A stretch of DNA of 64,000 nt from Frigoribacterium sp. PhB24 (GTDB taxonomy: Bacteria > Actinomycetota > Actinomycetes > Actinomycetales > Microbacteriaceae): contig NZ_RKIC01000012.1 in the NCBI RefSeq assembly GCF_003755185.1, positions 62,001 through 126,000 of the forward strand. Direction: 5' to 3'. This document shows, in pieces, positions 1 through 64,000 of this stretch (the first letter of the stretch is position 1; each line of letters starts with the position of its first letter). The notes beneath the pieces were generated by a model, which worked only from the letters and a program-made list of their open reading frames with translations, searched no databases and had not been told where the DNA came from. The translations under genes and the position numbers were made by a program.

Positions 1-913
1 CGCGGGTTCCGCCGACTTCGGACGCCCGCTCGACGTCGCCTTCGCGGCGGGCACCCTGCTGCTGATCGTCCTGATCGAGCGGTTCGCGCCTCCTGCGCTC
101 CGTCGTCTGTCGATCCTGCTGGGGCTCGTGGTCGGGACCCTCGTGGCCTGGCCGTTCGGGCTGACCGACTGGAGCGGTGTGGGCGAGAGCGCCTGGTTCG
201 GGCTCGCGTTGCCGTTCCACTTCGGGCTGCCGACCTTTCCGGTGAGCGCGATCGTGTCGATGTGCATCGTCGGCCTGGTGATCATGACCGAGACCACCGG
301 CGACATCATCGCGGTGGGCGAGATCGTCGACCGACCGGTGACGCCGCGCCGCCTCGCCGACGGGCTGCGGGCGGACGGCCTCTCGACCGTCATCGGCGGC
401 GTCTTCAACACGTTCCCGTACACGGCCTTCGCGCAGAACGTCGGCCTCGTCAGCATCACGGGGGTGAAGTCGCGGTACGTGGCGACGCTCGCGGGTGGCA
501 TCCTCGTCGTGCTGGGCCTCGTGCCCGCGCTCGGGGCCGTCGTCGAAGGCGTGCCGGTGGCGGTGCTCGGTGGGGCCGGGGTCGCGCTCTTCGGCATGGT
601 CGCGGCGAGCGGCATCCGGACGCTGTCGAAGGTCCGCTTCACGAACAGCAACATCCTGATCGTGGCGATCGCGCTGGGCGTGAGCCTGCTGCCGACGGTC
701 AGCCCCGACATCTATGCGCAGTTCCCGACCTGGTTCACCATCGTGTTCGACTCGGGCATCAGCGCCGGGGCCATCGTCGCCGTGCTGCTGAACCTGCTGC
801 TCAACTCGCCGCGGGTGCAGGCGCGTGACGAGGGCGCGGACCACGACGTGTCGGCGCACGACGCCGTGCGCGGGCCCGCGGCACCGGCCGAGGTGACCGA
901 CCGCCAGGCCTGA
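1..913 (+). CDS. NCS2-family xanthine/uracil-type permease, 5' truncated by window edge
   Basis: The frame is open from base 2, so the N-terminus lies outside; about 303 residues remain. Several hydrophobic membrane segments are visible. The nucleobase-transporter signature Q-N-x-G-x4-T-G is present as QNVGLVSITG, preceded by the acidic METTGD segment typical of the substrate-binding helix of NCS2/NAT proteins. Family knowledge says these are proton-coupled importers of xanthine, urate or uracil. The neighbouring xanthine dehydrogenase and urate genes favour a xanthine or urate substrate; this is inference. The hydrophilic tail of about 30 residues is not conserved-looking. A 22-bp palindrome lies 10 bp after the stop. 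Confidence 0.9.
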   Translation, partial: AGSADFGRPLDVAFAAGTLLLIVLIERFAPPALRRLSILLGLVVGTLVAWPFGLTDWSGVGESAWFGLALPFHFGLPTFPVSAIVSMCIVGLVIMTETTGDIIAVGEIVDRPVTPRRLADGLRADGLSTVIGGVFNTFPYTAFAQNVGLVSITGVKSRYVATLAGGILVVLGLVPALGAVVEGVPVAVLGGAGVALFGMVAASGIRTLSKVRFTNSNILIVAIALGVSLLPTVSPDIYAQFPTWFTIVFDSGISAGAIVAVLLNLLLNSPRVQARDEGADHDVSAHDAVRGPAAPAEVTDRQA

Positions 914-922
914 GCCGCCCCG

Positions 923-944
923 TGATCCGGTACGTACCGGATCA
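923..944. terminator. 22-bp perfect palindrome after permease gene
   Basis: TGATCCGGTAC followed directly by its exact reverse complement, 10 bp after the permease stop. An identical 22-mer lies at 30623-30644, also behind a stop codon. There is no U-tract; a role as a terminator or a protein-binding site is inference. Confidence 0.55.
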
Positions 945-970
945 GGCTCGGGGAGAGAGGCCCAGCACGG

Positions 971-1020
971 CCCGGCTCGGCCCGACCAGGCCCGGCCCGG
1001 CTCGGCCTGACCAGGCCCGG
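971..1020. repeat. 25-bp tandem repeat, two copies, GC only variation
   Basis: Two units (971-995 and 996-1020) starting CCCGGCTCGGCC differ at one base (C or T at unit position 13). A partial third unit follows up to the xanthine dehydrogenase stop. It fills the gap between two convergent genes. Confidence 0.75.
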
Positions 1021-1026
1021 CCCGGT

Positions 1027-3798
1027 TCAGCGGCCGCCGACGAGGCGCCAGAGGCGGTCGCGTGACATCGGCAGTTCGTACGGCCGCACCCCGAGGGCGT
1101 CACGGATCGCGTTCGCCAGGGCCGGGGCCACCGGGTTGTACGGTGCCTCGCTCATCGACTTCGCACCGAGGGGACCGAGGCCGTCGTGCGTGGTCGCGAA
1201 GTGCACCTCGGTCTCGGGCACGTCGCCGAACTTGGGCATCCGGTAGTTGCGGAACGCCGTCGTCAGCACGCGACCCTCGCCGTCGAGCAGCATCTCCTCG
1301 TACAGCGCCGTGCCGATCGCCTGAGCCGTGCCGCCCTCGACCTGCCCACGCAGCTGCTCGGGGTTCAGCACGACCCCGGCGTCGACCGCCTGCACCGACC
1401 GCAGCAGGCGCACCTCTCCGCTCGCCCGGTCGACGGCGACCTCGAAGCCGTGCACGTTGAACGCCACCGAGCGGGGGGTGCCGTCGTGCGCCCCGTCGGC
1501 GGCGAGCGGACCGTCGGCCAGCAGCCGCTCGCTGGACACCAGCACGGTCGCGTCGGCACCCGGGCCGACCCGCACCACGACTCCGCCCGCGACCACCTCG
1601 GGGGCGGTGCCGGTGTCGACGGCGTGACCCGCGCCTCCTGCGATCGCCAGGGCGCGGTCGACCATCGCCGCGCGCAGCTTGTGGGCGGCGGCGAGCAGGG
1701 CCTTGCCCGCGACGACCACGCCCGCCGAGCCGTAGGCGCCGGTGTCGTACCGTGCCACGTCGGTGTCCGACTGCCGGACGACGACCCGGTCGGGCGTGGT
1801 GCCGAGTGCCGAAGCGACGAGCTGGGTGTGGACGGTCGTGGTGCCGTTGCCGAACTCGGCGGTGCCGACGCCGATGTCGTAGCGGCCGTCGGGCAGCAAC
1901 TCGATCGACGTGTCGGCGAAGTGACCCCGGGGCGGGATCGTCGCGATCATGGCGAGGGCCATGCCGCGCCCGGTCGACCAGGTCGGACCGACCGGGGCAG
2001 GAGGCGCACCCGCGGGGGCAGGAGACCCGAGCGCCTGCTCGACCAGGTCGAGGCACTGGTCGAGTCCGTAGCTGCCGATCAGCAGATCGCTCTCTTCGTC
2101 GGGGTCGGTGACCACCATCGGGTCGCCGGGGACGACGACGTTGCGGCGACGCAGCTCGAACGGGTCGATGCCGAGCTCGCGGGCGAGTTCGTCCATCGCG
2201 GACTCGACGGCGAAGACGACCTGGCCGAGGCCGTACCCGCGGAACGCACCCGAGGGCAGGTTGTTCGTGTAGACCGACTCGGCGTCGATGCGCTTGTTCG
2301 GGCAGCGGTAGACGCTCGTCGACTCGTGCACCGAGTGGTACATCACGCCGACGCCGTGGTTGCCGTAGGCGCCGGTGTCCATCAGCTGGTCGACGTGCAG
2401 CGCGGTCAACACGCCGTCGTTCGTCGCCCCGACCCGGACGCGGACGCGCATCGGGTGACGGGTCGGGGCGATCGTGAACTCGTCCTCGCGCGTGAACTCG
2501 TACTGCACGGGTCGACCGGTGCGCAGCACGGCCAGGGCCACGAGGTCTTCGGTGATCAGCTCTTGCTTGCCGCCGAAGCCGCCGCCGACGCGTGCGGCGA
2601 CGACGCGCACCTGCTCCTGTGGCAGGTCGAAGACGTGCGCCAGCTCGTCGCGCACGAGGAACGGCACCTGGCTCGCCGTCCGGATCACGAGGCGTCCGTC
2701 GTCGTCGAGCCAGCCGCGGGCGGCGTGCGTCTCGAGGGCTCCGTGCGAGACGCGCTGTGTGCGCCAGGTGCCCTCGACCACCGCATCCGCCGCGACCAGG
2801 CCGGCCTCGACGTCGCCGGTCTCGTCGTGCATCGCGGCGACGGTGTTGCGCTCGGGGAAGGCGATGCGCGACACCTCGCTGGTCTTCTCACCGTGCAGCA
2901 GGGGAGCGCCCGGCGTCCGCGCCGCCTCGGGGTCGAACACGGCGGGGAGCGGTTCGTACTCGACGACGATCGCGGCCAGGGCGTTCGTCGCCGTGCGGAC
3001 GTCGTCGGCGACCACCGCGGCGACCCGCTGCCCGCGGAACCGCAGCACGGGGTCGAGCACGAGTCCGTCGTCGGGATCGTCCTCGCGGTCCTCGTGGCGA
3101 CCGGTCGAGAACAGCGTGGCGGGGGAGTCGCGGTGCGTCAGCACCAGGTGCACCCCGGGCAGCGCCTCGGCGGCGCTCGTGTCGATCGAGGTGATGCGGG
3201 CGTGGGCGTGCGGGCTGCCGAGCACGGCGAGGTGCAGCAGCTTCGTCGTACTGCGGAAGTCGAGCGTGAAGGGTTCGCCACCGGACACCACGCGCATCGC
3301 CGCCGGTGCCCTCACCGACCGACCGGCCGCCTCTCCGTCCGCCGGGGTCACCGTGTTCGTGACGCCGCAGATGGCGTCGCCGATCGCCCGGTAGCCCGTG
3401 CACCGGCAGAGGTTGCCCTTCAGGAGGCGCGGCAGATCGCTCGTGTCGGCCTCGGTGAACGTCGAGGCCGTCACCACCATGCCGGCCGTGCAGAAGCCGC
3501 ACTGGAACCCGGCCGCGTCGGCGAAGGCCTGCTGCACGGGATGGGGATGCTCGGGGGTGCCGAGACCGGCCGCCGTCGTCACGGCCCGGCCCCCGAGACG
3601 GTGCGCCGGGTAGATGCACGAGTGCACGGGCTCGCCGTCGACGAGCACCGAGCAGGCACCGCAGTCGCCCGCGTCGCAGCCCTTCTTGACCGAGTGCACG
3701 CCGTTCTCGCGCAACACCGTCCGCAGCACCTGGCCGGGGGCGACGTCGGCGTCGAGGGATAGGCCGTCGACCTCGAACGTGACGTGTCTCGGGGTCAT
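1027..3798 (-). CDS. Xanthine dehydrogenase, fused 2Fe-2S and molybdopterin subunit
   Basis: Oxidises hypoxanthine/xanthine to urate. Residues 1-150 form the two 2Fe-2S domains of the xanthine oxidase family: ligands C41, C46, C49, C61 and then C100, C103, C131, C133. After a linker of about 20 residues follows the molybdopterin domain with GGGFGGKQE and FRGYGLGQ motifs. The C-terminal KSMSEAP carries the expected catalytic Glu. At 923 residues it merges what are usually separate small and large subunits of CODH-type enzymes, while FAD stays separate (next gene). Start ATG overlaps the stop of the FAD gene by 4 nt (ATGA), so both are co-translated from the minus strand. Substrate could be another purine or aldehyde, but the surrounding urate genes make xanthine likely. 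Confidence 0.9.
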   Translation of the reverse strand: MTPRHVTFEVDGLSLDADVAPGQVLRTVLRENGVHSVKKGCDAGDCGACSVLVDGEPVHSCIYPAHRLGGRAVTTAAGLGTPEHPHPVQQAFADAAGFQCGFCTAGMVVTASTFTEADTSDLPRLLKGNLCRCTGYRAIGDAICGVTNTVTPADGEAAGRSVRAPAAMRVVSGGEPFTLDFRSTTKLLHLAVLGSPHAHARITSIDTSAAEALPGVHLVLTHRDSPATLFSTGRHEDREDDPDDGLVLDPVLRFRGQRVAAVVADDVRTATNALAAIVVEYEPLPAVFDPEAARTPGAPLLHGEKTSEVSRIAFPERNTVAAMHDETGDVEAGLVAADAVVEGTWRTQRVSHGALETHAARGWLDDDGRLVIRTASQVPFLVRDELAHVFDLPQEQVRVVAARVGGGFGGKQELITEDLVALAVLRTGRPVQYEFTREDEFTIAPTRHPMRVRVRVGATNDGVLTALHVDQLMDTGAYGNHGVGVMYHSVHESTSVYRCPNKRIDAESVYTNNLPSGAFRGYGLGQVVFAVESAMDELARELGIDPFELRRRNVVVPGDPMVVTDPDEESDLLIGSYGLDQCLDLVEQALGSPAPAGAPPAPVGPTWSTGRGMALAMIATIPPRGHFADTSIELLPDGRYDIGVGTAEFGNGTTTVHTQLVASALGTTPDRVVVRQSDTDVARYDTGAYGSAGVVVAGKALLAAAHKLRAAMVDRALAIAGGAGHAVDTGTAPEVVAGGVVVRVGPGADATVLVSSERLLADGPLAADGAHDGTPRSVAFNVHGFEVAVDRASGEVRLLRSVQAVDAGVVLNPEQLRGQVEGGTAQAIGTALYEEMLLDGEGRVLTTAFRNYRMPKFGDVPETEVHFATTHDGLGPLGAKSMSEAPYNPVAPALANAIRDALGVRPYELPMSRDRLWRLVGGR

Positions 3799-4787
3799 GG
3801 CGCGCCTCCCGGGTGCGTGGTGGTGGTCGGGGACGGGGCGCCGGCGCGGGCACGGGCGGCGGTGCTCCGCGGGTCGTGGGTCGGCTCGCGGTGCGGTCGC
3901 GTGCGCTCCGCGCCGGCGACGGCTGGCGGCGCGGACGCGGGTGCGGGTGCGGGTGCGAGCGCGGGCGCGGGCCGGCCGAGTTCGACGCGCAACTCGTCGG
4001 CGAAGCGCGCGCTCATGGCGCGACGCCAGTCGGGGGCGCCGTGCGGGTCGGAGTACCAGCAGTCGACGCCGGCCACCGCGTCGGCCAGGGCCCGTTCGCC
4101 GGGCACCTCGTCGAACCGCAGCTGGACGGGACGGGTCGTCCCCGCCGTGATCGTGACGACGAACTCGCCGTCGAGGCCGAGCCGGGCCGTGACCAGGGTG
4201 CCCGAGCGGCCCAGGGGACTCAACGAGATGCGTCGGAACCCGGTGCGCGATCGCAGCGAGTCGAGTGGCACCTCGAGCGTGCGCAGCACCTCGCCCGGCT
4301 CGAGCGCGTTCTGCACGACCCCCGTGACGAAGGTCGAGACGGGCAGGCGCCGCTCACCGCCGTCGGTGGTCCAGACGACCGCGGTGGCGTCGAGCGTGGA
4401 CAGAAGGGACGTCATGGCGCCCGCCGGCAAGCCGAGGGCGACGTTGCCGCCGACCGTCGCGACGTTCCAGATCTTGAACGAGGCGAGCAGCGAGTTCGCG
4501 CACTGGTCGATCAGCGGGTGGGCGCCCCAGTCGTCGTCGGCGGGCAGTCGGAGCAACTCGGCGATCGTGCAGGTGGCGGCGATGCCGACGGCGCCACCGC
4601 CGACGGCGTCGGTGCTGCGTTCGATCGGCGTCCACCCGAGCGAGGTCAGATCGACCAGGCCGGTCAGCCCGGGCTGGCGTTCGGAGAACAGCCACGTGCC
4701 ACCGCCGAGGGGGCGTTCGCCGGGCGCGAAGACGATCTCGTCCCGGCGTGACGGGGTGCGGATCTCGCGAACGGTGGTCAGGTCCAT
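3795..4787 (-). CDS. Xanthine dehydrogenase FAD-binding subunit
   Basis: About 330 residues. The FAD-binding motifs PLGGGTWL (near residue 30) and ATVGGNVALGLPAG (near residue 110) fit the CODH-medium/XdhB family, which passes electrons from the FeS domains to NAD. I chose ATG at 4787 because the family homology begins within 25 residues of it; the frame runs open further upstream but that part looks like antisense coding noise. The C-terminus ends in an Ala-Pro tail encoded by GGGTGC hexamer repeats (about 3934-3972), probably slippage-prone filler. It is the first gene of the two-gene operon and overlaps the downstream gene by 4 nt. Confidence 0.88.
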   Translation of the reverse strand: MDLTTVREIRTPSRRDEIVFAPGERPLGGGTWLFSERQPGLTGLVDLTSLGWTPIERSTDAVGGGAVGIAATCTIAELLRLPADDDWGAHPLIDQCANSLLASFKIWNVATVGGNVALGLPAGAMTSLLSTLDATAVVWTTDGGERRLPVSTFVTGVVQNALEPGEVLRTLEVPLDSLRSRTGFRRISLSPLGRSGTLVTARLGLDGEFVVTITAGTTRPVQLRFDEVPGERALADAVAGVDCWYSDPHGAPDWRRAMSARFADELRVELGRPAPALAPAPAPASAPPAVAGAERTRPHREPTHDPRSTAARARAGAPSPTTTTHPGGAP

Positions 4788-4856
4788 GGGAGGACCCACT
4801 CTGCACGACCGCGGTTTCGAGCATGTGTCGGCTCGCTCGGCGTCGAACGACCGGCG

Positions 4857-4892
4857 CGTCGTCGAACCACGCTCGGGGGTGGTTCGACGACG
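4857..4892. repeat. 14-bp perfect inverted repeat in divergent promoter region
   Basis: Arms CGTCGTCGAACCAC and its reverse complement (4857-4870, 4879-4892) with an 8-nt loop. It sits between the divergent FAD-subunit and OHCU decarboxylase genes, so it cannot be a terminator for either. It may be an operator or an interspersed element; the CCAC/GTGG core recalls the elements at 21376 and 46483. Confidence 0.6.
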
Positions 4893-5002
4893 CGGACGTG
4901 GTGCGGCCTGCGATTTCCTGCGACGAGCACGGACAGCGCGTCGCCAGGTGCCCAGGAGGCGCGGGGCGGCCAGCCGCGGTCGTCGCCTCGGGGCACCGTC
5001 GC

Positions 5003-5008
5003 TAGGGT
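5003..5008 (+). promoter_or_regulatory. -10 hexamer TAGGGT for leaderless OHCU decarboxylase gene
   Basis: TAGGGT ends 7 nt before ATG 5016, the spacing expected if transcription starts at the A of the start codon. This supports ATG 5016 over the in-frame GTG at 5007, which overlaps the hexamer. Confidence 0.65.
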
Positions 5009-5015
5009 GTGCGTC

Positions 5016-5564
5016 ATGATCGAGCTCGACGACGCCACCCTGCGTTCGCACCTGCTGACCGCCCTCGACGTCGAACGATGGGCCGACGACGTCGCCGCGC
5101 AGGCGCCGTTCGCCGACGCCGACGCGCTCATCACGGTCGCGGCGGCCGCCGCCACGCCGCTCAGCGCCAACGAGATCGACGAGGCGATGGCGCACCACCC
5201 GCGAATCGGCGAGAAGCCGGTCGGCGACGGGGCCGCGCAGGAGTTCAGTCGACGTGAGCAAGGGTCCGCGGCCGACGCCGACGACGAGACCCTCGCGCAG
5301 CTGCTGGCCGAGGGCAACGCCGCGTACGAGCGGCGTTTCGGCCGGGTGTTCTTGATCCGTGCCGCCGGTCGGAGCCGGGCCGAGATCGTCGGCGAGCTGC
5401 ACCGGCGGCTCGGGCTCGACGACGACTCCGAGCTGCGGATCGTCGGCGCCGAGCTGCGCGACATCGCGCTGCTGCGGCTCCAGGCGACCTTCGCGGACTC
5501 CGCTGCTTCCGCCGACTCCGCCCGGTCGACGTCCTCCGGCCGCACGGACGGGGCCGGCGCATGA
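5016..5564 (+). CDS. uraD: OHCU decarboxylase
   Basis: Converts 2-oxo-4-hydroxy-4-carboxy-5-ureidoimidazoline to S-allantoin, the last step from urate to allantoin. 182 residues, normal for the family. The catalytic HPRIGEK motif lies near residue 65 and the conserved FLIRAAGRS near residue 112. The C-terminal 25 residues are Ser/Ala-rich and not part of the fold. The ATG start is supported by the -10 hexamer 7 nt upstream, so the mRNA is probably leaderless. It overlaps the HIU hydrolase gene by ATGA, and the two enzymes act consecutively. Confidence 0.92.
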   Translation: MIELDDATLRSHLLTALDVERWADDVAAQAPFADADALITVAAAAATPLSANEIDEAMAHHPRIGEKPVGDGAAQEFSRREQGSAADADDETLAQLLAEGNAAYERRFGRVFLIRAAGRSRAEIVGELHRRLGLDDDSELRIVGAELRDIALLRLQATFADSAASADSARSTSSGRTDGAGA

Positions 5565-5887
5565 GCCACGTCACGACGCACGTCCTCGACGCCGCGCTGG
5601 GCCGCCCGGCAGCCGACGTTCCCGTCGCGCTCCACGACGCCCGCGGTGTCGTACTCGCCACCGGCGTGACGAACGCCGACGGGCGCGTGCCCGAGCTGGG
5701 CCCGGACGCCCTGCCCGCCGCCGATTACCGACTCGTCTTCGAGACCGCCGCCTACTTCTCGGCGACGCAGCGCGACTCGTTCTACCCTCGCGTGACGATC
5801 GACTTCACGCTCGCCGACGAGTCGAGCCACTACCACGTGCCCGTCCTGCTCAGCCCGTTCGCGTACTCGACCTACCGCGGCAGCTGA
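5561..5887 (+). CDS. uraH: 5-hydroxyisourate hydrolase (transthyretin-like)
   Basis: 108 residues, full family length. It hydrolyses 5-hydroxyisourate, the unstable product of urate oxidase, to OHCU. Visible marks are the N-terminal HVLDAALGRPA segment with the catalytic His, and the C-terminal YRGS tetrapeptide that is diagnostic of HIU hydrolases and separates them from true transthyretins. Its ATG overlaps the uraD stop by 4 nt. Convergent with the guanine deaminase gene, 18 bp away. Confidence 0.95.
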   Translation: MSHVTTHVLDAALGRPAADVPVALHDARGVVLATGVTNADGRVPELGPDALPAADYRLVFETAAYFSATQRDSFYPRVTIDFTLADESSHYHVPVLLSPFAYSTYRGS

Positions 5888-5905
5888 CACCCGTCGCACG
5901 CCGGC

Positions 5906-6382
5906 TCAGTAGTCGGTGCGGTGGTCGTGGGTCAGCCACGCCTCGAACGGCGCCGGCGCGTTCGTCGGGCGCACCTCGTCGACGGGGAGGTCCCAGGTCG
6001 ACCGGTCGCGCGCGAACAGCTCGTAGAACTCGAGGTCGTCGAAGCCACCTCGTGCGGCGTCGTGGCGGTCGGCCGCGTAGACGACACGGTCGACGCGCGC
6101 CCACAGCGAGGCCGACAGGCACAGCGGGCAGGGCTCGCACGAGGTGTAGAGCGTCGTGCCGGCGAGCGAGAAGTCTCCGACCGCCTGGCAGGCCGCGCGG
6201 ATCGCCGTGACCTCGGCGTGCGCGGTGGGGTCGAGGTTGGCGGTGACCCGGTTCTGCCCCTCGGCCACGAGCTCGTCATCGCGGACGATGACCGCGCCGA
6301 ACGGCCCCCCTCCGTTCGCGACGTTCTCGACGGCCAACTCGATCGTTCGTGCCAGCCAGCGGGCGTCGGCGGCGTCGGTCAC
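5906..6382 (-). CDS. guaD: Guanine deaminase, cytidine-deaminase fold
   Basis: Turns guanine into xanthine, feeding the xanthine dehydrogenase. The zinc motifs HAEVTAIRAAC and PCPLC are present, followed by AADRHDAARGGFDD and a C-terminal FEAWLTHDHRTDY, the layout of Bacillus GuaD. I prefer GTG 6382 (158 residues): GAGGAGA lies 5-6 nt before it and the length matches the 156-residue Bacillus protein. A GTG at 6436 overlapping the urate oxidase stop by GTGA is the alternative and would add 18 unmatched residues. The gene is downstream of and probably co-transcribed with urate oxidase. Another nucleoside deaminase activity cannot be excluded. Confidence 0.85.
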   Translation of the reverse strand: MTDAADARWLARTIELAVENVANGGGPFGAVIVRDDELVAEGQNRVTANLDPTAHAEVTAIRAACQAVGDFSLAGTTLYTSCEPCPLCLSASLWARVDRVVYAADRHDAARGGFDDLEFYELFARDRSTWDLPVDEVRPTNAPAPFEAWLTHDHRTDY

Positions 6383-6432
6383 GGTGTCTCCTCGGGGTGC
6401 GGCGGGCGTGGGGTCGGTCGACTCGGCGACGC

Positions 6433-7326
6433 TCACGCGAGACCCGCCGAGGCGCGCCAGGCGTCGTGGGCCGGCGGCGCGTCGTCACGCAGCACGGTGG
6501 CCTCGATCAGGCCGTAGGGCCGGTCGGCGGCCCAGAACACCTCGCCCGGGTTCTCGAGACCGAAGGGTGCCAGGTCGTAGGCGAAGTGGTGCTTGTTGGG
6601 CGCCTTGAGGCGTACCTCGACGATCGACGGGATCGCCTCGAGGACTGCCGTGCCCATGTGCCACAGGGTCTGTTGCAGGGCGAGCGACTGCAGGGTGGCG
6701 AACTCACGGACCATCAGGCGCTTCACGTCGGCGTACGTGGCCTCCCAGTCGACGTCCGTCGTGCCGAAGCGCCACTTCGCGTCCAGCGCCGTCGCCATGA
6801 CCCGGTCGTGCGTCTCGGGCAGGGTCGTGAACTCGTCGGTCAGGAATCCGGCGAACTCGGACCCGGTCGACTTGAGCAGGACGAGGTCTTTCAGGCCGCC
6901 GACGACGTACTCGCCGGTGTCGTCCACCGTGACGGCGGCGGTGCGTACCTCTTGCCCCGAGCGCAGCCAGGTGTGGTCGTGCTCCGCGCCGTCGACGACG
7001 GCCCGCTGCCAGTCGTACTGCTCGATCTCGACGCGGGCGCCGGTGACCGGCTCGACGTCGTGCACGAAGTGGCGGGCGAGTTCGAGCCCGAAGCGCTCGA
7101 CGGCCTCGACGCCCTTCGACTTCGCGAAGGCGAACGCGGTGTTCTTCTGGGTGTCCGTCGGCAGGACGGCGCTCTGGTCGCCCCGCAGATACGCCGCGTC
7201 GAAGGGACCGCGCAAGGCCGTCGTGACGTTGACGTCGCGGATCTCGTGTCGGGGCCCGTCGCGATAGAAGCGCACGAGTCGCGACTCCGCTTTGCCGTAC
7301 TGGTTGTCGCCGAGGATGATCGCCAT
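6433..7326 (-). CDS. Urate oxidase (uricase)
   Basis: Oxidises urate to 5-hydroxyisourate with O2 and no cofactor. 297 residues, the usual length of the two T-fold domains. Recognisable segments are the N-terminal GDNQYGKAESRLVRF, the TALRGPFD stretch, the catalytic-region TDTQKNT near residue 57, and the C-terminal NPGEVFWAADRPYGLIEATV. No peroxisomal-type tail is present, as expected for bacteria. It is transcribed away from the formamidase-like gene, and the 113-bp gap carries the paired 18-bp repeats described separately. Confidence 0.96.
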   Translation of the reverse strand: MAIILGDNQYGKAESRLVRFYRDGPRHEIRDVNVTTALRGPFDAAYLRGDQSAVLPTDTQKNTAFAFAKSKGVEAVERFGLELARHFVHDVEPVTGARVEIEQYDWQRAVVDGAEHDHTWLRSGQEVRTAAVTVDDTGEYVVGGLKDLVLLKSTGSEFAGFLTDEFTTLPETHDRVMATALDAKWRFGTTDVDWEATYADVKRLMVREFATLQSLALQQTLWHMGTAVLEAIPSIVEVRLKAPNKHHFAYDLAPFGLENPGEVFWAADRPYGLIEATVLRDDAPPAHDAWRASAGLA

Positions 7327-7347
7327 GCGGCGATGATCACACAGCCG

Positions 7348-7395
7348 TGTGAACGACTTGTTTCACGATCGGCGCATTGTGAACAACTCGTTTCA
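7348..7395. promoter_or_regulatory. Two 18-bp operator-like repeats in divergent urate oxidase promoter
   Basis: TGTGAACGACTTGTTTCA (7348-7365) and TGTGAACAACTCGTTTCA (7378-7395) differ at two bases, are exactly 30 bp apart (about three helical turns) and each is an imperfect palindrome (TGAAC-N5-GTTTCA). The second lies just upstream of the expected -35 of the rightward gene. A regulator encoded nearby, such as the RpiR-type protein at 12934-13854, may bind here; that link is inference. Confidence 0.65.
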
Positions 7396-7426
7396 GAAGG
7401 CTTATCGGGACGAGGCGTCCACTCGC

Positions 7427-7432
7427 TACTGT
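7427..7432 (+). promoter_or_regulatory. -10 hexamer TACTGT for leaderless formamidase-family gene
   Basis: TACTGT ends 7 nt before ATG 7440, placing the transcription start at the start codon. The operator-like repeats end 31 bp upstream. Confidence 0.6.
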
Positions 7433-7439
7433 GCTGGGC

Positions 7440-8585
7440 ATGGCGATCTTTGAGGCGATTCCGGCACCCCACGCGGGCCCCGTTCCCGCGACCCCGATCC
7501 TGCAACCATTGGCTCGGGGCGATCGAGACGAGGGGGTCGTCTACCTGCCCGCGACCCCTGCCACGACGCTGTGGGGGCGCCTGCCCTGCGCCTCCGACGA
7601 GCCCGTGCTCACGATCGACCCGGGCACCGCCGTCCTCATCGACACCCTCAGCCACGAGGGTGTCCTCGACGACCAGGGGCGTGACCCCCTGGCGTTCTTC
7701 GCCCGCCACGGGGTACCCGCCGGGCACGTGCTCGACGACGCGGTCGCGCTGGCCGCGGCCGATGACGACCAGCACGGTCGCGACCCGGGTGCCGACGGTC
7801 CGCACGTGGTGACGGGGCCCATCGCGATCCGCGGAGCGCAGCCCGGCGACGTCGTCACGATGACCCTGCTCGACGCGACACCGCGGGTGCCCTACGGCGT
7901 CATCTCGAATCGTCACGGCCGCGGCGCCCTGGCCGGTGAGTTCCCGCTCGAGGCGGGCCTGGTCAGCGTCTTCGCGGCGGTGGACCACGAGCCCGACGGC
8001 TCACTCGTCGGCACCCTGCCGCTCGTGCCGGGTGCCGACCACACCGTGCGGTTTCCTCTGCATCCCTTCCTGGGCATCATGGGTGTCGCCGTCGCGGGTG
8101 ACGAACGACCGCATTCGGTGCCGCCCGGGACGCACGGGGGCAACGTCGACATCGCCCTGCTGACCGAGGGCGCCTCGCTGCACCTGCCCGTCCAGGTGCC
8201 CGGGGCCCTGGCGTACGTCGGCGATCCGCACTTCGCCCAGGGCGACGGCGAGGTCGCGCTCACGGCGATGGAGGCCAGCCTGCGGGTCACCGTCCGGTTC
8301 GACCTGGTGCCGCGGGCCGAGGCCGTCGCGCTGTTCGGTGAGATCTCCGGGCCACTGGCCGAGACGGCCGAGCTGCTCGTGCCCACCGGTCTCGACGAAG
8401 ACCTCGACGAGGCGGTCCGCGCCTGTGTCCGGGCGGCGATCGATCTGCTCGAGGCCCGCTACGGCATGGACCGCAGTCTCGCCTACGCGTACCTCTCCGC
8501 AGCGACCGACTTCGACATCTCGCAGGTCGTCGATCTGGTCAAGGGCGTGCACGCCCGCATCCGCAAGGCGGACTTCGGTGGCTGA
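7440..8585 (+). CDS. Acetamidase/formamidase family protein
   Basis: 381 residues of the FmdA/AmdA family, enzymes that release ammonia from formamide, acetamide or related short amides. The conserved block GGNVDIALLTEGASLHLPV followed by GDPHFAQGDGEVALTAMEASL is the family hallmark. ATG 7440 is preferred over GTG 7431 because of the leaderless promoter. It starts the rightward operon whose next gene begins 8 nt before its stop. Given the pathway, its amide could be formamide or an oxamate-like product; the sequence does not decide this. Confidence 0.85.
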   Translation: MAIFEAIPAPHAGPVPATPILQPLARGDRDEGVVYLPATPATTLWGRLPCASDEPVLTIDPGTAVLIDTLSHEGVLDDQGRDPLAFFARHGVPAGHVLDDAVALAAADDDQHGRDPGADGPHVVTGPIAIRGAQPGDVVTMTLLDATPRVPYGVISNRHGRGALAGEFPLEAGLVSVFAAVDHEPDGSLVGTLPLVPGADHTVRFPLHPFLGIMGVAVAGDERPHSVPPGTHGGNVDIALLTEGASLHLPVQVPGALAYVGDPHFAQGDGEVALTAMEASLRVTVRFDLVPRAEAVALFGEISGPLAETAELLVPTGLDEDLDEAVRACVRAAIDLLEARYGMDRSLAYAYLSAATDFDISQVVDLVKGVHARIRKADFGG

Positions 8586-10293
8586 CGCGATGCGTGCCGA
8601 CGTGCCCGGCCCCGAGGAGGCACGGGTCGGCTCGGGCACCGTCCCCACGACCGTCGAGGGTCACCTGCCCGACGGCCTGATCGCCGCGTTCGACGCCTAC
8701 GAGCGGGCGCTCGCGGCCGACGACCAGGTCGCGCTCGCGGCGTCCTTCGAGCCGACCGCCACCGTGATGCGCGCCGATGCCGGGGGGCTGCTGGTCGGGC
8801 ACGACTCCATCACGGCCTTCCGGGGCCGGCGCGGGTCGGGTCCGGTTCGTCGTGTGCTCGAGTGCCACGTGCGGGTCGTCGCCGCCGACGCCGCGCTGAT
8901 CGTGTCCGTCAACGCCCCGGCCTCCGGCGGGCGGGGGGTCGTCACGCAGCTCTGGCGCCGCGAACCGGGGTCGGGGTCGGGGTCGCCCGATGGTCGCCCG
9001 TGGCGCATCGCATCGGCGCAGGTACAGGCGCCGCCTCCTGCGATCGACCGCCGGGTCTGGCGGGTCGTGGGCGAGCCGCTGGTCTCGGGGCGTCGCGACG
9101 ACGGGGTGACCGGCGCCGCGCCTCCTACCGGGTCGCGAGCGGGTTCCGCCGATGGCGGCGGTCCGTCGTCCACCCGGCCGCTCGCGGGCGAGACCGTCGC
9201 CGTGAAAGACCTGTTCGCCGTCTCGGGTCACGCGATCGGCGCCGGGGTGCCTGCACGTCTCGCCGGTGCCACGACCGAGCCGCACCACGCGGCCGCGGTA
9301 CGGCACCTGCTCGACGCCGGGGCCGACCTGCGCGGCATCGCGCAGACCGATGAGTTCGCCTACAGCATCGCCGGGCGCAACTCGGCATACGGCACCCCGC
9401 CCAACCCGGCCGTGCCCGGGTCGATCTCGGGTGGTTCGACCAGCGGCCCGGCCGCTGCCGTCTCGCTCGGCCAGGCGAGCATCGCGCTCGGCACCGACAC
9501 CGGGGGGTCGCTCCGGGTGCCGGCGTCGTACCAGGGGCTCTGGGGCATCCGCACGACCCACGGCGCCGTCGACCGCACCGGGCTGCTGCCGCTCGCGCCC
9601 GCGTTCGACACGGTCGGCTGGTTGACCCGCGACGCCGACACGCTCCGTCGGGCGGCCGAGACGTCGGTGCCCGTGGCCGACCAGGTGTCGGTCGAGCCGA
9701 CGTACGTCGTCGATCCGGCCCTGCTCGCGTCGGTCGCACCCGAGGTGCGGGCCGAGTTCGGGCGCGCCCTCGACGAGGCGACCGCGGCGGGGCGCATCGA
9801 GCGGCCTGAGCCGGTCGTGCTGGGCGACGTCGCGCAGCTGTTCGAGCTGTTCCGTGTGTTGCAGGCGTTCGAGGCCTGGCAGTCCGACGGCGCCTGGATC
9901 TCCGCTCACCCCGGCGAGCTCGCCGCCGACGTCGCGGCCCGCTTCGCGTTCGGCGCGACGGTCTCTCCCCGACGGGCCGAGGAGGCGCGGGTCGCCCTGG
10001 GCGACGAACGTCGTCGTCTCGAGTACCTCCTCGCCGGCCGTGTGCTCGTACTCCCCAGTGCGTCGTCGGCCGCTCCCTCGCTCAGCGCGACGGCGGCCGA
10101 GGTGGACGCGGTGCGCTCGGCGACCCTCGGGTTGACCTGCATCGCCGGCGTGCTCGGTGCTCCCGCCGTCTCGGCTCCCGTCCTCGAGGTGCCGATCGCG
10201 CCCGGCCGGCAGGCGCCCGTCGGGCTGTGCCTCGTGGGGCCGCGCGGTGGCGACCTCGCGCTGCTCGATCTCGCGGCGACGTGGGCGACCTGA
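8578..10293 (+). CDS. Amidase with N-terminal AtzH-like domain (HpxZ-HpxY-like fusion)
   Basis: About 571 residues. Residues 20-165 look like an AtzH/DUF3225 domain of the NTF2-like fold (an AFDAYERALAADD helix, then VIVS and WRIASAQVQ strands). Residues 200-571 are an amidase-signature domain: Lys in AVKDLF, the SGGSTSGPA loop and GTDTGGSLRVPA supply the Lys-cisSer-Ser triad. The amidase half is shorter than the usual 450. In Klebsiella oxalurate use, separate HpxZ (AtzH-like) and HpxY (amidase) occur together, so a role on oxalurate made by the next gene is likely but inferred. GTG 8578 overlaps the previous stop by 8 nt; ATG 8590 is the alternative start. Confidence 0.82.
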   Translation: MADAMRADVPGPEEARVGSGTVPTTVEGHLPDGLIAAFDAYERALAADDQVALAASFEPTATVMRADAGGLLVGHDSITAFRGRRGSGPVRRVLECHVRVVAADAALIVSVNAPASGGRGVVTQLWRREPGSGSGSPDGRPWRIASAQVQAPPPAIDRRVWRVVGEPLVSGRRDDGVTGAAPPTGSRAGSADGGGPSSTRPLAGETVAVKDLFAVSGHAIGAGVPARLAGATTEPHHAAAVRHLLDAGADLRGIAQTDEFAYSIAGRNSAYGTPPNPAVPGSISGGSTSGPAAAVSLGQASIALGTDTGGSLRVPASYQGLWGIRTTHGAVDRTGLLPLAPAFDTVGWLTRDADTLRRAAETSVPVADQVSVEPTYVVDPALLASVAPEVRAEFGRALDEATAAGRIERPEPVVLGDVAQLFELFRVLQAFEAWQSDGAWISAHPGELAADVAARFAFGATVSPRRAEEARVALGDERRRLEYLLAGRVLVLPSASSAAPSLSATAAEVDAVRSATLGLTCIAGVLGAPAVSAPVLEVPIAPGRQAPVGLCLVGPRGGDLALLDLAATWAT

Positions 10294-10396
10294 TGCTCGG
10301 CTCGCACGACCTCCCGGACGATCAGCAAGGCCGCGGCCTCGTGAGAAGCCCGGGGGCGATCGCCTGGTCGGGCCGGTGACGGCCGGCGGCCGACGC

Positions 10397-10413
10397 GTTC
10401 ACCTGCATGAAAC
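10397..10413. promoter_or_regulatory. Possible operator upstream of pucG-type gene
   Basis: GTTCACCTGCATGAAAC is an imperfect inverted repeat made of the same half-sites (GTTCA and TGAAAC) as the repeats at 7348-7395 but in the opposite order, and it overlaps the expected -35 of the promoter at 10424. Weak but suggestive. Confidence 0.35.
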
Positions 10414-10423
10414 ACGGGTTGCG

Positions 10424-10429
10424 TAGGGT
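10424..10429 (+). promoter_or_regulatory. -10 hexamer TAGGGT for leaderless aminotransferase gene
   Basis: TAGGGT ends 7 nt before GTG 10437. This decides the start against the in-frame ATG at 10407, which lies upstream of the promoter element. Confidence 0.65.
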
Positions 10430-10436
10430 GGGCCGG

Positions 10437-11684
10437 GTGAAACGAGTCTTCCAGCCGATCGACCCGCCCGCCCGACTGTTGATGGGCCCCGGGCCGATCA
10501 ATGCCGACCCCCGGGTCCTCCGTGCGATGTCGGCTCAGCTGGTGGGGCAGTACGACCCCGCCATGACGGCCTACATGGACGAGACGCAGGCGCTGTACCG
10601 CGAGGTCTTCCAGACCGACAACGAGCAGACCCTGCTCGTCGACGGCACCTCGCGGGCCGGCATCGAGGCCTCGCTCGTGTCGCTGATCGAACCGGGCGAC
10701 AAGGTGCTCGTGCCCGTCTTCGGCCGCTTCGGGCACCTGCTGCGCGAGATCGCCGAGCGTTGCGGGGCAGAGGTCCACGTCATCGAGGTGCCGTGGGGGC
10801 AGGTGTTCGCCCTCGAGACCATCGTCGAGGCGATCGAGCGCGTCCAGCCGAAACTGCTCGCGGTCGTGCACGGTGACACCTCGACGACCGTCGCCCAGCC
10901 CCTCGAGGGGCTCGGCGAGGTCTGCGCCCGCCACGGCGTGCTGTTCTACACCGACGTCACCGCGTCGATCGTCGGCAACACCTTCCGCACCGACGAGCTC
11001 GGGCTGGACGCCGTCAGCGCCGGCCTGCAGAAGTGCCTCGGCGGCCCGTCGGGTTCGTCGCCCGTCACCTTCAGCGAGCGAGCCGTCGAGGTCATCCGGG
11101 CCCGCACGTCCATCGAAGCCGGAATCCGCGGCGACGGCGACACGACGAGCGCCCACCGCATCGCCTCGAACTACTTCGACCTCGCGATGATCTTCGACTA
11201 CTGGGGGCCGCAGCGCCTCAACCACCACACCGAGGCGACGACGATGCTCTGGGGTGCCCGTGAGTGCGCCCGCCTGGTGGTCGACGAGGGCGTCGACGCC
11301 GCGGTCGCCCGACACGAACTGCACGGTCGCGCCATGCTCGCGGGCGTGACGGGGCTCGGCCTCGAGACCTTCGGCGACCTCGCTCACAAGATGAGCAACG
11401 TCGTCGCCGTGGTGATCCCCGACGGCGTCGACGGCGACCGGGTGCGCGGCGCCCTCCTCTCCGATTTCGGCATCGAGATCGGCACCTCGTTCGGCCCCCT
11501 GCACGGCAAGGTCTGGCGCATCGGCACGATGGGCTACAACGCGCGCCGCGACACCGTGCTCACCACCCTGGCCGCCCTCGAGGCCGTGCTCCGCCGCGAA
11601 GGGGCGCCGATCACGAGCGGCGGCGGGGTCGGCGCGGCCTACGACGTCTACCTCGACGTCGACCGTGCAGGAGGCGCGGCGTGA
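10437..11684 (+). CDS. pucG: Ureidoglycine-glyoxylate aminotransferase type PLP enzyme
   Basis: 415 residues of the alanine-glyoxylate/serine-pyruvate aminotransferase family (fold type I). The N-terminal LLMGPGPIN and the PLP lysine in GLQKCLGGPSG (about residue 200) are clear, with YNARRDT near the C-terminus. Within a urate/allantoin cluster, and just before allantoate amidohydrolase, this is best read as PucG, which uses ureidoglycine and glyoxylate to give glycine and oxalurate. A plain alanine-glyoxylate aminotransferase is possible. GTG 10437 is chosen because of the leaderless promoter. Its stop overlaps the next start (GTGA). Confidence 0.85.
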   Translation: MKRVFQPIDPPARLLMGPGPINADPRVLRAMSAQLVGQYDPAMTAYMDETQALYREVFQTDNEQTLLVDGTSRAGIEASLVSLIEPGDKVLVPVFGRFGHLLREIAERCGAEVHVIEVPWGQVFALETIVEAIERVQPKLLAVVHGDTSTTVAQPLEGLGEVCARHGVLFYTDVTASIVGNTFRTDELGLDAVSAGLQKCLGGPSGSSPVTFSERAVEVIRARTSIEAGIRGDGDTTSAHRIASNYFDLAMIFDYWGPQRLNHHTEATTMLWGARECARLVVDEGVDAAVARHELHGRAMLAGVTGLGLETFGDLAHKMSNVVAVVIPDGVDGDRVRGALLSDFGIEIGTSFGPLHGKVWRIGTMGYNARRDTVLTTLAALEAVLRREGAPITSGGGVGAAYDVYLDVDRAGGAA

Positions 11685-12937
11685 GTGGCGGGGCCCGCCT
11701 CGTCCTCGAGCGCTGCGATGCCCTGGCCGCGGTCTCGAGCAGCCCGACCGGCATCGAGCGCGTGTACCTCTCGCCCGAGCACGCTCGCGTCAACGCGATG
11801 GCCGGCGAGTGGATGACTCAGGCCGGCATGGTGACGTGGCAGGACGCCGCCGGCAACCAGCGCGGTCGTTACGAGGGCACCGAGCCGGGACTGCCCGCCC
11901 TGCTGCTCGGCTCGCACCTCGACACGGTGCCCGACGCCGGACGTTACGACGGCATCCTCGGCGTGCTCCTCGGGATCGCCCTGGTCGAACGTCTCGAGGC
12001 CACGGGCAGTCGTCTGCCCTTCGCGATCGAGGTGCTCGCCTTCGGTGACGAAGAGGGCACCCGTTTCGGCACCGCCCTTCTCGGTTCGCGCGCCGTCGCC
12101 GGCACCTGGCAGACCGAGTGGTGGTCGCTGGTCGACGCCACGGGCACGACGTTGCGCGACGCGTTCCGCGCTTTCGGCCTCGACCCCGACCGGGTGGCCG
12201 ACGCCGCGTACGACCCCGCCGACGTCGTGGGCTACCTCGAGACCCACATCGAGCAGGGCCCCTACCTCGAAGAGGCCGACCGGGCCCTCGCCGTGGTCTC
12301 GTCGATCGCGGGCGCGCGGCGGTTCGAGCTAACCCTGACCGGGGTCGCCGGCCACGCGGGCGGCGTGCCGTTCCACCGCCGGCACGACGCGCTCGCCGGG
12401 GCCAGCGAGATCGTCCTGGCGGTCGAACGTCTGGCCCGCGAGGCCGACTGCGTCGCCACGGTCGGCCGGCTGCAGGCCTTCCCCGGCGGGGTGAACGTGA
12501 TCCCCGGGCTGGTCGAGTTCAGCCTCGACCTCCGCGGCGAGCACGACGACCGACGTGACGAGGTCTGGGCCGACATCCAGGCCGTCGCCGCCGAGGTCGG
12601 AGGGCGTCGCGGCCTGACCTTCTCCGTGGACGAGACCCACCGTGCGCCGGCCGTCGTGGCCTCGCCGCGCCTCCGGGGATTCGTCCGCGACGGCATCGCC
12701 GCCACCGGAGACGTCGACCCGATGGTCCTGTTCTCGAAGGCCGGGCACGACGCCATGGCCGTCGCAGAGCTGACCGAGTGGGCCATGTTGTTCGTCCGCT
12801 GCGGCAACGGAGGCATCAGCCACCACCCCGACGAGATCGTCACGACGGCCGACGTGGCGGTCGCGCTCGACGCCTTCGAGGCCGCCGTGCAGGCGATGGC
12901 CGCGGCGCACCCGGTCGTGGCGCAGGCGTCCGCGTGA
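11681..12937 (+). CDS. allC: Allantoate amidohydrolase (M20 family)
   Basis: 418 residues. Two-metal hydrolase that removes ammonia and CO2 from allantoate to give ureidoglycine. Metal-binding segments are visible in order: GSHLDTVPDAGRYDG, GDEEGTRF, THIEQGP and SKAGHDAM. The dimerisation region with AGHAGGVPFHRRHD also fits AllC/hydantoinase-type carbamoylases, so an N-carbamoyl amino acid hydrolase is the alternative; context favours allantoate. GTG 11681 overlaps the upstream stop. The dispersed AGGAGGCGCGG motif directly precedes it and can serve as its ribosome-binding site. Confidence 0.88.
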   Translation: MSGGARLVLERCDALAAVSSSPTGIERVYLSPEHARVNAMAGEWMTQAGMVTWQDAAGNQRGRYEGTEPGLPALLLGSHLDTVPDAGRYDGILGVLLGIALVERLEATGSRLPFAIEVLAFGDEEGTRFGTALLGSRAVAGTWQTEWWSLVDATGTTLRDAFRAFGLDPDRVADAAYDPADVVGYLETHIEQGPYLEEADRALAVVSSIAGARRFELTLTGVAGHAGGVPFHRRHDALAGASEIVLAVERLAREADCVATVGRLQAFPGGVNVIPGLVEFSLDLRGEHDDRRDEVWADIQAVAAEVGGRRGLTFSVDETHRAPAVVASPRLRGFVRDGIAATGDVDPMVLFSKAGHDAMAVAELTEWAMLFVRCGNGGISHHPDEIVTTADVAVALDAFEAAVQAMAAAHPVVAQASA

Positions 12938-13854
12938 GCGCGCCGTCCGGTGACGCCGCGATCGGTGACGTTGCAGTCGGTACGGAGCCGGCAGGCGACG
13001 CAGGAGGCGCGGGTCCGGTCGAAGGGGCGGGCATCCGCGACCGCATCGATTCGGGCTACGGCCGCCTCTCCCCGCGAGAACAACGAGCCGCGGACTTCAT
13101 CCTCGACCACCTGGACGATCTCGCCGTCTACACGGCCACCGAGATCGCCGAGCGGAGCGGCGTCTCGAAGGCCACGGTGTCGCGGTTGTTCCGGCGGCTC
13201 GGCTTCACCGACGCGCAAGAGGTGCGCGACCAGGCGCGGGCGTCGCGCAGCCGAGGCGTCCCGGTCGGGCCGACCCGCGCCTCCGGTGGCCTCGCCGACC
13301 ACGCCGAGGCCGAACGACGCAACCTCGACCTGATGCTCTCGGGGTTGGCCGACGGCCGGCTCGAGCGGGCTGCCGCACTCGTGGCCGTGGCCGAGCGCGT
13401 CGTCGTGGCGGGATTCCGCAACAGCTACCCTGTGGCGCTCCACCTGCGGCAGCAGCTGATCCAGGCGCGGGACGACGTGCGCGTCGCGCCGCAGCCGGGC
13501 CAGTCCATCGGCGAAGAGCTGGTCGGGCTCGGGGCACGGGACGTCGTCGTCCTGGTGGGGTTCCGCCGTCGGCCGGCCGGGTTCGCCGGAGTGCTCTCGT
13601 CACTGGCCGCGCGCGGTGTGCCCGTGGTGCTGATCGCCGACCCGTCGCTGCGCGGGGTCGAGGTGACGGTACGACTCGACTGCCCGGTCGAGACCCCTGC
13701 ACCCTTCGACAGCTACGCCGGCGCGATGAGCCTGGTCGCGTTGCTGGCGGGCGCCGTGCTGACCGAGACCGTCACGGCCGGACGGCCCAGAGCCGGCCGC
13801 AGCCGCGTCGCCGAGATCACCGAGCTGTACGCCGAACTGAGCGAGCTCGAATAG
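12934..13854 (+). CDS. RpiR/MurR-family transcriptional regulator with SIS domain
   Basis: 306 residues. After a 30-residue Gly/Ala leader the HTH domain spans about residues 35-105 with the recognition helix in ERSGVSKATVSRLFRRLGF. A SIS sugar-phosphate-type ligand domain follows (about 140-270). It is last in the rightward purine operon and overlaps allC by GTGA. RpiR-type proteins normally sense a pathway intermediate; control of the purine genes through the repeats at 7348-7395 is an inference from position. The N-terminal leader contains a copy of the dispersed GGAGGCGCGGGTC motif read as GGAGP. Confidence 0.87.
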   Translation: MSAPSGDAAIGDVAVGTEPAGDAGGAGPVEGAGIRDRIDSGYGRLSPREQRAADFILDHLDDLAVYTATEIAERSGVSKATVSRLFRRLGFTDAQEVRDQARASRSRGVPVGPTRASGGLADHAEAERRNLDLMLSGLADGRLERAAALVAVAERVVVAGFRNSYPVALHLRQQLIQARDDVRVAPQPGQSIGEELVGLGARDVVVLVGFRRRPAGFAGVLSSLAARGVPVVLIADPSLRGVEVTVRLDCPVETPAPFDSYAGAMSLVALLAGAVLTETVTAGRPRAGRSRVAEITELYAELSELE

Positions 13855-13877
13855 CGCCGGTCGGCATCACGGCTCGC

Positions 13878-14603
13878 TCAGTGCCGCAAGGCCGGTCCGT
13901 GGCCCGGCAGCACGACCCGCGCCCCGCGGTCGACCAGTCGTCCGTAGGTGCGGCCCGCCTCGGCGAGGTCGGAGTGGAAGATCGGGTGCAGCATCTGCAC
14001 GCCGTCGAGCCGCGAGGTCGGGTGGCCGGTGACGAGCGCGTCGCCCGTGATCAGCACGTCGTCGTCGGGCAGCGAGAAGACGGTGTGCCCGGGAGTGTGG
14101 CCGACCGCTGCCGTCGGCACGACGCGGTGGCCGCTGAACGTCCGTGACGCTCCGAGATCGAGGGGCGTGACGTCGGCCACGGCCACGTCGCCCAGGCCGC
14201 CGGCGCGCACCGCGTGCAGCACCCACCGGGCGAATCGTGGCTTGTACAGGTGGGGCAGGACGTCGCCCACGGTGACCTGGTGCAGCTGCTCGCGCGTCAC
14301 GTTCGGGACCTCGGCGGGTGCCGCGAACACCTCGAACCCGTGTCGCCGGCGCAGCGCGGTGATCGTGCCGATGTGGTCGCTGTGTCCGTGCGTCACGAGC
14401 ACCGACGCGAGACGGGTCTCGCCCTCGCCCGCCGTCGCCGCGACCGCCCGCAATGATGACTCGACCAGCTCGAGGTCGGCCGGATAACCGGCGTCGACGA
14501 GCGTCAGGGTGCCGTCGCCCGCGAGGATCGTCCAGTTCGACGCGGGGCCCTCGACGAAGTGCACGCCTGGGGCGACCTCGACCGGGGCGCTGCCGCCCCT
14601 CAT
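13878..14603 (-). CDS. MBL-fold metallohydrolase
   Basis: 241 residues of the metallo-beta-lactamase fold. The metal motif THGHSDHIG (HxHxDH) lies near residue 75, followed by [18 protein letters not shown] and the final PGHG. The family covers many hydrolases (hydroxyacylglutathione hydrolase-like, quorum-quenching lactonases and others); the substrate is unknown. It is the last gene of the YoaK-allantoinase operon and its ATG overlaps the allantoinase stop by 4 nt, which ties it to purine degradation, perhaps to a lactone or thioester by-product (speculative). Convergent with the RpiR gene, 23 bp away. Confidence 0.85.
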
Positions 14604-15988
14604 GAGGCGAGCCCGGTGTCGGGTCGGACGAGCAACCGTGCCGGAGGCGCGCTCGGCCCGGCCAGCCGACCGCCCACCCACGTCGCCGCGACCTCGCCGA
14701 TCAGTCGTGCGTCGTCGTACGCGGTCACGGGGTTGCGGTGCGAGAGGTCGTCGACGTCGACGGTCACGGGTGTCTCGGGGGCGAACGCGACGAGATCGGC
14801 GTCGGCGCCGACGCCGATGCGTCCCTTCGTGGGGAGTCCGACGAGGGCCGCGGTGCCCCGTGACATCCAGCCCACGACGGTCTCGAGGGCGATGCCTCGC
14901 TGGCGGGCTCCCGTCCAGACGGCGCGGAAGCTCAGCTCGAGACCCGAGATTCCGCCCCACGCGACGTCGAAGTCCCCATGCCCGGCATCGGAGCCACCCG
15001 CGAACTTGAGCGCACGGGTCGAGGGGGAGTGGTCACTCGCGACGACGTCGATCGTGCCGTCGACGAGGCCCTGCCAGAGCAGCTCGCGGTTGGCCTCGCC
15101 GCGGATCGGCGGGCAGCACTTGAACTGCGTCGCGCCGTCACCGATGTGCTCGGCGTCGAAGGTCAGGTAGTGCGGGCAGGTCTCGACCGTCAGCCGCAGC
15201 CCGTCGGCCTTGGCGGCCCGGATGGTGTCGAGCGCCGTCGCCGAGGAGAGGTGCAGGACGTGGGCCCGCCCACCCGTCGCACGGAGGGCCTCGACCACGT
15301 GCTCGATCGCCGTGAGCTCGACCACGTCGGGACGCGAACGGACGAACGCGTCGTACGCCGCGCCTCCGGCCGGGGCCGCGGCCGAGGCCGCGTCGAGCCG
15401 CTCGGGGTCTTCGGCGTGCACGATCAGCAGCCCGTCGAAGTCGGCCAGCTCGGCCATCGCCACGTGCAGCTGCTCGGTCGACAGGTGCGGGAACTCGTCG
15501 ACGCCCGAGGGGGACAGGAACGCCTTGAACCCGAAGACGCCGGCCTCGTGCAGCGCCCGCAGGTCGCCCGTGCCGAGGTTCGCGGGGATGGCCCCGCCCC
15601 AGAACCCGACGTCGACGACCGACTGAGGGCCGGCGGCGGCACGCTTCTGGTCGAGCGCGTCGACGGACGTGGTCGGCGGGATGCTGTTCAGCGGCATGTC
15701 GACGATGGTCGTGACGCCCCCGGCGGCGGCGGCGCGAGTCGCGGTCGCGAAGCCCTCCCACTCGGTGCGGCCGGGCTCGTTGACGTGCACGTGACTGTCG
15801 ACGACGCCGGGCAGCAGCACCTGGTCGTCGGGCAGGGTCACGTCGACGGTGGCGTCCACCTCGTCGGCGAGGCCACCGATCGCCACGACCCGGCCGTCGC
15901 GGACGACGACGCTCGCCTCGCGCCAGCCACCGTCGACCAGCGCACGACGGGCTCGGACGACGAGGTCGTGTCGCCGGGCGTCAAGCAC
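14600..15988 (-). CDS. allB: Allantoinase
   Basis: Opens the hydantoin ring of allantoin to allantoate. About 462 residues of the cyclic amidohydrolase superfamily with metal motifs in order: [17 protein letters not shown] (HxH), GFKAFLS (the Lys that is carbamylated), [23 protein letters not shown] chose GTG 15988 because it gives the family length and overlaps the upstream stop by 8 nt; the open frame continues 41 codons upstream but that part is Arg-rich antisense-like sequence. The following residues ([17 protein letters not shown]) look like the normal N-terminal strand of the family. A dihydropyrimidinase relative is less likely given the neighbours. Confidence 0.92.
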
Positions 15989-16775
15989 GAGCGGCCCCGT
16001 TCGCCCCGCTGGTCGCCGAGCGCGCCTCCTGGGTGTCGGCCGAGCCCACGGCCGCGACCTCGGCCTCGCGTGCCTCCGCCTCGCGCGCCTCGACCTCTTT
16101 CCGTCGCTCACGCAGCAGGTGCCCGGCCAGCGCGACGAGCAGCGTCAGCCCGCCCGCGACGCCCATGCCGACACCGATGTGCACCTGCAGCAGCAGGGCC
16201 CCGACGCCCGCGCCCGCGAGGATCAGCACGACGGCGAGCACCCGCCGCGGGAAGTTCTTGCCCGTGCCCCCGGCGAGCTTCGACTCGGACGCGAGCCCCA
16301 CGATCGTCGAGGTGACCACGACGGTCGTGACGTCGGCGACGGCGATCTTGCGCGCGGCAGCCGCCTGCAGACCCATCGCGGCACCGAGCAGGCCGGTGAT
16401 CGTGAAGGCCCACGGAGTGTTCTCTTCGGGCACGAAGAAGAACGTCGAGACGCCGAGCCCGAGCAGCACGCCGCCCGTCACGCCGAACGAGATCGTGCTG
16501 CGGCCCGACCAGCCGACCCGGCCGCCACGCAGCACCCGGCCGCCGATCGCGGCGCCGAGCAGGAAGGCGGCGAGGGCGACGATCGGCCCGACGATGGGAA
16601 GGCCGTCGGCCTGCGCGATGGCCATGCCGAGGATGACCACGTTGCCGGTCATGTTCGCCGTGAACACACGGTCGAGGCCGAGGTAGCCGACGGCGTCGAT
16701 GATGCCGGTGGTGAACGTCAACGTCAGCATCATGACGAGGTGCATGCGCGCCTGGTTGCGGCGGAATCTCTTCAC
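15981..16775 (-). CDS. YoaK/DUF1275-family membrane protein
   Basis: About 264 residues with at least six hydrophobic segments. DUF1275 features visible are the N-terminal [24 protein letters not shown] motif region (quoted in part: FTANMTGN) and a second-half [13 protein letters not shown]. The family function is not established. GTG 16775 is preferred: AGAGGA lies 6-8 nt upstream, and the extra upstream residues in the open frame are low-complexity. A TACGAT -10-like hexamer lies at 16857-16862 on the minus strand. It leads the allantoinase operon, so a transport role in purine or ureide metabolism is possible. The C-terminus is a charged Glu/Ala helix. Confidence 0.82.
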
Positions 16776-16940
16776 GGGGGTCCTCTGGTGCTCGGCGCCG
16801 CGGGGCACGGCGGGGCGGGCGACTACGGCGGCGTCGGCGCATCGGGTCTGCCGTCGATCGTATGGTCGGGGCGGCGTCGTGCGCGAACCCCGGGCCGAGC
16901 GTGTGGACGGACGGAGGCGCGGTGCGGCTGGGGAGGGGGG

Positions 16941-16998
16941 CGAGATGTCAGGACTTGCCACTCACGTTCGAAGGTGTGCGGCAAGTCGTGACATCTCG
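16941..16998. repeat. 58-bp near-palindromic interspersed element, copy A
   Basis: Starts CGAGATGTCA and ends TGACATCTCG with a central TTCGAA; the arms pair almost throughout. Closely similar 58-bp copies lie at 28322-28379 and 56762-56819. This copy lies 3' of the esterase gene and upstream of the YoaK gene. Confidence 0.8.
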
Positions 16999-17012
16999 GC
17001 GGGGCGGCCCGG

Positions 17013-18419
17013 TCAGCGGCGGCGGACGACCAGGGTGTCGGCGAGTCCGGCCGTGGCGTCGGCGGCCACGGTGCCGGTGCGGGCGAAGTCGGCCCAGACC
17101 TGGCGCACCTTGCGGCCACGGCGGTCGACGTCGTCCCAGGCGGTGGTGCCGATGAGGCGGGTGTGCCCCCAGGCCTCGCGACCGCCGAGCAGCAGCGGCA
17201 GCTCGGTGATGTGGGCGGCGCCGAAGGCCGTGCCCTCGGGCTCCCAGGTGAACTCGAAGGTCGAGACGCGCCCGCCGGCGGCCCGGTGCCGTTCCGCGAA
17301 GGCCCGACCGGCCCGGTGGTAGACGGCCTTCGTCGTGGTGTCGACCATCACCCGCCGGATGGCCCGGCCGACCACGGGCAGCCCGAAGAGGCCCTGCAGC
17401 AGCGGCGAGAACTCGGCGAACACGGCGGTCTCGTCGGACGTGGCGCCGATCAGGAGGTCGATCTCGGGGGCGACCTCGCGCCAGGCGTCGTCGGCGTCGG
17501 GCTCGGCCGGCAGCGGTGCCCGTCCGTACTGGACGCCGAAGGCCATGCCTCCGCGCAGGCCGAAGCGCTTCGCCGCGCGTTCGGCCACCGATTGCCCCGC
17601 GAGCAGTTCGTCGAGCGGGGCGTCCGCGCGGGGCGTGCCCACCGCCTCCGTCATCGCCTTCACCATGCGTCCGCGTCCGCGCACGATGCCGAGCGGGGCG
17701 CTCTGCACGATGGCCCGGGCGAACAGGCCCCGGGCGCCCTCGCTGATCATCAGGTGCGCGATCGCGTCACCGCCGGCCGACTGGCCGAACAGGGTGATGC
17801 GCGAGGCGTCACCGCCGAACGCCTCGATCGTGTCGTGCACCCATCGGACGGCCGCGAGCTGGTCGAGCAGACCGAGGTTGGCGGGCACCTCGTCACCGTC
17901 GCCGAAGAAGCCGAGCATGCCGAGCCGGTAGGTCACGGTGACGACGATCACGCGCTGTTCGGCGACGAGGGCGCGCGGGTCGTAGACACGCAGGTCGCCC
18001 GCCCCCGACACGTACGAGCCGCCGTGGATCCACACCATGACCGGCACGCGCTCGTCGGACGGCAGGTCGACGGGCAGGGTGATCGACAGGCGCTGGCAGT
18101 GTTCGTCGTCGACCATGCCGACGGCGGCTCCCTCGATCAGGGCGTCGAGCCCGGGTGACGCCACCTGCGGAGAGGCCGGGGCGCGGTCGAAGGCGAGCAA
18201 CGGCGACGACCACGGGGCGACCGGGCGCGGCGGCTCGAACCGGTCGGCCTCGGCGTAGGGCACGCCGAGCACCCGCACGACGTCGCCGTCGACGCGCCCC
18301 ACGACACGGCCCGAGGGGGTGTCGAACTCGCGTCTCGCGGCGCGGTCGTCGGTGTCGACGACGGGCTCGCCCGGGGTGGTCGGTGTGCTGGCGGTCGATC
18401 GTGGAGCGTCCTGGGTCAC
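17013..18419 (-). CDS. Type-B carboxylesterase/lipase family hydrolase
   Basis: 468 residues, alpha/beta-hydrolase. Oxyanion motif MVWIHGGSY near residue 125 and nucleophile GQSAGGD near residue 215 are clear. The acid/His part is expected around ATSDETAVF and GAAHITELPLL; a His follows Ala-Ala there. It looks like a p-nitrobenzyl esterase/carboxylesterase type B, shorter than the 500-550 typical members. GTG 18419 is the first start of the frame; the first 35 residues are Thr/Pro/Asp-rich and probably not folded. It is transcribed away from the DUF1653 gene, and the 40-bp gap must hold both promoters. Confidence 0.85.
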   Translation of the reverse strand: MTQDAPRSTASTPTTPGEPVVDTDDRAARREFDTPSGRVVGRVDGDVVRVLGVPYAEADRFEPPRPVAPWSSPLLAFDRAPASPQVASPGLDALIEGAAVGMVDDEHCQRLSITLPVDLPSDERVPVMVWIHGGSYVSGAGDLRVYDPRALVAEQRVIVVTVTYRLGMLGFFGDGDEVPANLGLLDQLAAVRWVHDTIEAFGGDASRITLFGQSAGGDAIAHLMISEGARGLFARAIVQSAPLGIVRGRGRMVKAMTEAVGTPRADAPLDELLAGQSVAERAAKRFGLRGGMAFGVQYGRAPLPAEPDADDAWREVAPEIDLLIGATSDETAVFAEFSPLLQGLFGLPVVGRAIRRVMVDTTTKAVYHRAGRAFAERHRAAGGRVSTFEFTWEPEGTAFGAAHITELPLLLGGREAWGHTRLIGTTAWDDVDRRGRKVRQVWADFARTGTVAADATAGLADTLVVRRR

Positions 18420-18447
18420 CCGACCATCGTGCCCCTCACCGCCCGTC

Positions 18448-18453
18448 TAGGCT
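18448..18453 (+). promoter_or_regulatory. -10 hexamer TAGGCT for leaderless DUF1653 gene
   Basis: TAGGCT ends 6 nt before ATG 18460, consistent with a leaderless transcript. Confidence 0.6.
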
Positions 18454-18459
18454 CGCGGG

Positions 18460-18681
18460 ATGACCGCCCCCACTCCTCCTTCGCCCGGGTTCTACCGCCA
18501 CTTCAAGGGTGGCCGTTACGAGGTGCTCGGTACCGCCCGTCACAGCGAGACCGACGAGCCGCTCGTCGTCTACCGTGCGCTCTACGGCGAGCAAGGGCTC
18601 TGGGTCCGGCCGCTCGCGGCCTGGTCCGAACACGTGCGGCGCGACGGTCACGACGGGCCGAGGTTCGAGCCCGAGGCCTGA
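18460..18681 (+). CDS. DUF1653 small protein
   Basis: 73 residues. The pattern PGFYRHFKGGRYEVLGTARHSET, then VVYRALYGE and WVRPLAAWSEHV is the DUF1653 domain (short pieces quoted). The domain fills the whole protein. Its function is not established in the family. A leaderless promoter fixes the ATG. It stands alone between a divergent esterase and the AI-2E-type transporter 95 bp downstream, separated by a copy of the dispersed GGAGGCGCGG motif. Confidence 0.88.
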   Translation: MTAPTPPSPGFYRHFKGGRYEVLGTARHSETDEPLVVYRALYGEQGLWVRPLAAWSEHVRRDGHDGPRFEPEA

Positions 18682-18776
18682 CCGGGCGACCCGCCCGGTG
18701 AGCCGGGACGAGGAGGCGCGGAGCCCGTCAGTCAAGTCACAGCCGGTTGATAGCCGCGCGGCAGGACACTCGGCTC

Positions 18777-20030
18777 ATGAAGTTCTCACGTCGCTCCCAG
18801 CGCCCCCAGGGTGCGTCCACAGACGGGGCCGCCGCGGACGACGCGACCCGCGCGGCCGCACCGACCGCGGCCGCCACTCCCGCCGGCGACCCGACCCGCG
18901 CCTCCTCGCCCGGAGCTGCGTCGCCCGGAGCCGCGCCGACCGGAGCCGCGCTGCCCCCGGGCATGCTGATCGCGGGCGCCTGGGCCTGGCGTCTGCTCGC
19001 GGTCGCCGCCGCGCTCGCGGTGCTCTTCTGGCTGATCGCGACGCTCGAGGAGATCGTCGTCCCGCTGCTGATCGCGATCCTCGTGTCGGCGTTCCTCGTG
19101 CCGGTCGCCGGGTTCCTGCACCGACACCGCTGGCCGCGCTGGCTCGCCATCGTGGCGGCCCTGCTGGCCGGGGTGGTCGTCGTCGGCGGGCTCGTGCTGC
19201 TCGCCGTGACGCAGATCCGCGCCGGGCTGCCGCAGATCGAGAAGCAGTCCGTGGCGCAGTACGACCAGTTGACGACCCTGCTGCAGGGGCCGCCGCTGAA
19301 CCTCACGAACGCCGACGTCGACGGCTACCTGAAGGACGCCCAGAGCGCGCTGCAGACCGAGAGCAGGTCGATCCTCAGCGGCGTGTTGTCGATCGGCACC
19401 GCGGCCGGGCACCTGCTGGCCGGAGGCCTGCTCACCCTGTTCGCGACGATCTTCCTGATGATCGACGGTCGCGGCGTCTGGGCCTGGACCGTCCGCCTGT
19501 TCCCGAAGGCGGCCCGCCCGGCCGTCGACGGGGCCGGCCAGGCGGGCTGGCACACGCTGACGTCGTTCGTCCGCGTGCAGATCGTCGTCGCCGCCGTGAA
19601 CGCCGTCGGCATCGGTCTGATCGCGTTCTTCCTCGGGTTGCCGCTCGCCGTGCCGATCGCGATCCTGGTGTTCCTGGCGTCGTTCATCCCCGTGGTCGGA
19701 GCGATCGTGACCGGTGCGCTCGCGGTGATCGTCGCCCTGGTCTTCGCCGGGCCGATCCAGGCCGTCGTCATGCTGGCCGGCGTGCTGGTCGTGCACCTGC
19801 TCGAGGCCCACGTGCTGCAGCCGCTGGTCATGGGCTCGGCCGTGCGGGTGCACCCGCTCGCGGTCGTCTTCGCCGTGGCGGGCGGGTCGTACGTGGCCGG
19901 CATCCCGGGCGCGCTGTTCGCCGTTCCGACGGTGGCCGTGCTCAACGTGATGGTCAAGTACGTGGCGACGGGCTCCTGGCGTCGATCGGGCGTCGCGGCC
20001 GACGTCGTCGAGGCGCCCGAGGCGTCGTGA
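18777..20030 (+). CDS. AI-2E/PerM-family transporter
   Basis: About 417 residues. After a 60-residue Ala/Thr/Pro cytoplasmic leader there are roughly eight membrane helices: two pairs before and four to five after a soluble loop containing the ADVDGYLKDAQSALQ helix. The family motif region HLLEAHVLQPLVMG near residue 345 is diagnostic of the AI-2E transporter (UPF0118) group, whose members export small molecules or act as antiporters. The leader contains a dispersed-motif copy read as DPTRASSPGA. ATG 18777 starts immediately before the charged KFSRRSQ segment. After the stop lies an inverted pair of the dispersed motif that may end transcription. Confidence 0.86.
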   Translation: MKFSRRSQRPQGASTDGAAADDATRAAAPTAAATPAGDPTRASSPGAASPGAAPTGAALPPGMLIAGAWAWRLLAVAAALAVLFWLIATLEEIVVPLLIAILVSAFLVPVAGFLHRHRWPRWLAIVAALLAGVVVVGGLVLLAVTQIRAGLPQIEKQSVAQYDQLTTLLQGPPLNLTNADVDGYLKDAQSALQTESRSILSGVLSIGTAAGHLLAGGLLTLFATIFLMIDGRGVWAWTVRLFPKAARPAVDGAGQAGWHTLTSFVRVQIVVAAVNAVGIGLIAFFLGLPLAVPIAILVFLASFIPVVGAIVTGALAVIVALVFAGPIQAVVMLAGVLVVHLLEAHVLQPLVMGSAVRVHPLAVVFAVAGGSYVAGIPGALFAVPTVAVLNVMVKYVATGSWRRSGVAADVVEAPEAS

Positions 20031-20407
20031 TCGTGCGCTGCTGACCCGCCTGGCCCGCGCCTCCTTCGCTGGGATGAGGGAGGCGCGGGTCGATGTCATC
20101 CGCTCGACCGATGCGCCGGACTGCATGGTTCGACAGTGGATTGTGTGGTTCTACTCAGGAAGTCTCTGCATACTCGTCACTTCGCCCGGGCGCGTGCGCC
20201 CCTCCCGATCGAGTCCTGACCCGGTCGGGCAGCCGAGGCGGACGAGTCGAGGCCCCACGGCCTCGCGAGACCGACACCGACCTGTCACGGCCCCACGCCC
20301 CGTCGCGTAAGGACCTGCCACCCGCGAACGCCCCGAGCGTGCGGTGCGGCACCGCCGTGTGCGCCCCGCCCGACCGGAGGCGCGGGTCGGCCGAGCACGA
20401 GGACCAC
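20031..20407. other. 377-bp gap with hairpin, promoter-like sequence and long leader
   Basis: Contains the inverted dispersed-motif pair (20054-20089), then a noticeably less GC-rich stretch with a promoter-like TTCGAC (20129-20134), a 17-nt spacer and TACTCA (20152-20157). This leaves a leader of about 240 nt before ATG 20408. A small hairpin GAGGCC-CCAC-GGCCTC lies inside the leader. I looked for the conserved c-di-AMP (ydaO) core that precedes many actinobacterial cell-wall hydrolases and did not find it. Confidence 0.5.
20054..20089. terminator. Inverted pair of dispersed GGAGGCGCGGG motif
   Basis: CCCGCGCCTCC (20054-20064) and its reverse complement (20079-20089) with a 14-nt loop, 24 bp after the AI-2E-type gene stop. 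It could form a GC stem that ends transcription. Confidence 0.55.
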
Positions 20408-21322
20408 ATGACCCCCGAGAACACCCCCGCCACCGGCGAGAAGTCCGCGACCGCCGAGGCGAACCCGACCGTCGCCGAGGCTCCCGCCACGCGCCGCTCG
20501 CTCGCCGCCGTCCGACGTCGCACCGCCCGTCGCCGCCTGTCGCTGATCGGGGGAGTCGCCGCCGTCGCCCTCGTCGCGGGCACCGGCTTCGCGGTCACCT
20601 CGATGTCGGCCGCCGGCGCGGACACCATCTCGGCGGAGCAGCACGCGGCCGACGTCAAGCAGCAGAAGGTCGACATCGCCACGTCGCTGGCCCAGGCCAA
20701 GGCGCGCTCCACGATCCAGATCGCGAACCAGGTCGTGGCCTCGACCTCGAGCAGGACCGACGCCAGCGAGCTGCAGACCCAGGTCGCCTCGCTCGCCGAC
20801 TACGAGAAGCTCGACGCCTCGACGCTGAACGACCGCGTCGAGAAGACCGCGCTCTCGGCGCAGACCGTGCAGGCCGCCGCCGCCGAGGCCGACCGCCAGG
20901 CCGCTGCCGCGGCCGCCGCCGCGCAGGCCGCCGCCGAAGCCCAGGCCGCTGCCGAGGCGAAGGCCGCCGCAGAGGCCGCCGCCGCCGCCGAGGCCGCTCG
21001 CGCCGCCGCCGACAACTCGGTCGCCGGGGCCAAGGCGACGGCCCAGTCGCTCGCGTCGTCGCAGTACGGCTGGGGCAGCGACCAGTACTCGTGCCTCGTC
21101 TCGCTCTGGACCAAGGAGTCCGGCTGGAACTACAAGGCCTACAACCCCAGTGGCGCGACCGGCATCCCGCAGGCGCTGCCCGGCAGCAAGATGGCCTCGG
21201 CCGGCAGCGACTGGGCGACGAGCGCCAAGACGCAGATCACCTGGGGCCTCGGCTACATCAAGTCGGTCTACGGCACCCCTTGCGGCGCCTGGTCGCACTC
21301 GCAGTCCGTCAACTGGTACTGA
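20408..21322 (+). CDS. Secreted transglycosylase-like / aggregation-promoting-factor-like protein
   Basis: 304 residues. A cytoplasmic Arg-rich segment is followed by one hydrophobic signal/anchor (about residues 55-75). Next is a long Ala/Glu/Gln coiled coil (about 90-205). The C-terminal domain of about 90 residues has WGSDQYSCLVSLWTKESGWNY and NPSGATGIPQALPG, the lysozyme-like SLT pattern with the catalytic Glu in KESGWN, as in surface aggregation-promoting factors. It probably acts on peptidoglycan at the cell surface. ATG 20408 has GAGGA 5 nt upstream. An open frame extends upstream but lies in the leader. Confidence 0.85.
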   Translation: MTPENTPATGEKSATAEANPTVAEAPATRRSLAAVRRRTARRRLSLIGGVAAVALVAGTGFAVTSMSAAGADTISAEQHAADVKQQKVDIATSLAQAKARSTIQIANQVVASTSSRTDASELQTQVASLADYEKLDASTLNDRVEKTALSAQTVQAAAAEADRQAAAAAAAAQAAAEAQAAAEAKAAAEAAAAAEAARAAADNSVAGAKATAQSLASSQYGWGSDQYSCLVSLWTKESGWNYKAYNPSGATGIPQALPGSKMASAGSDWATSAKTQITWGLGYIKSVYGTPCGAWSHSQSVNWY

Positions 21323-21375
21323 GCAGGGCTCGCCGGTCCCGCCCGAACCCGGCGGGGGTCTCGGGATGCACCACC

Positions 21376-21432
21376 TTCTGGACGTCGCACCACGGATATC
21401 CGTGGTGCGACGTTCGTGCGTGGTGCGATGCC
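21376..21432. repeat. Three-arm palindromic element, copy 1
   Basis: Contains a perfect 30-bp palindrome at 21383-21412 (CGTCGCACCACGGAT and its reverse complement), followed by a further copy of the right arm (CGTGGTGCGATGCC). The same layout with paired base changes recurs at 46483-46541. It lies between the convergent transglycosylase and lipoprotein genes and probably acts as a two-way terminator. Confidence 0.75.
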
Positions 21433-21452
21433 GCTCCGAGGGGGCTCGGTGG

Positions 21453-21755
21453 CTAGTTCTGCGGGGGGATGGTCTGCCGGTCGGTGGGCTTGTCGGTCGT
21501 GACGGGGGTGGGGCGCGGTTCCGGGCTGGTCGGGCTCGGAGTCGGCGTCACGGTGCCGCCGGTGGGGGGTACGGGCGCCGGAGTCGGGGTCTCCGGCGTC
21601 GACGACGGGCTCACGCTCGGGCTGACGGTCACCACGGGGTCGTCGTCGTTACCCCCGCAGGCCGTCAGCATCCCCACCGCGAGCACGACCGTCGCCGCGG
21701 CCGCACCTGTGCGCCCGGTCGTCCTCGGTCGTCCACGCTTCGTCGTCGTCCCCAT
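21453..21755 (-). CDS. Small Pro/Thr-rich lipoprotein
   Basis: 100 residues. KRGRPRTTGR charge cluster, hydrophobic stretch and lipobox LTAC (Cys near residue 33) mark a lipoprotein. The mature part is a Pro/Thr/Ser-rich tail without a recognisable domain, as in cell-wall-spanning spacers. Its first 107 bp, which encode the signal peptide, overlap the 3' end of the ABC ATPase gene in another frame on the same strand. It follows the bacteriocin operon directly and may be co-transcribed; any role in immunity is guesswork. Confidence 0.7.
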   Translation of the reverse strand: MGTTTKRGRPRTTGRTGAAAATVVLAVGMLTACGGNDDDPVVTVSPSVSPSSTPETPTPAPVPPTGGTVTPTPSPTSPEPRPTPVTTDKPTDRQTIPPQN

Positions 21756-22488
21756 GTCGGGAGCCTACGCGCGGCCTGACGACGGCCGTGGCCCCGTCGA
21801 GCTCGAGTACTCGTTCGCTCGCGGCGACCACCTGCACGTCGTGGGTTGCCACGATGACGACGGCGCCGTCGTCGGCCAGTTGGCGAAGTACGTCGAGGAC
21901 CACCTCCGCATTCGCGTCATCGAGCGCCGCGGTGGGTTCGTCAGCGAGGACGACCCGGGGCTCGTGCAGAACGAGGCGGGCCAGAGCGACCCTCTGTTGC
22001 TCACCCCCGCTCAACCGGGACACCTTCGTCGTCTCGACCCCCTCCAGGCGAATTCGTCGGAGGGCAGCGGATCGTCGCCTGGCCCGCTCTCGTGACGCGA
22101 CCCTCTGGGCAGTGAGGGCGACGTCGAGGTTCTGGGCGACGGTCCAGCCGTCGACGAGGCCGTAGCCCTGGAAGAGGAACCCGAAGACGTCGCGATGCAG
22201 ACGTCGTCTGGCCCGACCTCGCGCACGGCTGAGTTCGGCGCCCTCGTAGGCGATCGACCCCGATGTCGACGGTTCGAGCAGCCCCAGGCAATGCAGAAAG
22301 GTGGACTTCCCCACCCCGCTAGGGCCCACGATCGACGTCGTGGTCCCAGCGTCGAACGTCACGGTGACGTCCTGCCAGAGCATTCGCCCCGAACGGGCCT
22401 TCGACAGATCTGCGACGACCAGAGACGATCGGGCACTGCCGGATGACGCCGGGCTGGGGGTCGTGGACGGGGCATCAGGACGCACCAT
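21649..22488 (-). CDS. ABC transporter ATP-binding protein of bacteriocin-type locus
   Basis: 279 residues. Walker A GPSGVGKST, signature LSGGEQQRV, Walker B VVLADEP and the H-loop ATHD are all present and ordered, as in MacB/LolD-like and lactococcin-972-associated ATPases. ATG 22488 has a strong AAGGAGA 7 nt upstream. It overlaps the membrane-protein gene by 14 nt. The last 35 or so residues are Arg/Asp-rich and run through the start of the lipoprotein gene to a rare TAA stop, so the C-terminus may be a read-through extension after loss of an earlier stop. Partner: the 7-TM-type protein upstream. Confidence 0.88.
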   Translation of the reverse strand: MVRPDAPSTTPSPASSGSARSSLVVADLSKARSGRMLWQDVTVTFDAGTTTSIVGPSGVGKSTFLHCLGLLEPSTSGSIAYEGAELSRARGRARRRLHRDVFGFLFQGYGLVDGWTVAQNLDVALTAQRVASRERARRRSAALRRIRLEGVETTKVSRLSGGEQQRVALARLVLHEPRVVLADEPTAALDDANAEVVLDVLRQLADDGAVVIVATHDVQVVAASERVLELDGATAVVRPRVGSRHGDDDEAWTTEDDRAHRCGRGDGRARGGDADGLRG

Positions 22489-24577
22489 GGATGTCTCCTT
22501 CGGTTGGGCGCCGACCGGTTCTCGTGCCGGTTGGCGAGGCCGTCCCTCGCGAGCGACCTTCACACCAGAGGGCCGTCGGCCAGGCCAGGAGGACGAAGGC
22601 TGCGGCGAGTGCCAGGCCGGCGGTGACCGTTCGTGCCATGGGGATCTCGGGCATGGTCATCTGCTGGGGGCTCAGGAAAGAGGCGAAGGGCGCCGCGCCG
22701 CCGAGCGCACCGATGAGGATCATCATTCGCCCGTGGCGACGGAACGGGCCGAGGCCGTGGATGCGCCGGACGGACAGTGATAGGGCACGAGAGCGGACGG
22801 ACGCCCAGACGAGGAGGAGGACCATCGCAGCAGCCGACAGGGAGCACAGCCACAGCGTGACGAGTGATTGGTCCCTCCAGGCGCGCCATTGCGGCACGAG
22901 CGAACCGGTCTCGTCCCGGACCTCCGTCTGGGCGAAGACGAGATCGCGGATGCCGTGTTCCTCGAGCGCTGTCTCGAGCTCGTCCTGCGAACCGATGTAC
23001 AACTCGTCGCCCGTGCTCATGGCTGCCAGGTGGTAGTCAACGCTGAGGACTCGCCGGCTCGGGGGGATGACGACCACCACGGGGTCGACGAGTACGTCCT
23101 CGCCCGTATCCGTGCGCGGATAGGCCGTCAGCAGAGGGAGCTCGAAGGGGGAGCGATACGTCTGGACGGAGACGGCTGCGACGGGGACCCCGGCGAAGCA
23201 GTCGGCGTCGGGGCAAGTGAATCGCGTCTCGACCTCGCGCTGGAAAGCTACGAATTCTCCTACGCTGAACTCGAGAGCCCCGGCCTCGGGTGCCAGACCG
23301 GAGGGCACGAGGACCCGCACCCGGTCATGGGTGCCGCCGACGAACTCGTCGACCCCGCTCGGTGCCTGTGATGCCACCTGCTGCAGGTAGGTGCTGTTGA
23401 CCACCACGCAGTCGACCGGCAACGAGAGGCCCAGGCATCCGGGGTCGAGGTAGTTCAGCAGGAGGTGGCCGGTCGCCTCCTCACTGGCGACGAAGCGGGA
23501 CCAGCCGGGTGCCTCACGCTCCACGACGGAGTCCTCCGTCGCCCGCAATGAGATGATCCGGGCCGATCGATCGCGCCAGGAGTCGTGCTTCACCGTGGCG
23601 GCGAGGAGACCGGCGTCGGCTTCCGCCAGTGCCTCCGTCGCGGCGAGCATGGATGCCCCGACGGCCAGGAGGGTGGCGCCCGCGGCCACCCCGAGGATCG
23701 TCCCCGTGCGGCGGTCGTGAGGCCGCAGCGCCGGTCGTGACTCGCCGTGGGTCGCGAGGGCCGCGAGCGTGGTGATCGCGATCATGGTCCCTCCGGACAG
23801 CGCCGTGATCTGCGCCACGAGGAGACCGGTCGGACCGATGGTCTGTCGGGAGCCCCACGCGAGGGTGGCCGTCGCCAGCCAACTGAGCCAGGTCGTCGCC
23901 CACAAGGCCACGACGAACGTCGCCGTCTTCACGAGGTCACCGCCCGACACCACGCAGCGGGAAAGCCCGTGGACGCGACGAGCCCGTCGTGAGCCGGCGG
24001 TCAGAGACCAGGCTGCCGCCGACGTCGCGAACAGGAAGGCGGCGACAGCGACCACGAGGAGGGGCGGGACCACCGTGACGGCTTGCGCGGCAGTCGCTGC
24101 TGCATCGTTCCACACGACCTCCGCCGTGAATCCGTCACGGCGGAGGTCGTCAGCGGAGCGTTCGATGTCGCCGTCGGAACCGAAGACGGTCCACTGGCCG
24201 TAGATCGTGTCGACGCCGGCCTCGAGGACGCAGGTCTGCGTCGATGCGAGACGGGTGCCGAAGTCGGGAACGTGCCTACCCGGTACCAGGGCGTCGGGCG
24301 CCCCGGGCTGGCCCATGAAACCAGGGGAGAGGATGAGGGTGCGTCGGACGCCGTCCGGGGTCGCATCGAAGGTCACGAGAGCCGCGGCCAGGTCGTTGCC
24401 CTCGAAGTCCGCGACCACGGTCGCAGGTTCGTTCTGGCCACCTGGTCCCGACGTGATGTGGATCTGGGCGGGAGCCGACAGGGGGAACAGCTCTTCGGTC
24501 CTCTCGGCGATGAGGTGTGCGGCGACGACCGAGACCATCGACACGAGGACGAGGGAGGTCCGGAGGATCACGTGCAT
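22475..24577 (-). CDS. Bacteriocin-associated integral membrane protein (putative immunity/export)
   Basis: 700 residues with an N-terminal hydrophobic helix, a cluster of three to four helices (about 165-315), a large soluble domain with several Cys (DPGCLGLSLPVDC, FTCPDADC) and three C-terminal helices. This resembles the 7-TM bacteriocin-associated family found beside lactococcin-972-like genes. It would pair with the ABC ATPase encoded next, overlapping by 14 nt, to form an exporter or immunity complex. Sequence alone does not separate those roles. ATG 24577 has AGGAAG 6-7 nt upstream. It begins 76 bp after the precursor gene stop. Confidence 0.75.
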   Translation of the reverse strand: MHVILRTSLVLVSMVSVVAAHLIAERTEELFPLSAPAQIHITSGPGGQNEPATVVADFEGNDLAAALVTFDATPDGVRRTLILSPGFMGQPGAPDALVPGRHVPDFGTRLASTQTCVLEAGVDTIYGQWTVFGSDGDIERSADDLRRDGFTAEVVWNDAAATAAQAVTVVPPLLVVAVAAFLFATSAAAWSLTAGSRRARRVHGLSRCVVSGGDLVKTATFVVALWATTWLSWLATATLAWGSRQTIGPTGLLVAQITALSGGTMIAITTLAALATHGESRPALRPHDRRTGTILGVAAGATLLAVGASMLAATEALAEADAGLLAATVKHDSWRDRSARIISLRATEDSVVEREAPGWSRFVASEEATGHLLLNYLDPGCLGLSLPVDCVVVNSTYLQQVASQAPSGVDEFVGGTHDRVRVLVPSGLAPEAGALEFSVGEFVAFQREVETRFTCPDADCFAGVPVAAVSVQTYRSPFELPLLTAYPRTDTGEDVLVDPVVVVIPPSRRVLSVDYHLAAMSTGDELYIGSQDELETALEEHGIRDLVFAQTEVRDETGSLVPQWRAWRDQSLVTLWLCSLSAAAMVLLLVWASVRSRALSLSVRRIHGLGPFRRHGRMMILIGALGGAAPFASFLSPQQMTMPEIPMARTVTAGLALAAAFVLLAWPTALWCEGRSRGTASPTGTRTGRRPTEGDIHGAS

Positions 24578-24653
24578 CGAGGCTTCCTGACGGGGAGGTC
24601 GAGTGGGGTCGGGAGTGGTGGCGCGTCACGCGGCGCGGGACGCGCCACGCAGC

Positions 24654-25040
24654 TCAGCTCGTGATGCGGTAGTACGCGTAGTCCACTCGATTCGGGGTGG
24701 CGGTGCCGTAGGCGAACGACCACTGGCCCGGGCTCGTGTTCGCACTCTGCGTGATGCGGCCGGCGGCCGTCTTCACCGAGGACCCGTGCCACCTGCTGCG
24801 GTGGAAATAGTTCGAGTACAGGCGAGGCTTCGTGCCGTAGGTCCAGGACGACTCGACCACGAAGCCTCTGCTGCGGACGCTCGCGGTCGTCCCTCGCGTG
24901 CCGGACTGAACCGCCATCGAGCCGGACTCGACGACCGTCGATTCAGGGGCGGACAGTGCTTCTGCGTTCGCCGCCGTCGTGCCGGTCACCAGCAGAGCGA
25001 CTGCGAGAGCGCCGGTGGCGAGAGGGGAGAGGATCTTCAT
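24654..25040 (-). CDS. Lactococcin 972 family bacteriocin precursor
   Basis: 128 residues. The signal peptide KILSPLATGALAVALLVTG ends at a likely ANA-EA cleavage site near residue 26. The mature half shows the lactococcin-972 pattern: SSWTYGTK, then YSNYFHRSRWHGSSVKTA, then aromatic-rich DYAYYRITS at the end (pieces quoted). Family members are secreted and block septum formation by binding lipid II in related cells; activity here is untested. AGGAAGG precedes ATG 25040. An 11-bp palindrome (ATGTCAGACAT, 25111-25121) lies in the promoter region. The mature protein is longer than the 66-residue lactococcin 972. Confidence 0.8.
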   Translation of the reverse strand: MKILSPLATGALAVALLVTGTTAANAEALSAPESTVVESGSMAVQSGTRGTTASVRSRGFVVESSWTYGTKPRLYSNYFHRSRWHGSSVKTAAGRITQSANTSPGQWSFAYGTATPNRVDYAYYRITS

Positions 25041-25245
25041 GCGGTGCCTTCCTGGAGGGGTGAGCATCTGCTCGACCCACCCAGGAAAGCATCGATATGT
25101 GATCTGCGCAATGTCAGACATCGACCTGTGGACAACCGTCTTCACGACGTCCGTTCGGTGCGAGTGCGGAACGGGGCGCTCACCGGTGGCCCCGTAGTAA
25201 CGTCGATCGTCGTCCGCGAACGACCTCGACCTCAGCGCTCCTGCG

Positions 25246-25542
25246 TCAGACCGCCCCGACCAGCGTCCACGCCCCGCCGTCGCGCCGCGTGACCCGACCC
25301 TGCACGACGTCGGCCAGCTCGCCCACGGTCGCCTCGACGACGGCCCCGATGCGGTGCGCGGGCTCGTCGGCTGCGCACTCGTACCGCACCACCAGCCGAG
25401 GTTCGCCCCGCACGAGGGTGACGTCGCTCGCCTCGACCGTGGTCAGCCCCGCCGCACTCGCGGCGGCCGCGGGCAGCACGGAGTCGGGCCGCACCCCGGG
25501 TCGCAGGGTGCCGACGGTGAGCGTGACGCGGTACGAGGGCAT
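25246..25542 (-). CDS. Small hypothetical protein
   Basis: 98 residues from ATG 25542; no family recognised. The sequence alternates hydrophobic strands (YRVTLTVGTL, RLVVRYECA, RIGAVVEATVG) with a helix-like DSVLPAAAASAAGL, suggesting a small alpha/beta fold. It is transcribed away from the transglutaminase-like gene with 113 bp between. An open frame continues upstream to 25635 but has no better start. It could be a false gene, though codon use matches neighbours. Confidence 0.5.
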   Translation of the reverse strand: MPSYRVTLTVGTLRPGVRPDSVLPAAAASAAGLTTVEASDVTLVRGEPRLVVRYECAADEPAHRIGAVVEATVGELADVVQGRVTRRDGGAWTLVGAV

Positions 25543-25655
25543 GCGCTCATCCAACCCGGCGCCACCGACATCGCGCCGTGGTCCCAGCAGGGTCGCAGCG
25601 CCTTCACGGCACACCCCGAAACACGCCCGACTCACGACCGTGCCACCCTCTCGTC

Positions 25656-26504
25656 ATGAAGCGCACCGCGTCCGCCCGGCTCGAGTTCGACGTCGACGGC
25701 CCCGCCGAGTTCGTCCTGTCGATCGCCGCCTCGCGCGACTACGCCGCCACGACCCTCGGCCGCCCCGCCGGCACCGCAGGCCCCGCCGACTCCGCCCGCA
25801 TCACCGAGGAGGCGCTGGTCGTCACCCAGCACGGCGCGCCCCTCGTGGTCCGCGAGCTGCACGACCACCACGGCACCCTCCTCCACCTGTGCGACGTCGG
25901 GGCCGGCCGGGTCACGGTCAACTACCGGGTCGTCGTCGACGGTCGCCTCGACGAGCCCCCCGTCGACGAGCTCGATCTCGTGCGGTACCGCCGTCCGAGC
26001 CGCTACTGCGAGTCCGACACCCTCAGCCCCACCGCTCGCGCCGAGTTCGGCTCGCTCGAGGGTCGCGAGCTGCTGGCTGCGGTCGCGACGTGGGTCGGCT
26101 CGCACCTGGCCTACGTGCCCGGGGCCAGCGCCCCGACCGACGGTGCCGTGCAGACCCTGCTCGACCGGCAGGGCGTCTGCCGCGACTACGCCCACCTCGT
26201 CATCGCCCTGCTGCGCGGGCTCGACGTGCCCGCACGGCTGGTCAGCGTCTACGCCCCGGGCCTGTCACCGATGGACTTCCACGCCGTGGCCGAGGCCTAC
26301 GTCGACGGTGCCTGGCACGTGGTCGACGCCACCGGGCTGGCCCCGCGGCAGACGCTGCTCCGCATCGCGACCGGCCGGGACGCCTCCGACACGGCGTTCC
26401 TGTCGAGCCACGGCGGCCGGGTCACGGTGGCGGGGATGCAGGTCGGGGCCGTGGCCGACGAGTTGCCGCGCGACGACGTGAGCACCTTCGTCAGCCTCGG
26501 CTGA
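25656..26504 (+). CDS. Transglutaminase-like protease/peptidase family protein
   Basis: 282 residues. An N-terminal beta-rich part is followed by a transglutaminase-like core with the full Cys-His-Asp triad: GVCRDYAHL (Cys near residue 173), DFHAVAEAYV (His) and VVDATGLAP (Asp). Family members include cysteine peptidases and cyclases; no substrate can be deduced. ATG 25656 is preceded by CACCCT at -12 to -7, a weak form of the leaderless -10. It stands alone, convergent with zwf. Confidence 0.86.
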   Translation: MKRTASARLEFDVDGPAEFVLSIAASRDYAATTLGRPAGTAGPADSARITEEALVVTQHGAPLVVRELHDHHGTLLHLCDVGAGRVTVNYRVVVDGRLDEPPVDELDLVRYRRPSRYCESDTLSPTARAEFGSLEGRELLAAVATWVGSHLAYVPGASAPTDGAVQTLLDRQGVCRDYAHLVIALLRGLDVPARLVSVYAPGLSPMDFHAVAEAYVDGAWHVVDATGLAPRQTLLRIATGRDASDTAFLSSHGGRVTVAGMQVGAVADELPRDDVSTFVSLG

Positions 26505-26564
26505 CCGCCCGCCGGCACCGCGCCTCCTGCGCTCGGCCCGGCACCCGCCCGGCACCCGCCTGGA

Positions 26565-28013
26565 TCAGTCCTCGCGGTGGGCGAGCTTCGCGCCCTCGCG
26601 GGCCCGGACGGCGGGCTCGTTCTGGTGCACGCCCGCCGGCCACGACTCGGGCCCGGCCGTGCCCGCCGGGTACTCGTCGATGGCGACCCGGCCGGCCTTC
26701 CAGGCCTCGACGACCGGCGCGACGATGCGCCAGCCCTCCTCCGCCGAGTCACCGCGGACCGACAGCGTCGGGTCGTCGTCGAGGATGCCCTCGAGCACCT
26801 CGCCGTAGGCCGTCAGGTCGGCCGCGCCGAAGTCGGCGTGCAAGGAGGCGCGCGACAGGTCGTACGAGTCGCCCGGCCCGTTGACGTTCAGCTCGAGCGA
26901 CATCTCGTCGGGCGAGATCGCGATGCGCAGGCGGTCGGGGGTGCCGCCGCCGACGAACTCCTTCGGGACGTGGGTCGGCGGGCGGAACGTGATGACGATC
27001 TCGCGACGACGCGACGCCAGGGCCTTTCCCGACCGCAGCAGGATCGGCACGCCCGCCCACCGCCAGTTCGCCACCTCGACGACGACCTCGGCGAGGGTCT
27101 CGGTCTCGAGCGACGGGTCGACGCCGTCCTCGTCGACGTAGGCGGGCAGGGTGCGGCCGTCGACCTCGCCCTTGCCGTACCGGGCACGACGGGTGTTCTC
27201 GACGGCGTCGTCGTCCCAGACGTGGGTCGCGCGCAACACCAGTTCCTTCTCGTCGCGCAGGTCGGCGGGGCCGAGCGTCGCGGGGGCGTTCATCGTCAGC
27301 ACGGCCATGACCTGCAGCAGATGGCTCTGGATCATGTCGACCATGGCGCCGGCGTGGTCGTAGTAGCGGGCGCGGTTCTCGAGGCCGAGCTCCTCGTCGT
27401 AGACGATCTCGATGCTCTCGACGTGCTGGTTGTTGAGCATGGGCTCGATCAGGCGGTTCGCGAAGCGCAGACCGAGCAGGTTGAGCACGGTCGAGCGACC
27501 CAGGAAGTGGTCGACGCGGTGCACCTGGTCCTCGTGCACGAGCTTCAGCACCTCGCGGTTGAGCCTCTTCGCGCTGGCGAGGTCGGTGCCGAACGGCTTC
27601 TCGAGCGCGAGTGACGTGCCCTCGGGCAGGTCGACCTTCCGCAGCGCGGCGCAGGCCTTCTCGGTGATGGCGGGCGGCAGGGCGAAATAGATCGACGGAG
27701 GCGCGTCACAGGCTTCGACCAGGCCGCGGAGTCCGTCGACCCCGGTCACGTCGGCCGTGACGTACGTGGTCGACTCGAGCAGCGCGTCGACCGCGGGGCC
27801 GCTCGCGTGGACGCTGTCGAACGACGTCTTGACGCGCTTCTTCCACTCGGCGTCGGTGTACTCCTCGACGCCTGCGCCGATCAACTGGACGCGACGCGTC
27901 GGCTCGAGTGCCAGCAGCCCGCCGAGGCCGGGCATCAGGAGGCGCGCGGCGAGGTCCCCGCTCGCGCCGAGGATCAACAGGGTCGCCGGTTCGGGGGCCT
28001 TCTTCGCGCTCAT
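26565..28013 (-). CDS. zwf: Glucose-6-phosphate dehydrogenase
   Basis: 482 residues. The NADP-binding GASGDLAARLLMPGL begins near residue 14 and the substrate/catalytic block RVDHFLGRSTVLNLLGLRFAN lies near residue 170 (short parts: RVDHFLG). It would make 6-phosphogluconolactone and NADPH in the oxidative pentose phosphate pathway. The conserved Lys of the usual DHYLGKE motif is Arg here and the next residue Ser, so activity or substrate preference may differ. No tal, gnd or opcA neighbour is present, which suggests a second, stand-alone copy. ATG 28013 is fixed by a TACCGT hexamer 7 nt upstream. Confidence 0.88.
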   Translation of the reverse strand: MSAKKAPEPATLLILGASGDLAARLLMPGLGGLLALEPTRRVQLIGAGVEEYTDAEWKKRVKTSFDSVHASGPAVDALLESTTYVTADVTGVDGLRGLVEACDAPPSIYFALPPAITEKACAALRKVDLPEGTSLALEKPFGTDLASAKRLNREVLKLVHEDQVHRVDHFLGRSTVLNLLGLRFANRLIEPMLNNQHVESIEIVYDEELGLENRARYYDHAGAMVDMIQSHLLQVMAVLTMNAPATLGPADLRDEKELVLRATHVWDDDAVENTRRARYGKGEVDGRTLPAYVDEDGVDPSLETETLAEVVVEVANWRWAGVPILLRSGKALASRRREIVITFRPPTHVPKEFVGGGTPDRLRIAISPDEMSLELNVNGPGDSYDLSRASLHADFGAADLTAYGEVLEGILDDDPTLSVRGDSAEEGWRIVAPVVEAWKAGRVAIDEYPAGTAGPESWPAGVHQNEPAVRAREGAKLAHRED

Positions 28014-28020
28014 GCCGTGC

Positions 28021-28026
28021 ACGGTA
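28021..28026 (-). promoter_or_regulatory. -10 hexamer TACCGT for leaderless zwf
   Basis: On the minus strand TACCGT ends 7 nt before ATG 28013. This argues against the in-frame start at 28022. Confidence 0.6.
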
Positions 28027-28063
28027 GCGGGTCGGCCCCGGCCGTGCCCGGACGAGGGCGGCG

Positions 28064-28069
28064 TAGCGT
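28064..28069 (+). promoter_or_regulatory. -10 hexamer TAGCGT for small leaderless gene
   Basis: TAGCGT ends 6 nt before ATG 28076. Confidence 0.6.
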
Positions 28070-28075
28070 GCGAGC

Positions 28076-28288
28076 ATGAGCGACCAGACCTACACCGCCC
28101 GCTTCGTCGGCCACGACGAGACCACCACCGAAGAACTCACCCTCATCGACGGCCTGCCGCAGAAGAGCGTCACCCGCCCGGGAGCCTCCGACGGCGAGGA
28201 CCTCATGTGGGAGCTCGACGACGACGCCGGTGAGGGTGGCGAGTACGTCTACCGTTCCCTCGGCGTCTCGGGTCACGACTACAGCTGA
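28076..28288 (+). CDS. Small acidic hypothetical protein
   Basis: 70 residues, strongly acidic in the middle (WELDDDAGEGGEYVYRSLG). No family recognised. A promoter hexamer at leaderless spacing and codon usage like that of neighbours support it as a gene. It is transcribed away from zwf (62 bp between start codons) and ends 33 bp before the second 58-bp palindromic element. Confidence 0.6.
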   Translation: MSDQTYTARFVGHDETTTEELTLIDGLPQKSVTRPGASDGEDLMWELDDDAGEGGEYVYRSLGVSGHDYS

Positions 28289-28321
28289 TCTGCCCGCCCT
28301 GCCTGCCCTGCCCCGGCACGT

Positions 28322-28379
28322 CGAGATGTCACGACGTGCCGCTCACCTTCGAAGATGAGTGGCACGTCGTGACATCTCG
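28322..28379. repeat. 58-bp near-palindromic interspersed element, copy B
   Basis: The most regular of the three copies: starts CGAGATGTCACGACGTGCC and ends with the exact reverse complement of the first 19 bases; TTCGAA in the centre. It lies between the convergent small gene and the SDR gene and could end transcription from both sides. Confidence 0.85.
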
Positions 28380-28424
28380 ATAGGGCGGGGGAGGCGCGAC
28401 CCACGCCTCTCGGAGGCCCGTGGG

Positions 28425-29099
28425 TCAGGCGCGGCGGGTGGGGCGCACCGACACGACCTCGGCGGTCGCCCCGTGCGGCAGGTCCACCACGAGCCGAACG
28501 GCGTCGGCGACGGACTGCGGCTCGAGGTAGAGCGAGGTGTCGTACGTGCCGCCCTCGGCCGCGACCAGCTCGTGCTGCATGTCGGTGTCGACGCGGCCCG
28601 GGTGCACCGAGCTGACCCGCACGCCGTGCGGGCGTTCCTCGTCACGGAGGGCGTCGGTCAGCGCCCGCAGCGCGAACTTGCTCGCCGCATAGGTGCTGCC
28701 GTTCGGCCCGGCCGTGAACCCCGAGCCGCTGTTGATCGCGACGACCGTGCCCTGGGCCGCCCGCAGCGCGGGCAGGAGCTGACGGGTCACCTCGGCGACG
28801 GCGAAGACGTTCACCTCGAACACGCGCCGCCAATCGTCACGCGAGGTGTCGGCGACGGCCCGGCCACCGATCACACCGGCGGCGTGCACCAGCACGTCGA
28901 GCTCGTCGAGGTCGGGCACCGCGAGGGCAGGGCCCGAGAGATCGGCGACCCACGCCGTCGCGGACGGGAGGTCGGCGGCGATCGCCCGCAGCGCCTCCTC
29001 GTCCCGGCCGTGGACGATGACGTGGTGGGTGCGGGCGAGGTCGCGGACGACGGCGAGGCCGATGCCCCGCGAGCCCCCGGTGACGAGTGCGGTCTTCAT
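28425..29099 (-). CDS. SDR-family oxidoreductase
   Basis: 224 residues, classical short-chain dehydrogenase. Cofactor motif TGGSRGIG at residues 7-14, catalytic YAASK near residue 150 and the downstream HPGRVDTDM. Arg in GRDEEA favours NADP. The C-terminal substrate region is short. Substrate unknown. The gene stands alone; the next gene on the same strand ends 16 bp upstream of it (29116), so DUF3140 and this gene may form a two-gene unit. Confidence 0.88.
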   Translation of the reverse strand: MKTALVTGGSRGIGLAVVRDLARTHHVIVHGRDEEALRAIAADLPSATAWVADLSGPALAVPDLDELDVLVHAAGVIGGRAVADTSRDDWRRVFEVNVFAVAEVTRQLLPALRAAQGTVVAINSGSGFTAGPNGSTYAASKFALRALTDALRDEERPHGVRVSSVHPGRVDTDMQHELVAAEGGTYDTSLYLEPQSVADAVRLVVDLPHGATAEVVSVRPTRRA

Positions 29100-29115
29100 C
29101 GCTTCAGTCTGCCGG

Positions 29116-29445
29116 TCAGGCGAGCGGGTCGTGTCCCCAGTTCATCAGCGACCAGCGCCACCTCGTGTCGGTGACGTCGCCCGAGGGGCGCTGCTTCGAG
29201 TGGCGGGCGACGTATCCGTGCACCTTCTCCATGTGCTGCCAGTCGGCGTCGGTCAGGTCGGCCTTCTTCTTCTCGAGGATGCGCACGATGTGTCGGCCGC
29301 TCTCGTGCCCGACGGACTCGCCGCCGTCCTTCTGCCCCACCTCGCGCGACTCGTCGGTGTCGAGCCAGTCGCGCAGCGTCGAGGCCGTCATGTTCACGTC
29401 GTCGTCGAACTGTTCCCAGGTCTGCTGCCGGTCGTCGTCTGCCAT
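29116..29445 (-). CDS. DUF3140 protein
   Basis: 109 residues, charged and helical. VNMTASTLRDWLDTDES, HESGRHIVRILEKKKADLT and the C-terminal RWRWSLMNWGHDPL are typical of DUF3140, often described as DNA-binding-like small actinobacterial proteins, without proven role. ATG 29445 is chosen because the family begins just after it; the frame is open much further upstream only as an antisense shadow of the GH18 gene. It is transcribed divergently from the GH18 lipoprotein, 54 bp away. Confidence 0.85.
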   Translation of the reverse strand: MADDDRQQTWEQFDDDVNMTASTLRDWLDTDESREVGQKDGGESVGHESGRHIVRILEKKKADLTDADWQHMEKVHGYVARHSKQRPSGDVTDTRWRWSLMNWGHDPLA

Positions 29446-29499
29446 GGGACGAGCCAAGCACGCGCCGCACCGCACCGCCGGATCGGCGATGATGGCACG

Positions 29500-30540
29500 G
29501 TGCGCACCCTGACCACCGGCACCGCCGCCCTGCTGCTCGCCGCCTCGCTCACGGTCACGCTGACCTCGTGCTCGGCCGACGGCAACAATCCGACGGTCGC
29601 CCCGCAGGCGAAGATCCCCGCCGGGCTCGCCGTCGAGGGGTACGCCATCGCCTCGCCCGACGCGACGTCGGCGGCCGTCGAAGCCTTCGACCGCAGCGAG
29701 GCGGCGATCGACACCGTCGGCGTCTCGGGTGTCGCGATCACGACCGGAGGGGGCGGCGTCGCCCCGAGCGACGAGTCCGCCAACTCCCTGCGCGAGGCCG
29801 CGCAGTCGGCCGGCAAGAAGGCCGAGCTGCTCGTCGTCAACGCCGGGCAGGACGGGTTCAGCAGTGAGCTCGCGACCCGGCTGCTGTCGAACCGGGCCAA
29901 CCGCGAGCTCGTCGTGTCGGGTCTCACCGGCGAGGTGGTCAACGGCGGCTGGGACGGCGTGCAGATCGACTTCGAGTCGCTCTCGGCCGAGGACGCCCCG
30001 GGGCTGGTCGACTTCGCCGCCGAGCTGCGCGACGCCCTGCCCGACGACGCCACGATCTCGATGGCCGTCCAGCCCAGCACCGACGCGGCGGGGTACGAAG
30101 ACCTCGGTTACGACCTGGCCGCCCTGTCCGACTCCGTCGACCGCTTCGTGCTCATGGCCTACGACCAGCACGGCACCGGCTTCAGCGAGCCCGGGCCCGT
30201 CGGGGGCCTGCCCTGGGTCGGCGAGGTACTCGACGCGGCGCTCGAGCTCGCCCCCGCCGACCGCCTCGACCTCGGCGTGGCGGGGTACGGCTACCGCTGG
30301 ACGGGCGAGGGGACCGCAGGAGGTGCGGTGTCGGTCGCCGAGGCCCGCACCGGGGCGCGGTCCACGGGTTCATGGGACGCCGAGCAGGCCGAGTACACGG
30401 CGTCGCCCGACGACGGATCGACCCTCTGGTGGTCGGACGGTCGCTCCATCACGGCCCGAGCCGACCTGGCCGCGTCGAAGGGCCTGCACGGGGTCGCCAT
30501 CTGGCAGCTGACGACGGGCGACCCGATCCGCCGCGGCTGA
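29500..30540 (+). CDS. GH18-like glycoside hydrolase lipoprotein
   Basis: 346 residues. GTG 29500 starts a signal peptide ending in the lipobox LTSC (Cys near 25). The TIM-barrel shows the GH18 active-site pattern as WDGVQIDFES (D-x-x-D-x-E near residue 155) and VLMAYDQHGTG. A conserved aromatic GYGYRW and the final WQLTTGDP also fit spore-germination/YaaH-type GH18 proteins. Probable target is peptidoglycan or chitin-like N-acetylglucosamine polymers outside the membrane. The first D of the full DxxDxDxE is replaced, so confirm activity. A perfect 22-bp palindrome lies 82 bp after the stop. Confidence 0.82.
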   Translation: MRTLTTGTAALLLAASLTVTLTSCSADGNNPTVAPQAKIPAGLAVEGYAIASPDATSAAVEAFDRSEAAIDTVGVSGVAITTGGGGVAPSDESANSLREAAQSAGKKAELLVVNAGQDGFSSELATRLLSNRANRELVVSGLTGEVVNGGWDGVQIDFESLSAEDAPGLVDFAAELRDALPDDATISMAVQPSTDAAGYEDLGYDLAALSDSVDRFVLMAYDQHGTGFSEPGPVGGLPWVGEVLDAALELAPADRLDLGVAGYGYRWTGEGTAGGAVSVAEARTGARSTGSWDAEQAEYTASPDDGSTLWWSDGRSITARADLAASKGLHGVAIWQLTTGDPIRRG

Positions 30541-30622
30541 CGCCCGGGTGGTGGTCCTTGCCAGCGGCTCTTCCGGTACCTGTCGGATCGTCGGGAGCAG
30601 GAGGGACGGGTGTCGGATTCGA

Positions 30623-30644
30623 TGATCCGGTACGTACCGGATCA
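30623..30644. terminator. 22-bp perfect palindrome, second identical copy
   Basis: Same 22-mer as at 923-944 (TGATCCGGTAC plus its reverse complement), here between the convergent GH18 gene and the 147-residue unknown gene. Confidence 0.55.
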
Positions 30645-30663
30645 GCGCGAGAGAGGGCAGCCC

Positions 30664-31107
30664 TTACGGCGTGACGATGCCGATCGGGCCGGTCAGCTCG
30701 GGGATCTCGCGGTCGCTGAGCAACCAGCGCTCGCCACGACCGGTGACCAGGAAAGCCAGCGGGCCCGGGCGGCAGACGACGAGCGCCCCGCCCTCTTGGT
30801 GCAGCACGCCGTCGAGCGCGCCGCCGAGGTCGCGGTCGTCCTCGGAGCCCGAGGCCGACAGGACGGCGCAGCGGCCCTCGGCGCCCATGGCCTGCAACAG
30901 TCGGCGCATGCCCTCGGGGTCGCTGCGGTCGGGGCCGAGCGGGTGGGCGACGGCCATGTCGACCCAGTCGACCGAGCCGGTCAGGTCGGCGAGGGCCTGC
31001 TCTTCGGGCCCGGCCGGGTCGACGGCGAGGTCGTGGACGGACTGCTTGCGATCGGGCGCGGCGAAGGCCTCGAGCGCGGTGATGACGGAAGGGGGGAGCG
31101 ACGCCAC
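30664..31107 (-). CDS. Hypothetical protein, possible SseB-like fold
   Basis: 147 residues from GTG 31107, which has AGGAG 7 nt upstream. Segments such as ALEAFAAPDRKQSVHDL, GMRRLLQAMGAEGRCAVLSAS and GALVVCRPGPLAFLVTG suggest an alpha/beta protein. No family is recognised with confidence. TAA stop, rare at this GC content. It is transcribed divergently from the Gln/Pro-rich membrane protein. An upstream extension to 31173 has no ribosome-binding site. Confidence 0.6.
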   Translation of the reverse strand: MASLPPSVITALEAFAAPDRKQSVHDLAVDPAGPEEQALADLTGSVDWVDMAVAHPLGPDRSDPEGMRRLLQAMGAEGRCAVLSASGSEDDRDLGGALDGVLHQEGGALVVCRPGPLAFLVTGRGERWLLSDREIPELTGPIGIVTP

Positions 31108-31285
31108 GGGTGTTCTCCTGTCGAGGGGTTCCACCCATCCTCCCACCCGGGGTGCCCTCACAGGTCCGTCCACAGGCGGAACAGCGAGCGCGCGCCCGGT
31201 CGAGCCGTCGCACTACGCTGCCGGAGAGCCGCCCCACGCGCGACCACGACCCGACCAGCCCACCCACGACGACGACGGAGACACC

Positions 31286-31882
31286 GTGAGCGACGCCCCC
31301 GGCCAGCAGCCCTGGCAGCAGCCCCAGCACCCGCAGCAGCCCCAGCAGCAGCACCCGCACCAGCCCCAGCAGCAGCCCTACCCCGGCCCCGGCGGGTACT
31401 CCGACCCCCTCAAGGGCACCAACCCCGGCGTCAGCACCTCGACCCCCTTCGTCTGGGTGCTCGTCGTGCTGCCGCTCGTACAACTGATCGGCCTGGCCTT
31501 CTGGGACATCCCCGACTACCTCGAGCGCACCGCCACGATCACGCCGGGCGTCTACCAGTCGCCGTTCACGGCGGGCTACCTGGCCTACATGGGCATCGGC
31601 CTGCTCGTCTACGTGCTCACGGTCGTCTTCGCCTGGCTCGACCACCGGGCCCTGGTCGCGCGGGGCATCGTCAAGCCCTTCCCGTGGCCGTGGGCCTTCC
31701 TCACGGTCGTCTACGTCATCGGCCGTTCGGTCGTCGTGAAGCGCCGCACCGGTGGCGGGCTCGCCCCGCTCTGGCTCTTCGTCGCCGTGTACCTGATCAC
31801 GATCGTCGTCGCGTTCTCGGTCTTCATCTCGGCGTTCGCCCAGTTCGTGCAGACCATGCCGTCGCTCCCGACGGCGCCGTAG
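31286..31882 (+). CDS. Membrane protein with Gln/Pro/His-rich N-terminus
   Basis: About 198 residues. The first 45 are almost only Q, P, H and W (QQPQHPQQPQQQHPHQP), then four hydrophobic segments near 52-70, 98-118, 133-150 and 165-185. No named family. Such low-complexity leaders are common on small actinobacterial membrane proteins (DUF-type). GTG 31286 follows GGAG by 6 nt. A TACGCT hexamer lies about 70 nt upstream. The inverted dispersed-motif pair after the stop probably terminates the message. Confidence 0.7.
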   Translation: MSDAPGQQPWQQPQHPQQPQQQHPHQPQQQPYPGPGGYSDPLKGTNPGVSTSTPFVWVLVVLPLVQLIGLAFWDIPDYLERTATITPGVYQSPFTAGYLAYMGIGLLVYVLTVVFAWLDHRALVARGIVKPFPWPWAFLTVVYVIGRSVVVKRRTGGGLAPLWLFVAVYLITIVVAFSVFISAFAQFVQTMPSLPTAP

Positions 31883-31898
31883 TCGGCGACGCGAGGCG

Positions 31899-31941
31899 CA
31901 GGAGGCGCGGGTCGACCGAGCTGGCCGGCTCGCGCCTCCTG
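31899..31941. terminator. Inverted pair of dispersed GGAGGCGCG motif
   Basis: CAGGAGGCGCG (31899-31909) and its exact reverse complement (31931-31941), 17 bp after the membrane-protein stop and 27 bp before the next start. Confidence 0.6.
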
Positions 31942-31967
31942 GGTCCCCCTGCTGCGAGGATGGACCC

Positions 31968-32858
31968 GTGACCTCCTCCACCGCACCCCGCCTCGGTCTG
32001 CTGCTCGACGTCGACGGCCCGATCGCCAGCCCCGTGACCCGCAGCATCGCGCTGCCCGAGATCACCCGTGACCTCGTCGCGCTCGCCGCGCTCGGCATCC
32101 CGATCGTGTTCAACACCGGACGGTCGGACGCCTTCATCCGCGACGAGGTCGTCCGCCCGCTGCTCGCGGCCGGACTGCCCGCGGGGTCACGCGTGCACGG
32201 CGTCTGCGAGAAGGGAGCCGTCTGGTTCACGATCGGCCCCGAGCACGGCCCCGACGGCATCGGCCCGATCGAGGTCGACTCGTCGCTCGCCATGCCCGCC
32301 GACTTCGGCGCCGAGATGCAGGCGCTCGTCGCCGACGAGTTCTCCGACCTGGTCTTCTACGACACGACCAAGCACGCCATGGTCTCGATCGAGCAGCTCA
32401 CCAGCGTCGAGTCGTCGACCTACCTCGCCCGGCAACGCGACCTCGACGAGAAGGCGATGCAGGCGCTGGTCCGCCGTGGGTTCGGCGTGCGCCGTCTCGA
32501 CGACGTCCGGCCCGACGCGTCCGGCGACGTGCAGTGGCGCGTCGACCCGACGATCATCTCGACCGACATCGAGTCGGTCCGGCTCGGTAAAGACCTGGGT
32601 GCCGAGCGGGCTCTCGAGCTGCTCGCCGCCGACGGCGAGCCCCCGCTCGCCTGGCGCACGGTCGGCGACTCGCGGAGCGACTACGCCATGGCCGACTGGC
32701 TGCACGCGCAGGGCCACCCGGTCGCCCACGTCGACGTCCGGCCCGCCGACGGCGTCCCCGCGACGCCGTACCCGGTCCTGACGAGTGCCGCGGGCGCGAT
32801 CCACGACGAGGCCGGCGCCGAGTTCCTCGCCGGATGGCTGGCCGACCTGACCGCCTGA
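31968..32858 (+). CDS. HAD-family hydrolase
   Basis: 296 residues. Motif I LLLDVDGPI (nucleophile D near residue 14), motif II IVFNTGRSD, and motif IV GDSRSDYAM near residue 230 are present, with a Lys (LGKDLG) before it. The cap inserted between motifs II and III resembles Cof/trehalose-phosphatase-like HADs acting on sugar phosphates. GTG 31968 is the start, with GAGGAT at the leaderless spacing (-12 to -7). No operon partner: the beta-glucan locus begins 412 bp downstream. Confidence 0.82.
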   Translation: MTSSTAPRLGLLLDVDGPIASPVTRSIALPEITRDLVALAALGIPIVFNTGRSDAFIRDEVVRPLLAAGLPAGSRVHGVCEKGAVWFTIGPEHGPDGIGPIEVDSSLAMPADFGAEMQALVADEFSDLVFYDTTKHAMVSIEQLTSVESSTYLARQRDLDEKAMQALVRRGFGVRRLDDVRPDASGDVQWRVDPTIISTDIESVRLGKDLGAERALELLAADGEPPLAWRTVGDSRSDYAMADWLHAQGHPVAHVDVRPADGVPATPYPVLTSAAGAIHDEAGAEFLAGWLADLTA

Positions 32859-33270
32859 GCCGGGGACACGCCCGACGTGCCCCCCCGGACGGGGTGAGAC
32901 GGGTGAGCGTCAGCCCCCAACGGGTGTCACCTGCCCGCTGTCCAGGCGGGCTGTGACCCTTTCGAGGGGGCCTACCCCCCGAACGGGTGTCGTCGAACGG
33001 CCCGAACGGCCCTGTACTGTTTCGACACGTCCCCGGTACGGTCCCCCGAAAGGCCCACACCGGAGACCAGCCCGTCGATCGAGTGGCCCGAACCATTCGC
33101 AGTCGACGGACCCGAATCGGGAGTCCCTAGCTCCCACCCGGCCACCGCTCACCCCGGTGCGTCACCTCGAAGTCGCCGCTGTCGCCGACGCCCCTCCGGA
33201 CGTCCGTCGGCACTTCCCCCCGCCGCCGGCGTCCGGTCGTCTCTCAGACCCGAACCCGGAGAGAACACGC
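32859..33270. other. 412-bp gap with terminator, promoter-like sites and long leader of the glucan locus
   Basis: Holds a hairpin (32926-32957), several ACGGGTG repeats (for example CAACGGGTGTC and GAACGGGTGTC), GGGGG-CCTA-CCCCC, and two -10-like hexamers: TACTGT at 33015-33020 and TACGGT at 33036-33041. If either is used, the synthase message has a leader of 220-245 nt. I could not match this leader to a known riboswitch; the GEMM c-di-GMP core was not seen. Confidence 0.5.
32926..32957. terminator. Hairpin after HAD gene
   Basis: GTCAC, then CCCGC with a 7-nt loop, GCGGG, and GTGAC: a stem with a small internal loop, 68 bp after the HAD stop. No U-tract. Confidence 0.45.
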
Positions 33271-35304
33271 ATGTCCCGAACCATGCGCGTCCGCGACAGC
33301 GACGCCGAAACCCGACCCGACACCGGACCCGCCCTCGACGTGGCACCTCGCTCGCGCAGCGAACTGAGGCGCCTGGCACACCACGACGAGGCGCGCCGGC
33401 CGCGCGCACGCCCCTCGACCCGCCAGACGAGCGACCACCACGCGTCGGTCGTCTCGCGCACCGAGGGGCGTGCCCACTCGCCGTTCATGGTGTTGCTGGT
33501 GCTCGCCTGCACCATGGGCATCCTGCTCTACGGCCAGTTCCTGTTGAACCCCGCCAACCGCGGTGACCTGCTGCCCTACGTCGCGGTGATCATCGCCGAG
33601 GCCGTCCTGGTACTGCAGGCCCTGCTGGCCATGTGGACGATCCTCTCGGGCGGCCAGAACCCCCGCGACTTCGACTTCCACTCGACGCAGGACACCCTGT
33701 ACGACGAGGACGCCATCGACCGGCTCGGCGTGCGCGACCAGCCGCACCTGTGGCCGATCGTCGTCGACGGGAAGACCGTGGTCGTGGACGTCTTCGTCAC
33801 GGTCTACGGCGAGGAGCTGTCGAAGATCGCGATGACGGTCCAGGCCGCCGTCGCGATGCAGGGCGCCCACCGCACCTGGGTGCTGGACGACGGTCGCAGC
33901 GACGAGGTCAAGGAGCTCGCCGCGACGCTCGGTGCCCGGTACATCCGCCGACTGACCAGCAACGGCGCCAAGGCGGGCAACGTCAACTACGCGCTGTCGG
34001 TGGCCAAGGGCGACTACTTCGCCATCTTCGACGCGGACTTCGTGCCCAAGCCGATGTTCCTGCACGAGACCGTGCCGTTCTTCATCGACGAGAAGGTCGC
34101 CTTCGTCCAGACCCCGCAGTCGTACGGCAACCTCGTCAGCATCGTCAGCCGCGGCGCCGGCTACATGCAGGCCGTCTTCTACCGGTACATCCAGCCCGGT
34201 CGCAACCGGTTCAACGCCGCGTTCTGCGTGGGCACCAACGTGATCTTCCGCCGCGCGGCGATCGACGAGGTCGGCGGCATCGACACCGACTCGAAGTCCG
34301 AGGACGTCTGGACGAGCCTGTTCCTGCACGAGGCCGGCTGGCGGTCGATCTACATCCCGATGACGCTCGCGATCGGCGACGCCCCCGAGACCATCGAGGC
34401 GTACAGCAAGCAGCAGTTGCGCTGGGCGACCGGCGGCTTCGAGATCCTCTTCCGGCACAACCCGTTGAGTCCTCGCCGCACCCTGACGATGGACCAGCGC
34501 TTCCAGTACACGCTGACGGCGACCCACTACCTGACCGGCATCGCCCCGTTGCTGCTGATCATGGTGCCGCCGATGGAGATCTTCTTCGACCTGCGTCCGA
34601 TGAACCTGCACATCTCGGTGCTCCAGTGGCTGCTCTTCTACTCGGGCTTCTACCTGCTGCAGATCGCGCTGGCGTTCTTCACCCTCGGATCGTTCCGCTG
34701 GGAGGTGCTCATGCTCGCCTCCGTCTCGTTCCCGATCTACGTCAAGGCCCTCTGGAACGTCCTGAGCGGCAAGGACACCGCGTGGCACGTGACCGGCGGC
34801 GGCAAGGCGGCGAGTCCGTTCAACGTGCTCGTCCCCCAGGTGCTGTTCTGGCTCTTCCTGACGCTCACCTCCCTCGTGGCGATCTGGCGCGACTGGGACA
34901 ACCGCGTGCTCACCCTCGCCACGGTCTGGAACCTCATCAACACCGCCGTGCTGTCCGCGTTCCTGCTGGCGGCCCTGCGTGAGGCCAAGGCGATCAAGCG
35001 TGCCTCCCGTTCGGGCTCGAGCGCCCGCACGACGATGGCCGGCACCGTGACGACCGGTCCCGTCGCCACCCAGGAGCTGCGGACCCAGGTCGCCCGCCCC
35101 CTGCCCCGGAGCCACGACGAGTTCCTCGAGCTCTCGGCGGAGCAGCGTGCCGAGCAACGGCGCCGCGACGACGAACGGCGTCACCTGCTCGAAGCCGAGC
35201 TGGCGGTGGTCGACGACCGCCACGCCGACCAGACGGGCCACGACGACCCGGCCACCCGACCCGACCGACACGACACGAACGACCGAGAGAAGGTGGTCTC
35301 ATGA
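33271..35304 (+). CDS. Processive family 2 glycosyltransferase, beta-glucan/cellulose synthase-like
   Basis: 677 residues. Cytoplasmic N-terminus (1-70), two helices (about 73-120), the GT-A domain, then about five helices (430-580) and a charged 100-residue tail. The processive D,D,D,QxxRW set is complete: LDDGR at 206-207, FDAD at 254-256, EDVW at 344-345 and QQLRW at 381-385. It should polymerise a beta-glycan from a UDP-sugar and extrude it across the membrane. No PilZ domain is visible. ATG 33271 has GGAGAG 8 nt upstream. The stop overlaps the HlyD-like gene (ATGA). The GH81 glucanase downstream favours beta-1,3 or mixed-linkage glucan over cellulose. Confidence 0.87.
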   Translation: MSRTMRVRDSDAETRPDTGPALDVAPRSRSELRRLAHHDEARRPRARPSTRQTSDHHASVVSRTEGRAHSPFMVLLVLACTMGILLYGQFLLNPANRGDLLPYVAVIIAEAVLVLQALLAMWTILSGGQNPRDFDFHSTQDTLYDEDAIDRLGVRDQPHLWPIVVDGKTVVVDVFVTVYGEELSKIAMTVQAAVAMQGAHRTWVLDDGRSDEVKELAATLGARYIRRLTSNGAKAGNVNYALSVAKGDYFAIFDADFVPKPMFLHETVPFFIDEKVAFVQTPQSYGNLVSIVSRGAGYMQAVFYRYIQPGRNRFNAAFCVGTNVIFRRAAIDEVGGIDTDSKSEDVWTSLFLHEAGWRSIYIPMTLAIGDAPETIEAYSKQQLRWATGGFEILFRHNPLSPRRTLTMDQRFQYTLTATHYLTGIAPLLLIMVPPMEIFFDLRPMNLHISVLQWLLFYSGFYLLQIALAFFTLGSFRWEVLMLASVSFPIYVKALWNVLSGKDTAWHVTGGGKAASPFNVLVPQVLFWLFLTLTSLVAIWRDWDNRVLTLATVWNLINTAVLSAFLLAALREAKAIKRASRSGSSARTTMAGTVTTGPVATQELRTQVARPLPRSHDEFLELSAEQRAEQRRRDDERRHLLEAELAVVDDRHADQTGHDDPATRPDRHDTNDREKVVS

Positions 35305-36032
35305 CCTGGGGAAACAGGATCAAGATGACCGTGGGCATCCTCGTGGTGATCGCCCTCGTGGCCGTCTTCACCGTGATCTTCACACAGCGGCAGGCACAGG
35401 TCATCAGCACCAGCGCCGCCATCGCGAGCCAGGACTTCACGGTCGGCACGGACTACAGCGGCACGGTGACGTCCGCCGACGCCGAGGTCGGCGACCGGGT
35501 CTCGAAGGGCGACGTCCTCTTCTCGCTGCAGAGCCCTTCGTTGCAGAAGGACCTCGCGGACGACGTGGTCGTCCCCGACACGGACGCCTACACGGTGGCC
35601 GACGACGGCACGATCACCTTCATGGCCACCGTCGACGGCACGCTCTCGCAGCTCGACGTCCGTGAGGGCGGGTTCTTGGGGTCGGGCACGACCGTCGCGA
35701 CCATCGAGAAGGCCGGCACGCTCTTCGTGGACGCCGACTTCACGCTCACCCCCCGCGACTACGAGCGCATCCAGGACGGCGCGACCGTCGACGTCATGCT
35801 GCCGAACCAGGTGGTCGTCGAGGGCAGCGTCGACCTGGTCAGCGTCGAGACCAAGGACGGCGCGGCCGCGGCCACCGTCCGCGTCGTCAGCGACGGGCTG
35901 AGCGAGGGGTCGTACAACGGTCTCGTCGCGAGCGGCACGCCGGTCGAGGCGACCATGCACCTCCGTGACGACGGCATCCTCGCCGGGCCGGTCGACACCA
36001 TGCAGGACTTCCTGCGCCAGATCGGGGTCTGA
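35301..36032 (+). CDS. HlyD/BgsB-like membrane-fusion partner of the synthase
   Basis: 243 residues: one N-terminal helix (about 8-30), then a biotinyl-lipoyl-like part split by VPDTDAYTVADDGTITFMATVDGTL (in pieces) and a beta-barrel with the VDVMLPNQVVVEGSV strand. HlyD-type folds normally bridge exporters, but rhizobial mixed-linkage glucan synthase BgsA also needs an HlyD-like partner, BgsB. Translational overlap with the GT2 gene argues for a similar synthase complex here. In a monoderm organism it would work in the wall, not in an outer membrane. No matching ABC or RND exporter gene lies nearby. Confidence 0.82.
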   Translation: MTWGNRIKMTVGILVVIALVAVFTVIFTQRQAQVISTSAAIASQDFTVGTDYSGTVTSADAEVGDRVSKGDVLFSLQSPSLQKDLADDVVVPDTDAYTVADDGTITFMATVDGTLSQLDVREGGFLGSGTTVATIEKAGTLFVDADFTLTPRDYERIQDGATVDVMLPNQVVVEGSVDLVSVETKDGAAAATVRVVSDGLSEGSYNGLVASGTPVEATMHLRDDGILAGPVDTMQDFLRQIGV

Positions 36033-36124
36033 CGATCCTCGGTGCAGCGAGAGAGACGACGGGTCGGCTCGACCGACGGGATCGTTCGGGATCACCGATC
36101 GGTTCCGGGTCGGCCCGTCACCCC

Positions 36125-36166
36125 CAGGAGGCGCGGGTCGAGGCCCGACCCGCCCCGCGCCTCCTG
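36125..36166. repeat. Inverted pair of dispersed motif before GH81 gene
   Basis: CAGGAGGCGCGGG (36125-36137) and its reverse complement (36154-36166), 16-nt loop. It lies in the short gap before the glucanase gene and covers the best candidate upstream start codon, so it might affect translation as well as transcription. Confidence 0.65.
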
Positions 36167-36190
36167 ACCCTCCGGCGCCTCGTCGCCGGC

Positions 36191-38239
36191 GTGGCCCTCG
36201 GCACGGCCGGCGTGCTCGTGCTGGCCGGCTGCACCGGCGGCTCGGCCACGGACGGCGACGGGGACACCACGGGTCGCCCCGACGCCGGGGGCGACGTGTT
36301 CCCGGCCTCGCAGGTCGACCCGCTGGTCGCCGCCCTGCCTCAGGAGTCGGTCGGCCCCGTGCCGGCGATGCGCCTCGCCGACGGGCTCGTCCCGCCGACG
36401 AACACCTGGTTCTCGGGGCTCGTCTTCGGTGACGAGCCGATGCCGGTCTTCCCGTTCCCGATCTCGTTCCAGCTGACCGCCGACGGTCTCGCCGCGGGGC
36501 TCCCCGCGCCGGTGGCCTCCGAGAAGGCCGTCGTCGCCCCCGCGCGGTCGGACGTGACCCTCGACGTCGGCGCGACGGCCACCGAGGTCAGCGCCTACGA
36601 CAAGGTCTCGGTGACCGTCGCCCACCTCGACGGCGGCACGGTGCTCGGCCACACGACCGTCGCCGAAGGGTCGCCTCTCGTGTCGTACACGGCCGCGACC
36701 GCGCAGACCGACACCCTCGGGGCCGCCGTGCAGACCGTCGGCGACGGCCGGGGCACGCTCACCGTCGGCGACACCACCTGGGGCGTCGCCGTCACGGGCG
36801 GGAGCCTCGACGGTACGGCCGTCCGGCTCGACGAGGGCGGCTCGGTCGTGCTCGTGCCGATGCCCGACCAGGCGACCGGCGACCAGGTGCGGACGCTGCT
36901 CGACGCGGCCGCCTCGCCGCTGGTGTCGGTGACCACCGCGCACCGCGCCTCCGGGTCCGGTTCGACGGCCGTGTCGACCACCGAGCTCGGGTACGAGACG
37001 GCCGCCGGGGGAGACACCCTGCTCGTGTCGGCACCCCACATGGGCGACTCGGCCGCCGACGGCGGCACCGGGCTGAGCTACGAGACCGTCTACGGCACCG
37101 TGCCCCTGTCGACCGGTTCGGCCTTGTCGTTCGACGCGCCCGTCACGACGGCCTCCGCGGCCCTCGACCTCTCGGGTCTGAGCGACGACGAGAAGGATCG
37201 GCTCGGCGACCAGGTCGTCGCCGACGTCGCCGCGACCGAGGCGCCCGCGGCCGACACCTACTTCGGCGGCAAGGCGCTCTACCGTTCGGCCATGCTGCTG
37301 CAGCTCGCCGAGCAGCTCGGCGACGACGCGTCGGCCGACACCCTGCGCGCCTCCCTCGTCGACCGGCTCGACACCTGGACCGACCCCTCGGGTTGCACGG
37401 TGCGCGACCAGGAGTGCTTCGTGTACGACCCCGCCGTGAAGGGCGTCGTCGGCAAGGTGGCCTCGTTCGGTTCGGACGAGTTCAACGACCACTACTTCCA
37501 CTACGGCTACTTCCTCTACGCCGCCGGCGTGGTCGCCGCCGACGACCCCGAGCTGGCCGAACGTTGGCGACCGGTCATGGACCTGCTCGCCGCCGACATC
37601 GCCTCGGGTGCCGACAACCAGGCGTTCCCCGACCAGCGGGCGTTCGACCCGTACTGGTCGCACAGCTGGGCCTCGGGCTACTCGCCGTTCGCCGACGGCA
37701 ACAACCAGGAGTCCTCGTCCGAGGCGGTCAACGCCTACGCCGGCCTGTCGCTCTGGGCAGCGGCCTCGGGCGACGACGCGCTGGCCGGCCAGGCCTCGTG
37801 GATGCTGAGCAGCGAGGCGTCGTCGGCCCTCGCGTACATGCTGTCGCCCGACCTGAGCGCCCCGCAGCTCGCCGGGTACGACCACGAGATCGTGTCGCTG
37901 ACCTGGGGCGGCAAGCGCGACTACGGCACCTGGTTCTCGGCCGAGCCGTCGGCCATCGCGGGCATCCAGCTGATCCCGCTCAACCCGACCTCGGTCTCGT
38001 ACCTGACGTCGTCGGCGGCGGGCGGTGCCGAGCGCATCGCTGCCGTCGTCGCCGAGGCGAGCGCGTCCGGCTTCGACACGCCCCTGGGCGACTACGTGCT
38101 GATGTACTCGGCGTTGCAGGGCCCCGACGCCGCCGCCGAGGCCCTGACGGCGCTCGCCGACCTGCCCGAGACGGGCATCGACGACGGCAACTCGCGGGCC
38201 TACGCGATGGCGTACGTCATGAGCGCCGGGGCGCGGTAG
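36191..38239 (+). CDS. GH81 endo-beta-1,3-glucanase lipoprotein
   Basis: About 682 residues. GH81 blocks are plain: FNDHYFHYGYFLYAAG, GNNQESSSEAVNAYAGL with the catalytic Glu region, and GGKRDYGTWFS. Lipobox VLAGC anchors it outside the cell, where it would trim or release beta-1,3-glucan. The start is uncertain: GTG 36191 gives a signal peptide without positive charge. The codons just upstream encode LLTLRRLVAG, an ideal n-region, but contain no ATG, GTG or TTG, only CTG (36164). Either CTG is used or the sequence has an indel. One dispersed-motif copy reads as HRASGSGS near residue 253. Confidence 0.9.
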   Translation: MALGTAGVLVLAGCTGGSATDGDGDTTGRPDAGGDVFPASQVDPLVAALPQESVGPVPAMRLADGLVPPTNTWFSGLVFGDEPMPVFPFPISFQLTADGLAAGLPAPVASEKAVVAPARSDVTLDVGATATEVSAYDKVSVTVAHLDGGTVLGHTTVAEGSPLVSYTAATAQTDTLGAAVQTVGDGRGTLTVGDTTWGVAVTGGSLDGTAVRLDEGGSVVLVPMPDQATGDQVRTLLDAAASPLVSVTTAHRASGSGSTAVSTTELGYETAAGGDTLLVSAPHMGDSAADGGTGLSYETVYGTVPLSTGSALSFDAPVTTASAALDLSGLSDDEKDRLGDQVVADVAATEAPAADTYFGGKALYRSAMLLQLAEQLGDDASADTLRASLVDRLDTWTDPSGCTVRDQECFVYDPAVKGVVGKVASFGSDEFNDHYFHYGYFLYAAGVVAADDPELAERWRPVMDLLAADIASGADNQAFPDQRAFDPYWSHSWASGYSPFADGNNQESSSEAVNAYAGLSLWAAASGDDALAGQASWMLSSEASSALAYMLSPDLSAPQLAGYDHEIVSLTWGGKRDYGTWFSAEPSAIAGIQLIPLNPTSVSYLTSSAAGGAERIAAVVAEASASGFDTPLGDYVLMYSALQGPDAAAEALTALADLPETGIDDGNSRAYAMAYVMSAGAR

Positions 38240-38286
38240 CGCGGGCGCGGGCGCGGGCGCGGGGGCGGGCGCGGGGGCGGGCCGCG
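38240..38286. repeat. GC-only hexamer-like repeat (GCGGGC)
   Basis: About seven imperfect units of GCGCGG/GGGCGC directly after the GH81 stop, between convergent genes. No A or T occurs in the tract. Confidence 0.7.
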
Positions 38287-38296
38287 GCGTGCCGCG

Positions 38297-39937
38297 TCAG
38301 CCGACGACGCGCACCCGGTCGACCAGACGCTGCACGCTGCCGTCGGGGCGGTTCGCCACGAGCGCGCCGCCCCAGAAGCCGAGCTGGTCGCGCTCGGCGT
38401 CGAGCCGCCAGAGGCGGTGGCCGTCGGCCAGGTCGAAGGCGGTGACCGTCGACGTGCGGCCGCTCGAGGTGGTCGTGGCGTAGCCGGTGGTGCGGCCGAC
38501 GAGCGCGATCTCCGACTCACCCGGCACCACGGCCCGGGCCACCTCGTCACCGGACCCCGCGTCGAGCAGGCGGACGGTGCGCTCGCCCGCCTCGTCCGAC
38601 GTGAGGGCGCCCGAGGCCGCCGCCGCGCCTCCTGGTTCGAAGGTCTGGGCGAAGACGAGCGCCCCCCGGCCGCCGGCGGGGTCGGTGGTGACCCGTGCCA
38701 GGCCGTGGCGGCGGTCGCGGGGCGGGGTGGTCCAGAGCTCGGCTCCCGTGCGGCGGTCGACGCAGACCACCCCGGGCGTCGTCGAGAAGACGACGCAGTC
38801 GCCGGTCGTCTGCACGCCGCGGTCCTGGCGGAAGCCGTGCCGCCAGAGCTCGCGTCCGTCGAGCGAGAGAGCGACGACGGTGCCGTCGGTGTCACCCGTC
38901 GAGGTCGGGATCGCCGGGTCGAGACCGACCATGACGAGGTCGCCGTCGACGACGAGTGACGTGGCGGTCGGCAGGTCGGGCCCCCAGGCGCCGGTCTCGC
39001 CCGTGCGCCCGTCGACCGCGGTGACGACACCGCCGTCGAGGACGAGCAGGCCGTCGGGGGTCAGGGCCTCGTCCTGGCTGCCGGTGGTGTCGCCCGTCCA
39101 CACGGGGGTGTCGAGGTCGTCGGCGTCGAAGAGCGAGAACTCACCCGTCCCGGGTTCGGAGTCGTAGTAGACCCGCGAGTCCTGGTACGAGAACTGGGGG
39201 TCGCTCGAGACGAGGGCCCAGGAGGCGGTGGCGTCGGTCAGTCGGGCGCGCCCGTTCGGCGAGGTGGTCACGTCGGTCAGCTCGCCGGTGCCGAGGTCGA
39301 GGCGGGCGTACGACGAGGCGAAACCGTCGCCGCCGAAGCCCAGCGTCGAGACGAGGGTCGTGTCGGTGGCCCCGTCGGCGGGCCAGACCTGCACGAATCC
39401 GCTGCCGGCGTCGAGCTCGGTGCCCAGGTCGATCCACCAGCGGACGGTGCCGGTGACGGGGTCGACGCGTGCGAGCCGGCTGACGGTCTGGGCGGTGCTG
39501 CCGAAGCCGCCGTCGAAGCGGCAGTCGGTGTCGACGTCGGTGGCCGAGCTCGTGCCGGTGTCGTCGTCGCCCTCGGCCCCGCTGGCGCTGACGAGGACGT
39601 CGCCGCCGAGCCGGTCGGGGCCCACCGCGGGCTCGGCCTGCCAGAGCAGGCAGCGACCCCGATCCGCCGGCACGCCGACGTCGGCGGGCGTGAGCGTCCA
39701 CGAGTCGGGGACGGGCTCGTGCCGCAGGTCGTCGCCGACGACACCGTCGAGGGTGGCGGCGGACGAGTAGCGCGGGGCCTCGACCAGGCCGACGGTGGTG
39801 ACGAGCGCCGCGGCGACGACGACCGCGGCGATCACGAGCGTGAGGCGGCGAGGGCCGGAGGTGCGGTGCCAGACGGCGAGTCCGCTGCGGCGGGCGCGCG
39901 CGAGCGGCTGGTCGCTCGGTCGGGCGTCGTCCGTCAC
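38297..39937 (-). CDS. Membrane-anchored PQQ-like beta-propeller protein (paralogue 1)
   Basis: 546 residues. One membrane helix (about 31-53) after an Arg-rich cytoplasmic stub, then repeated blades such as LARVDPVTGTVRWWIDLG, VVALSLDGRELWRHGF and CVDRRTGAELWTTPP, typical of PQQ-like (BamB/quinoprotein) propellers without the PQQ site being certain. Paralogous to 46558-48360; both end with an LGFWG.ALVA / IGFWGPHLVV block. Likely an extracytoplasmic binding or scaffold protein. GTG 39937 is fixed by TAGCAT at leaderless spacing. Role unknown. Confidence 0.78.
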   Translation of the reverse strand: MTDDARPSDQPLARARRSGLAVWHRTSGPRRLTLVIAAVVVAAALVTTVGLVEAPRYSSAATLDGVVGDDLRHEPVPDSWTLTPADVGVPADRGRCLLWQAEPAVGPDRLGGDVLVSASGAEGDDDTGTSSATDVDTDCRFDGGFGSTAQTVSRLARVDPVTGTVRWWIDLGTELDAGSGFVQVWPADGATDTTLVSTLGFGGDGFASSYARLDLGTGELTDVTTSPNGRARLTDATASWALVSSDPQFSYQDSRVYYDSEPGTGEFSLFDADDLDTPVWTGDTTGSQDEALTPDGLLVLDGGVVTAVDGRTGETGAWGPDLPTATSLVVDGDLVMVGLDPAIPTSTGDTDGTVVALSLDGRELWRHGFRQDRGVQTTGDCVVFSTTPGVVCVDRRTGAELWTTPPRDRRHGLARVTTDPAGGRGALVFAQTFEPGGAAAASGALTSDEAGERTVRLLDAGSGDEVARAVVPGESEIALVGRTTGYATTTSSGRTSTVTAFDLADGHRLWRLDAERDQLGFWGGALVANRPDGSVQRLVDRVRVVG

Positions 39938-39943
39938 CCGGCC

Positions 39944-39949
39944 ATGCTA
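39944..39949 (-). promoter_or_regulatory. -10 hexamer TAGCAT for leaderless propeller gene
   Basis: On the minus strand CGTAGCATGGC; TAGCAT ends 6 nt before GTG 39937. The same CGTAGCATGGC occurs upstream of the paralogue at 48360. Confidence 0.6.
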
Positions 39950-40135
39950 CGAGCCGGGTGCGTGGCCGGGCCGTGAGCGGTCCCGCGGTCGCGACCCGCG
40001 CCTCCGGGGCTTCCGGGGTCGGCCGTTAGGCTGGTGCGGGCCGTCCGGCCCCGGCTGCCGGTGCCTGACGGTTCCGTCTGACGGCCCTGCCCGCCGTCCG
40101 CCGCTCGCCCGCCCGCCCCCTGAAGGAGCCGTGCC

Positions 40136-40339
40136 ATCGAAGCCGTCGTCATCTCGATCCTCGCCCTGGCGATCGTCGTGCTCGTGGTGATCCAGGTGAT
40201 CTACCGGCGCCGCGTGCTGCAGCGCCGTGAGGCCGCCGGTCAGCGGGTCGTCGGTCGTGGCACCTACGTCGTGTTCGGCGTGATGGCGGCGTTCTTCCTC
40301 TTCGCGGTGTTCGTGTTCCCGCTGCTGGTGCGGGGGTAG
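40136..40339 (+). CDS. Small membrane protein with apparent ATC start codon
   Basis: 67 residues beginning IEAVVISILALAIVVLVV, a membrane helix, then YRRRVLQRREAAGQR and a second helix VVFGVMAAFFLFAVFVFPL. An in-frame TGA lies at 40121 and no ATG, GTG or TTG lies between it and codon 15, inside the first helix. GAAGGAG sits 7 nt before the ATC at 40136, exactly where a start is expected. Either ATC initiates or the sequence has an indel after GTG 40131. A TAGGCT hexamer lies at 40027-40032. The stop is 4 bp before the GNAT gene, so both may be one operon. Family unknown. Confidence 0.65.
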   Translation: MEAVVISILALAIVVLVVIQVIYRRRVLQRREAAGQRVVGRGTYVVFGVMAAFFLFAVFVFPLLVRG

Positions 40340-40343
40340 CGAC

Positions 40344-40808
40344 ATGCGCCCCGGTGCGGCGGCCGACCTGGACGCGTGCCTGGCGCTCTGGGTCGCGGCG
40401 TGCGCGGCGCGCGACGGGCAGGCGTTCGCCGGGGTCGCCGAGCGGGCCCGGCCGAAGTTCGACGCGGGCGTCGTCTGGCTGGTCGCGGACGGCGTCGACG
40501 GGGCCGACGGCTTCGTGCTCGCGACGCGCCCCGGCAGCGGCCTGCCCGGCGACCCGGCCGACGCCCCGGTGCTCGGCCTGTTGGCGACCAGGCCCGGTGC
40601 GCAGGCGCAGGGGCTGGGGCGTGCCCTGCTGAGGGAGGCGACCCGGCGGCTGAGCTCGCTCGGTCACGAGCGTGCCGTGTTGCACGGGCTCCTCGACAAC
40701 GTCGCGGCGGTCCGCCTCTACGAGGGCGAGGGGTGGGTGGCCGCGGGCGAACCGTACGACCACTCGCTGCTGAAGCGGCCCACGCAGCGGTTCGAACGGG
40801 TGCTCTGA
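40344..40808 (+). CDS. GNAT-family N-acetyltransferase
   Basis: 154 residues covering one GNAT domain. The acetyl-CoA loop is in LATRPGAQAQGLGRALLREA near residue 85 (Q-x-x-G-x-G/A), followed by ERAVLHGLLDNVAAVRLYEGEGW, the usual N-x-x-A-x-x-x-Y-x-x-x-G-F/W end. ATG 40344 follows the small membrane gene by 4 nt. Substrate unknown. Convergent with the response regulator, only 10 bp apart. Confidence 0.88.
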   Translation: MRPGAAADLDACLALWVAACAARDGQAFAGVAERARPKFDAGVVWLVADGVDGADGFVLATRPGSGLPGDPADAPVLGLLATRPGAQAQGLGRALLREATRRLSSLGHERAVLHGLLDNVAAVRLYEGEGWVAAGEPYDHSLLKRPTQRFERVL

Positions 40809-40818
40809 ACGGAGCGGA

Positions 40819-41487
40819 TCAGCCGCCCTCGGGGCGGGCGAAGCCCGAGCGGAACGCGAAGACGGCCGCCTGGACTCGGGTGCGGCTGTCGGTCTTGGCC
40901 AGCAGGCTCGAGATATGGCTCTTGACGGTGGCCGTGCTCACGAAGAGCTCTCGGGCGATGTCGACGTTGCTGAGACCCCGGGCCACGGCGTCGAGGACGT
41001 CCCGCTCGCGATCGCTCAGCGAGTCGAGGGCTGCACGATGGCGGTCCGCGTCCGGCGACGCGGGGGCCGGGGCGACGCGCTGCTCGATGAGGGCGCGCGT
41101 CATGGCCGGGTCGATCAGCGAGTCTCCCCGTGCCGCCGACCGCACCGCCGCGGCGATGAGGTCGGGCCCGGAGTCCTTGAGGAGAAAGCCCGAGGCGCCG
41201 GCCGCGATCCCGTCGAACAGGTGCTCGTCGTCGTCGAAGGTCGTGATGAGCACCACGGCGCAGCCGATCTCCGGCACGATGCGCCGGGTGGCCGAGATGC
41301 CGTCGAGCCGGGGCATCCGGATGTCCATCACGACGACGTCGGGTCTCAGGGCGAGGGCGTCGACGACGGCGTCCTCACCGTCGGCGCTCTGACCGACGAC
41401 GTCCACGTCCGGTTCGGCGTCGAGCATCGTGGCGAGCCCTGCCCGGGCGATGGCCTGGTCGTCGACCACCAGGACCCGAAGCGTCAC
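40819..41487 (-). CDS. NarL/LuxR-type response regulator
   Basis: 222 residues. Receiver domain: VLVVDDQ at the start, phospho-Asp in VVVMDIRMP (near residue 54), Thr in LITTFDD and Lys in LLKDSG. LuxR-type HTH in the last 60 residues: LSDRERDVLDAVARGLSNVDIARELF with STATVKSHIS. The partner is the histidine kinase encoded immediately upstream with GTGA overlap. GTG 41487 is chosen because of that overlap and because the domain begins at residue 4. Signal and targets unknown; the adjacent amidoligase gene is a candidate target. Confidence 0.93.
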   Translation of the reverse strand: MTLRVLVVDDQAIARAGLATMLDAEPDVDVVGQSADGEDAVVDALALRPDVVVMDIRMPRLDGISATRRIVPEIGCAVVLITTFDDDEHLFDGIAAGASGFLLKDSGPDLIAAAVRSAARGDSLIDPAMTRALIEQRVAPAPASPDADRHRAALDSLSDRERDVLDAVARGLSNVDIARELFVSTATVKSHISSLLAKTDSRTRVQAAVFAFRSGFARPEGG

Positions 41488-42761
41488 GCCGCCCGCCCAG
41501 CGCTCGACGCCGACGCCGCAGCCACAACCGTCGTGGCCGGCAGCTCGGCGCGGACCCGCCAACCGGTCCCGTCGGGGCCCGGCCCCGTGGTCAGCGAACC
41601 GCCGGCCGCGCGGACCCGATCGCGCATGGACGGTATGCCGGCCCCGCCCCGGGGCACGTCGGGGAACCGCTCGCGGGCGGGACCGGGGTCGGTCACCGTG
41701 ACGACCGTCGCGCCGGACGTGTCGTCGAGCGTGACGTGCACCCGGTGGGCCGACGAGTGCAGCATCGCGTTCGTCAGGCCCTCGCGCACCACGGCCAGGA
41801 CCGTGACGCGACGCTCGGTCGGCAGATCGTCGCCGAGGTGCACCATGCTCTCGACCTCGTAGCCGAGCGACGTCAGGCGGCCGGTCATCAGGGCCAGTTC
41901 GTCGACGACCGAGGTCGTCCCGGCGGCCTCGGCGGGTGCTGCCCGGAGCACGCGCAGCACTCCGCGGATGCGCCCCAGGACGTCCTGCCCGCCGGCGGCG
42001 ATGTCCCGCATGGCGGGGGCCAGCTGCTCGGGGTGGTCGTCGGCCACCCGGAGGGCGGCCTGCGCCCTGATGACCAGGGCGGCGACGTGGTGGCCGACCT
42101 CGTCGTGCACGTCCCGGGCGATGCGGGTGCGTTCGTGTTCCGAGATACGTGCGACCTCGCCCGCCCGCAGCACGAGCAGCTCGCGGTTCGTCCTCGCGAG
42201 CTCGGTCGTGGCCTCGCGCTGCCGACGGAGCAGGACGGCGACCGTCACCACGATGCCGCAGGCCAGGAGTCGGCCGAGCACGACGGAGCGGTCCTGCCCC
42301 GCGTCCGACAGCAGCACCTGCGAGAGCGGCACCCCCTGGACACCGGCCGCGGCGACGTCACGCCACGGCAGGACGACGAGCACGGAGAGGGTGACGAAGG
42401 TCGCCCCGGTGGCGAGGACCGGCCCGCGTCCCGAGATGGTCAGGAAGACGACGACGGCGAGCGGCACGAGCGCCTCGGGCGGCCCGAGGTAGAGACCGTA
42501 CAGCGCCGGGGGGAGGGGCGCGAGGGTCGTGTAGGCCGTGAATGCGGTGACGACGACCAGCGTCTCGACGGGCCAGCGGTGGAGGGTCGCACACGCGACC
42601 AGCGCCACGACGCCGAGGTAGAGGTACCCGGGGAGCGCCTGCGGGTACCACTCGAGTCGGAGGGCGACGGCGAGCCCGCCGAAGTAGGCGGCCCCGACGA
42701 GTGCCAGCACGACGAGTCGCGTGCGCCCCCGGTCGGTCGTCGCGGTCCCGTTCGTCTGCAC
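41484..42761 (-). CDS. Sensor histidine kinase, DesK/NarX-like (HisKA_3)
   Basis: About 425 residues: five or six membrane helices (about 15-185), dimerisation domain with EHERTRIARDVHDEVGHH (phospho-His), then the ATPase with VREGLTNAMLHS (N-box) and GAGIPSMRDRV (G-box). No large extracellular sensor, so it probably senses within the membrane. I choose GTG 42761 because TAGCGT lies 7 nt upstream; the GTG at 42770 would overlap that hexamer. Operon with the response regulator. Confidence 0.92.
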   Translation of the reverse strand: MQTNGTATTDRGRTRLVVLALVGAAYFGGLAVALRLEWYPQALPGYLYLGVVALVACATLHRWPVETLVVVTAFTAYTTLAPLPPALYGLYLGPPEALVPLAVVVFLTISGRGPVLATGATFVTLSVLVVLPWRDVAAAGVQGVPLSQVLLSDAGQDRSVVLGRLLACGIVVTVAVLLRRQREATTELARTNRELLVLRAGEVARISEHERTRIARDVHDEVGHHVAALVIRAQAALRVADDHPEQLAPAMRDIAAGGQDVLGRIRGVLRVLRAAPAEAAGTTSVVDELALMTGRLTSLGYEVESMVHLGDDLPTERRVTVLAVVREGLTNAMLHSSAHRVHVTLDDTSGATVVTVTDPGPARERFPDVPRGGAGIPSMRDRVRAAGGSLTTGPGPDGTGWRVRAELPATTVVAAASASSAGRAA

Positions 42762-42768
42762 GGCCTCC

Positions 42769-42774
42769 ACGCTA
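42769..42774 (-). promoter_or_regulatory. -10 hexamer TAGCGT for leaderless histidine kinase gene
   Basis: Minus-strand TAGCGT ends 7 nt before GTG 42761. It overlaps the last codons of the amidoligase gene. Confidence 0.6.
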
Positions 42775-43947
42775 ACGCCGACCCCGTGCCGTGGCCTCGG
42801 CCGAAAGGACCAATCCGGCGGGGTCCGCCGCCCGGGCGAGTTCGAGCAGCTCGACCTCGGCCCCGTGCGCGTTCGCGTTCGTCGGGCGGGGCACGGGCTC
42901 CGCCTCGAGGCAGCGGGCCAGCAGGCGTTCGACCAGGCCCGCGCGACGCGTGAGGTCCGCGGCGTCGAGGGTGCCCGGCAGGATACGGACCTCGACGGTG
43001 TCCCGCACGGGCCGGTCGGTCACCAGGGCGGTCAGGTTCACGTCGGCGTACTTCGTCAGCCCGGTCGCCGCCGCGGCCGCCTGCAGCTGGGACCAGTCGT
43101 CGACCTGCCCCGTGCCCCGCGGGTCCGTGCTGCCGACGAGCTCGACCAGGGCGGACGGAAGCGGTGCCAGGCGCGTGCACGCGGGGTTCGTCCCGAGCAC
43201 GGCCCGCAGGGGGTCGTGCCACCACGAGAACAGGCGCACCAGGTTGGAGAAGGCGGCGACCGATCGGAACGGGGCGCCGTCGAGGTGCAGGTGCACGGCC
43301 GCCTCGACCGGCACCATGAAGCCGAGCTCGCGGGCCGGGCCGAGCAGGCGCTCGAGGCAGGTCTCGTGGTCGGCGACGAGCGGCGGCGTGACGATCTCGC
43401 ACGGTCGCTCTCGTCCCGCCGCCAGCGCGGAGGCCAGGGCGATGCTCGAGCCCGCTCCGTCGCGCAGGCGTCGCACGGTGCCGACCGTCTCGACCGTGCT
43501 GCCGAAGAGCGCGGCCGCTTCGTCGAGGGCGCGGTCGAAGGGCGTGTCGGGCGACGAGTGTCGGGCCACGAGACGCAGGAGGCGCGGGTCGTCGGAGAGC
43601 ACCCGGTACGACCGGTCGTCGGTCGGGACCGCCTCGGCGGGGCGCGCGTGCGTCGACGGCCCCACCCGCGCCTCCTCGTGGTCGCGGCGGAGGTCGTCGA
43701 CGAGCGTGACGTCGTCGACGAGCTCGGCGACCGGCCGGCCGCGGGCGTCGGAGACGACGTAGCCCGGCGTCAGGTGCCAGAAGTGCCCCATGCCCGGCAC
43801 GAGTGACGGCTCGGAGTCGGTGTGGAAGGTCCGGGTGACGTGGCCGTCGAGGTCGCCCGCGAGACGGTCCGCCAGGGTGCGACGGCTCGACCCGGGCGGG
43901 GCGATCAGCTCGATCTCGAAGCCGATGCGGGAGTGGAGGGTCGTCAT
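42772..43947 (-). CDS. Amidoligase-family enzyme (glutamine-synthetase-like fold)
   Basis: 391 residues. The start GFEIELIAPPG is the metal-binding GxExE-type strand of putative amidoligases. HLTPGYVVSD, PCEIVTPPL, VHLHLD near residue 220 and VEVRILPGTLD near residue 350 supply the remaining conserved positions. These ATP-dependent ligases are thought to join amino acids or modify peptides or the cell wall; no substrate is proven for this subgroup. ATG 43947 has GGGAAG 6-7 nt upstream. An open frame extends upstream only through the hexamer repeat. Dispersed-motif copies near 43577 and 43668 (EEARVG) lie inside the gene. Confidence 0.78.
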   Translation of the reverse strand: MTTLHSRIGFEIELIAPPGSSRRTLADRLAGDLDGHVTRTFHTDSEPSLVPGMGHFWHLTPGYVVSDARGRPVAELVDDVTLVDDLRRDHEEARVGPSTHARPAEAVPTDDRSYRVLSDDPRLLRLVARHSSPDTPFDRALDEAAALFGSTVETVGTVRRLRDGAGSSIALASALAAGRERPCEIVTPPLVADHETCLERLLGPARELGFMVPVEAAVHLHLDGAPFRSVAAFSNLVRLFSWWHDPLRAVLGTNPACTRLAPLPSALVELVGSTDPRGTGQVDDWSQLQAAAAATGLTKYADVNLTALVTDRPVRDTVEVRILPGTLDAADLTRRAGLVERLLARCLEAEPVPRPTNANAHGAEVELLELARAADPAGLVLSAEATARGRR

Positions 43948-43960
43948 GGGGCTTCCCTGT

Positions 43961-43996
43961 CGGGTGCGGGTGCGGGTGCGGGTGCGGGTGCGGGTG
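43961..43996. repeat. Hexamer tandem repeat (CGGGTG) x6
   Basis: Six perfect copies of CGGGTG directly upstream of the amidoligase ribosome-binding site. Copy-number changes could alter spacing to its promoter. Confidence 0.9.
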
Positions 43997-44042
43997 CCGC
44001 CGGCGGGCGACCCGTCCGGGCCGCCCGTCGGCGGTGCGGGGG

Positions 44043-44798
44043 TCAGAGGGGCAGGTCGTCCCCGGCCAGCAGGGCCGCACCGGCACGGACCATGGCCGAC
44101 CGGGTGTCGCTCTGCCACAGGCCGGCGAGCTGCGCCGCTTCGGCGTCGCCGTAGCCGACGAGGCCGAAGGCGCGGGCGTCCTGGTCGTCGGTGTACGAGG
44201 TCGGCGCGGCCGGCACCTGCTCGTGGGCGAGCAGCAGGCCGCCGACCTTGGCCTTGGCCGTCGAGACGTCGTCGCTGCCCCAGGCGACGGCCAGTCCGAG
44301 GGCCTGGGTGAAGTCCTGCGCGAACGTCCCCTCGGTGCCCGCGGCGAAGAAGGCCGCGCTGCGTTGTTCGTCGGTGTAGGTCGCCGTCGTGGCCGCGCCC
44401 GGTTCGAAGGGCAGTGCCGTGCCGGCCGTCAGCGCTGCCCCGGCTTTGCCCTTCGCCGTCGTCGTGTCGAGCCCCCAGACGACCGCCAGGTTGAGGGCGT
44501 CGTCGGCGTACGGGGAGGCGGCGAACGCCGCCAGGTCGGCAGCGGTGTACGTGACCTTCGGCACGCTGGCCGTCGTGGGCTCCGACGCCGCCTGGGCGGC
44601 GGGGGAGCTGCCCGGGGCCGCGAGGACGCCGAGTGCTCCGAGCCCGGCGACCGAGCCCGCGAGAGCGCAGGTGACCACCGCGGTCGCCGCCACCCGGCGG
44701 AACGCGGAACCGGTCGAGCGGCGCGGGGCGCCGGCACGGTCGGTGCCGAGGCCCTTGGTCGTCGTGGTCGCGTCGTGGAAGTCGTTCGTGTCGTTCAT
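44043..44798 (-). CDS. Secreted/anchored protein with three tandem repeats
   Basis: 251 residues. An Arg-rich stretch and one hydrophobic helix (about 33-58) are followed by three repeats of roughly 50-58 residues, each starting YT and containing a pattern like LAVVWGLD..TAKGKAGAALTAG.ALP, LAVAWGSDDVSTAKAKVGGLLLA and LAGLWQSDTRSAMVRAGAALLAG.DLP. No named family recognised. ATG 44798 has GAGGAG 6 nt upstream. It has its own promoter at 44863-44892 and precedes the amidoligase on the same strand by 95 bp. Gly/Ala-rich helical repeats suggest a wall-associated or binding role. Confidence 0.72.
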   Translation of the reverse strand: MNDTNDFHDATTTTKGLGTDRAGAPRRSTGSAFRRVAATAVVTCALAGSVAGLGALGVLAAPGSSPAAQAASEPTTASVPKVTYTAADLAAFAASPYADDALNLAVVWGLDTTTAKGKAGAALTAGTALPFEPGAATTATYTDEQRSAAFFAAGTEGTFAQDFTQALGLAVAWGSDDVSTAKAKVGGLLLAHEQVPAAPTSYTDDQDARAFGLVGYGDAEAAQLAGLWQSDTRSAMVRAGAALLAGDDLPL

Positions 44799-44862
44799 GT
44801 CGTTCTCCTCGTTCGGTCGGTCGGCCGGGGTGACGGGGTCCGCCACGTCGTGACCACGGCCG

Positions 44863-44892
44863 ACGCTAGGAGGCGCCGACGCCGGGCGACAA
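44863..44892 (-). promoter_or_regulatory. Promoter of the three-repeat protein
   Basis: Minus strand TTGTCG (44892-44887), 18-nt spacer, TAGCGT (44868-44863); the leader is about 55 nt with a good ribosome-binding site. Confidence 0.6.
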
Positions 44893-45003
44893 GGGTTCGC
44901 GACGAGGTCTGGCCGGTCGACGGCGGACGGTGGCCGTCGGGACGAGTCCGGCGTGGCCGGCCCTCCTCCGAAGGGATGGTCTGCGGGCCGAGCACCCGCG
45001 TGG

Positions 45004-45513
45004 TCACCGGGTGCGACCGTCGGTCGGACGCCAGAGCGGAGCGGGGTCGACGGCCTCCGAGACGCGCCGGGCGGCGACGCCGAGCTGACGCGCCTGGGCC
45101 GCGGTGAGGCTGTCGAAGACGAGCCTCCGCACGAGGGACTGGTGCCCGGGGGTCGCCCGCTCGACCTGCGCGTGACCTTCGCCGGTCAGCACGGCCAGGG
45201 TGAACCGGCCGTCGGACGGGTCGACGACGCGGCGGACCCAGCCCTTGGCCTCGAGTCGCGTGACGGCACGGGACAGGCGCGAGAGGGTGCAGCTCGCGTA
45301 GCCGGCGAGGGTGCTGAGCCGCAGCGTGCGCTCGGGAGCGCCGTCGAGAGCGGTCAGCACACCGTGCTCGAAGTGCGTCACGTCGCCATCGCGCTGCAGC
45401 TGGGCGTCGAGCGCAGCCGGCAGTCGCTCGAGCAGGGTCGCGACGGCAGCCCAGACGTCGAGCTGTTCGTCCGTCAGTGCGGGGGGCGCGGGAGGCGCGG
45501 GGGGCGTGGACAC
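45004..45513 (-). CDS. MarR-family transcriptional regulator
   Basis: 169 residues. Winged-helix core with LRLSTLAGYASCTLSRLSRAVTRLEAKGWVRR (recognition helix and wing start) and DPSDGRFTLAVLTGEG (wing), both typical of MarR. The N-terminus is Pro/Ala-rich. It is transcribed divergently from an SDR gene; the shared 101-bp gap holds two palindromic sites centred on CTTGC/GCAAG. It most likely represses the SDR and itself. TAGCCT at leaderless spacing fixes GTG 45513. Confidence 0.9.
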   Translation of the reverse strand: MSTPPAPPAPPALTDEQLDVWAAVATLLERLPAALDAQLQRDGDVTHFEHGVLTALDGAPERTLRLSTLAGYASCTLSRLSRAVTRLEAKGWVRRVVDPSDGRFTLAVLTGEGHAQVERATPGHQSLVRRLVFDSLTAAQARQLGVAARRVSEAVDPAPLWRPTDGRTR

Positions 45514-45519
45514 GGCTCG

Positions 45520-45525
45520 AGGCTA
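45520..45525 (-). promoter_or_regulatory. -10 hexamer TAGCCT for leaderless marR-type gene
   Basis: Minus-strand TAGCCT ends 6 nt before GTG 45513. Confidence 0.6.
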
Positions 45526-45546
45526 CGGCACGCCCGCCGCTCGGTC

Positions 45547-45563
45547 GACTTGCCCGAGCAAGC
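45547..45563. promoter_or_regulatory. MarR operator-like site O1
   Basis: GACTTGCCCGAGCAAGC: CTTGC and GCAAG half-sites around a 4-nt centre. It overlaps the -35 (TTGCCC, 45550-45555) of the SDR promoter. Confidence 0.7.
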
Positions 45564-45578
45564 GTCGCCGCCTAGGTT
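45550..45578 (+). promoter_or_regulatory. Promoter of the SDR gene
   Basis: TTGCCC, 17-nt spacer, TAGGTT (45573-45578). The predicted start falls inside operator O2. Confidence 0.6.
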
Positions 45579-45597
45579 GACTTGCTCAAGCAAGTCA
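45578..45597. promoter_or_regulatory. MarR operator-like site O2
   Basis: TGACTTGCTCAAGCAAGTCA: 9-bp perfect arms around a CA centre. It covers the transcription start of the SDR gene; about 31-33 bp separate the centres of O1 and O2. Confidence 0.8.
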
Positions 45598-45614
45598 CAT
45601 CAGCAGGAGGAACC

Positions 45615-46415
45615 ATGGATCTTCGTCTCGACGGCACGACAGCCCTCGTCACCGGCTCGACCCAGGGCATCGGCCGCGCCGTCGCGTCGGTGCTTGCGGC
45701 CGAAGGGGCCCACGTGATCGTGAACGGCCGGGACGAGGCGCGGGTGGCCGCCGCCGTCGACCGTCTGCGCGCCGACCACCCGGGCGGCGCCGTCGAGGGA
45801 TTCGCGGCCGACCTCGCCGAGCCCGCCGAGCTGGCCCGGCTGTTCGACGCGCTCGACGACCGGGGTGGCGTCGACGTGCTCGTGAACAACGTCGGCCTCT
45901 TCGGCCTGGACACTTTCGGGTCGGCGACCGACGACGACTGGGCCAGGTACCTCGAGGTGAACCTGATGAGCGGCGTGCGCCTGTCGAGGCACCTGCTCGG
46001 CGGCATGCTCGACCGAGGCCGGGGGCGCATCGTCTTCGTCGGCAGCGAGTCCGGGGTCGACGTCCCGGCCGACATGATCCCCTACGGCGTGACCAAGGCC
46101 GCGACGATCGCCCTCGCCAACGGGCTCGCCAAGCTGACGCGGGGCACGGGCGTGACGGTCAACACCGTGCTCGGCGGGCCCACCTGGTCGGACGGCGTCG
46201 CCGCGGCCGCCGCCGGTGTCGCGACCGCCCAGGGCGTCCCCGTCGAGCAGCTGAAGGAGGCGCTGGTCGCCCGACGGGGGACGTCCCTGCTGCAGCGCTT
46301 CATCGACCCCGACGAGATCGCCTCGCTGGTCGCCTACCTGGTGAGTCCGCGGGCGTCGGCGACCAACGGTGCCGCGCTCCGCGCCGACGGTGGGGTGCTG
46401 ACCGGCATGCTGTGA
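45615..46415 (+). CDS. SDR-family oxidoreductase under MarR control
   Basis: 266 residues. Cofactor motif TGSTQGIG (14-21), NNVG and catalytic YGVTK (near residue 157) are complete. RGTSLLQRFIDPDEIASLVAYLVS before the C-terminus is typical of 3-oxoacyl-ACP-reductase-like SDRs. A textbook AGGAGGA lies 5 nt before ATG 45615. The MarR divergon suggests induction by a phenolic or other xenobiotic ligand and a detoxifying role (inference). Confidence 0.9.
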   Translation: MDLRLDGTTALVTGSTQGIGRAVASVLAAEGAHVIVNGRDEARVAAAVDRLRADHPGGAVEGFAADLAEPAELARLFDALDDRGGVDVLVNNVGLFGLDTFGSATDDDWARYLEVNLMSGVRLSRHLLGGMLDRGRGRIVFVGSESGVDVPADMIPYGVTKAATIALANGLAKLTRGTGVTVNTVLGGPTWSDGVAAAAAGVATAQGVPVEQLKEALVARRGTSLLQRFIDPDEIASLVAYLVSPRASATNGAALRADGGVLTGML

Positions 46416-46482
46416 TCCCGGGGCGGGCGGGCACCGCGCCTCCTCGTCCGCTGCCGGTCGTCGTCCACCGCACAGCGCCACG

Positions 46483-46541
46483 TCCTGGACACGACACCAT
46501 GACTAGTCGTGGTGTCGTGCCCACCTCGTGGTGTCGTGCCC
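46483..46541. repeat. Three-arm palindromic element, copy 2
   Basis: TCCTGGA followed by a 30-bp palindrome (46490-46519, one mismatched pair, centre GACTAGTC) and a further copy of the right arm (CGTGGTGTCGTGCC). The layout equals that at 21376-21432, with GCACCAC/GTGGTGC changed to GACACCA/TGGTGTC on both arms and on the third arm. Lies between convergent genes. Confidence 0.75.
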
Positions 46542-46557
46542 GATGCGCGGCCCGGCG

Positions 46558-48360
<1,803 letters not shown>

Positions 48361-48484
48361 ATCGTCCCTCCCGCCCGCCATGCTACGAGACGCGGCCGGT
48401 CCGCCGGTATGCTGGCGCGTCGTCCCCCCGGCTGGGGCCGCGCGCCCACCAGCCCACCCCGCCCGCACCACCCCAGGAGGCAGC

Positions 48485-50032
48485 ATGAGCACCGTCCCCA
48501 AGTCCCGGGGTCTCAGCACCCTGTGGCGCACCAAGTCGGTCGAATCGTCACTGGCCGACTCGACGGGGCCCGAGAACGGGCTGAAGCGCTCGCTCGGCGT
48601 CACCGACCTGACCCTCATGGGCATCGCCGTCGCGGTCGGCGCCGGCATCTTCTCGGTCGGCGCCAACGCCGCCGCGAACTTCGCGGGCCCGGGCGTCACG
48701 CTGTCGTTCATCCTCGCGGCGGTCACCTGCGGCCTCGCGATCATGTGTTACGCCGAGTTCGCCTCGACCATCCCGGTCGCGGGCAGCGCGTACACGTTCA
48801 CCTACGCCACTCTCGGCGAGTTCCTGGCCTGGATCATCGGGTGGGACCTCATCCTCGAGACCCTCACCGGCGCGGCCGTGCTCGCCAAGTACTGGGGCAT
48901 CTACCTCAGCACGGTGTTCGCGGGCTTCGGCCTCGACGTGCCCGACACCCTGTCGATCGGCCCGCTCGAGCTGAGCTGGGCGCCGTTCGTCATCGTCGCC
49001 TTCTTCACCGTGCTGCTCGTGCTCGGCACCCAGCTCAGCTCGCGGGTCGGCAGCGTCTTCACCGTGATCAAGGTGGCGATCGTGCTGTTCGTCATCGTGG
49101 TCGGCTTCTTCTTCGTCAAGGCGTCGAACTACACGCCGTTCGTCCCCGAGTCGCAGCCCCGCCCGGCCGGTGAGGGCGACGTCTGGACGCAGTCGCTCTT
49201 CTCGTTCGTCTCGGGCGCCGAGCCCGCGCAGTACGGCGTCTTCGGACTGCTCGCCGGCGCCTCGCTCGTCTTCTTCGCCTTCATCGGTTTCGACGTCGTC
49301 GCCACGAGCGCCGAAGAGGTCAAGGACCCGCAGAAGACCATGCCCCGCGGCATCTTCCTCGGCCTGGGCATCGTCACCGTGCTCTACGTGCTCGTCTCGA
49401 TCGTGCTCACCGGCATGGTCTCGTACCGCGACCTCGCCGCCGTCGAGGCCCCGACCCTCGCCACCGCCTTCGACCTGGTCGGAGTCGGCTGGGCGGCCCA
49501 GGTCATCGCGATCGGGGCCCTGATCGGCCTCACCACGGTCATCATGGTGCTGCTGCTCGGCCTGGCCCGCATCGTCTTCTCGATGGCCCGCGACGGCCTG
49601 CTGCCCCGCTGGCTCGCCAAGACCTCGGCCACCCGCAAGACCCCGGTGCGCGTGCAGGTCATCGCCGGCGTGCTCGTCGCCCTCATCGCCGGGTTCACCG
49701 ATGTCGGCGTCCTCGAAGAGATGATCAACATCGGCACCCTGTCGGCCTTCGTCCTGGTCAGCATCGGCGTCATCGTGCTGCGTCGCACGCGACCCGACCT
49801 GCCCCGTGCGTTCCGGGTGCCGCTGTCGCCCGTGCTGCCGATCCTCGCGGCCGTGCTCTGCGTCTGGTTGATGTTCAACCTGACGACGCTCACCTGGGCA
49901 CGGTTCGCCGTCTGGCTCGTGATCGGCGTCGTCGTGTACTTCGCCTACGGGCGTCGGCACTCGCGGGTCGGGCTCGGCGAGGACGCCGCCGCCCCGGCAC
50001 CCGCCGTCGACGCCGGTGGCCGGCCGCACTGA
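48485..50032 (+). CDS. APC-family amino acid permease (YfnA/cationic type)
   Basis: 515 residues with about twelve membrane helices. The helix-1 motif GIAVAVGAGIFSVGAN and helix-6 FFAFIGFDVVATSAEEVKDPQK (short parts) are typical of the cationic amino acid transporter branch of APC permeases. It should import amino acids with protons. ATG 48485 has AGGAGG 6 nt upstream. It is transcribed away from the propeller gene and followed by a strong hairpin. Substrate not deducible. Confidence 0.88.
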   Translation: MSTVPKSRGLSTLWRTKSVESSLADSTGPENGLKRSLGVTDLTLMGIAVAVGAGIFSVGANAAANFAGPGVTLSFILAAVTCGLAIMCYAEFASTIPVAGSAYTFTYATLGEFLAWIIGWDLILETLTGAAVLAKYWGIYLSTVFAGFGLDVPDTLSIGPLELSWAPFVIVAFFTVLLVLGTQLSSRVGSVFTVIKVAIVLFVIVVGFFFVKASNYTPFVPESQPRPAGEGDVWTQSLFSFVSGAEPAQYGVFGLLAGASLVFFAFIGFDVVATSAEEVKDPQKTMPRGIFLGLGIVTVLYVLVSIVLTGMVSYRDLAAVEAPTLATAFDLVGVGWAAQVIAIGALIGLTTVIMVLLLGLARIVFSMARDGLLPRWLAKTSATRKTPVRVQVIAGVLVALIAGFTDVGVLEEMINIGTLSAFVLVSIGVIVLRRTRPDLPRAFRVPLSPVLPILAAVLCVWLMFNLTTLTWARFAVWLVIGVVVYFAYGRRHSRVGLGEDAAAPAPAVDAGGRPH

Positions 50033-50049
50033 GCGGCATCGCCGATCGA

Positions 50050-50117
50050 CGAAGAACCCCGTTCCGGACGATGAACCCCGAATCCTGGGGATTCACCGTC
50101 CGGAACGGGGTTCTTCG
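50050..50117. terminator. Strong nested hairpin, 21-bp perfect arms
   Basis: CGAAGAACCCCGTTCCGGACG (50050-50070; arms are 21 bp, quoted here only to show the GAACCCCG core) pairs with 50097-50117. The 26-nt loop repeats the core as TGAACCCCGAATCC and TGGGGATTCA and could form an inner hairpin. It lies between the convergent permease and peroxiredoxin genes, 18 bp after the permease stop. Confidence 0.8.
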
Positions 50118-50144
50118 CGGCGGGCCCGGGGTGGCCGGTGCCGG

Positions 50145-50831
50145 TCAGGAGGCGGGGGGCGTGTCGAGCGCGTCGACGGCGGCGACGACCTCGTCGACCT
50201 CGGTGCGGGTCGTGTAGTCGACGTGGACGTCGGCGAAGACGACCTTGCCGTCGCGGTCGACGACGAGGACGGTCGGGAACGGCACGTCGGCGGTCGCGTC
50301 GGCGTTGCTGTCGGCGACGTCGAAGCCGAGGTCGGAGTGCACGGCGCGGGCGGCCGCGACCGGCTCGGTCTGGATGCCGAGGGCCCTGACGAGCACGTTG
50401 CCCGGGTCGGACAGGACGGGGAACTCGAGCCCGCCGTTCTCGACGGACTGCTCGCTGCCCTCGGGGGTCTGCGGGCTGATCGCGACCAGGGCGACGCCGC
50501 GATCGCGCAGCGCGGGCAGCAGGTCGGCCTGGTAGGTCTTGAGCGTCAGGTTGCAGTAGGGGCACCAGGCGCCGCGGTAGAAGACCAGGACGGCCGGGCG
50601 CTCGCCGACGGTCTCGGACAGCGAGACCTCGTCACCGGCGGTCGTCACGAGCGTCGCGTCCACGATGGTGTCGCCCACCCGGACGGCGGCCGCGGGGACA
50701 CCCGCGTCACGCAGACCCGACTGCTCGTCGTCGAAGACCTTCGTGGCACCTTCGCCGATCTCGGCGTTGAAGCCTTCGTTGAACTCGGTCACCTGGTCGG
50801 CGATGCGGGTGGGGGAGTCGGCGTTCGACAT
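50145..50831 (-). CDS. AhpC/TSA-family peroxiredoxin
   Basis: 228 residues. Active site FYRGAWCPYCN (near residue 90) has the peroxidatic Cys and a second Cys two residues on, as in the AhpC/TSA antioxidant subgroup with CxxC. It reduces peroxides using thiols. ATG 50831 has AGAGGAC 6 nt upstream and is preferred to an upstream start. The N-terminal FNEGFNAEIGEGATKVFDDEQ helix is typical of this subgroup. Single gene, convergent with the amino acid permease. Confidence 0.9.
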   Translation of the reverse strand: MSNADSPTRIADQVTEFNEGFNAEIGEGATKVFDDEQSGLRDAGVPAAAVRVGDTIVDATLVTTAGDEVSLSETVGERPAVLVFYRGAWCPYCNLTLKTYQADLLPALRDRGVALVAISPQTPEGSEQSVENGGLEFPVLSDPGNVLVRALGIQTEPVAAARAVHSDLGFDVADSNADATADVPFPTVLVVDRDGKVVFADVHVDYTTRTEVDEVVAAVDALDTPPAS

Positions 50832-51023
50832 GGAGGTCCTCTCGACCGGGGCGGGACTGACCGGGTTCGGGCCGGTCATCTCGATCGAGGGTAGGCGGAT
50901 CGCGCCTCACCGTCCGCACCCGGCGCGTTCTCGTTCGCAAACGTCCTGCAGGGCGCGGGCACGGTCGCGCGTCGAGGAGGGGCACACCGAGCGGAGCCCC
51001 TCTGGTCGCGTCACACGCGGGAC

Positions 51024-51800
51024 TCAGCTCTGGCAGCGCGGGCACCAGTAGGTGTCGCGCAGTTCGAGTTCGCTCTCGCCGAGCTCGCCCCGCCGGATCT
51101 TCGTGCCGCAGCGGAGGCACGGCTTGCCGGCGCGGCCGTAGACCCAGTCGGTCGTGCCGCGGAGGTTGCCGGTCGTCGTGCGGTCGACCCGGTCTTTGTT
51201 GGCGTGGATCAGCCGGTGCGCGAGGTCGATCATCTTGGGTCGGTTCTCGACCTCGCCGACGGGCCTCGTCGGCAGCACACCCCGGAGGAAGCAGAGCTCG
51301 TTGCGGTACACGTTGCCCACGCCGGCGAGCACCCGCTGGTCGAGCAGCGCGAGCCCGACCTCGCGGGCCGGGTCGGCCTCGAGGTTGTCGAGGGCCCGCT
51401 CGGCGTCCCAGTCGGGGCCGAGCAGGTCGGGCCCGAGGTACGAGACCACGCTGTCGTCGTCGTCGCGGGCCACGAGCTCGACGATGCCGAGGTCGAACCC
51501 GACGGCGACCCAGTCGGCGGTCTCGAGCACGACCCGGGCCTGGTACGCGGGGCGCTTCCATTTCGTGCCGTGCCGGTAGACGTGCCACGAGCCCTCCATC
51601 TTGAGGTGCGTGTGCAAGGTCAGGTCGCCGATGTGGTGCAGCAGGTGCTTGCCGCGGGCGATCACGTCGTCGATCACCTCTCCGCTGAGGTCGACGGTGG
51701 CGAACGCCGGCACCCGGAAGTCGCTGGCGGTGAGCGTCTGGCCGTGCAGCACCGCGTCGAGGTTCTTCGCGGCGCGGTATACGGTGTCTCCTTCGGGCAT
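51024..51800 (-). CDS. nei: Fpg/Nei-family DNA glycosylase (endonuclease VIII type)
   Basis: 258 residues. The mature N-terminus PEGDTVYRAAKNL carries catalytic Pro2 and Glu3. The helix-two-turn-helix GVGNVYRNELCFLRG (near residue 160) and a C-terminal zinc finger with two Cys pairs (CLRC, CPRC) are intact. It removes oxidised bases and nicks the strand. It begins 3 bp after the Lhr gene on the same strand; Lhr and Nei-type genes are often adjacent in actinobacteria, suggesting joint DNA repair. Confidence 0.94.
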   Translation of the reverse strand: MPEGDTVYRAAKNLDAVLHGQTLTASDFRVPAFATVDLSGEVIDDVIARGKHLLHHIGDLTLHTHLKMEGSWHVYRHGTKWKRPAYQARVVLETADWVAVGFDLGIVELVARDDDDSVVSYLGPDLLGPDWDAERALDNLEADPAREVGLALLDQRVLAGVGNVYRNELCFLRGVLPTRPVGEVENRPKMIDLAHRLIHANKDRVDRTTTGNLRGTTDWVYGRAGKPCLRCGTKIRRGELGESELELRDTYWCPRCQS

Positions 51801-51803
51801 CGG

Positions 51804-54800
51804 TCAGGCCCTCAGCCGGATGCCGCTGGGCGTCGGCGCGAACCCGGCGTCGCGCAGGGCGTCGCCGAGGGCGGTGCCCAGCACGAACTCGCCGTCGACC
51901 CGTTCGACCGCGAGCTTGCCGATCCGGTTGCGCACGGTGGCGGCCAACGAGCCCGCGGCCAGGGCGAGCTCACGCTCGTCGGGCTCGCCGAAGGTCAGCA
52001 CGGTCTTGCCGCCGCGTTCGACGTAGACGACGAGCCGCCCGTCGACGAGGACCACGAGCGAACCGGCCTTGCGCCCCGGGCGGTGACCGGACTTCTTCTT
52101 GCCGTTCGCGCCTCCTGCGGTGTCGTCCGCCTCGCGGTCGCCGACCCTCGAGGAGGCGCGGGTCGCGCCGGCCGCCTCGGCGCGCGTCCCTGCTCCCGTC
52201 GCCGTGGTCGCCGCCGCCGCGGTGGCGGCTCGGGCCGCCGCGCTCGCGCCGGCCGCCGCCTCGTCGGCGGACGCCCCGTCGAGCGTCTGCCCGGGCCAGG
52301 GCAGGGCGGCGCCGTAGGGGTTCGCCGGGTCGGTCGCGGCGAGGGTCACCACGGGCACGTCGCGGTGACGACCTGCGGCGACGAGGGTGTCGTCGTCACG
52401 GCGGTCGCCCTCGTCACGCACGAACGACCGGAGGCGGTCGACCGTCGGCCCGGTGGCGAACTGAGCCGCTCCGAGGCCCTCGACGAAGTAGCCGCGGCGG
52501 GCGCGGCCCGTCTCTTCGAAGCCGCTGAGCACTTTGTAGGCCGTCGAGAAGCCGCCACGGACGCCCTCGTTGACGACGGCGCCTCGGGTGACGACGCCGT
52601 GCCGCTCGAGCAGGATCTCGGCCGTCGCCGCGGCACGCACGGTGCCGTCGGGTTCGGCGAGGGGCAGCAGCGACCATCGGCCACCGACCGTGGGCGGGCC
52701 CGCCTGACGAGGCATGGCGACGCGGCCTCGGCTGCGGTACGACGAGCGGGACCGCGTCGGGGTGCGGGGCCTCGGCGTGCGTCCGCCGCCGACTTGGGTG
52801 CGCAGGGGGGCGAACGTGTCGTTGGTGATCTGGCCTGCCCAGACGAGCTGCCAGATGGCGGTGACGAGCGAGTCGTCGTCGGTGCTGCCGACGGCGTCGG
52901 AGAGCTGGCGGAAGAAGTACGCCCCGCCGCCGGCCAGCGCGGCGAGCACCTCGCGTTGCAGGTCGTCGGTCTCGGCTCCCGACGGTTCGGGCAGGGTGAC
53001 CTGGGCGCCGTCGGCGAGGTGCAGGCTCACCCAGCCGTCGTTGCCCGGCAGGGTGCCGGTGCCCGACCAGATGACGTCGCCGGTGGCGGTGAGCTCGTCG
53101 AGCATCGACGGGTTGTAGTCGGTCACTCGGGCCGGCAGGATCAGGGACTCCCACGCCGAGGCCGGCAGCGAGACGCCGCTGAGCTGGTCGACGACCTGCA
53201 CCACGCCGTCGAGGCCACGCAGCCCCGACCCCTTGAGCCCGGTGGCGACGTGCTGCCAGGCGGGCAGGAAGCGTCCGAGCGTCTCGGGGGCGACGGGCTC
53301 GACCTCATGTCGCAGCGCGGCGAGCGACTTGCCGCGCAGCCGCCGCAGCACCTCGGAGTCGCACCACTCGCTGCCCTGCTGCCGGGGCCGGAACTCGCCC
53401 TCGACGACCCGACGCTGCGTGGCGAGCTTGCGCAGGGTGTCCATCACGACGGCGGTGCCGAGGCCCAGGCGGTCGGCCACCATGCCGGGGGTGAACGGGC
53501 CGTGCGTGCGGGCGAAGCGGCCGATCAGATCGCCCAGCGGGTCGTCGACCGGTTCGACGAACGCCGTCGGCACGCCGATCGGCAAGGCGACGCCGAGGGC
53601 GTCCCGGAGGCGCGAGGCGTCCTCGATGCCGGTCCAGCGCACCGTGCCGGCGTGGGTGAAGCGCAGCACGCGGTTCGACCAGGCGAGGTCGGTCAGGGCG
53701 GTCTCGAGCGACCGGTGCGCGTCGTCGCGGGCCGCGACGTCACCCGTGACGAGGGTCGCGGCGAGCCAGCTGCGGTCGATGATCTCGTCGGTGGTCAGCG
53801 GGCCGAGCAGGCGCAGCAGGTCGACGACCCCCTCGATGTCGCGAGCCCGGCGGTCGGGGGCGAGGCGCTGCAGTTCGAGCTCGTGCTGGTCGATGACGTC
53901 GGCGTCGAGCAGCTCGCGCAACTCGGCCCGGCCGAGTAGCTCTTGCAGCAGGCTCGAGTCGAGCGACAGGGCGGCCGCGCGGCGTTCGGCGAGCGGCGAG
54001 TCGCCCTCGTACATGAAGGCGGCGACGTACCCGAAGAGCAGCGACCGGGCGAAGGGCGAGGGCACCTCGGTCTCGGTCTCGACGATGCGCACGGTGCGGC
54101 TCGCGAGGTCGCGCGTGAGGCTCATCAGGGCCGGCAGGTCGTACACGTCTTGGAGGACCTCGCGCACGGCCTCGAGCACGATCGGGAACTGCGGGTACTT
54201 GCGGGCGACGTCGAGGAGTTGCGAGGACCGCTGGCGCTGCTGCCAGAGCGGCGACCGCTTGCCGGGGTTGTAGCGGGGCAGCAACAGCGCCCGGGCGGCG
54301 CACTCGCGGAAGCGCGACGAGAACAGGGCCGATCCGCCGACCTCTTCGGTGACGATCTCGTCGAGGTCGTCGAGCTCGAACGAGAACAGTTCGGCGCCGG
54401 GAGGTTCGGCGTCGGTGTCGGGGATGCGCACGACGATGCCGTCGTCGGCCGCCATCGCCCCGCCGTCGACGCCGAGCTGGTCGCGGATGCGGGCGGAGAC
54501 GGCCAGCGCCCAGGGGGCGTGGACCTGCATGCCGTAGGGCGAGTGCAGGATGAGCCGCCAGTCGCCGAGTTCGTCGCGGAAGCGCTCGACGACGAGGGTG
54601 GTGTCGGTCGGCACGTACGACGTGGCGGCCTTCTGTTCGGCGAGGAACGCGATCAGGTTGCGCGCGGCACGCTCGTCGAGGCCGCCGGCGGCGACGCGGG
54701 TCGTGGCGTCGGCCCCGCTCGAGTTCGACAGCTCACGGACGTAGCCGCCGATGGCCTTGCCGAGCTCGGCGGGTCGCCCGATGCCGTCGCCCTTCCAGAA

Positions 54801-56726
54801 GGGGACTCGGCCGGGCTGGCCGTAGGCGGGCGACACGAGCACGCGGTCGTGGGTGATGTCCTCGATGCGCCAACTCGTCGCACCGAGGGCGAACACGTCG
54901 CCGACCCTCGACTCGTAGACCATCTCTTCGTCGAGTTCACCGACGCGGGCGGCCTTCTCGCCGACCATGAAGACGCCGAAAAGGCCCCGATCGGGGATGG
55001 TCCCGCCGCTCGTCACCGCGAGGCGTTGCGCACCCGGTCGGCCCGTGAGCGTGCCGTGCACGCGGTCCCAGACGATGCGGGGTCGCAGCTCGGCGAACTC
55101 GTCGGACGGGTACTTGCCGCTGAGCAGGTCGAGGGTGGCGTCGAAGGCGGAGCGGGGCAGGGTGGCGAAGGGGGCGCTGCGACGCACGGTGTCGAACCAG
55201 GCGTCGGCGTCGAGCTCGTCGAGGGCGACGGCCGCGACGGTCTGCTGGGCCAGCACGTCGAGCGGGTTGGTCGGCACGCGCAGCTCTTCGATGAGCCCGG
55301 CGACCATGCGCTCGGCGGCGACGGCGGAGTGGATCAGGTCGGCCCGGTGCTTGGGGAACAGCACGCCTCGTGAGGTCTCGCCGACCTGGTGCCCGGCCCG
55401 GCCGACGCGCTGCAGGCCGCTGGCGACCGACGGCGGCGACTCGACCTGGATGACCAGGTCGACCGCACCCATGTCGATGCCGAGTTCGAGCGAGCTCGTG
55501 GCGACGACGCAGCGCAGGCGACCGCTCTTGAGGTCGTCCTCGATCAGGGCGCGTTGGTCTTTCGACACCGAACCGTGGTGGGCACGGGCGAGCAGGGGAT
55601 CGCTGCCCGCGGTCTGCCCGGACCCACCCATGAGCTGGGCCGGTGCCCCGCCCCCGACCGACGGGTTGCGCTGCGCGGCGGGTGCCGGGGCGAAGGGGTC
55701 GACGGTGTCGGCAGCCGCGTCGTCGCCGACGGTACCGGCCGTGACCAGCTGGCCCCGCGCCTCCTCGGTCGCTCGCTCGGCGGCTTCGAGGTCACCGCCC
55801 TGGCGTTCGATCCAGATGTCGTTGAGTCGGGCCGTGAGGCGTTCGGCCAGGCGACGCGAGTTCGAGAAGACGATGGTCGAGCGGTGCGCGGCGATCAGGT
55901 CGACGATGCCCTCTTCGACGTGCGGCCAGATCGAGCCCTGCGGCGCGGCTCCGGCGGCCGAGCCCTCGAGCGGGGCGGCGGTGCCGAGTTCGGTCATGTC
56001 GTCGACGGGGACGACGACGCGCAGGTCGAACTTCTTGTCGGCACGCGGGTTGACGATGGTGACCGGTGCCGGGCCGGCGAGGAACCGCGCGACCTCTTCG
56101 GGTGGTCGCACGGTGGCGCTGAGCCCGATGCGCTGTGCGGGCTCGTCGAGGAGCGCGTCGAGACGCTCGAGCGAAAGGGCCAGGTGGGCGCCGCGCTTGG
56201 TGGACGCGACGGCGTGGACCTCGTCGACGATGACGGTCCGGACGCCCTTGAGGGTCTCGCGCGCCTGCGAGGTGAGCATCAGGTAGAGCGACTCGGGGGT
56301 CGTGATGAGGATGTCGGTCGGGGTGCGGGCGAGCCGGCCGCGGTCGCTCGAGCTCGTGTCGCCCGAGCGCACGCCCACCGTGATGTCGGGAGCCTCGGTG
56401 CCCAACCGGCGGGCGGTCTGGGTGATGCCGACGAGAGGTGAGCGGAGGTTGCGCTCGACGTCGACGCCGAGCGCCTTGAGCGGAGAGATGTAGAGGACGC
56501 GGGTGCGGTGCAGTTTCTCGTCGGGCGGGGGCGACGAGGCCAGCGAGTCGATCGACCACAGGAACGACGCGAGCGTCTTGCCCGAACCCGTCGGCGCGAT
56601 GACGAGCGCGTGGTCGCCCTGGCTGATGGCCGTCCAGGCGCCTTCTTGGGCCCGGGTCGGCGCGGCGAAGGCCCCCCGGAACCACTCGCGGGTCGCGGGG
56701 GAGAAGCGGTCGAGCACGTCGGTCAT
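51804..56726 (-). CDS. lhr: Lhr-type superfamily 2 DNA helicase
   Basis: About 1640 residues, the largest gene here. Core: APTGSGKTLASFLWSID (motif I), VDEVHAVASTKRG (DEVH box), SATVRPPEE (III), HHGSVSKDQR and QRVGRAGHQVG (VI), then the long Lhr-specific winged-helix/C-terminal region. ATP-driven 3'-5' translocase that unwinds RNA:DNA and repairs damage in mycobacteria. A low-complexity Ala-rich linker of about 80 residues before the last 110 contains two dispersed-motif copies (GATRASSRV, GGANG) and makes it longer than the roughly 1500 of mycobacterial Lhr. ATG 56726 is preferred for its distance to GCAGG; 56735 is the alternative. Confidence 0.93.
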   Translation of the reverse strand: MTDVLDRFSPATREWFRGAFAAPTRAQEGAWTAISQGDHALVIAPTGSGKTLASFLWSIDSLASSPPPDEKLHRTRVLYISPLKALGVDVERNLRSPLVGITQTARRLGTEAPDITVGVRSGDTSSSDRGRLARTPTDILITTPESLYLMLTSQARETLKGVRTVIVDEVHAVASTKRGAHLALSLERLDALLDEPAQRIGLSATVRPPEEVARFLAGPAPVTIVNPRADKKFDLRVVVPVDDMTELGTAAPLEGSAAGAAPQGSIWPHVEEGIVDLIAAHRSTIVFSNSRRLAERLTARLNDIWIERQGGDLEAAERATEEARGQLVTAGTVGDDAAADTVDPFAPAPAAQRNPSVGGGAPAQLMGGSGQTAGSDPLLARAHHGSVSKDQRALIEDDLKSGRLRCVVATSSLELGIDMGAVDLVIQVESPPSVASGLQRVGRAGHQVGETSRGVLFPKHRADLIHSAVAAERMVAGLIEELRVPTNPLDVLAQQTVAAVALDELDADAWFDTVRRSAPFATLPRSAFDATLDLLSGKYPSDEFAELRPRIVWDRVHGTLTGRPGAQRLAVTSGGTIPDRGLFGVFMVGEKAARVGELDEEMVYESRVGDVFALGATSWRIEDITHDRVLVSPAYGQPGRVPFWKGDGIGRPAELGKAIGGYVRELSNSSGADATTRVAAGGLDERAARNLIAFLAEQKAATSYVPTDTTLVVERFRDELGDWRLILHSPYGMQVHAPWALAVSARIRDQLGVDGGAMAADDGIVVRIPDTDAEPPGAELFSFELDDLDEIVTEEVGGSALFSSRFRECAARALLLPRYNPGKRSPLWQQRQRSSQLLDVARKYPQFPIVLEAVREVLQDVYDLPALMSLTRDLASRTVRIVETETEVPSPFARSLLFGYVAAFMYEGDSPLAERRAAALSLDSSLLQELLGRAELRELLDADVIDQHELELQRLAPDRRARDIEGVVDLLRLLGPLTTDEIIDRSWLAATLVTGDVAARDDAHRSLETALTDLAWSNRVLRFTHAGTVRWTGIEDASRLRDALGVALPIGVPTAFVEPVDDPLGDLIGRFARTHGPFTPGMVADRLGLGTAVVMDTLRKLATQRRVVEGEFRPRQQGSEWCDSEVLRRLRGKSLAALRHEVEPVAPETLGRFLPAWQHVATGLKGSGLRGLDGVVQVVDQLSGVSLPASAWESLILPARVTDYNPSMLDELTATGDVIWSGTGTLPGNDGWVSLHLADGAQVTLPEPSGAETDDLQREVLAALAGGGAYFFRQLSDAVGSTDDDSLVTAIWQLVWAGQITNDTFAPLRTQVGGGRTPRPRTPTRSRSSYRSRGRVAMPRQAGPPTVGGRWSLLPLAEPDGTVRAAATAEILLERHGVVTRGAVVNEGVRGGFSTAYKVLSGFEETGRARRGYFVEGLGAAQFATGPTVDRLRSFVRDEGDRRDDDTLVAAGRHRDVPVVTLAATDPANPYGAALPWPGQTLDGASADEAAAGASAAARAATAAAATTATGAGTRAEAAGATRASSRVGDREADDTAGGANGKKKSGHRPGRKAGSLVVLVDGRLVVYVERGGKTVLTFGEPDERELALAAGSLAATVRNRIGKLAVERVDGEFVLGTALGDALRDAGFAPTPSGIRLRA

Positions 56727-56761
56727 CGCTGCCATCCTGCTCTGCACCACCGACATTCCGC

Positions 56762-56819
56762 CGAGGTGTCACGGCTTGCCGGTCACGTCCGAAGCCGAGC
56801 GGCACGTCGTGACACGTCA
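56762..56819. repeat. 58-bp near-palindromic interspersed element, copy C
   Basis: The most diverged of three copies: begins CGAGGTGTCACGGCTTGCC, centre CGTCCGAAG, then GCGGCACGTCGTGACA. It occupies the divergent gap between lhr and the azoreductase gene, so it cannot be just a terminator. Confidence 0.7.
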
Positions 56820-56846
56820 CCGGCCGGTGGTGTCGGCCGCCCCGGC

Positions 56847-56852
56847 TACGGT
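56847..56852 (+). promoter_or_regulatory. -10 hexamer TACGGT for leaderless azoreductase gene
   Basis: TACGGT ends 6 nt before ATG 56859; the 58-bp palindrome ends 27 bp upstream, over the expected -35. Confidence 0.6.
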
Positions 56853-56858
56853 GGGCGC

Positions 56859-57503
56859 ATGCCGAACCTGCTCCACCTCGACTCGTCCGCCGACCTCTCG
56901 ACGAGTCGCTCGCGCGCGATCACCGCGGCGTTCGCCGACGCCTGGCGCGGACTCGGCGCCGACCACACGGTCACCCGCCGCGACCTGCACCGCGACCCGC
57001 TGCCGCACCTGAGCGACAGCGCGCTGCACTGGCCGCCGCGCCTCCGTCTGCCGGGCGACGCCCCCGACCCCGCCCACGAGGCCCTGCAGCAGACCCTGAT
57101 CGCCGAGCTCGTCGCCGCCGACGTCGTGCTGATCGGCGCCCCGCTCTACAACTACTCGCTGCCCTCGACGCTCAAGGCCTGGGTCGACAACATCCACCTG
57201 CCCGGTGTTACCGCGCCCTTCGACGGCGACGACCAGCAGCCGATGCTCGGGCGACCCGCGGTCGTCGTCACGAGCCGGGGCGGCGTCTACGACGAGGGCA
57301 CCCCCACGGCCGGCCGGGACCACGCCACCCCGGTCCTCGACATCGTCCTGGGGTCGACGCTCGGCATGCGCGTCGAGACGATCGCCACCAACCTCACGCT
57401 CAGCGACCGGCTGCCCATGCCCGAGGCTGCCCGCGAGCGTGGCACGCGTGAACTGCGAGAAGCGAAGGAGGCGGCGGTCGCCTCGGCCCGCCGCCTCGGG
57501 TGA
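56859..57503 (+). CDS. FMN-dependent NADH-azoreductase family flavodoxin-fold enzyme
   Basis: 214 residues. The phosphate-binding loop LHLDSSADLSTSRSR and the FMN segment GAPLYNYSLPSTLKAWVDNI (parts) are hallmarks of AzoR-like quinone/azo reductases. They reduce quinones with NAD(P)H and limit oxidative stress. ATG 56859 is fixed by the leaderless promoter. It overlaps the small membrane gene by GTGA. Confidence 0.9.
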   Translation: MPNLLHLDSSADLSTSRSRAITAAFADAWRGLGADHTVTRRDLHRDPLPHLSDSALHWPPRLRLPGDAPDPAHEALQQTLIAELVAADVVLIGAPLYNYSLPSTLKAWVDNIHLPGVTAPFDGDDQQPMLGRPAVVVTSRGGVYDEGTPTAGRDHATPVLDIVLGSTLGMRVETIATNLTLSDRLPMPEAARERGTRELREAKEAAVASARRLG

Positions 57504-57730
57504 CCGTGCCGTCGCGTCGACGAGGCAGCCGTCGGGCCGGGGCCGCTCGCCGGGCGAAGTCGATCGTCGCGCGCGTGTTCGGAATGCTGGCCGCGGCACT
57601 CGCGATCATCGGCCTCGTGCGGTTGCTGCAGGGTCAGGCCGGGTTCGGTGTCGCGTTCCTCGTGGCGGGCTTCGTCTCGGTCGTCGTGGCCTACGCCCTC
57701 GTCCGCAGCGTGAACGCGTCCCGCCGCTGA
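57500..57730 (+). CDS. Small two-helix membrane protein
   Basis: 76 residues. A very basic N-terminus (PSRRRGSRRAGAARRAKS) followed by two hydrophobic helices (about 26-44 and 48-68). No family recognised. GTG 57500 overlaps the azoreductase stop, so it is co-translated. The basic head would stay in the cytoplasm. Confidence 0.65.
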   Translation: MTVPSRRRGSRRAGAARRAKSIVARVFGMLAAALAIIGLVRLLQGQAGFGVAFLVAGFVSVVVAYALVRSVNASRR

Positions 57731-57785
57731 CCTCCGCGGTCGGGCCGGGCCTGTGCAGTCTGGGCGGCCCGTCGTCCGGCCTGGC

Positions 57786-57791
57786 TAGGCT
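57786..57791 (+). promoter_or_regulatory. -10 hexamer TAGGCT for leaderless aldo/keto reductase gene
   Basis: TAGGCT ends 7 nt before ATG 57799. Confidence 0.6.
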
Positions 57792-57798
57792 CGGCGAC

Positions 57799-58797
57799 AT
57801 GCAGAGCCGCACCCTCGGAACCCGTTCATCCTTCCTCGCCGACCGTCCCGTCTCGGTGATCGGCCTCGGCACCTGGCAGCTCGGCGCGGACTGGGGCGAC
57901 GTCAGCGAGAGCGACGCGCTCGACGTGCTGGGCGCCTCCGTCGAGTCCGGGGTCACCTTCTTCGACACCGCCGACGTGTACGGCGACGGTCGCAGCGAGC
58001 AGATCATCGGGCGATTCCGTGCCTCGAACCCCGACGTGCCGCTCACGGTCGCCACGAAGATGGGTCGTCGCCTCGACCAGGTGCCGTCGAACTACGTCCG
58101 CGAGAACTTCGTCGCCTGGACCGACCGCTCGCGCCGCAACCTCGGCGTCGACACGCTCGACCTGGTGCAGCTGCACTGCCCGCCCACCCCCGTCTTCGAG
58201 AGCGACGCCGTCTACGACGCCCTCGACGAGCTGGTCGAGAACGGCGCGATCCGTGCCTACGGTGTCAGCGTCGAAGAGACCGCGCAGGCCCTGACCGCCA
58301 TCGCCCGGCCCAACCTCTCGACCGTGCAGATCATCTTCAACGCGTTCCGGCTCAAGCCCCTCGACGAGGTGCTGCCCGCGGCGCAGCGGGCCGGCGTCGG
58401 CATCATCGCCCGCGTCCCCCTCGCGAGCGGGCTGCTCTCGGGCAAGTACACGACCGAGACGACGTTCGCCGAGAACGACCACCGCACCTACAACCGGCAC
58501 GGCGAGGCCTTCGACCAGGGCGAGACGTTCAGCGGCGTCGACTTCGAGCAGGGCGTCGCCGCCGCGCAGGAGTTCGCCGCGGCCGTCCCCGACGGCGTCA
58601 CCGTGCCCCAGGCCGCCCTCGCCTGGATCGTCGAGCAGCCGGGCGTCAGCACGGTCATCCCCGGCGCCCGCAACGTCGCCCAGGCGACGGCAAACGCGGC
58701 GGCGGGCAGCGTCGGCGACCTCGACGACGGGCTCGACAGCGAGGTCGTCCGCATCTACGACCAGTACTTCCGCGAGGCCGTCCACCCCCGCTGGTAG
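57799..58797 (+). CDS. Aldo/keto reductase
   Basis: 332 residues. Tetrad: Asp and Tyr in FFDTADVYGDGRSE (near residues 55-60), Lys in VATKMG, His in LVQLHCPP. NADPH site near the C-terminal VIPGARNVAQATANA. Reduces aldehydes or ketones; substrate not predictable. Single gene with its own leaderless promoter, 69 bp after the small membrane gene. Confidence 0.92.
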   Translation: MQSRTLGTRSSFLADRPVSVIGLGTWQLGADWGDVSESDALDVLGASVESGVTFFDTADVYGDGRSEQIIGRFRASNPDVPLTVATKMGRRLDQVPSNYVRENFVAWTDRSRRNLGVDTLDLVQLHCPPTPVFESDAVYDALDELVENGAIRAYGVSVEETAQALTAIARPNLSTVQIIFNAFRLKPLDEVLPAAQRAGVGIIARVPLASGLLSGKYTTETTFAENDHRTYNRHGEAFDQGETFSGVDFEQGVAAAQEFAAAVPDGVTVPQAALAWIVEQPGVSTVIPGARNVAQATANAAAGSVGDLDDGLDSEVVRIYDQYFREAVHPRW

Positions 58798-58832
58798 GCC
58801 CGGTGCCCGGTGCCCGTGGGCCGGGTTCGAGC

Positions 58833-59405
58833 TCAGCGCCCGCGCGGTGTCGACACGAGCCGGCCCAACAGGGCCACGCCCGATCCGATGATCAGCCCAC
58901 CGACGACGTCCGACGTCCAGTGCGCCCCCACGTGGAGGCGCGACCACGAGACCGCGCCGGCCAGCGGGACGAGGGCTGCCGCGGCCCCCGGCGACTCGAT
59001 CGCGACGCCCGTGACGAAACCCGCGGCGCAGGCCGCGTGGCCGGACGGGAACGACGCGGACAGTGGCTGGCTGCGGAGGCGTCGCTCGATCGGGACGTCG
59101 TCGATCAGTGGGCGGTTGCCGCCGAAGAGGCGCTTGCCGACGATGTTCGCCATGGCGCTGGCGAACCCGAGCGACAGGGTGCCGCGGACGGCGGCACGAC
59201 GCTGCCCGACGAGGGCGAGGCCCGCCGCGACCGCGGCCCACAGCAGGCCATGGTCGGCGAAATGGCTGAGGCGGCTGAGGTTGCGGTCGACGACCGGCAC
59301 ACCACGGACCGCGTTGATGCGTTTCGCGGCCCGACGATCGGCACGCAGCACCCAGGCGGGCAGGACCTGACGGGGCGTCTCGGAAGGAAGGGGCAACAGG
59401 GGCAC
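58833..59405 (-). CDS. PAP2-family membrane phosphatase
   Basis: 190 residues, about four helices. The three phosphatase motifs are complete: KRLFGGNRP, PSGHAA and SRLHVGAHWTSD. Members dephosphorylate lipid phosphates such as undecaprenyl pyrophosphate or phosphatidic acid at the outer face of the membrane. GTG 59405 is supported by TACGGT at leaderless spacing. Convergent with the aldo/keto reductase. Confidence 0.92.
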   Translation of the reverse strand: MPLLPLPSETPRQVLPAWVLRADRRAAKRINAVRGVPVVDRNLSRLSHFADHGLLWAAVAAGLALVGQRRAAVRGTLSLGFASAMANIVGKRLFGGNRPLIDDVPIERRLRSQPLSASFPSGHAACAAGFVTGVAIESPGAAAALVPLAGAVSWSRLHVGAHWTSDVVGGLIIGSGVALLGRLVSTPRGR

Positions 59406-59411
59406 CCGTCC

Positions 59412-59417
59412 ACCGTA
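59412..59417 (-). promoter_or_regulatory. -10 hexamer TACGGT for leaderless PAP2 gene
   Basis: Minus-strand TACGGT ends 6 nt before GTG 59405. Confidence 0.55.
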
Positions 59418-59539
59418 TCTTTCCCGGGGGGCCGCACCGCGCCTCCTCGGCTCGTCTCGTCGCGCGCGACCCCCGACACCGACGCGGGTAGGGGTACAAG
59501 CTGGGCCGAGGTGCGATCGCCGCCGCGTACACCGGGGAC

Positions 59540-60433
59540 ATGGCAGACAACATGTACACCCCGCAGAACCCGGTCACCCAGTACCCGCAGCCGCCCTTCG
59601 AGCACCAGCAGCAGAGCGCGCCCGGTGACGTCCACGCCATGAAGCCCGAGCCCGACCACGGCGAGACCAGCTACGTCGGCAGCGGCCGCCTCGCCGGTCG
59701 CAAGGCACTCGTCACCGGGGCCGACAGCGGCATCGGCCGCGCCACCGCAATCGCCTTCGCCCGCGAGGGGGCCGACGTGGCGTTGAGCTACCTCGCCGAA
59801 GAACAGTCGCAGGCCGAGGAGGTCGCCGCCCTCGTCCGCGAAGCCGGTCGCACCGCCGTCCTGCTGCCCGGCGACCTGCAGGTCGAACAGACCAACGTCG
59901 ACGTCGTCGAGAAGACCGTCGCCGAGCTCGGCGGACTCGACATCCTGGCCATCATCGCCGGTGTCATGCCGACCGTCAGCAGCATCGACGACTTCGAGAC
60001 CGAGACGCTCGACCACGTCCTCAAGGCCAACATCTACCCGCTGTTCTGGCTCACCAAGGCCGCCTCGAAACACCTGACTCCGGGCGCGTCGATCATCACG
60101 ACGTCGTCGATCCAGGGCTTCCAGCCGTCGCCCGACCTGGCCGAGTACGCCGTGTCGAAGGCCGGCATCGCGAACTGGACCCGCGCCATGGCGCAGCAGC
60201 TCGCCGAGCGCGGCATCCGCGTCAACGGCGTCGCGCCCGGTCCCGTCTGGACCCCGCTGCAGCCCGCGTTCGTGCCGAACGAGAAGATCGAGAGCTTCGG
60301 CTCGGAGGCCGCCTACGGTCGCCCCGGCCAGGCCGTCGAGCTGGCCCCGTCGTTCGTCTTCCTGGCCAGCCAGGAGTCCAGCTACATCAGCGGCGAGACC
60401 ATCGCCGTGACGGGCGGCACGCCGATCCACTAG
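59540..60433 (+). CDS. YghA/YdaD-like SDR oxidoreductase
   Basis: 297 residues. The 40-residue leader (MYTPQNPVTQYPQPPFEHQ) followed by GSGRLAGRKALVTGADSGIG (short parts) is the layout of the YghA/YdaD stress-related SDRs. Catalytic YAVSK near residue 205; PGPVWTPLQP after it. Unlike the family NAG, the IIAG motif has Ala-Gly with Ile. GGGTAG and GGGTAC motifs 45-50 bp upstream resemble alternative-sigma -10 boxes, in line with stress control (weak). Followed by a hairpin. Confidence 0.88.
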   Translation: MADNMYTPQNPVTQYPQPPFEHQQQSAPGDVHAMKPEPDHGETSYVGSGRLAGRKALVTGADSGIGRATAIAFAREGADVALSYLAEEQSQAEEVAALVREAGRTAVLLPGDLQVEQTNVDVVEKTVAELGGLDILAIIAGVMPTVSSIDDFETETLDHVLKANIYPLFWLTKAASKHLTPGASIITTSSIQGFQPSPDLAEYAVSKAGIANWTRAMAQQLAERGIRVNGVAPGPVWTPLQPAFVPNEKIESFGSEAAYGRPGQAVELAPSFVFLASQESSYISGETIAVTGGTPIH

Positions 60434-60473
60434 GGATCGACCACTCCCTCGCGAACACCGTCGAGTGGACAGG

Positions 60474-60514
60474 ACACCGCCGAACGTCGCGGTGCGCCGT
60501 CCGTTCGGCGGTGT
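60474..60514. terminator. Hairpin between convergent SDR and epimerase genes
   Basis: ACACCGCCGAACG (60474-60486) and its exact reverse complement (60502-60514), 15-nt loop. A further GAACACCG half-copy lies upstream at 60453. No U-tract. Confidence 0.65.
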
Positions 60515-60594
60515 TCTCGTGCACCGGGTGCCGGGCAGGCAGGCGGGCGGGCCGGCCGGCCGGCAGGAGGGTAGCTTCGCCGGGCAGGCCCGGC

Positions 60595-61452
60595 TCAGGG
60601 GTGCCGCACGCCCTCGCCCGCTATCACGGCGCGGTACCCCTCGCGGTAGGTCGGGTACGCGAAGTCGAACCCGGTCGCGCGTAGTCGTGCGTTCGACAGG
60701 CGCTTGTCGCCGCCGGCCTGACGACCCCGAGGAGGCGCGCTCGGCGGGACCGGCAGCCCCAGTTCGCCGGCCACGAACGTCAGCACGTCGTCGAGCCTCG
60801 ACGGCTCGTCGTCGACCCCCACGTACAGGACGTCGGTCGGCACCGAGGTGGTGGTGATGTACACGATCGCGGCCGCCGCATCGTCCCGGTGGATGCGGTT
60901 CGTGTGGGGCGAGCTGCCCGCCGGCTCGGCCAGTCTCGCCTCGCCGTCGCGCACCTGGGTGATGAGCCGCTCTCGACCCGGGCCGTAGATGCCGCCGAGG
61001 CGCAGGACGACGCCGTCGGGCCGACGCTCGTGCAACAGGGCCTCGGCCTCGAGGATCACCTCGGCCGTGGGAGAGGCCCCGGTCGCCGGCGTCGCCTCGT
61101 CGACGACGCTGCCGTCGTCGACGTCGTACACGGCGGTCGACGAGACGAACAACACCCGGGCGTCCACCGCCCCGGCCTCGTCGAGAGCGTCGAGGACGGA
61201 GCGCAGGCCGTCGACGTAGGACGCCCGATAGGTGTCGACGTCACGCGACCCGGCCGAGAGGGCGACGACGACGATCCCGGTGTCGGCGGGCAGGGTGGGC
61301 CGGGTGGTGCTGAGGTCGATCGACACGCCTTCGATCGACGCGGGTAGCTTGTCGGCCGAGCGTCGCAGGCCGACGACGCGGTGCCCGAGGGCCACGAAGC
61401 GGAGGGCGGCCTCGGTGCCGAGGTCGCCGCAGCCGGCGAGGACGACGGTCAT
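60595..61452 (-). CDS. NAD(P)-binding sugar epimerase-like protein (YeeZ-type)
   Basis: 285 residues. Rossmann start VVLAGCGDLGTEAALRF; VVVALSAG, VLFVSSTAVYD and LRLGGIYGPGRE fit atypical extended SDRs of the YeeZ group, whose catalytic Tyr is not in the usual YxxxK. Function in the group is unclear. ATG 61452 overlaps the iminopeptidase stop (ATGA), so both are in one operon. Confidence 0.82.
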   Translation of the reverse strand: MTVVLAGCGDLGTEAALRFVALGHRVVGLRRSADKLPASIEGVSIDLSTTRPTLPADTGIVVVALSAGSRDVDTYRASYVDGLRSVLDALDEAGAVDARVLFVSSTAVYDVDDGSVVDEATPATGASPTAEVILEAEALLHERRPDGVVLRLGGIYGPGRERLITQVRDGEARLAEPAGSSPHTNRIHRDDAAAAIVYITTTSVPTDVLYVGVDDEPSRLDDVLTFVAGELGLPVPPSAPPRGRQAGGDKRLSNARLRATGFDFAYPTYREGYRAVIAGEGVRHP

Positions 61453-62444
61453 CGGGTGGCCTCGCCGTCGGCTGCGGACGACCCGCCGACGAATCGGTCG
61501 GTCGCGGCGATCAACGCGTCGAGGATGCCCGGCTCGTCGAAGGCGTGCCCGGCGTCGTCGACCAGGACGAACTCGGCGTCGGGCAGCGCGGCGTGCAGGT
61601 CGAAGGCCGTGGTCGCCGGGGTGCAGAGGTCGTAGCGGCCCTGCACGATGACCGTCGGGATGTGCGAGACGAGGTGAGCGTCGCGGATCAGTTGGCCCTC
61701 GTCGAGGAAGCCGCGGTGGGCGAAGTAGTGGTTCTCGATGCGGGCGAAGGCCAGCGCGAACGCCGGGTCGGAGTACCGCTCGACCAGGTCGGGGCGGGGC
61801 AGCAGGGTGATCGCCGAGGCCTCCCACGACGACCAGGCCACGGCGGCGGGCCCGTGGACGGCGGGGTCGGGATCGGCGAGGAGTCGCGCATAGGCCTCGA
61901 TCAGCTCGCCGGGGCGCCGTTGGTCGACCGGCACCGGGGCGAGGTAACCCTGCCACCGGTCGGGCAGCACGTTCGACGCCGCGCCTTCGTAGAACCAGTC
62001 GAGCTCGCTCTGTCGCAGAGTGAAGACGCCCCGCAGCACGAGTTCGGTGACCCGGTCGGGGTGGGTCTCGGCATAGGCCAACGCCAGGGTCGACCCCCAC
62101 GAGCCGCCGAACACCTGCCAGCGGTCGATGCCGAGGTGCTCGCGCAACGTCTCGAGGTCGGCCACGAGGTGCGGCGTCGTGTTCGTCGAGAGGTCGGTGC
62201 CGAACGTGCCCGCGTGGGGCGTGCTGCGGCCCGCCCCGCGCTGGTCGAGCAGCACGATGCGGTAACGCTGTGGGTCGAACAGGCGGCGGTGCGCGGGCGA
62301 CGACCCGCTGCCGGGCCCGCCGTGCAGGAACACCACCGGCTTGCCGTCGGGGACGCCGCATTCCTCCCACCAGACGTGCTGGCCGTCGCCGACGTCGAGC
62401 AGGCCGGAATCGTACGGTTCGATCTCGGGGTAGAGCTGGCGCAT
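61449..62444 (-). CDS. pip: Prolyl iminopeptidase
   Basis: 331 residues, alpha/beta hydrolase of family S33. HGGPGSG oxyanion loop, nucleophile GGSWGS (near residue 112), Asp in GRYDLCTP and His in DDAGHAFDEP make the full triad. Releases N-terminal proline from peptides. ATG 62444 is fixed by TACGCT 7 nt upstream; the longer open frame is an antisense shadow. Operon with the epimerase-like gene. Confidence 0.94.
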   Translation of the reverse strand: MRQLYPEIEPYDSGLLDVGDGQHVWWEECGVPDGKPVVFLHGGPGSGSSPAHRRLFDPQRYRIVLLDQRGAGRSTPHAGTFGTDLSTNTTPHLVADLETLREHLGIDRWQVFGGSWGSTLALAYAETHPDRVTELVLRGVFTLRQSELDWFYEGAASNVLPDRWQGYLAPVPVDQRRPGELIEAYARLLADPDPAVHGPAAVAWSSWEASAITLLPRPDLVERYSDPAFALAFARIENHYFAHRGFLDEGQLIRDAHLVSHIPTVIVQGRYDLCTPATTAFDLHAALPDAEFVLVDDAGHAFDEPGILDALIAATDRFVGGSSAADGEATR

Positions 62445-62451
62445 GCCGACG

Positions 62452-62457
62452 AGCGTA
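62452..62457 (-). promoter_or_regulatory. -10 hexamer TACGCT for leaderless pip
   Basis: Minus-strand TACGCT ends 7 nt before ATG 62444. Confidence 0.6.
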
Positions 62458-62481
62458 GCCGCGGGTGCCGACACCGGCAGG

Positions 62482-62518
62482 GGAGGCGCGGTGCCTGTGG
62501 GCGGTGACCCGCGCCTCC
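62482..62518. terminator. Inverted pair of dispersed GGAGGCGCGG motif
   Basis: GGAGGCGCGG (62482-62491) and its reverse complement (62509-62518), 17-nt loop. It lies 46 bp downstream of the DUF1810 gene on the minus strand and upstream of pip. Confidence 0.55.
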
Positions 62519-62563
62519 TCGACCGGGGACGAGCCGTCTCGCGACGCGGGGCCGCCGACGAGG

Positions 62564-62989
62564 TCAGAGGCGGGCGACGGTCAGGTCGTCCTCGACGCCG
62601 CCGAACCAGCGCTCGAGCACGGAACGGAACGCGGGCTCGGCCGGGTCGGCCCGCCCGAAGAGCGTCATCGACGAGCGCAGCTTGAGGGCGTCGATGCCGC
62701 CCATCAGGTCGTCGGCGCTCGCCGCATCCGCCTCGGCCGCGACACCCGCCGCCTCGCACAGCCGTGGGCCGAGCACGGGGTGCGCGAGGTAGGCCCGCGC
62801 CTCGTCGAGCGAGCGGATCGCGTAGGTGCGGTCCATGCCGCTGCGACCGAGGCCGGCGATCTGCGGGAAGACGAACCACATCCAGTGCGAGGACTTCCGC
62901 CCCCGGCGCAGCTCGGCGAGGGCCTGGTCGTGGGTGCCGCCCGCGTCCTGGGCGTCGACGTACCGGTCGAGGTCGAAGGGATCGCTCAT
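62564..62989 (-). CDS. DUF1810 protein
   Basis: 141 residues, full length for the family. FDLDRYVDAQ, AELRRGRKSSHWMWFVFPQIAGLGRS and the C-terminal MTLFGRADPAEPAFRSVLERWFGG (parts) are characteristic. Helical; function not established. ATG 62989 has TAGAAC at the leaderless position, a near match to TANNNT. Single gene. Confidence 0.9.
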   Translation of the reverse strand: MSDPFDLDRYVDAQDAGGTHDQALAELRRGRKSSHWMWFVFPQIAGLGRSGMDRTYAIRSLDEARAYLAHPVLGPRLCEAAGVAAEADAASADDLMGGIDALKLRSSMTLFGRADPAEPAFRSVLERWFGGVEDDLTVARL

Positions 62990-63114
62990 CGACCCGTTCT
63001 ACGCCTCGCACGTCGAGTCATCGCCCCCTGGTGCGGCCGTCGTGGCCGACGCTAGTCTGGTCGGCTGCCCTGCCGGGCGGCGGACGACGTCCCCGCCTCG
63101 ACCCCGGAGCCCCC

Positions 63115-64000
63115 GTGACCGACATCGTGATCGACGAGATCGTCGTGCCCAGCACCCTCGACCCTGACGCCGCCTCCGGGCCCGGGCCCGGCCCCGACCA
63201 CGCCGACCGCGTCGCCGCCTACGTCGAGGCGATCGCCCTCGAGAACGCCGTCCAGGCCGAGGTGCTCGGCTTCGGCGACCTCGACTTCGGCCCGGCCGAG
63301 CAGCTGCCGCAGTGGCACGACCCGTTCACGCAGCGTCGGCTGTTCGTCGTGCGGGCCGAGGGTCGCATCATCGGCCAGGCCACGTACGAGACCTTGTCCG
63401 ACCCGGCGGTCACGACCTGCTGGTCGTGGGTCGCCGTCGCCCCCGAGCACCGCCGCCGCGGTCTCGGCACAGCGCTGCTCGACCACGTCGAAGCCGTCGC
63501 CCGCGCCGCCGGCCGGACCGACGCGATCTCCTTCGTGGCCTCCGGCCAGGGCGTCGCAGCCGGCCAGGGCGTCGCCGCGGGCCCGGCCGCCGTCATCGCC
63601 CCGGCCGACCGCCTCGAGGCCTCGACCGGTCACGGGTGCGTGCCCCGCGCCTCCTCGGAGGTCCGGTTCGCGCTCTCGCGCGGCTACGCGCTCGGCCAGG
63701 TCGAGCGCATCAGCCGCCTCCCGCTGCCGGTGGACGAGGAGGCGCTGGCCACGATCCGCTCCGAGGCGCTCGCCGCGGCGGGTGACGAGTACCGCGTCCA
63801 CACGTGGTCGGGCCCCACGCCCCGGCGGTGGCAGTCCGACGTCGCGGCCATGGCGACCGCCCTGAGCACCGACGCACCGATGGGCGACGTGCCCGAGCCC
63901 GAGGACGTCTGGACCGTCGAACGCCTCGTCGAGGCCGAGCAGCGACGGGCCACGAGCGGGCGTGCATCGCTGACCGCAGCGGCCGAGCACGTGCCGACGG
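63115..64000 (+). CDS. GNAT-family acetyltransferase, 3' truncated by window edge
   Basis: Open to the last base (295 codons). One GNAT domain in residues 45-200: VVRAEGRIIGQATYETL, then VAVAPEHRRRGLGTALLDHVE with the acetyl-CoA loop (R-R-R-G-L-G). A GQGVAAGQGVAAG direct repeat interrupts the later strand. A second half follows (RVHTWSGPTPRRWQSD) as in tandem-GNAT actinobacterial proteins; its end is missing. A dispersed-motif copy reads VPRASSEV. GTG 63115 follows GGAG by 6 nt; TAGTCT at 63052-63057 is a plausible -10. Confidence 0.82.
   Translation, partial: MTDIVIDEIVVPSTLDPDAASGPGPGPDHADRVAAYVEAIALENAVQAEVLGFGDLDFGPAEQLPQWHDPFTQRRLFVVRAEGRIIGQATYETLSDPAVTTCWSWVAVAPEHRRRGLGTALLDHVEAVARAAGRTDAISFVASGQGVAAGQGVAAGPAAVIAPADRLEASTGHGCVPRASSEVRFALSRGYALGQVERISRLPLPVDEEALATIRSEALAAAGDEYRVHTWSGPTPRRWQSDVAAMATALSTDAPMGDVPEPEDVWTVERLVEAEQRRATSGRASLTAAAEHVPT

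Follow-up and report, generated by a model that had tools for sequence, protein, structure and literature searches.

Genes and junctions of the locus

The window, i.e. the whole 64,000-nucleotide stretch of Frigoribacterium sp. PhB24 DNA that was analyzed, carries genes for a GT2 synthase, an HlyD-like protein and a GH81 lipoprotein in the same orientation on the + strand, as a sequence-only reading of this DNA had claimed (Table 1). The locus start given in that reading, 32859, is the base right after an upstream stop, and the GT2 gene starts at ATG 33271. Both gene junctions in the block are 4-nt overlaps, and the claimed ATGA overlap was found, with the HlyD-like start at 35301 overlapping the GT2 stop. 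A 4-nt overlap at this junction is present in 72/80 named loci (the best 80 of 529 confirmed), and at the HlyD-like/GH81 junction 66/78 named loci (from the same best 80 of 529) have an NTGA that is in frame and open. For the GH81 gene the alignments point to CTG 36029 as the likely translation start rather than GTG 36191, which corresponds to GTC or GCC in the close relatives examined; no in-frame ATG, GTG or TTG lies upstream of GTG 36191 in the window.

Table 1. Coordinates of the three-gene block and its features in the Frigoribacterium window.
Feature	Position	Strand	Remarks
Three-gene block: GT2 synthase, HlyD-like, GH81	33271–38239	+	Frigoribacterium window
GT2 processive synthase	33271–35304	+	ATG 33271 to stop 35304, 677 aa
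QQLRW motif	34411–34425	+	GT2 residues 381-385
ATGA overlap	35301–35304	+	GT2 stop / HlyD-like start
HlyD-like membrane-fusion protein	35301–36032	+	243 aa
CTGA overlap	36029–36032	+	HlyD-like stop / probable CTG start of GH81
GH81 endo-beta-1,3-glucanase (predicted)	36029–38239	+	682 aa if counted from GTG 36191 (mechanical ORF list)
GH81 lipobox LAGC	36221–36232	+	pattern
GH81 motif GNNQESSSE	37697–37723	+	E507, E511 (682-aa numbering)

The 677-aa ORF holds every motif of the processive D,D,D,QxxRW synthase that had been proposed, and the cellulose-synthase superfamily motifs D, D, D, QxxRW, KAG and QxPH/Q are all present. In a 12-row alignment DD 206-207, DAD 254-256, SED 343-345 and QQLRW 381-385 were invariant, with D206/D207, D254/D256, E344-D345 and Q381QLRW385 as the catalytic-motif residues; the third letter of QQLRW is also Q in wider GT2 sets. 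Hydrophobic helices flank the catalytic domain on either side, and a Pfam scan detected no PilZ domain in the window GT2. The AF2 model (pLDDT 74, pTM 0.68) has a BcsA-like fold with membrane helices, and Foldseek with this model placed BcsA at the top (1.7e-28), followed by CesA and CslF6, with hyaluronan synthases lower; among solved structures BcsA is nearest in both fold and sequence.

The HlyD-like protein scores above the cut-offs of PF13437 and PF16576 and contains a membrane helix, barrel-sandwich and beta-barrel domains. Its model shows a single N-terminal helix (3-31) and beta domains without the long helical hairpin, and the structural matches were ZneB (5.9e-11), EmrA, MacA, BesA and Spr0693.

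The claimed GH81 protein was confirmed by the PF17652 model (190 bits, cut-off 25.6) and carries the lipobox LAGC, and comparison with 6fop gave an E value of 7e-60. NDH and GNNQE..E are invariant in 19/19 rows and both Glu residues are kept; these, E507 and E511, we take to be the catalytic pair. The N-terminal GH81 model PF03639 stayed below its cut-off in the window protein (11 bits), as also in C. fimi, so that a search of the own genome with PF03639 only came back empty; it was therefore rejected as a detector and replaced by PF17652, which found no further GH81 match in the Frigoribacterium genome. A lipobox follows the hydrophobic stretch in 50/78 named loci and was not found in the other 28/78 (from the best 80 of 529). 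In C. fimi, GH81 has been detected in the culture supernatant, although the source, in the part concerned, does not state which of the two (PMC4780727). Surface tethering is therefore unsure in these cases.

The three genes form one conserved unit

The gene order GT2-HlyD-GH81, put forward earlier as a feature to be sought in relatives, is kept in 78/80 named loci (best 80 of 529), the other two loci ending first, and the HlyD-like gene is present in 80/80. In an order sample of 396 genomes drawn from a larger group, 51 carry the cassette GT2 and all of these (51/51) have GH81; it lies directly downstream of the GT2 in 50/51, the 51st being split by contig ends. GH81 was found in 10/345 order-sample genomes without cassette GT2. 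The GT2–GH81 tie in the 50/51 genomes extends over six family codes, and the block is kept together in various actinobacteria of soil and plants, from several Actinomycetota families (Cellulomonas, Frigoribacterium, Curtobacterium, Demequina, Nocardioides, Microlunatus). As the genomes are related, these counts are not independent events. A set of 38 loci was picked by hand among genomes that had a GT2 match.

None of the five tested window neighbours belongs to the conserved block; they are present in 17, 4, 3, 11 and 7 of 85 loci (flanks 8-10 kb at most). The block also occurs in tandem duplicates, where the GT2 and HlyD-like genes are duplicated together, with or without a second GH81. Chance or synteny of the whole region was rejected as the source of the gene order, given the tandem duplicates and the absence of the neighbours from most loci. 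The distribution is patchy: in the Cellulomonas-type genus the cassette GT2 is present in about 51/81 genomes. In three genomes the stretch retrieved with a cassette-like GH81 contained neither a GT2 nor an HlyD-like match.

From the GH81 alignment L073 (in-frame stop in the stretch) and L080 were omitted. A GH81 tree, made with 20 of the 30 order-sample GH81 genes not placed downstream of a GT2, grouped the cassette GH81s as a clade (100/100) with 1/20 stand-alone GH81s inside and 19/20 apart. The cassette GH81s scanned consist of GH81 domains alone in 8/8. All 8 stand-alone GH81s scanned are 978-1178 aa long, and in each the GH81 domain is followed by an extended tail; CBM6 was found in 2/8, and the label 'modular' was softened for these enzymes.

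Taken together, our results show that the three genes are one conserved unit, and it is very likely that they act together in beta-glucan production. A beta-glucan synthase locus with GH81 as partner, as the sequence-only reading had suggested, is strongly supported by the adjoining genes in 78/80 loci (best 80 of 529) and 50/51 genomes.

Lineage of the synthase and linkage of its product

In the GT2 tree (one CrdS row, two BcsA rows and PgaC as outgroup; L224 left out, and Romboutsia RiGT2 and hyaluronan synthases not among the rows) the cassette GT2s form their own clade (100/100), apart from CrdS, BgsA and BcsA. CrdS, BgsA and other alphaproteobacterial HlyD-linked GT2s form a separate clade (100/99) without cassette GT2s. 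The tree thus does not support a monoderm lineage descended from CrdS or BgsA, as one could read the earlier proposal; nor does the cassette group with the PgaC outgroup or with the two BcsA rows, and grouping with cellulose synthases is part of what the earlier reading had named as speaking against its proposal. Its place in the tree shows that the cassette GT2 is no orthologue of CrdS. With TIGR03030, the model for cellulose synthase, the window GT2 scores 237 bits at a cut-off of 699.

At three acceptor-site positions, Q237/Q259/basic-270 in CrdS numbering, the cassette has Q, Q and R/K in 19/19 GT2s, and the two BcsA rows have H, N or G, and L or N; H276, N298 and L309 of BcsA (R. sphaeroides numbering) are not matched by 19/19 cassette GT2s. 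As a control, Q/Q/basic was also found in 15/19 other actinobacterial GT2s and in BgsA, and the second C. flavigena GT2, a further row beyond the 19 controls, has Q/A/K. Because Q/Q/basic is shared with other actinobacterial GT2s it argues against the BcsA state only and not for CrdS, and the channel residues were rejected as a means of proving that the product is beta-1,3. CrdS H374, K382, W422 and H442 are absent, the cassette having L/V/I/T/G, G, I/V and L in 19/19 in an alignment that is loose, with gaps near 439. In a pattern scan the gating-loop equivalent reads WxVTG in 14/19 cassette GT2s and FxVTxK in 0/19; FxVTxK is found in all 8 reference GT2s.

The nearness of BcsA among solved structures, in fold and sequence, could mean that the synthase makes cellulose or another beta-glycan and that the neighbouring GH81 is merely a nutritional or antifungal enzyme, and the Frigoribacterium GH81 has been considered together with enzymes that attack fungal and plant glucans, in a paper that calls its role undetermined (PMC12823222). 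This is, however, very unlikely, as GH81 is tied to GT2 in 50/51 genomes of six family codes, the cassette GH81s stand apart from 19/20 stand-alone ones, the own genome holds no other GH81 match, and the GT2 lacks both a PilZ domain and the residues seen in the two BcsA rows.

More room has to be given to a synthase of mixed-linkage (1,3;1,4)-beta-glucan, which would make the locus the monoderm equivalent of S. meliloti BgsBA or of RiGT2, with GH81 trimming beta-1,3 blocks, but it too is improbable. The HlyD and GT2 pairing is as in BgsBA, the residue at CrdS position 270 is R in 17/19 cassette GT2s as in BgsA (K in CrdS), and BgsA has the top reference score in pairwise comparison, 171 bits vs 160 for CrdS and 151 for either BcsA. 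Against this, BgsA clusters with CrdS and not with the cassette, the polymer of C. flavigena is reported as curdlan, and GH81 cuts runs of beta-1,3 links, whereas those in typical mixed-linkage glucans are isolated.

Of the known systems, bcsABZ is alike in general design, a synthase with a membrane-anchored partner (BcsB) and a glucanase matched to the polymer (BcsZ), but in the cassette the partner is HlyD-like, the glucanase is GH81, the GT2 is without PilZ and its acceptor-site residues differ from those of the two BcsA rows. The comparison with rhizobial BgsB in the earlier reading was borne out, as bgsBA (Sinorhizobium, Rhizobium) is an HlyD family protein with a GT2 that has Q/Q/R at the three acceptor-site positions; its BgsA falls in a different clade, however, the gene order is reversed, BgsB is 412 aa, and the incomplete gene tables of R. 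etli CFN42 and R. leguminosarum CB782 list no adjoining glycosidase. The parallel reaches the curdlan operon too, since an HlyD-family protein adjoins CrdS as well as BgsA and the CrdA-position protein is HlyD-family by PF13437 (24.3 bits vs cut-off 22.2). The crdASC operon of Agrobacterium thus has a GT2 of the cellulose synthase superfamily beside an HlyD-family protein, and curdlan is reported from the cassette carrier C. flavigena. CrdS, though, is in a different GT2 clade, the order is HlyD-GT2-CrdC instead of GT2-HlyD-GH81, and the HlyD protein has 484 aa vs 243 aa. Its relation to the cassette protein is remote (profile comparison probability 96.1, E 3.5e-9, 116 columns); plain tblastn at E 0.01 in 84 sequences gave no match for CrdA and 0 matches for CrdC. 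Romboutsia ilealis RiGT2 is also a Gram-positive GT2 beta-glucan synthase, set apart by its description, as it does not cluster with bcsB and the main text, in the part concerned, carries no mention of HlyD or GH81 (PMC10374906).

Curdlan in Cellulomonas and the proposed role of the cassette

Curdlan is reported from Gram-positive Cellulomonas, with C. flavigena as a known producer (PMC3544764, PMC3035266), and the 2013 genome paper names, for each species, two curdlan-synthase-like GT2 candidates with 35–39% identity (PMC3544764). We found the cassette in C. flavigena, C. fimi and C. gilvus. All three also have another GT2 candidate besides it, and another GH81 that stands alone. For the two best CrdS matches per species the position ratio is within 1% of the ratio of the published locus tags (PMC3544764), which fits the cassette GT2 being Cfla_3154, Celf_3456 and Celgi_1506. 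In C. flavigena it is the best CrdS match (155 bits).

Cellulomonas curdlan could instead come from the other CrdS-like GT2, at the Cfla_2615 position, which is one of the two candidates in PMC3544764. In C. flavigena, C. fimi and C. gilvus this gene ranks second among the CrdS matches, with 39-44% in a short aligned stretch. We consider this origin improbable, as the gene's CrdS score in C. flavigena is lower (105 vs 155 bits), it is nearer to TIGR03030 (335 bits, window cassette GT2 237), it has an insertion in the catalytic region and adjoins a SpoIIE-type phosphatase, and no glucanase was seen among the three neighbours scanned. A second CrdS-like GT2 is also present in the Frigoribacterium genome, on contig C10.

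The cassette is also carried by C. uda (L125), whose biofilm has been termed curdlan-type (PMC8832061), and by C. gelida (L124), which is reported to make no curdlan (PMC3035266). A precedent for synthesis genes without curdlan is A. fabrum C58, where crdASC is reported to be present and curdlan not quantifiable (PMC10819609).

With the channel residues giving no discrimination, GH81 and the C. flavigena phenotype favour beta-1,3 linkage. A mainly beta-1,3 product is probable, and we hold it quite probable that the cassette is one operon for a curdlan-type cell-surface beta-glucan with a high share of beta-1,3 links. The best reading is a beta-1,3 counterpart of BcsA–BcsB–BcsZ that evolved independently and has a dedicated glucanase. 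Judging from the BcsA-like fold and motifs, the GT2 would use UDP-glucose on the inner side of the membrane to build the glucose polymer, which it would pass through a membrane channel of its own. A single helix would anchor the HlyD-like protein, whose beta domains would lie outside; seated on the synthase, this protein may lead the polymer over the membrane surface and through the wall, as CrdA, BgsB and BcsB may do. GH81, a predicted lipoprotein in most carriers, would cut the emerging chain at the outer face, either to trim or release the polymer or to clear misplaced product, as BcsZ for cellulose, and may later recycle the polymer. How C. flavigena reuses its curdlan is called unclear in the genome paper (PMC3544764).

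Among open-licence PMC papers, judged by titles, openings of abstracts and selected passages, we found none that joins this GT2, HlyD and GH81. The odds lean slightly towards the cassette being the missing Gram-positive curdlan locus, with a GT2 lineage that reached beta-1,3-glucan independently of CrdS, accompanied in several Actinomycetota families by an HlyD partner of minimal size and by a GH81 serving as dedicated editor. The cassette picks one of the two Cellulomonas GT2 candidates and adds two partner genes, and it predicts that a beta-1,3-glucanase is part of synthesis. The cassette also suggests that the Frigoribacterium GH81, treated in PMC12823222 alongside enzymes acting on fungal and plant glucans, may be there for a polymer that the cell makes itself. 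With a compact HlyD-like partner that has no long hairpin, and without an outer membrane, these cells offer a simple setting for testing what HlyD proteins do in beta-glucan export.

Conservation of the three-gene block

The GT2–HlyD-like–GH81 block, put forward in the sequence-only reading as a beta-glucan synthesis locus, forms one conserved unit. Of 40 relatives, 19 have the GT2 (>700 bits) and exactly these 19 have GH81, which by the listed coordinates lies downstream of it on the same strand of the same contig; the GH81 match of one genome (G002) is split in three pieces, and a genome of the same genus as the window (G003) has neither GT2 nor GH81. A sample of 396 genomes of the order gave 51 with the GT2, all 51 with GH81, and in 50 of these GH81 lies downstream within 6 kb, while in the 51st (G380) the GT2 sits at a different contig end from the HlyD-like gene and GH81, which are together. 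The gap between the matched stretches was 1.7–2.3 kb in 52 of 54 measured, and no GH81 lies within 6 kb of five GT2 copies, four of them second copies in duplicated loci and the fifth the G380 copy. GH81 was also found in 10 of the 345 order genomes without the GT2. Among the best 80 of 529 confirmed loci the HlyD-like gene is present in 80 and GH81 in 78, the sequence of the other two (L120, L137) ending before the GH81 place.

All three genes were present in 37 of 38 loci fetched from genomes chosen for a GT2 match; the exception (genome G117) has a GT2 of only 40% identity and neither the HlyD-like gene nor GH81. Carriers include Cellulomonas, Cellulosimicrobium, Isoptericola, Oerskovia, Sanguibacter, Actinotalea, Demequina, Curtobacterium, Frigoribacterium, Cryobacterium, Agromyces, Nocardioides and Microlunatus. 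In the genus of C. gilvus 53 of 81 genomes match the GT2, two of them only weakly, which leaves about 51 carriers of the cassette GT2 among the 81. Across the phylum (396 genomes) the sole match >320 bits was the window's own GT2. The HAD-like gene upstream recurs in 17 of 85 loci, all from Microbacteriaceae; for four other window neighbours the count is between 3 and 11 of 85. The GH18-domain and PQQ_2-domain genes are outside the conserved block.

Within one family (code f10) the whole block stands twice in tandem in L078. In L095, L099, L100 and L101 of this family, and in L110 from a Cellulomonas-type genus (g50), the GT2 and HlyD-like genes are each present twice and GH81 once. Tandem GT2/HlyD-like duplication raises the question of two polymers or gene dosage. 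In L111 (G457, also g50) the GT2 match is in two pieces, possibly by a frameshift, and is followed by the HlyD-like gene and GH81. In four Cellulomonas loci (L117, L118, L119, L140) the cassette GH81 is followed at 1–1.5 kb by a second GH81 match, which scores lower with the cassette queries (157–163 bits).

Coordinates of the cassette, its neighbours and the second GT2
Feature	Position	Strand	Remark
GH18-domain protein	window ~29500-30540		upstream of cassette
HAD-like hydrolase	window 31968-32858		weak NCBIfam HAD-IIB match, no Pfam match
Three cassette genes	window 33271–38239	+	
CTGA overlap, HlyD-like/GH81	window 36029–36032		
GTG in GH81 frame	window 36191		
PQQ_2-domain protein	window 38297-39937	other strand	downstream of cassette
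Second GT2, window's genome (G000)	contig C10, L288:10524-13771		
Second GT2, C. flavigena	L287:7177-11897		

Gene junctions

The window GT2 (677 aa) has processive motifs and matches BcsA among solved structures (E 1e-49). The HlyD-like protein (243 aa) starts inside the GT2 stop (ATGA), and a GH81 protein is encoded third (PF17652, 190 bits; 6fop, E 7e-60). Where the window has GTG in the GH81 frame, the close relatives compared have GTC or GCC. No other standard start (ATG, GTG or TTG) lies upstream in frame, and the reading frame stays open back to a CTG overlapping the stop of the HlyD-like gene (CTGA); the other Frigoribacterium loci listed share this overlap. A CTG start would fit a rare-start, coupled gene. 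Of the best 80 of 529 loci, 72 have a 4-nt GT2/HlyD-like overlap, and the HlyD-like/GH81 junction, read in 78, is GTGA in 31, ATGA in 20, CTGA in 13 and TTGA in 2, being out of frame or closed in 12. Given overlaps at both junctions, the three genes look translationally coupled.

The synthase and its probable product

The GT2 tree puts the 19 cassette enzymes in a single clade (100/100) within the actinobacterial GT2s. A separate clade (100/99) contains the reference CrdS, BgsA and their alphaproteobacterial HlyD-linked relatives, the two BcsA rows pair (97/95), and CrdS, BgsA and BcsA group together at 80/95, to the exclusion of the cassette. The reference CrdS, from A. tumefaciens plasmid pAtA6, agrees with all 15 AtumCrdS residues taken from PMC6821405. 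That plasmid carries a crdASC-like cluster (L217, strain A6), in which the CrdA-position neighbour of CrdS is an HlyD-family protein of 484 aa; the published crdA is 1458 bp (PMC10819609). In Rhizobium leguminosarum CB782 (L221) a gene is labelled 'Curdlan synthase'. Its product shares 79% identity with S. meliloti BgsA, the mixed-linkage synthase, and the label is likely a misnomer.

Channel-entrance residues that distinguish CrdS from BcsA have been listed (PMC6821405). At the places of CrdS Q237, Q259 and K270 all 19 cassette GT2s have Q, Q and R or K, against H, N or G, and L or N in the two BcsA rows; the CrdS-specific H374, K382, W422 and H442 are absent from the cassette GT2s. BgsA shares the Q/Q/basic state, and so do 15 of the 19 further actinobacterial GT2s, of unassigned product, that served as control. 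The cassette state is unlike the BcsA rows but common to these GT2s, and the sequence therefore speaks against a BcsA-type site without choosing between beta-1,3 and mixed linkage. GH81 is a family of endo-beta-1,3-glucanases, and beta-1,3 is favoured over mixed linkage because of this family activity and the C. flavigena polymer.

Curdlan is abundant from C. flavigena and little is made by C. fimi and others, and two GT2s per species, 35–39% identical to the curdlan synthase of Agrobacterium, were named (PMC3544764). With CrdS as query, the best match was the cassette GT2 in C. flavigena (36%), C. fimi (35%), C. gilvus (36%) and the window's genome (34%), the second GT2 ranking next in all four. 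To match locus tags we compared the ratio of the genome positions of these two GT2s (1.198, 0.963 and 1.607 in C. flavigena, C. fimi and C. gilvus) with that of the two published tag numbers (1.206, 0.964 and 1.604), an agreement that by position makes the cassette GT2 Cfla_3154, Celf_3456 and Celgi_1506. The HlyD-like gene and GH81 follow it in C. flavigena, C. fimi and also C. gilvus (L081). Biofilms of C. flavigena, C. uda and C. fimi were termed curdlan-type (PMC8832061), and C. uda has the cassette (L125). However, so does C. gelida (L124), a reported non-producer (PMC3035266), which counts against the curdlan link. A. fabrum C58 carries crdASC with no quantifiable curdlan in standard culture (PMC10819609), a precedent for genes without detected curdlan, as in C. 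gelida. The second GT2, cellulose-synthase-like with an insertion in the catalytic region, adjoins a SpoIIE-type phosphatase, the genes overlapping in the window's genome; the pair is a separate system.

GH81 enzymes and proposed operation

In the GH81 tree 25 cassette enzymes and one stand-alone enzyme (G112) form a clade (100/100), apart from which fall the 19 other stand-alone enzymes included. In the domain scan, eight stand-alone GH81s measured 978–1178 aa and extended beyond the GH81 domain in a tail (two have a CBM6), and eight cassette GH81s showed no further domain. C. flavigena, C. fimi and C. gilvus have two GH81s each, one in the cassette, and the window's genome has the cassette GH81 only. 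In G112, G344 and G196 (L273, L274, L275) the fetched stretch has a cassette-like GH81 but matches neither the GT2 nor the HlyD-like gene; these cases are evidence against strict dependence of GH81 on the synthase, and synthase loss or a catabolic offshoot is possible. A lipobox is present in the window GH81 and in 50 of 78 loci (from the best 80 of 529), with a hydrophobic N-terminal segment instead in C. flavigena and C. fimi. A GH81 without a typical leader was reported from C. fimi culture supernatant, the available text not specifying which of the two (PMC4780727).

The structure model of the GT2 is BcsA-like. That of the HlyD-like protein shows a single N-terminal helix plus beta domains and lacks the long hairpin that is a feature of HlyD-type pump adaptors, a form that would suit a cell without an outer membrane. 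By analogy with BcsA, BcsB and BcsZ, the GT2 would synthesize and thread the chain, the HlyD-like protein would guide it and GH81 would trim it. The cassette GT2 (PMC3544764) and the occurrence of GH81 in Cellulomonas have been published separately, as is a Frigoribacterium GH81 without a settled role (PMC12823222); in the literature searched, as far as its text was accessible, no paper joining GT2, HlyD-like gene and GH81 was found. We rate the cassette as not belonging to crdASC, bgsBA or bcs by descent, and as one that, by analogy, would work like a synthase–glucanase operon.
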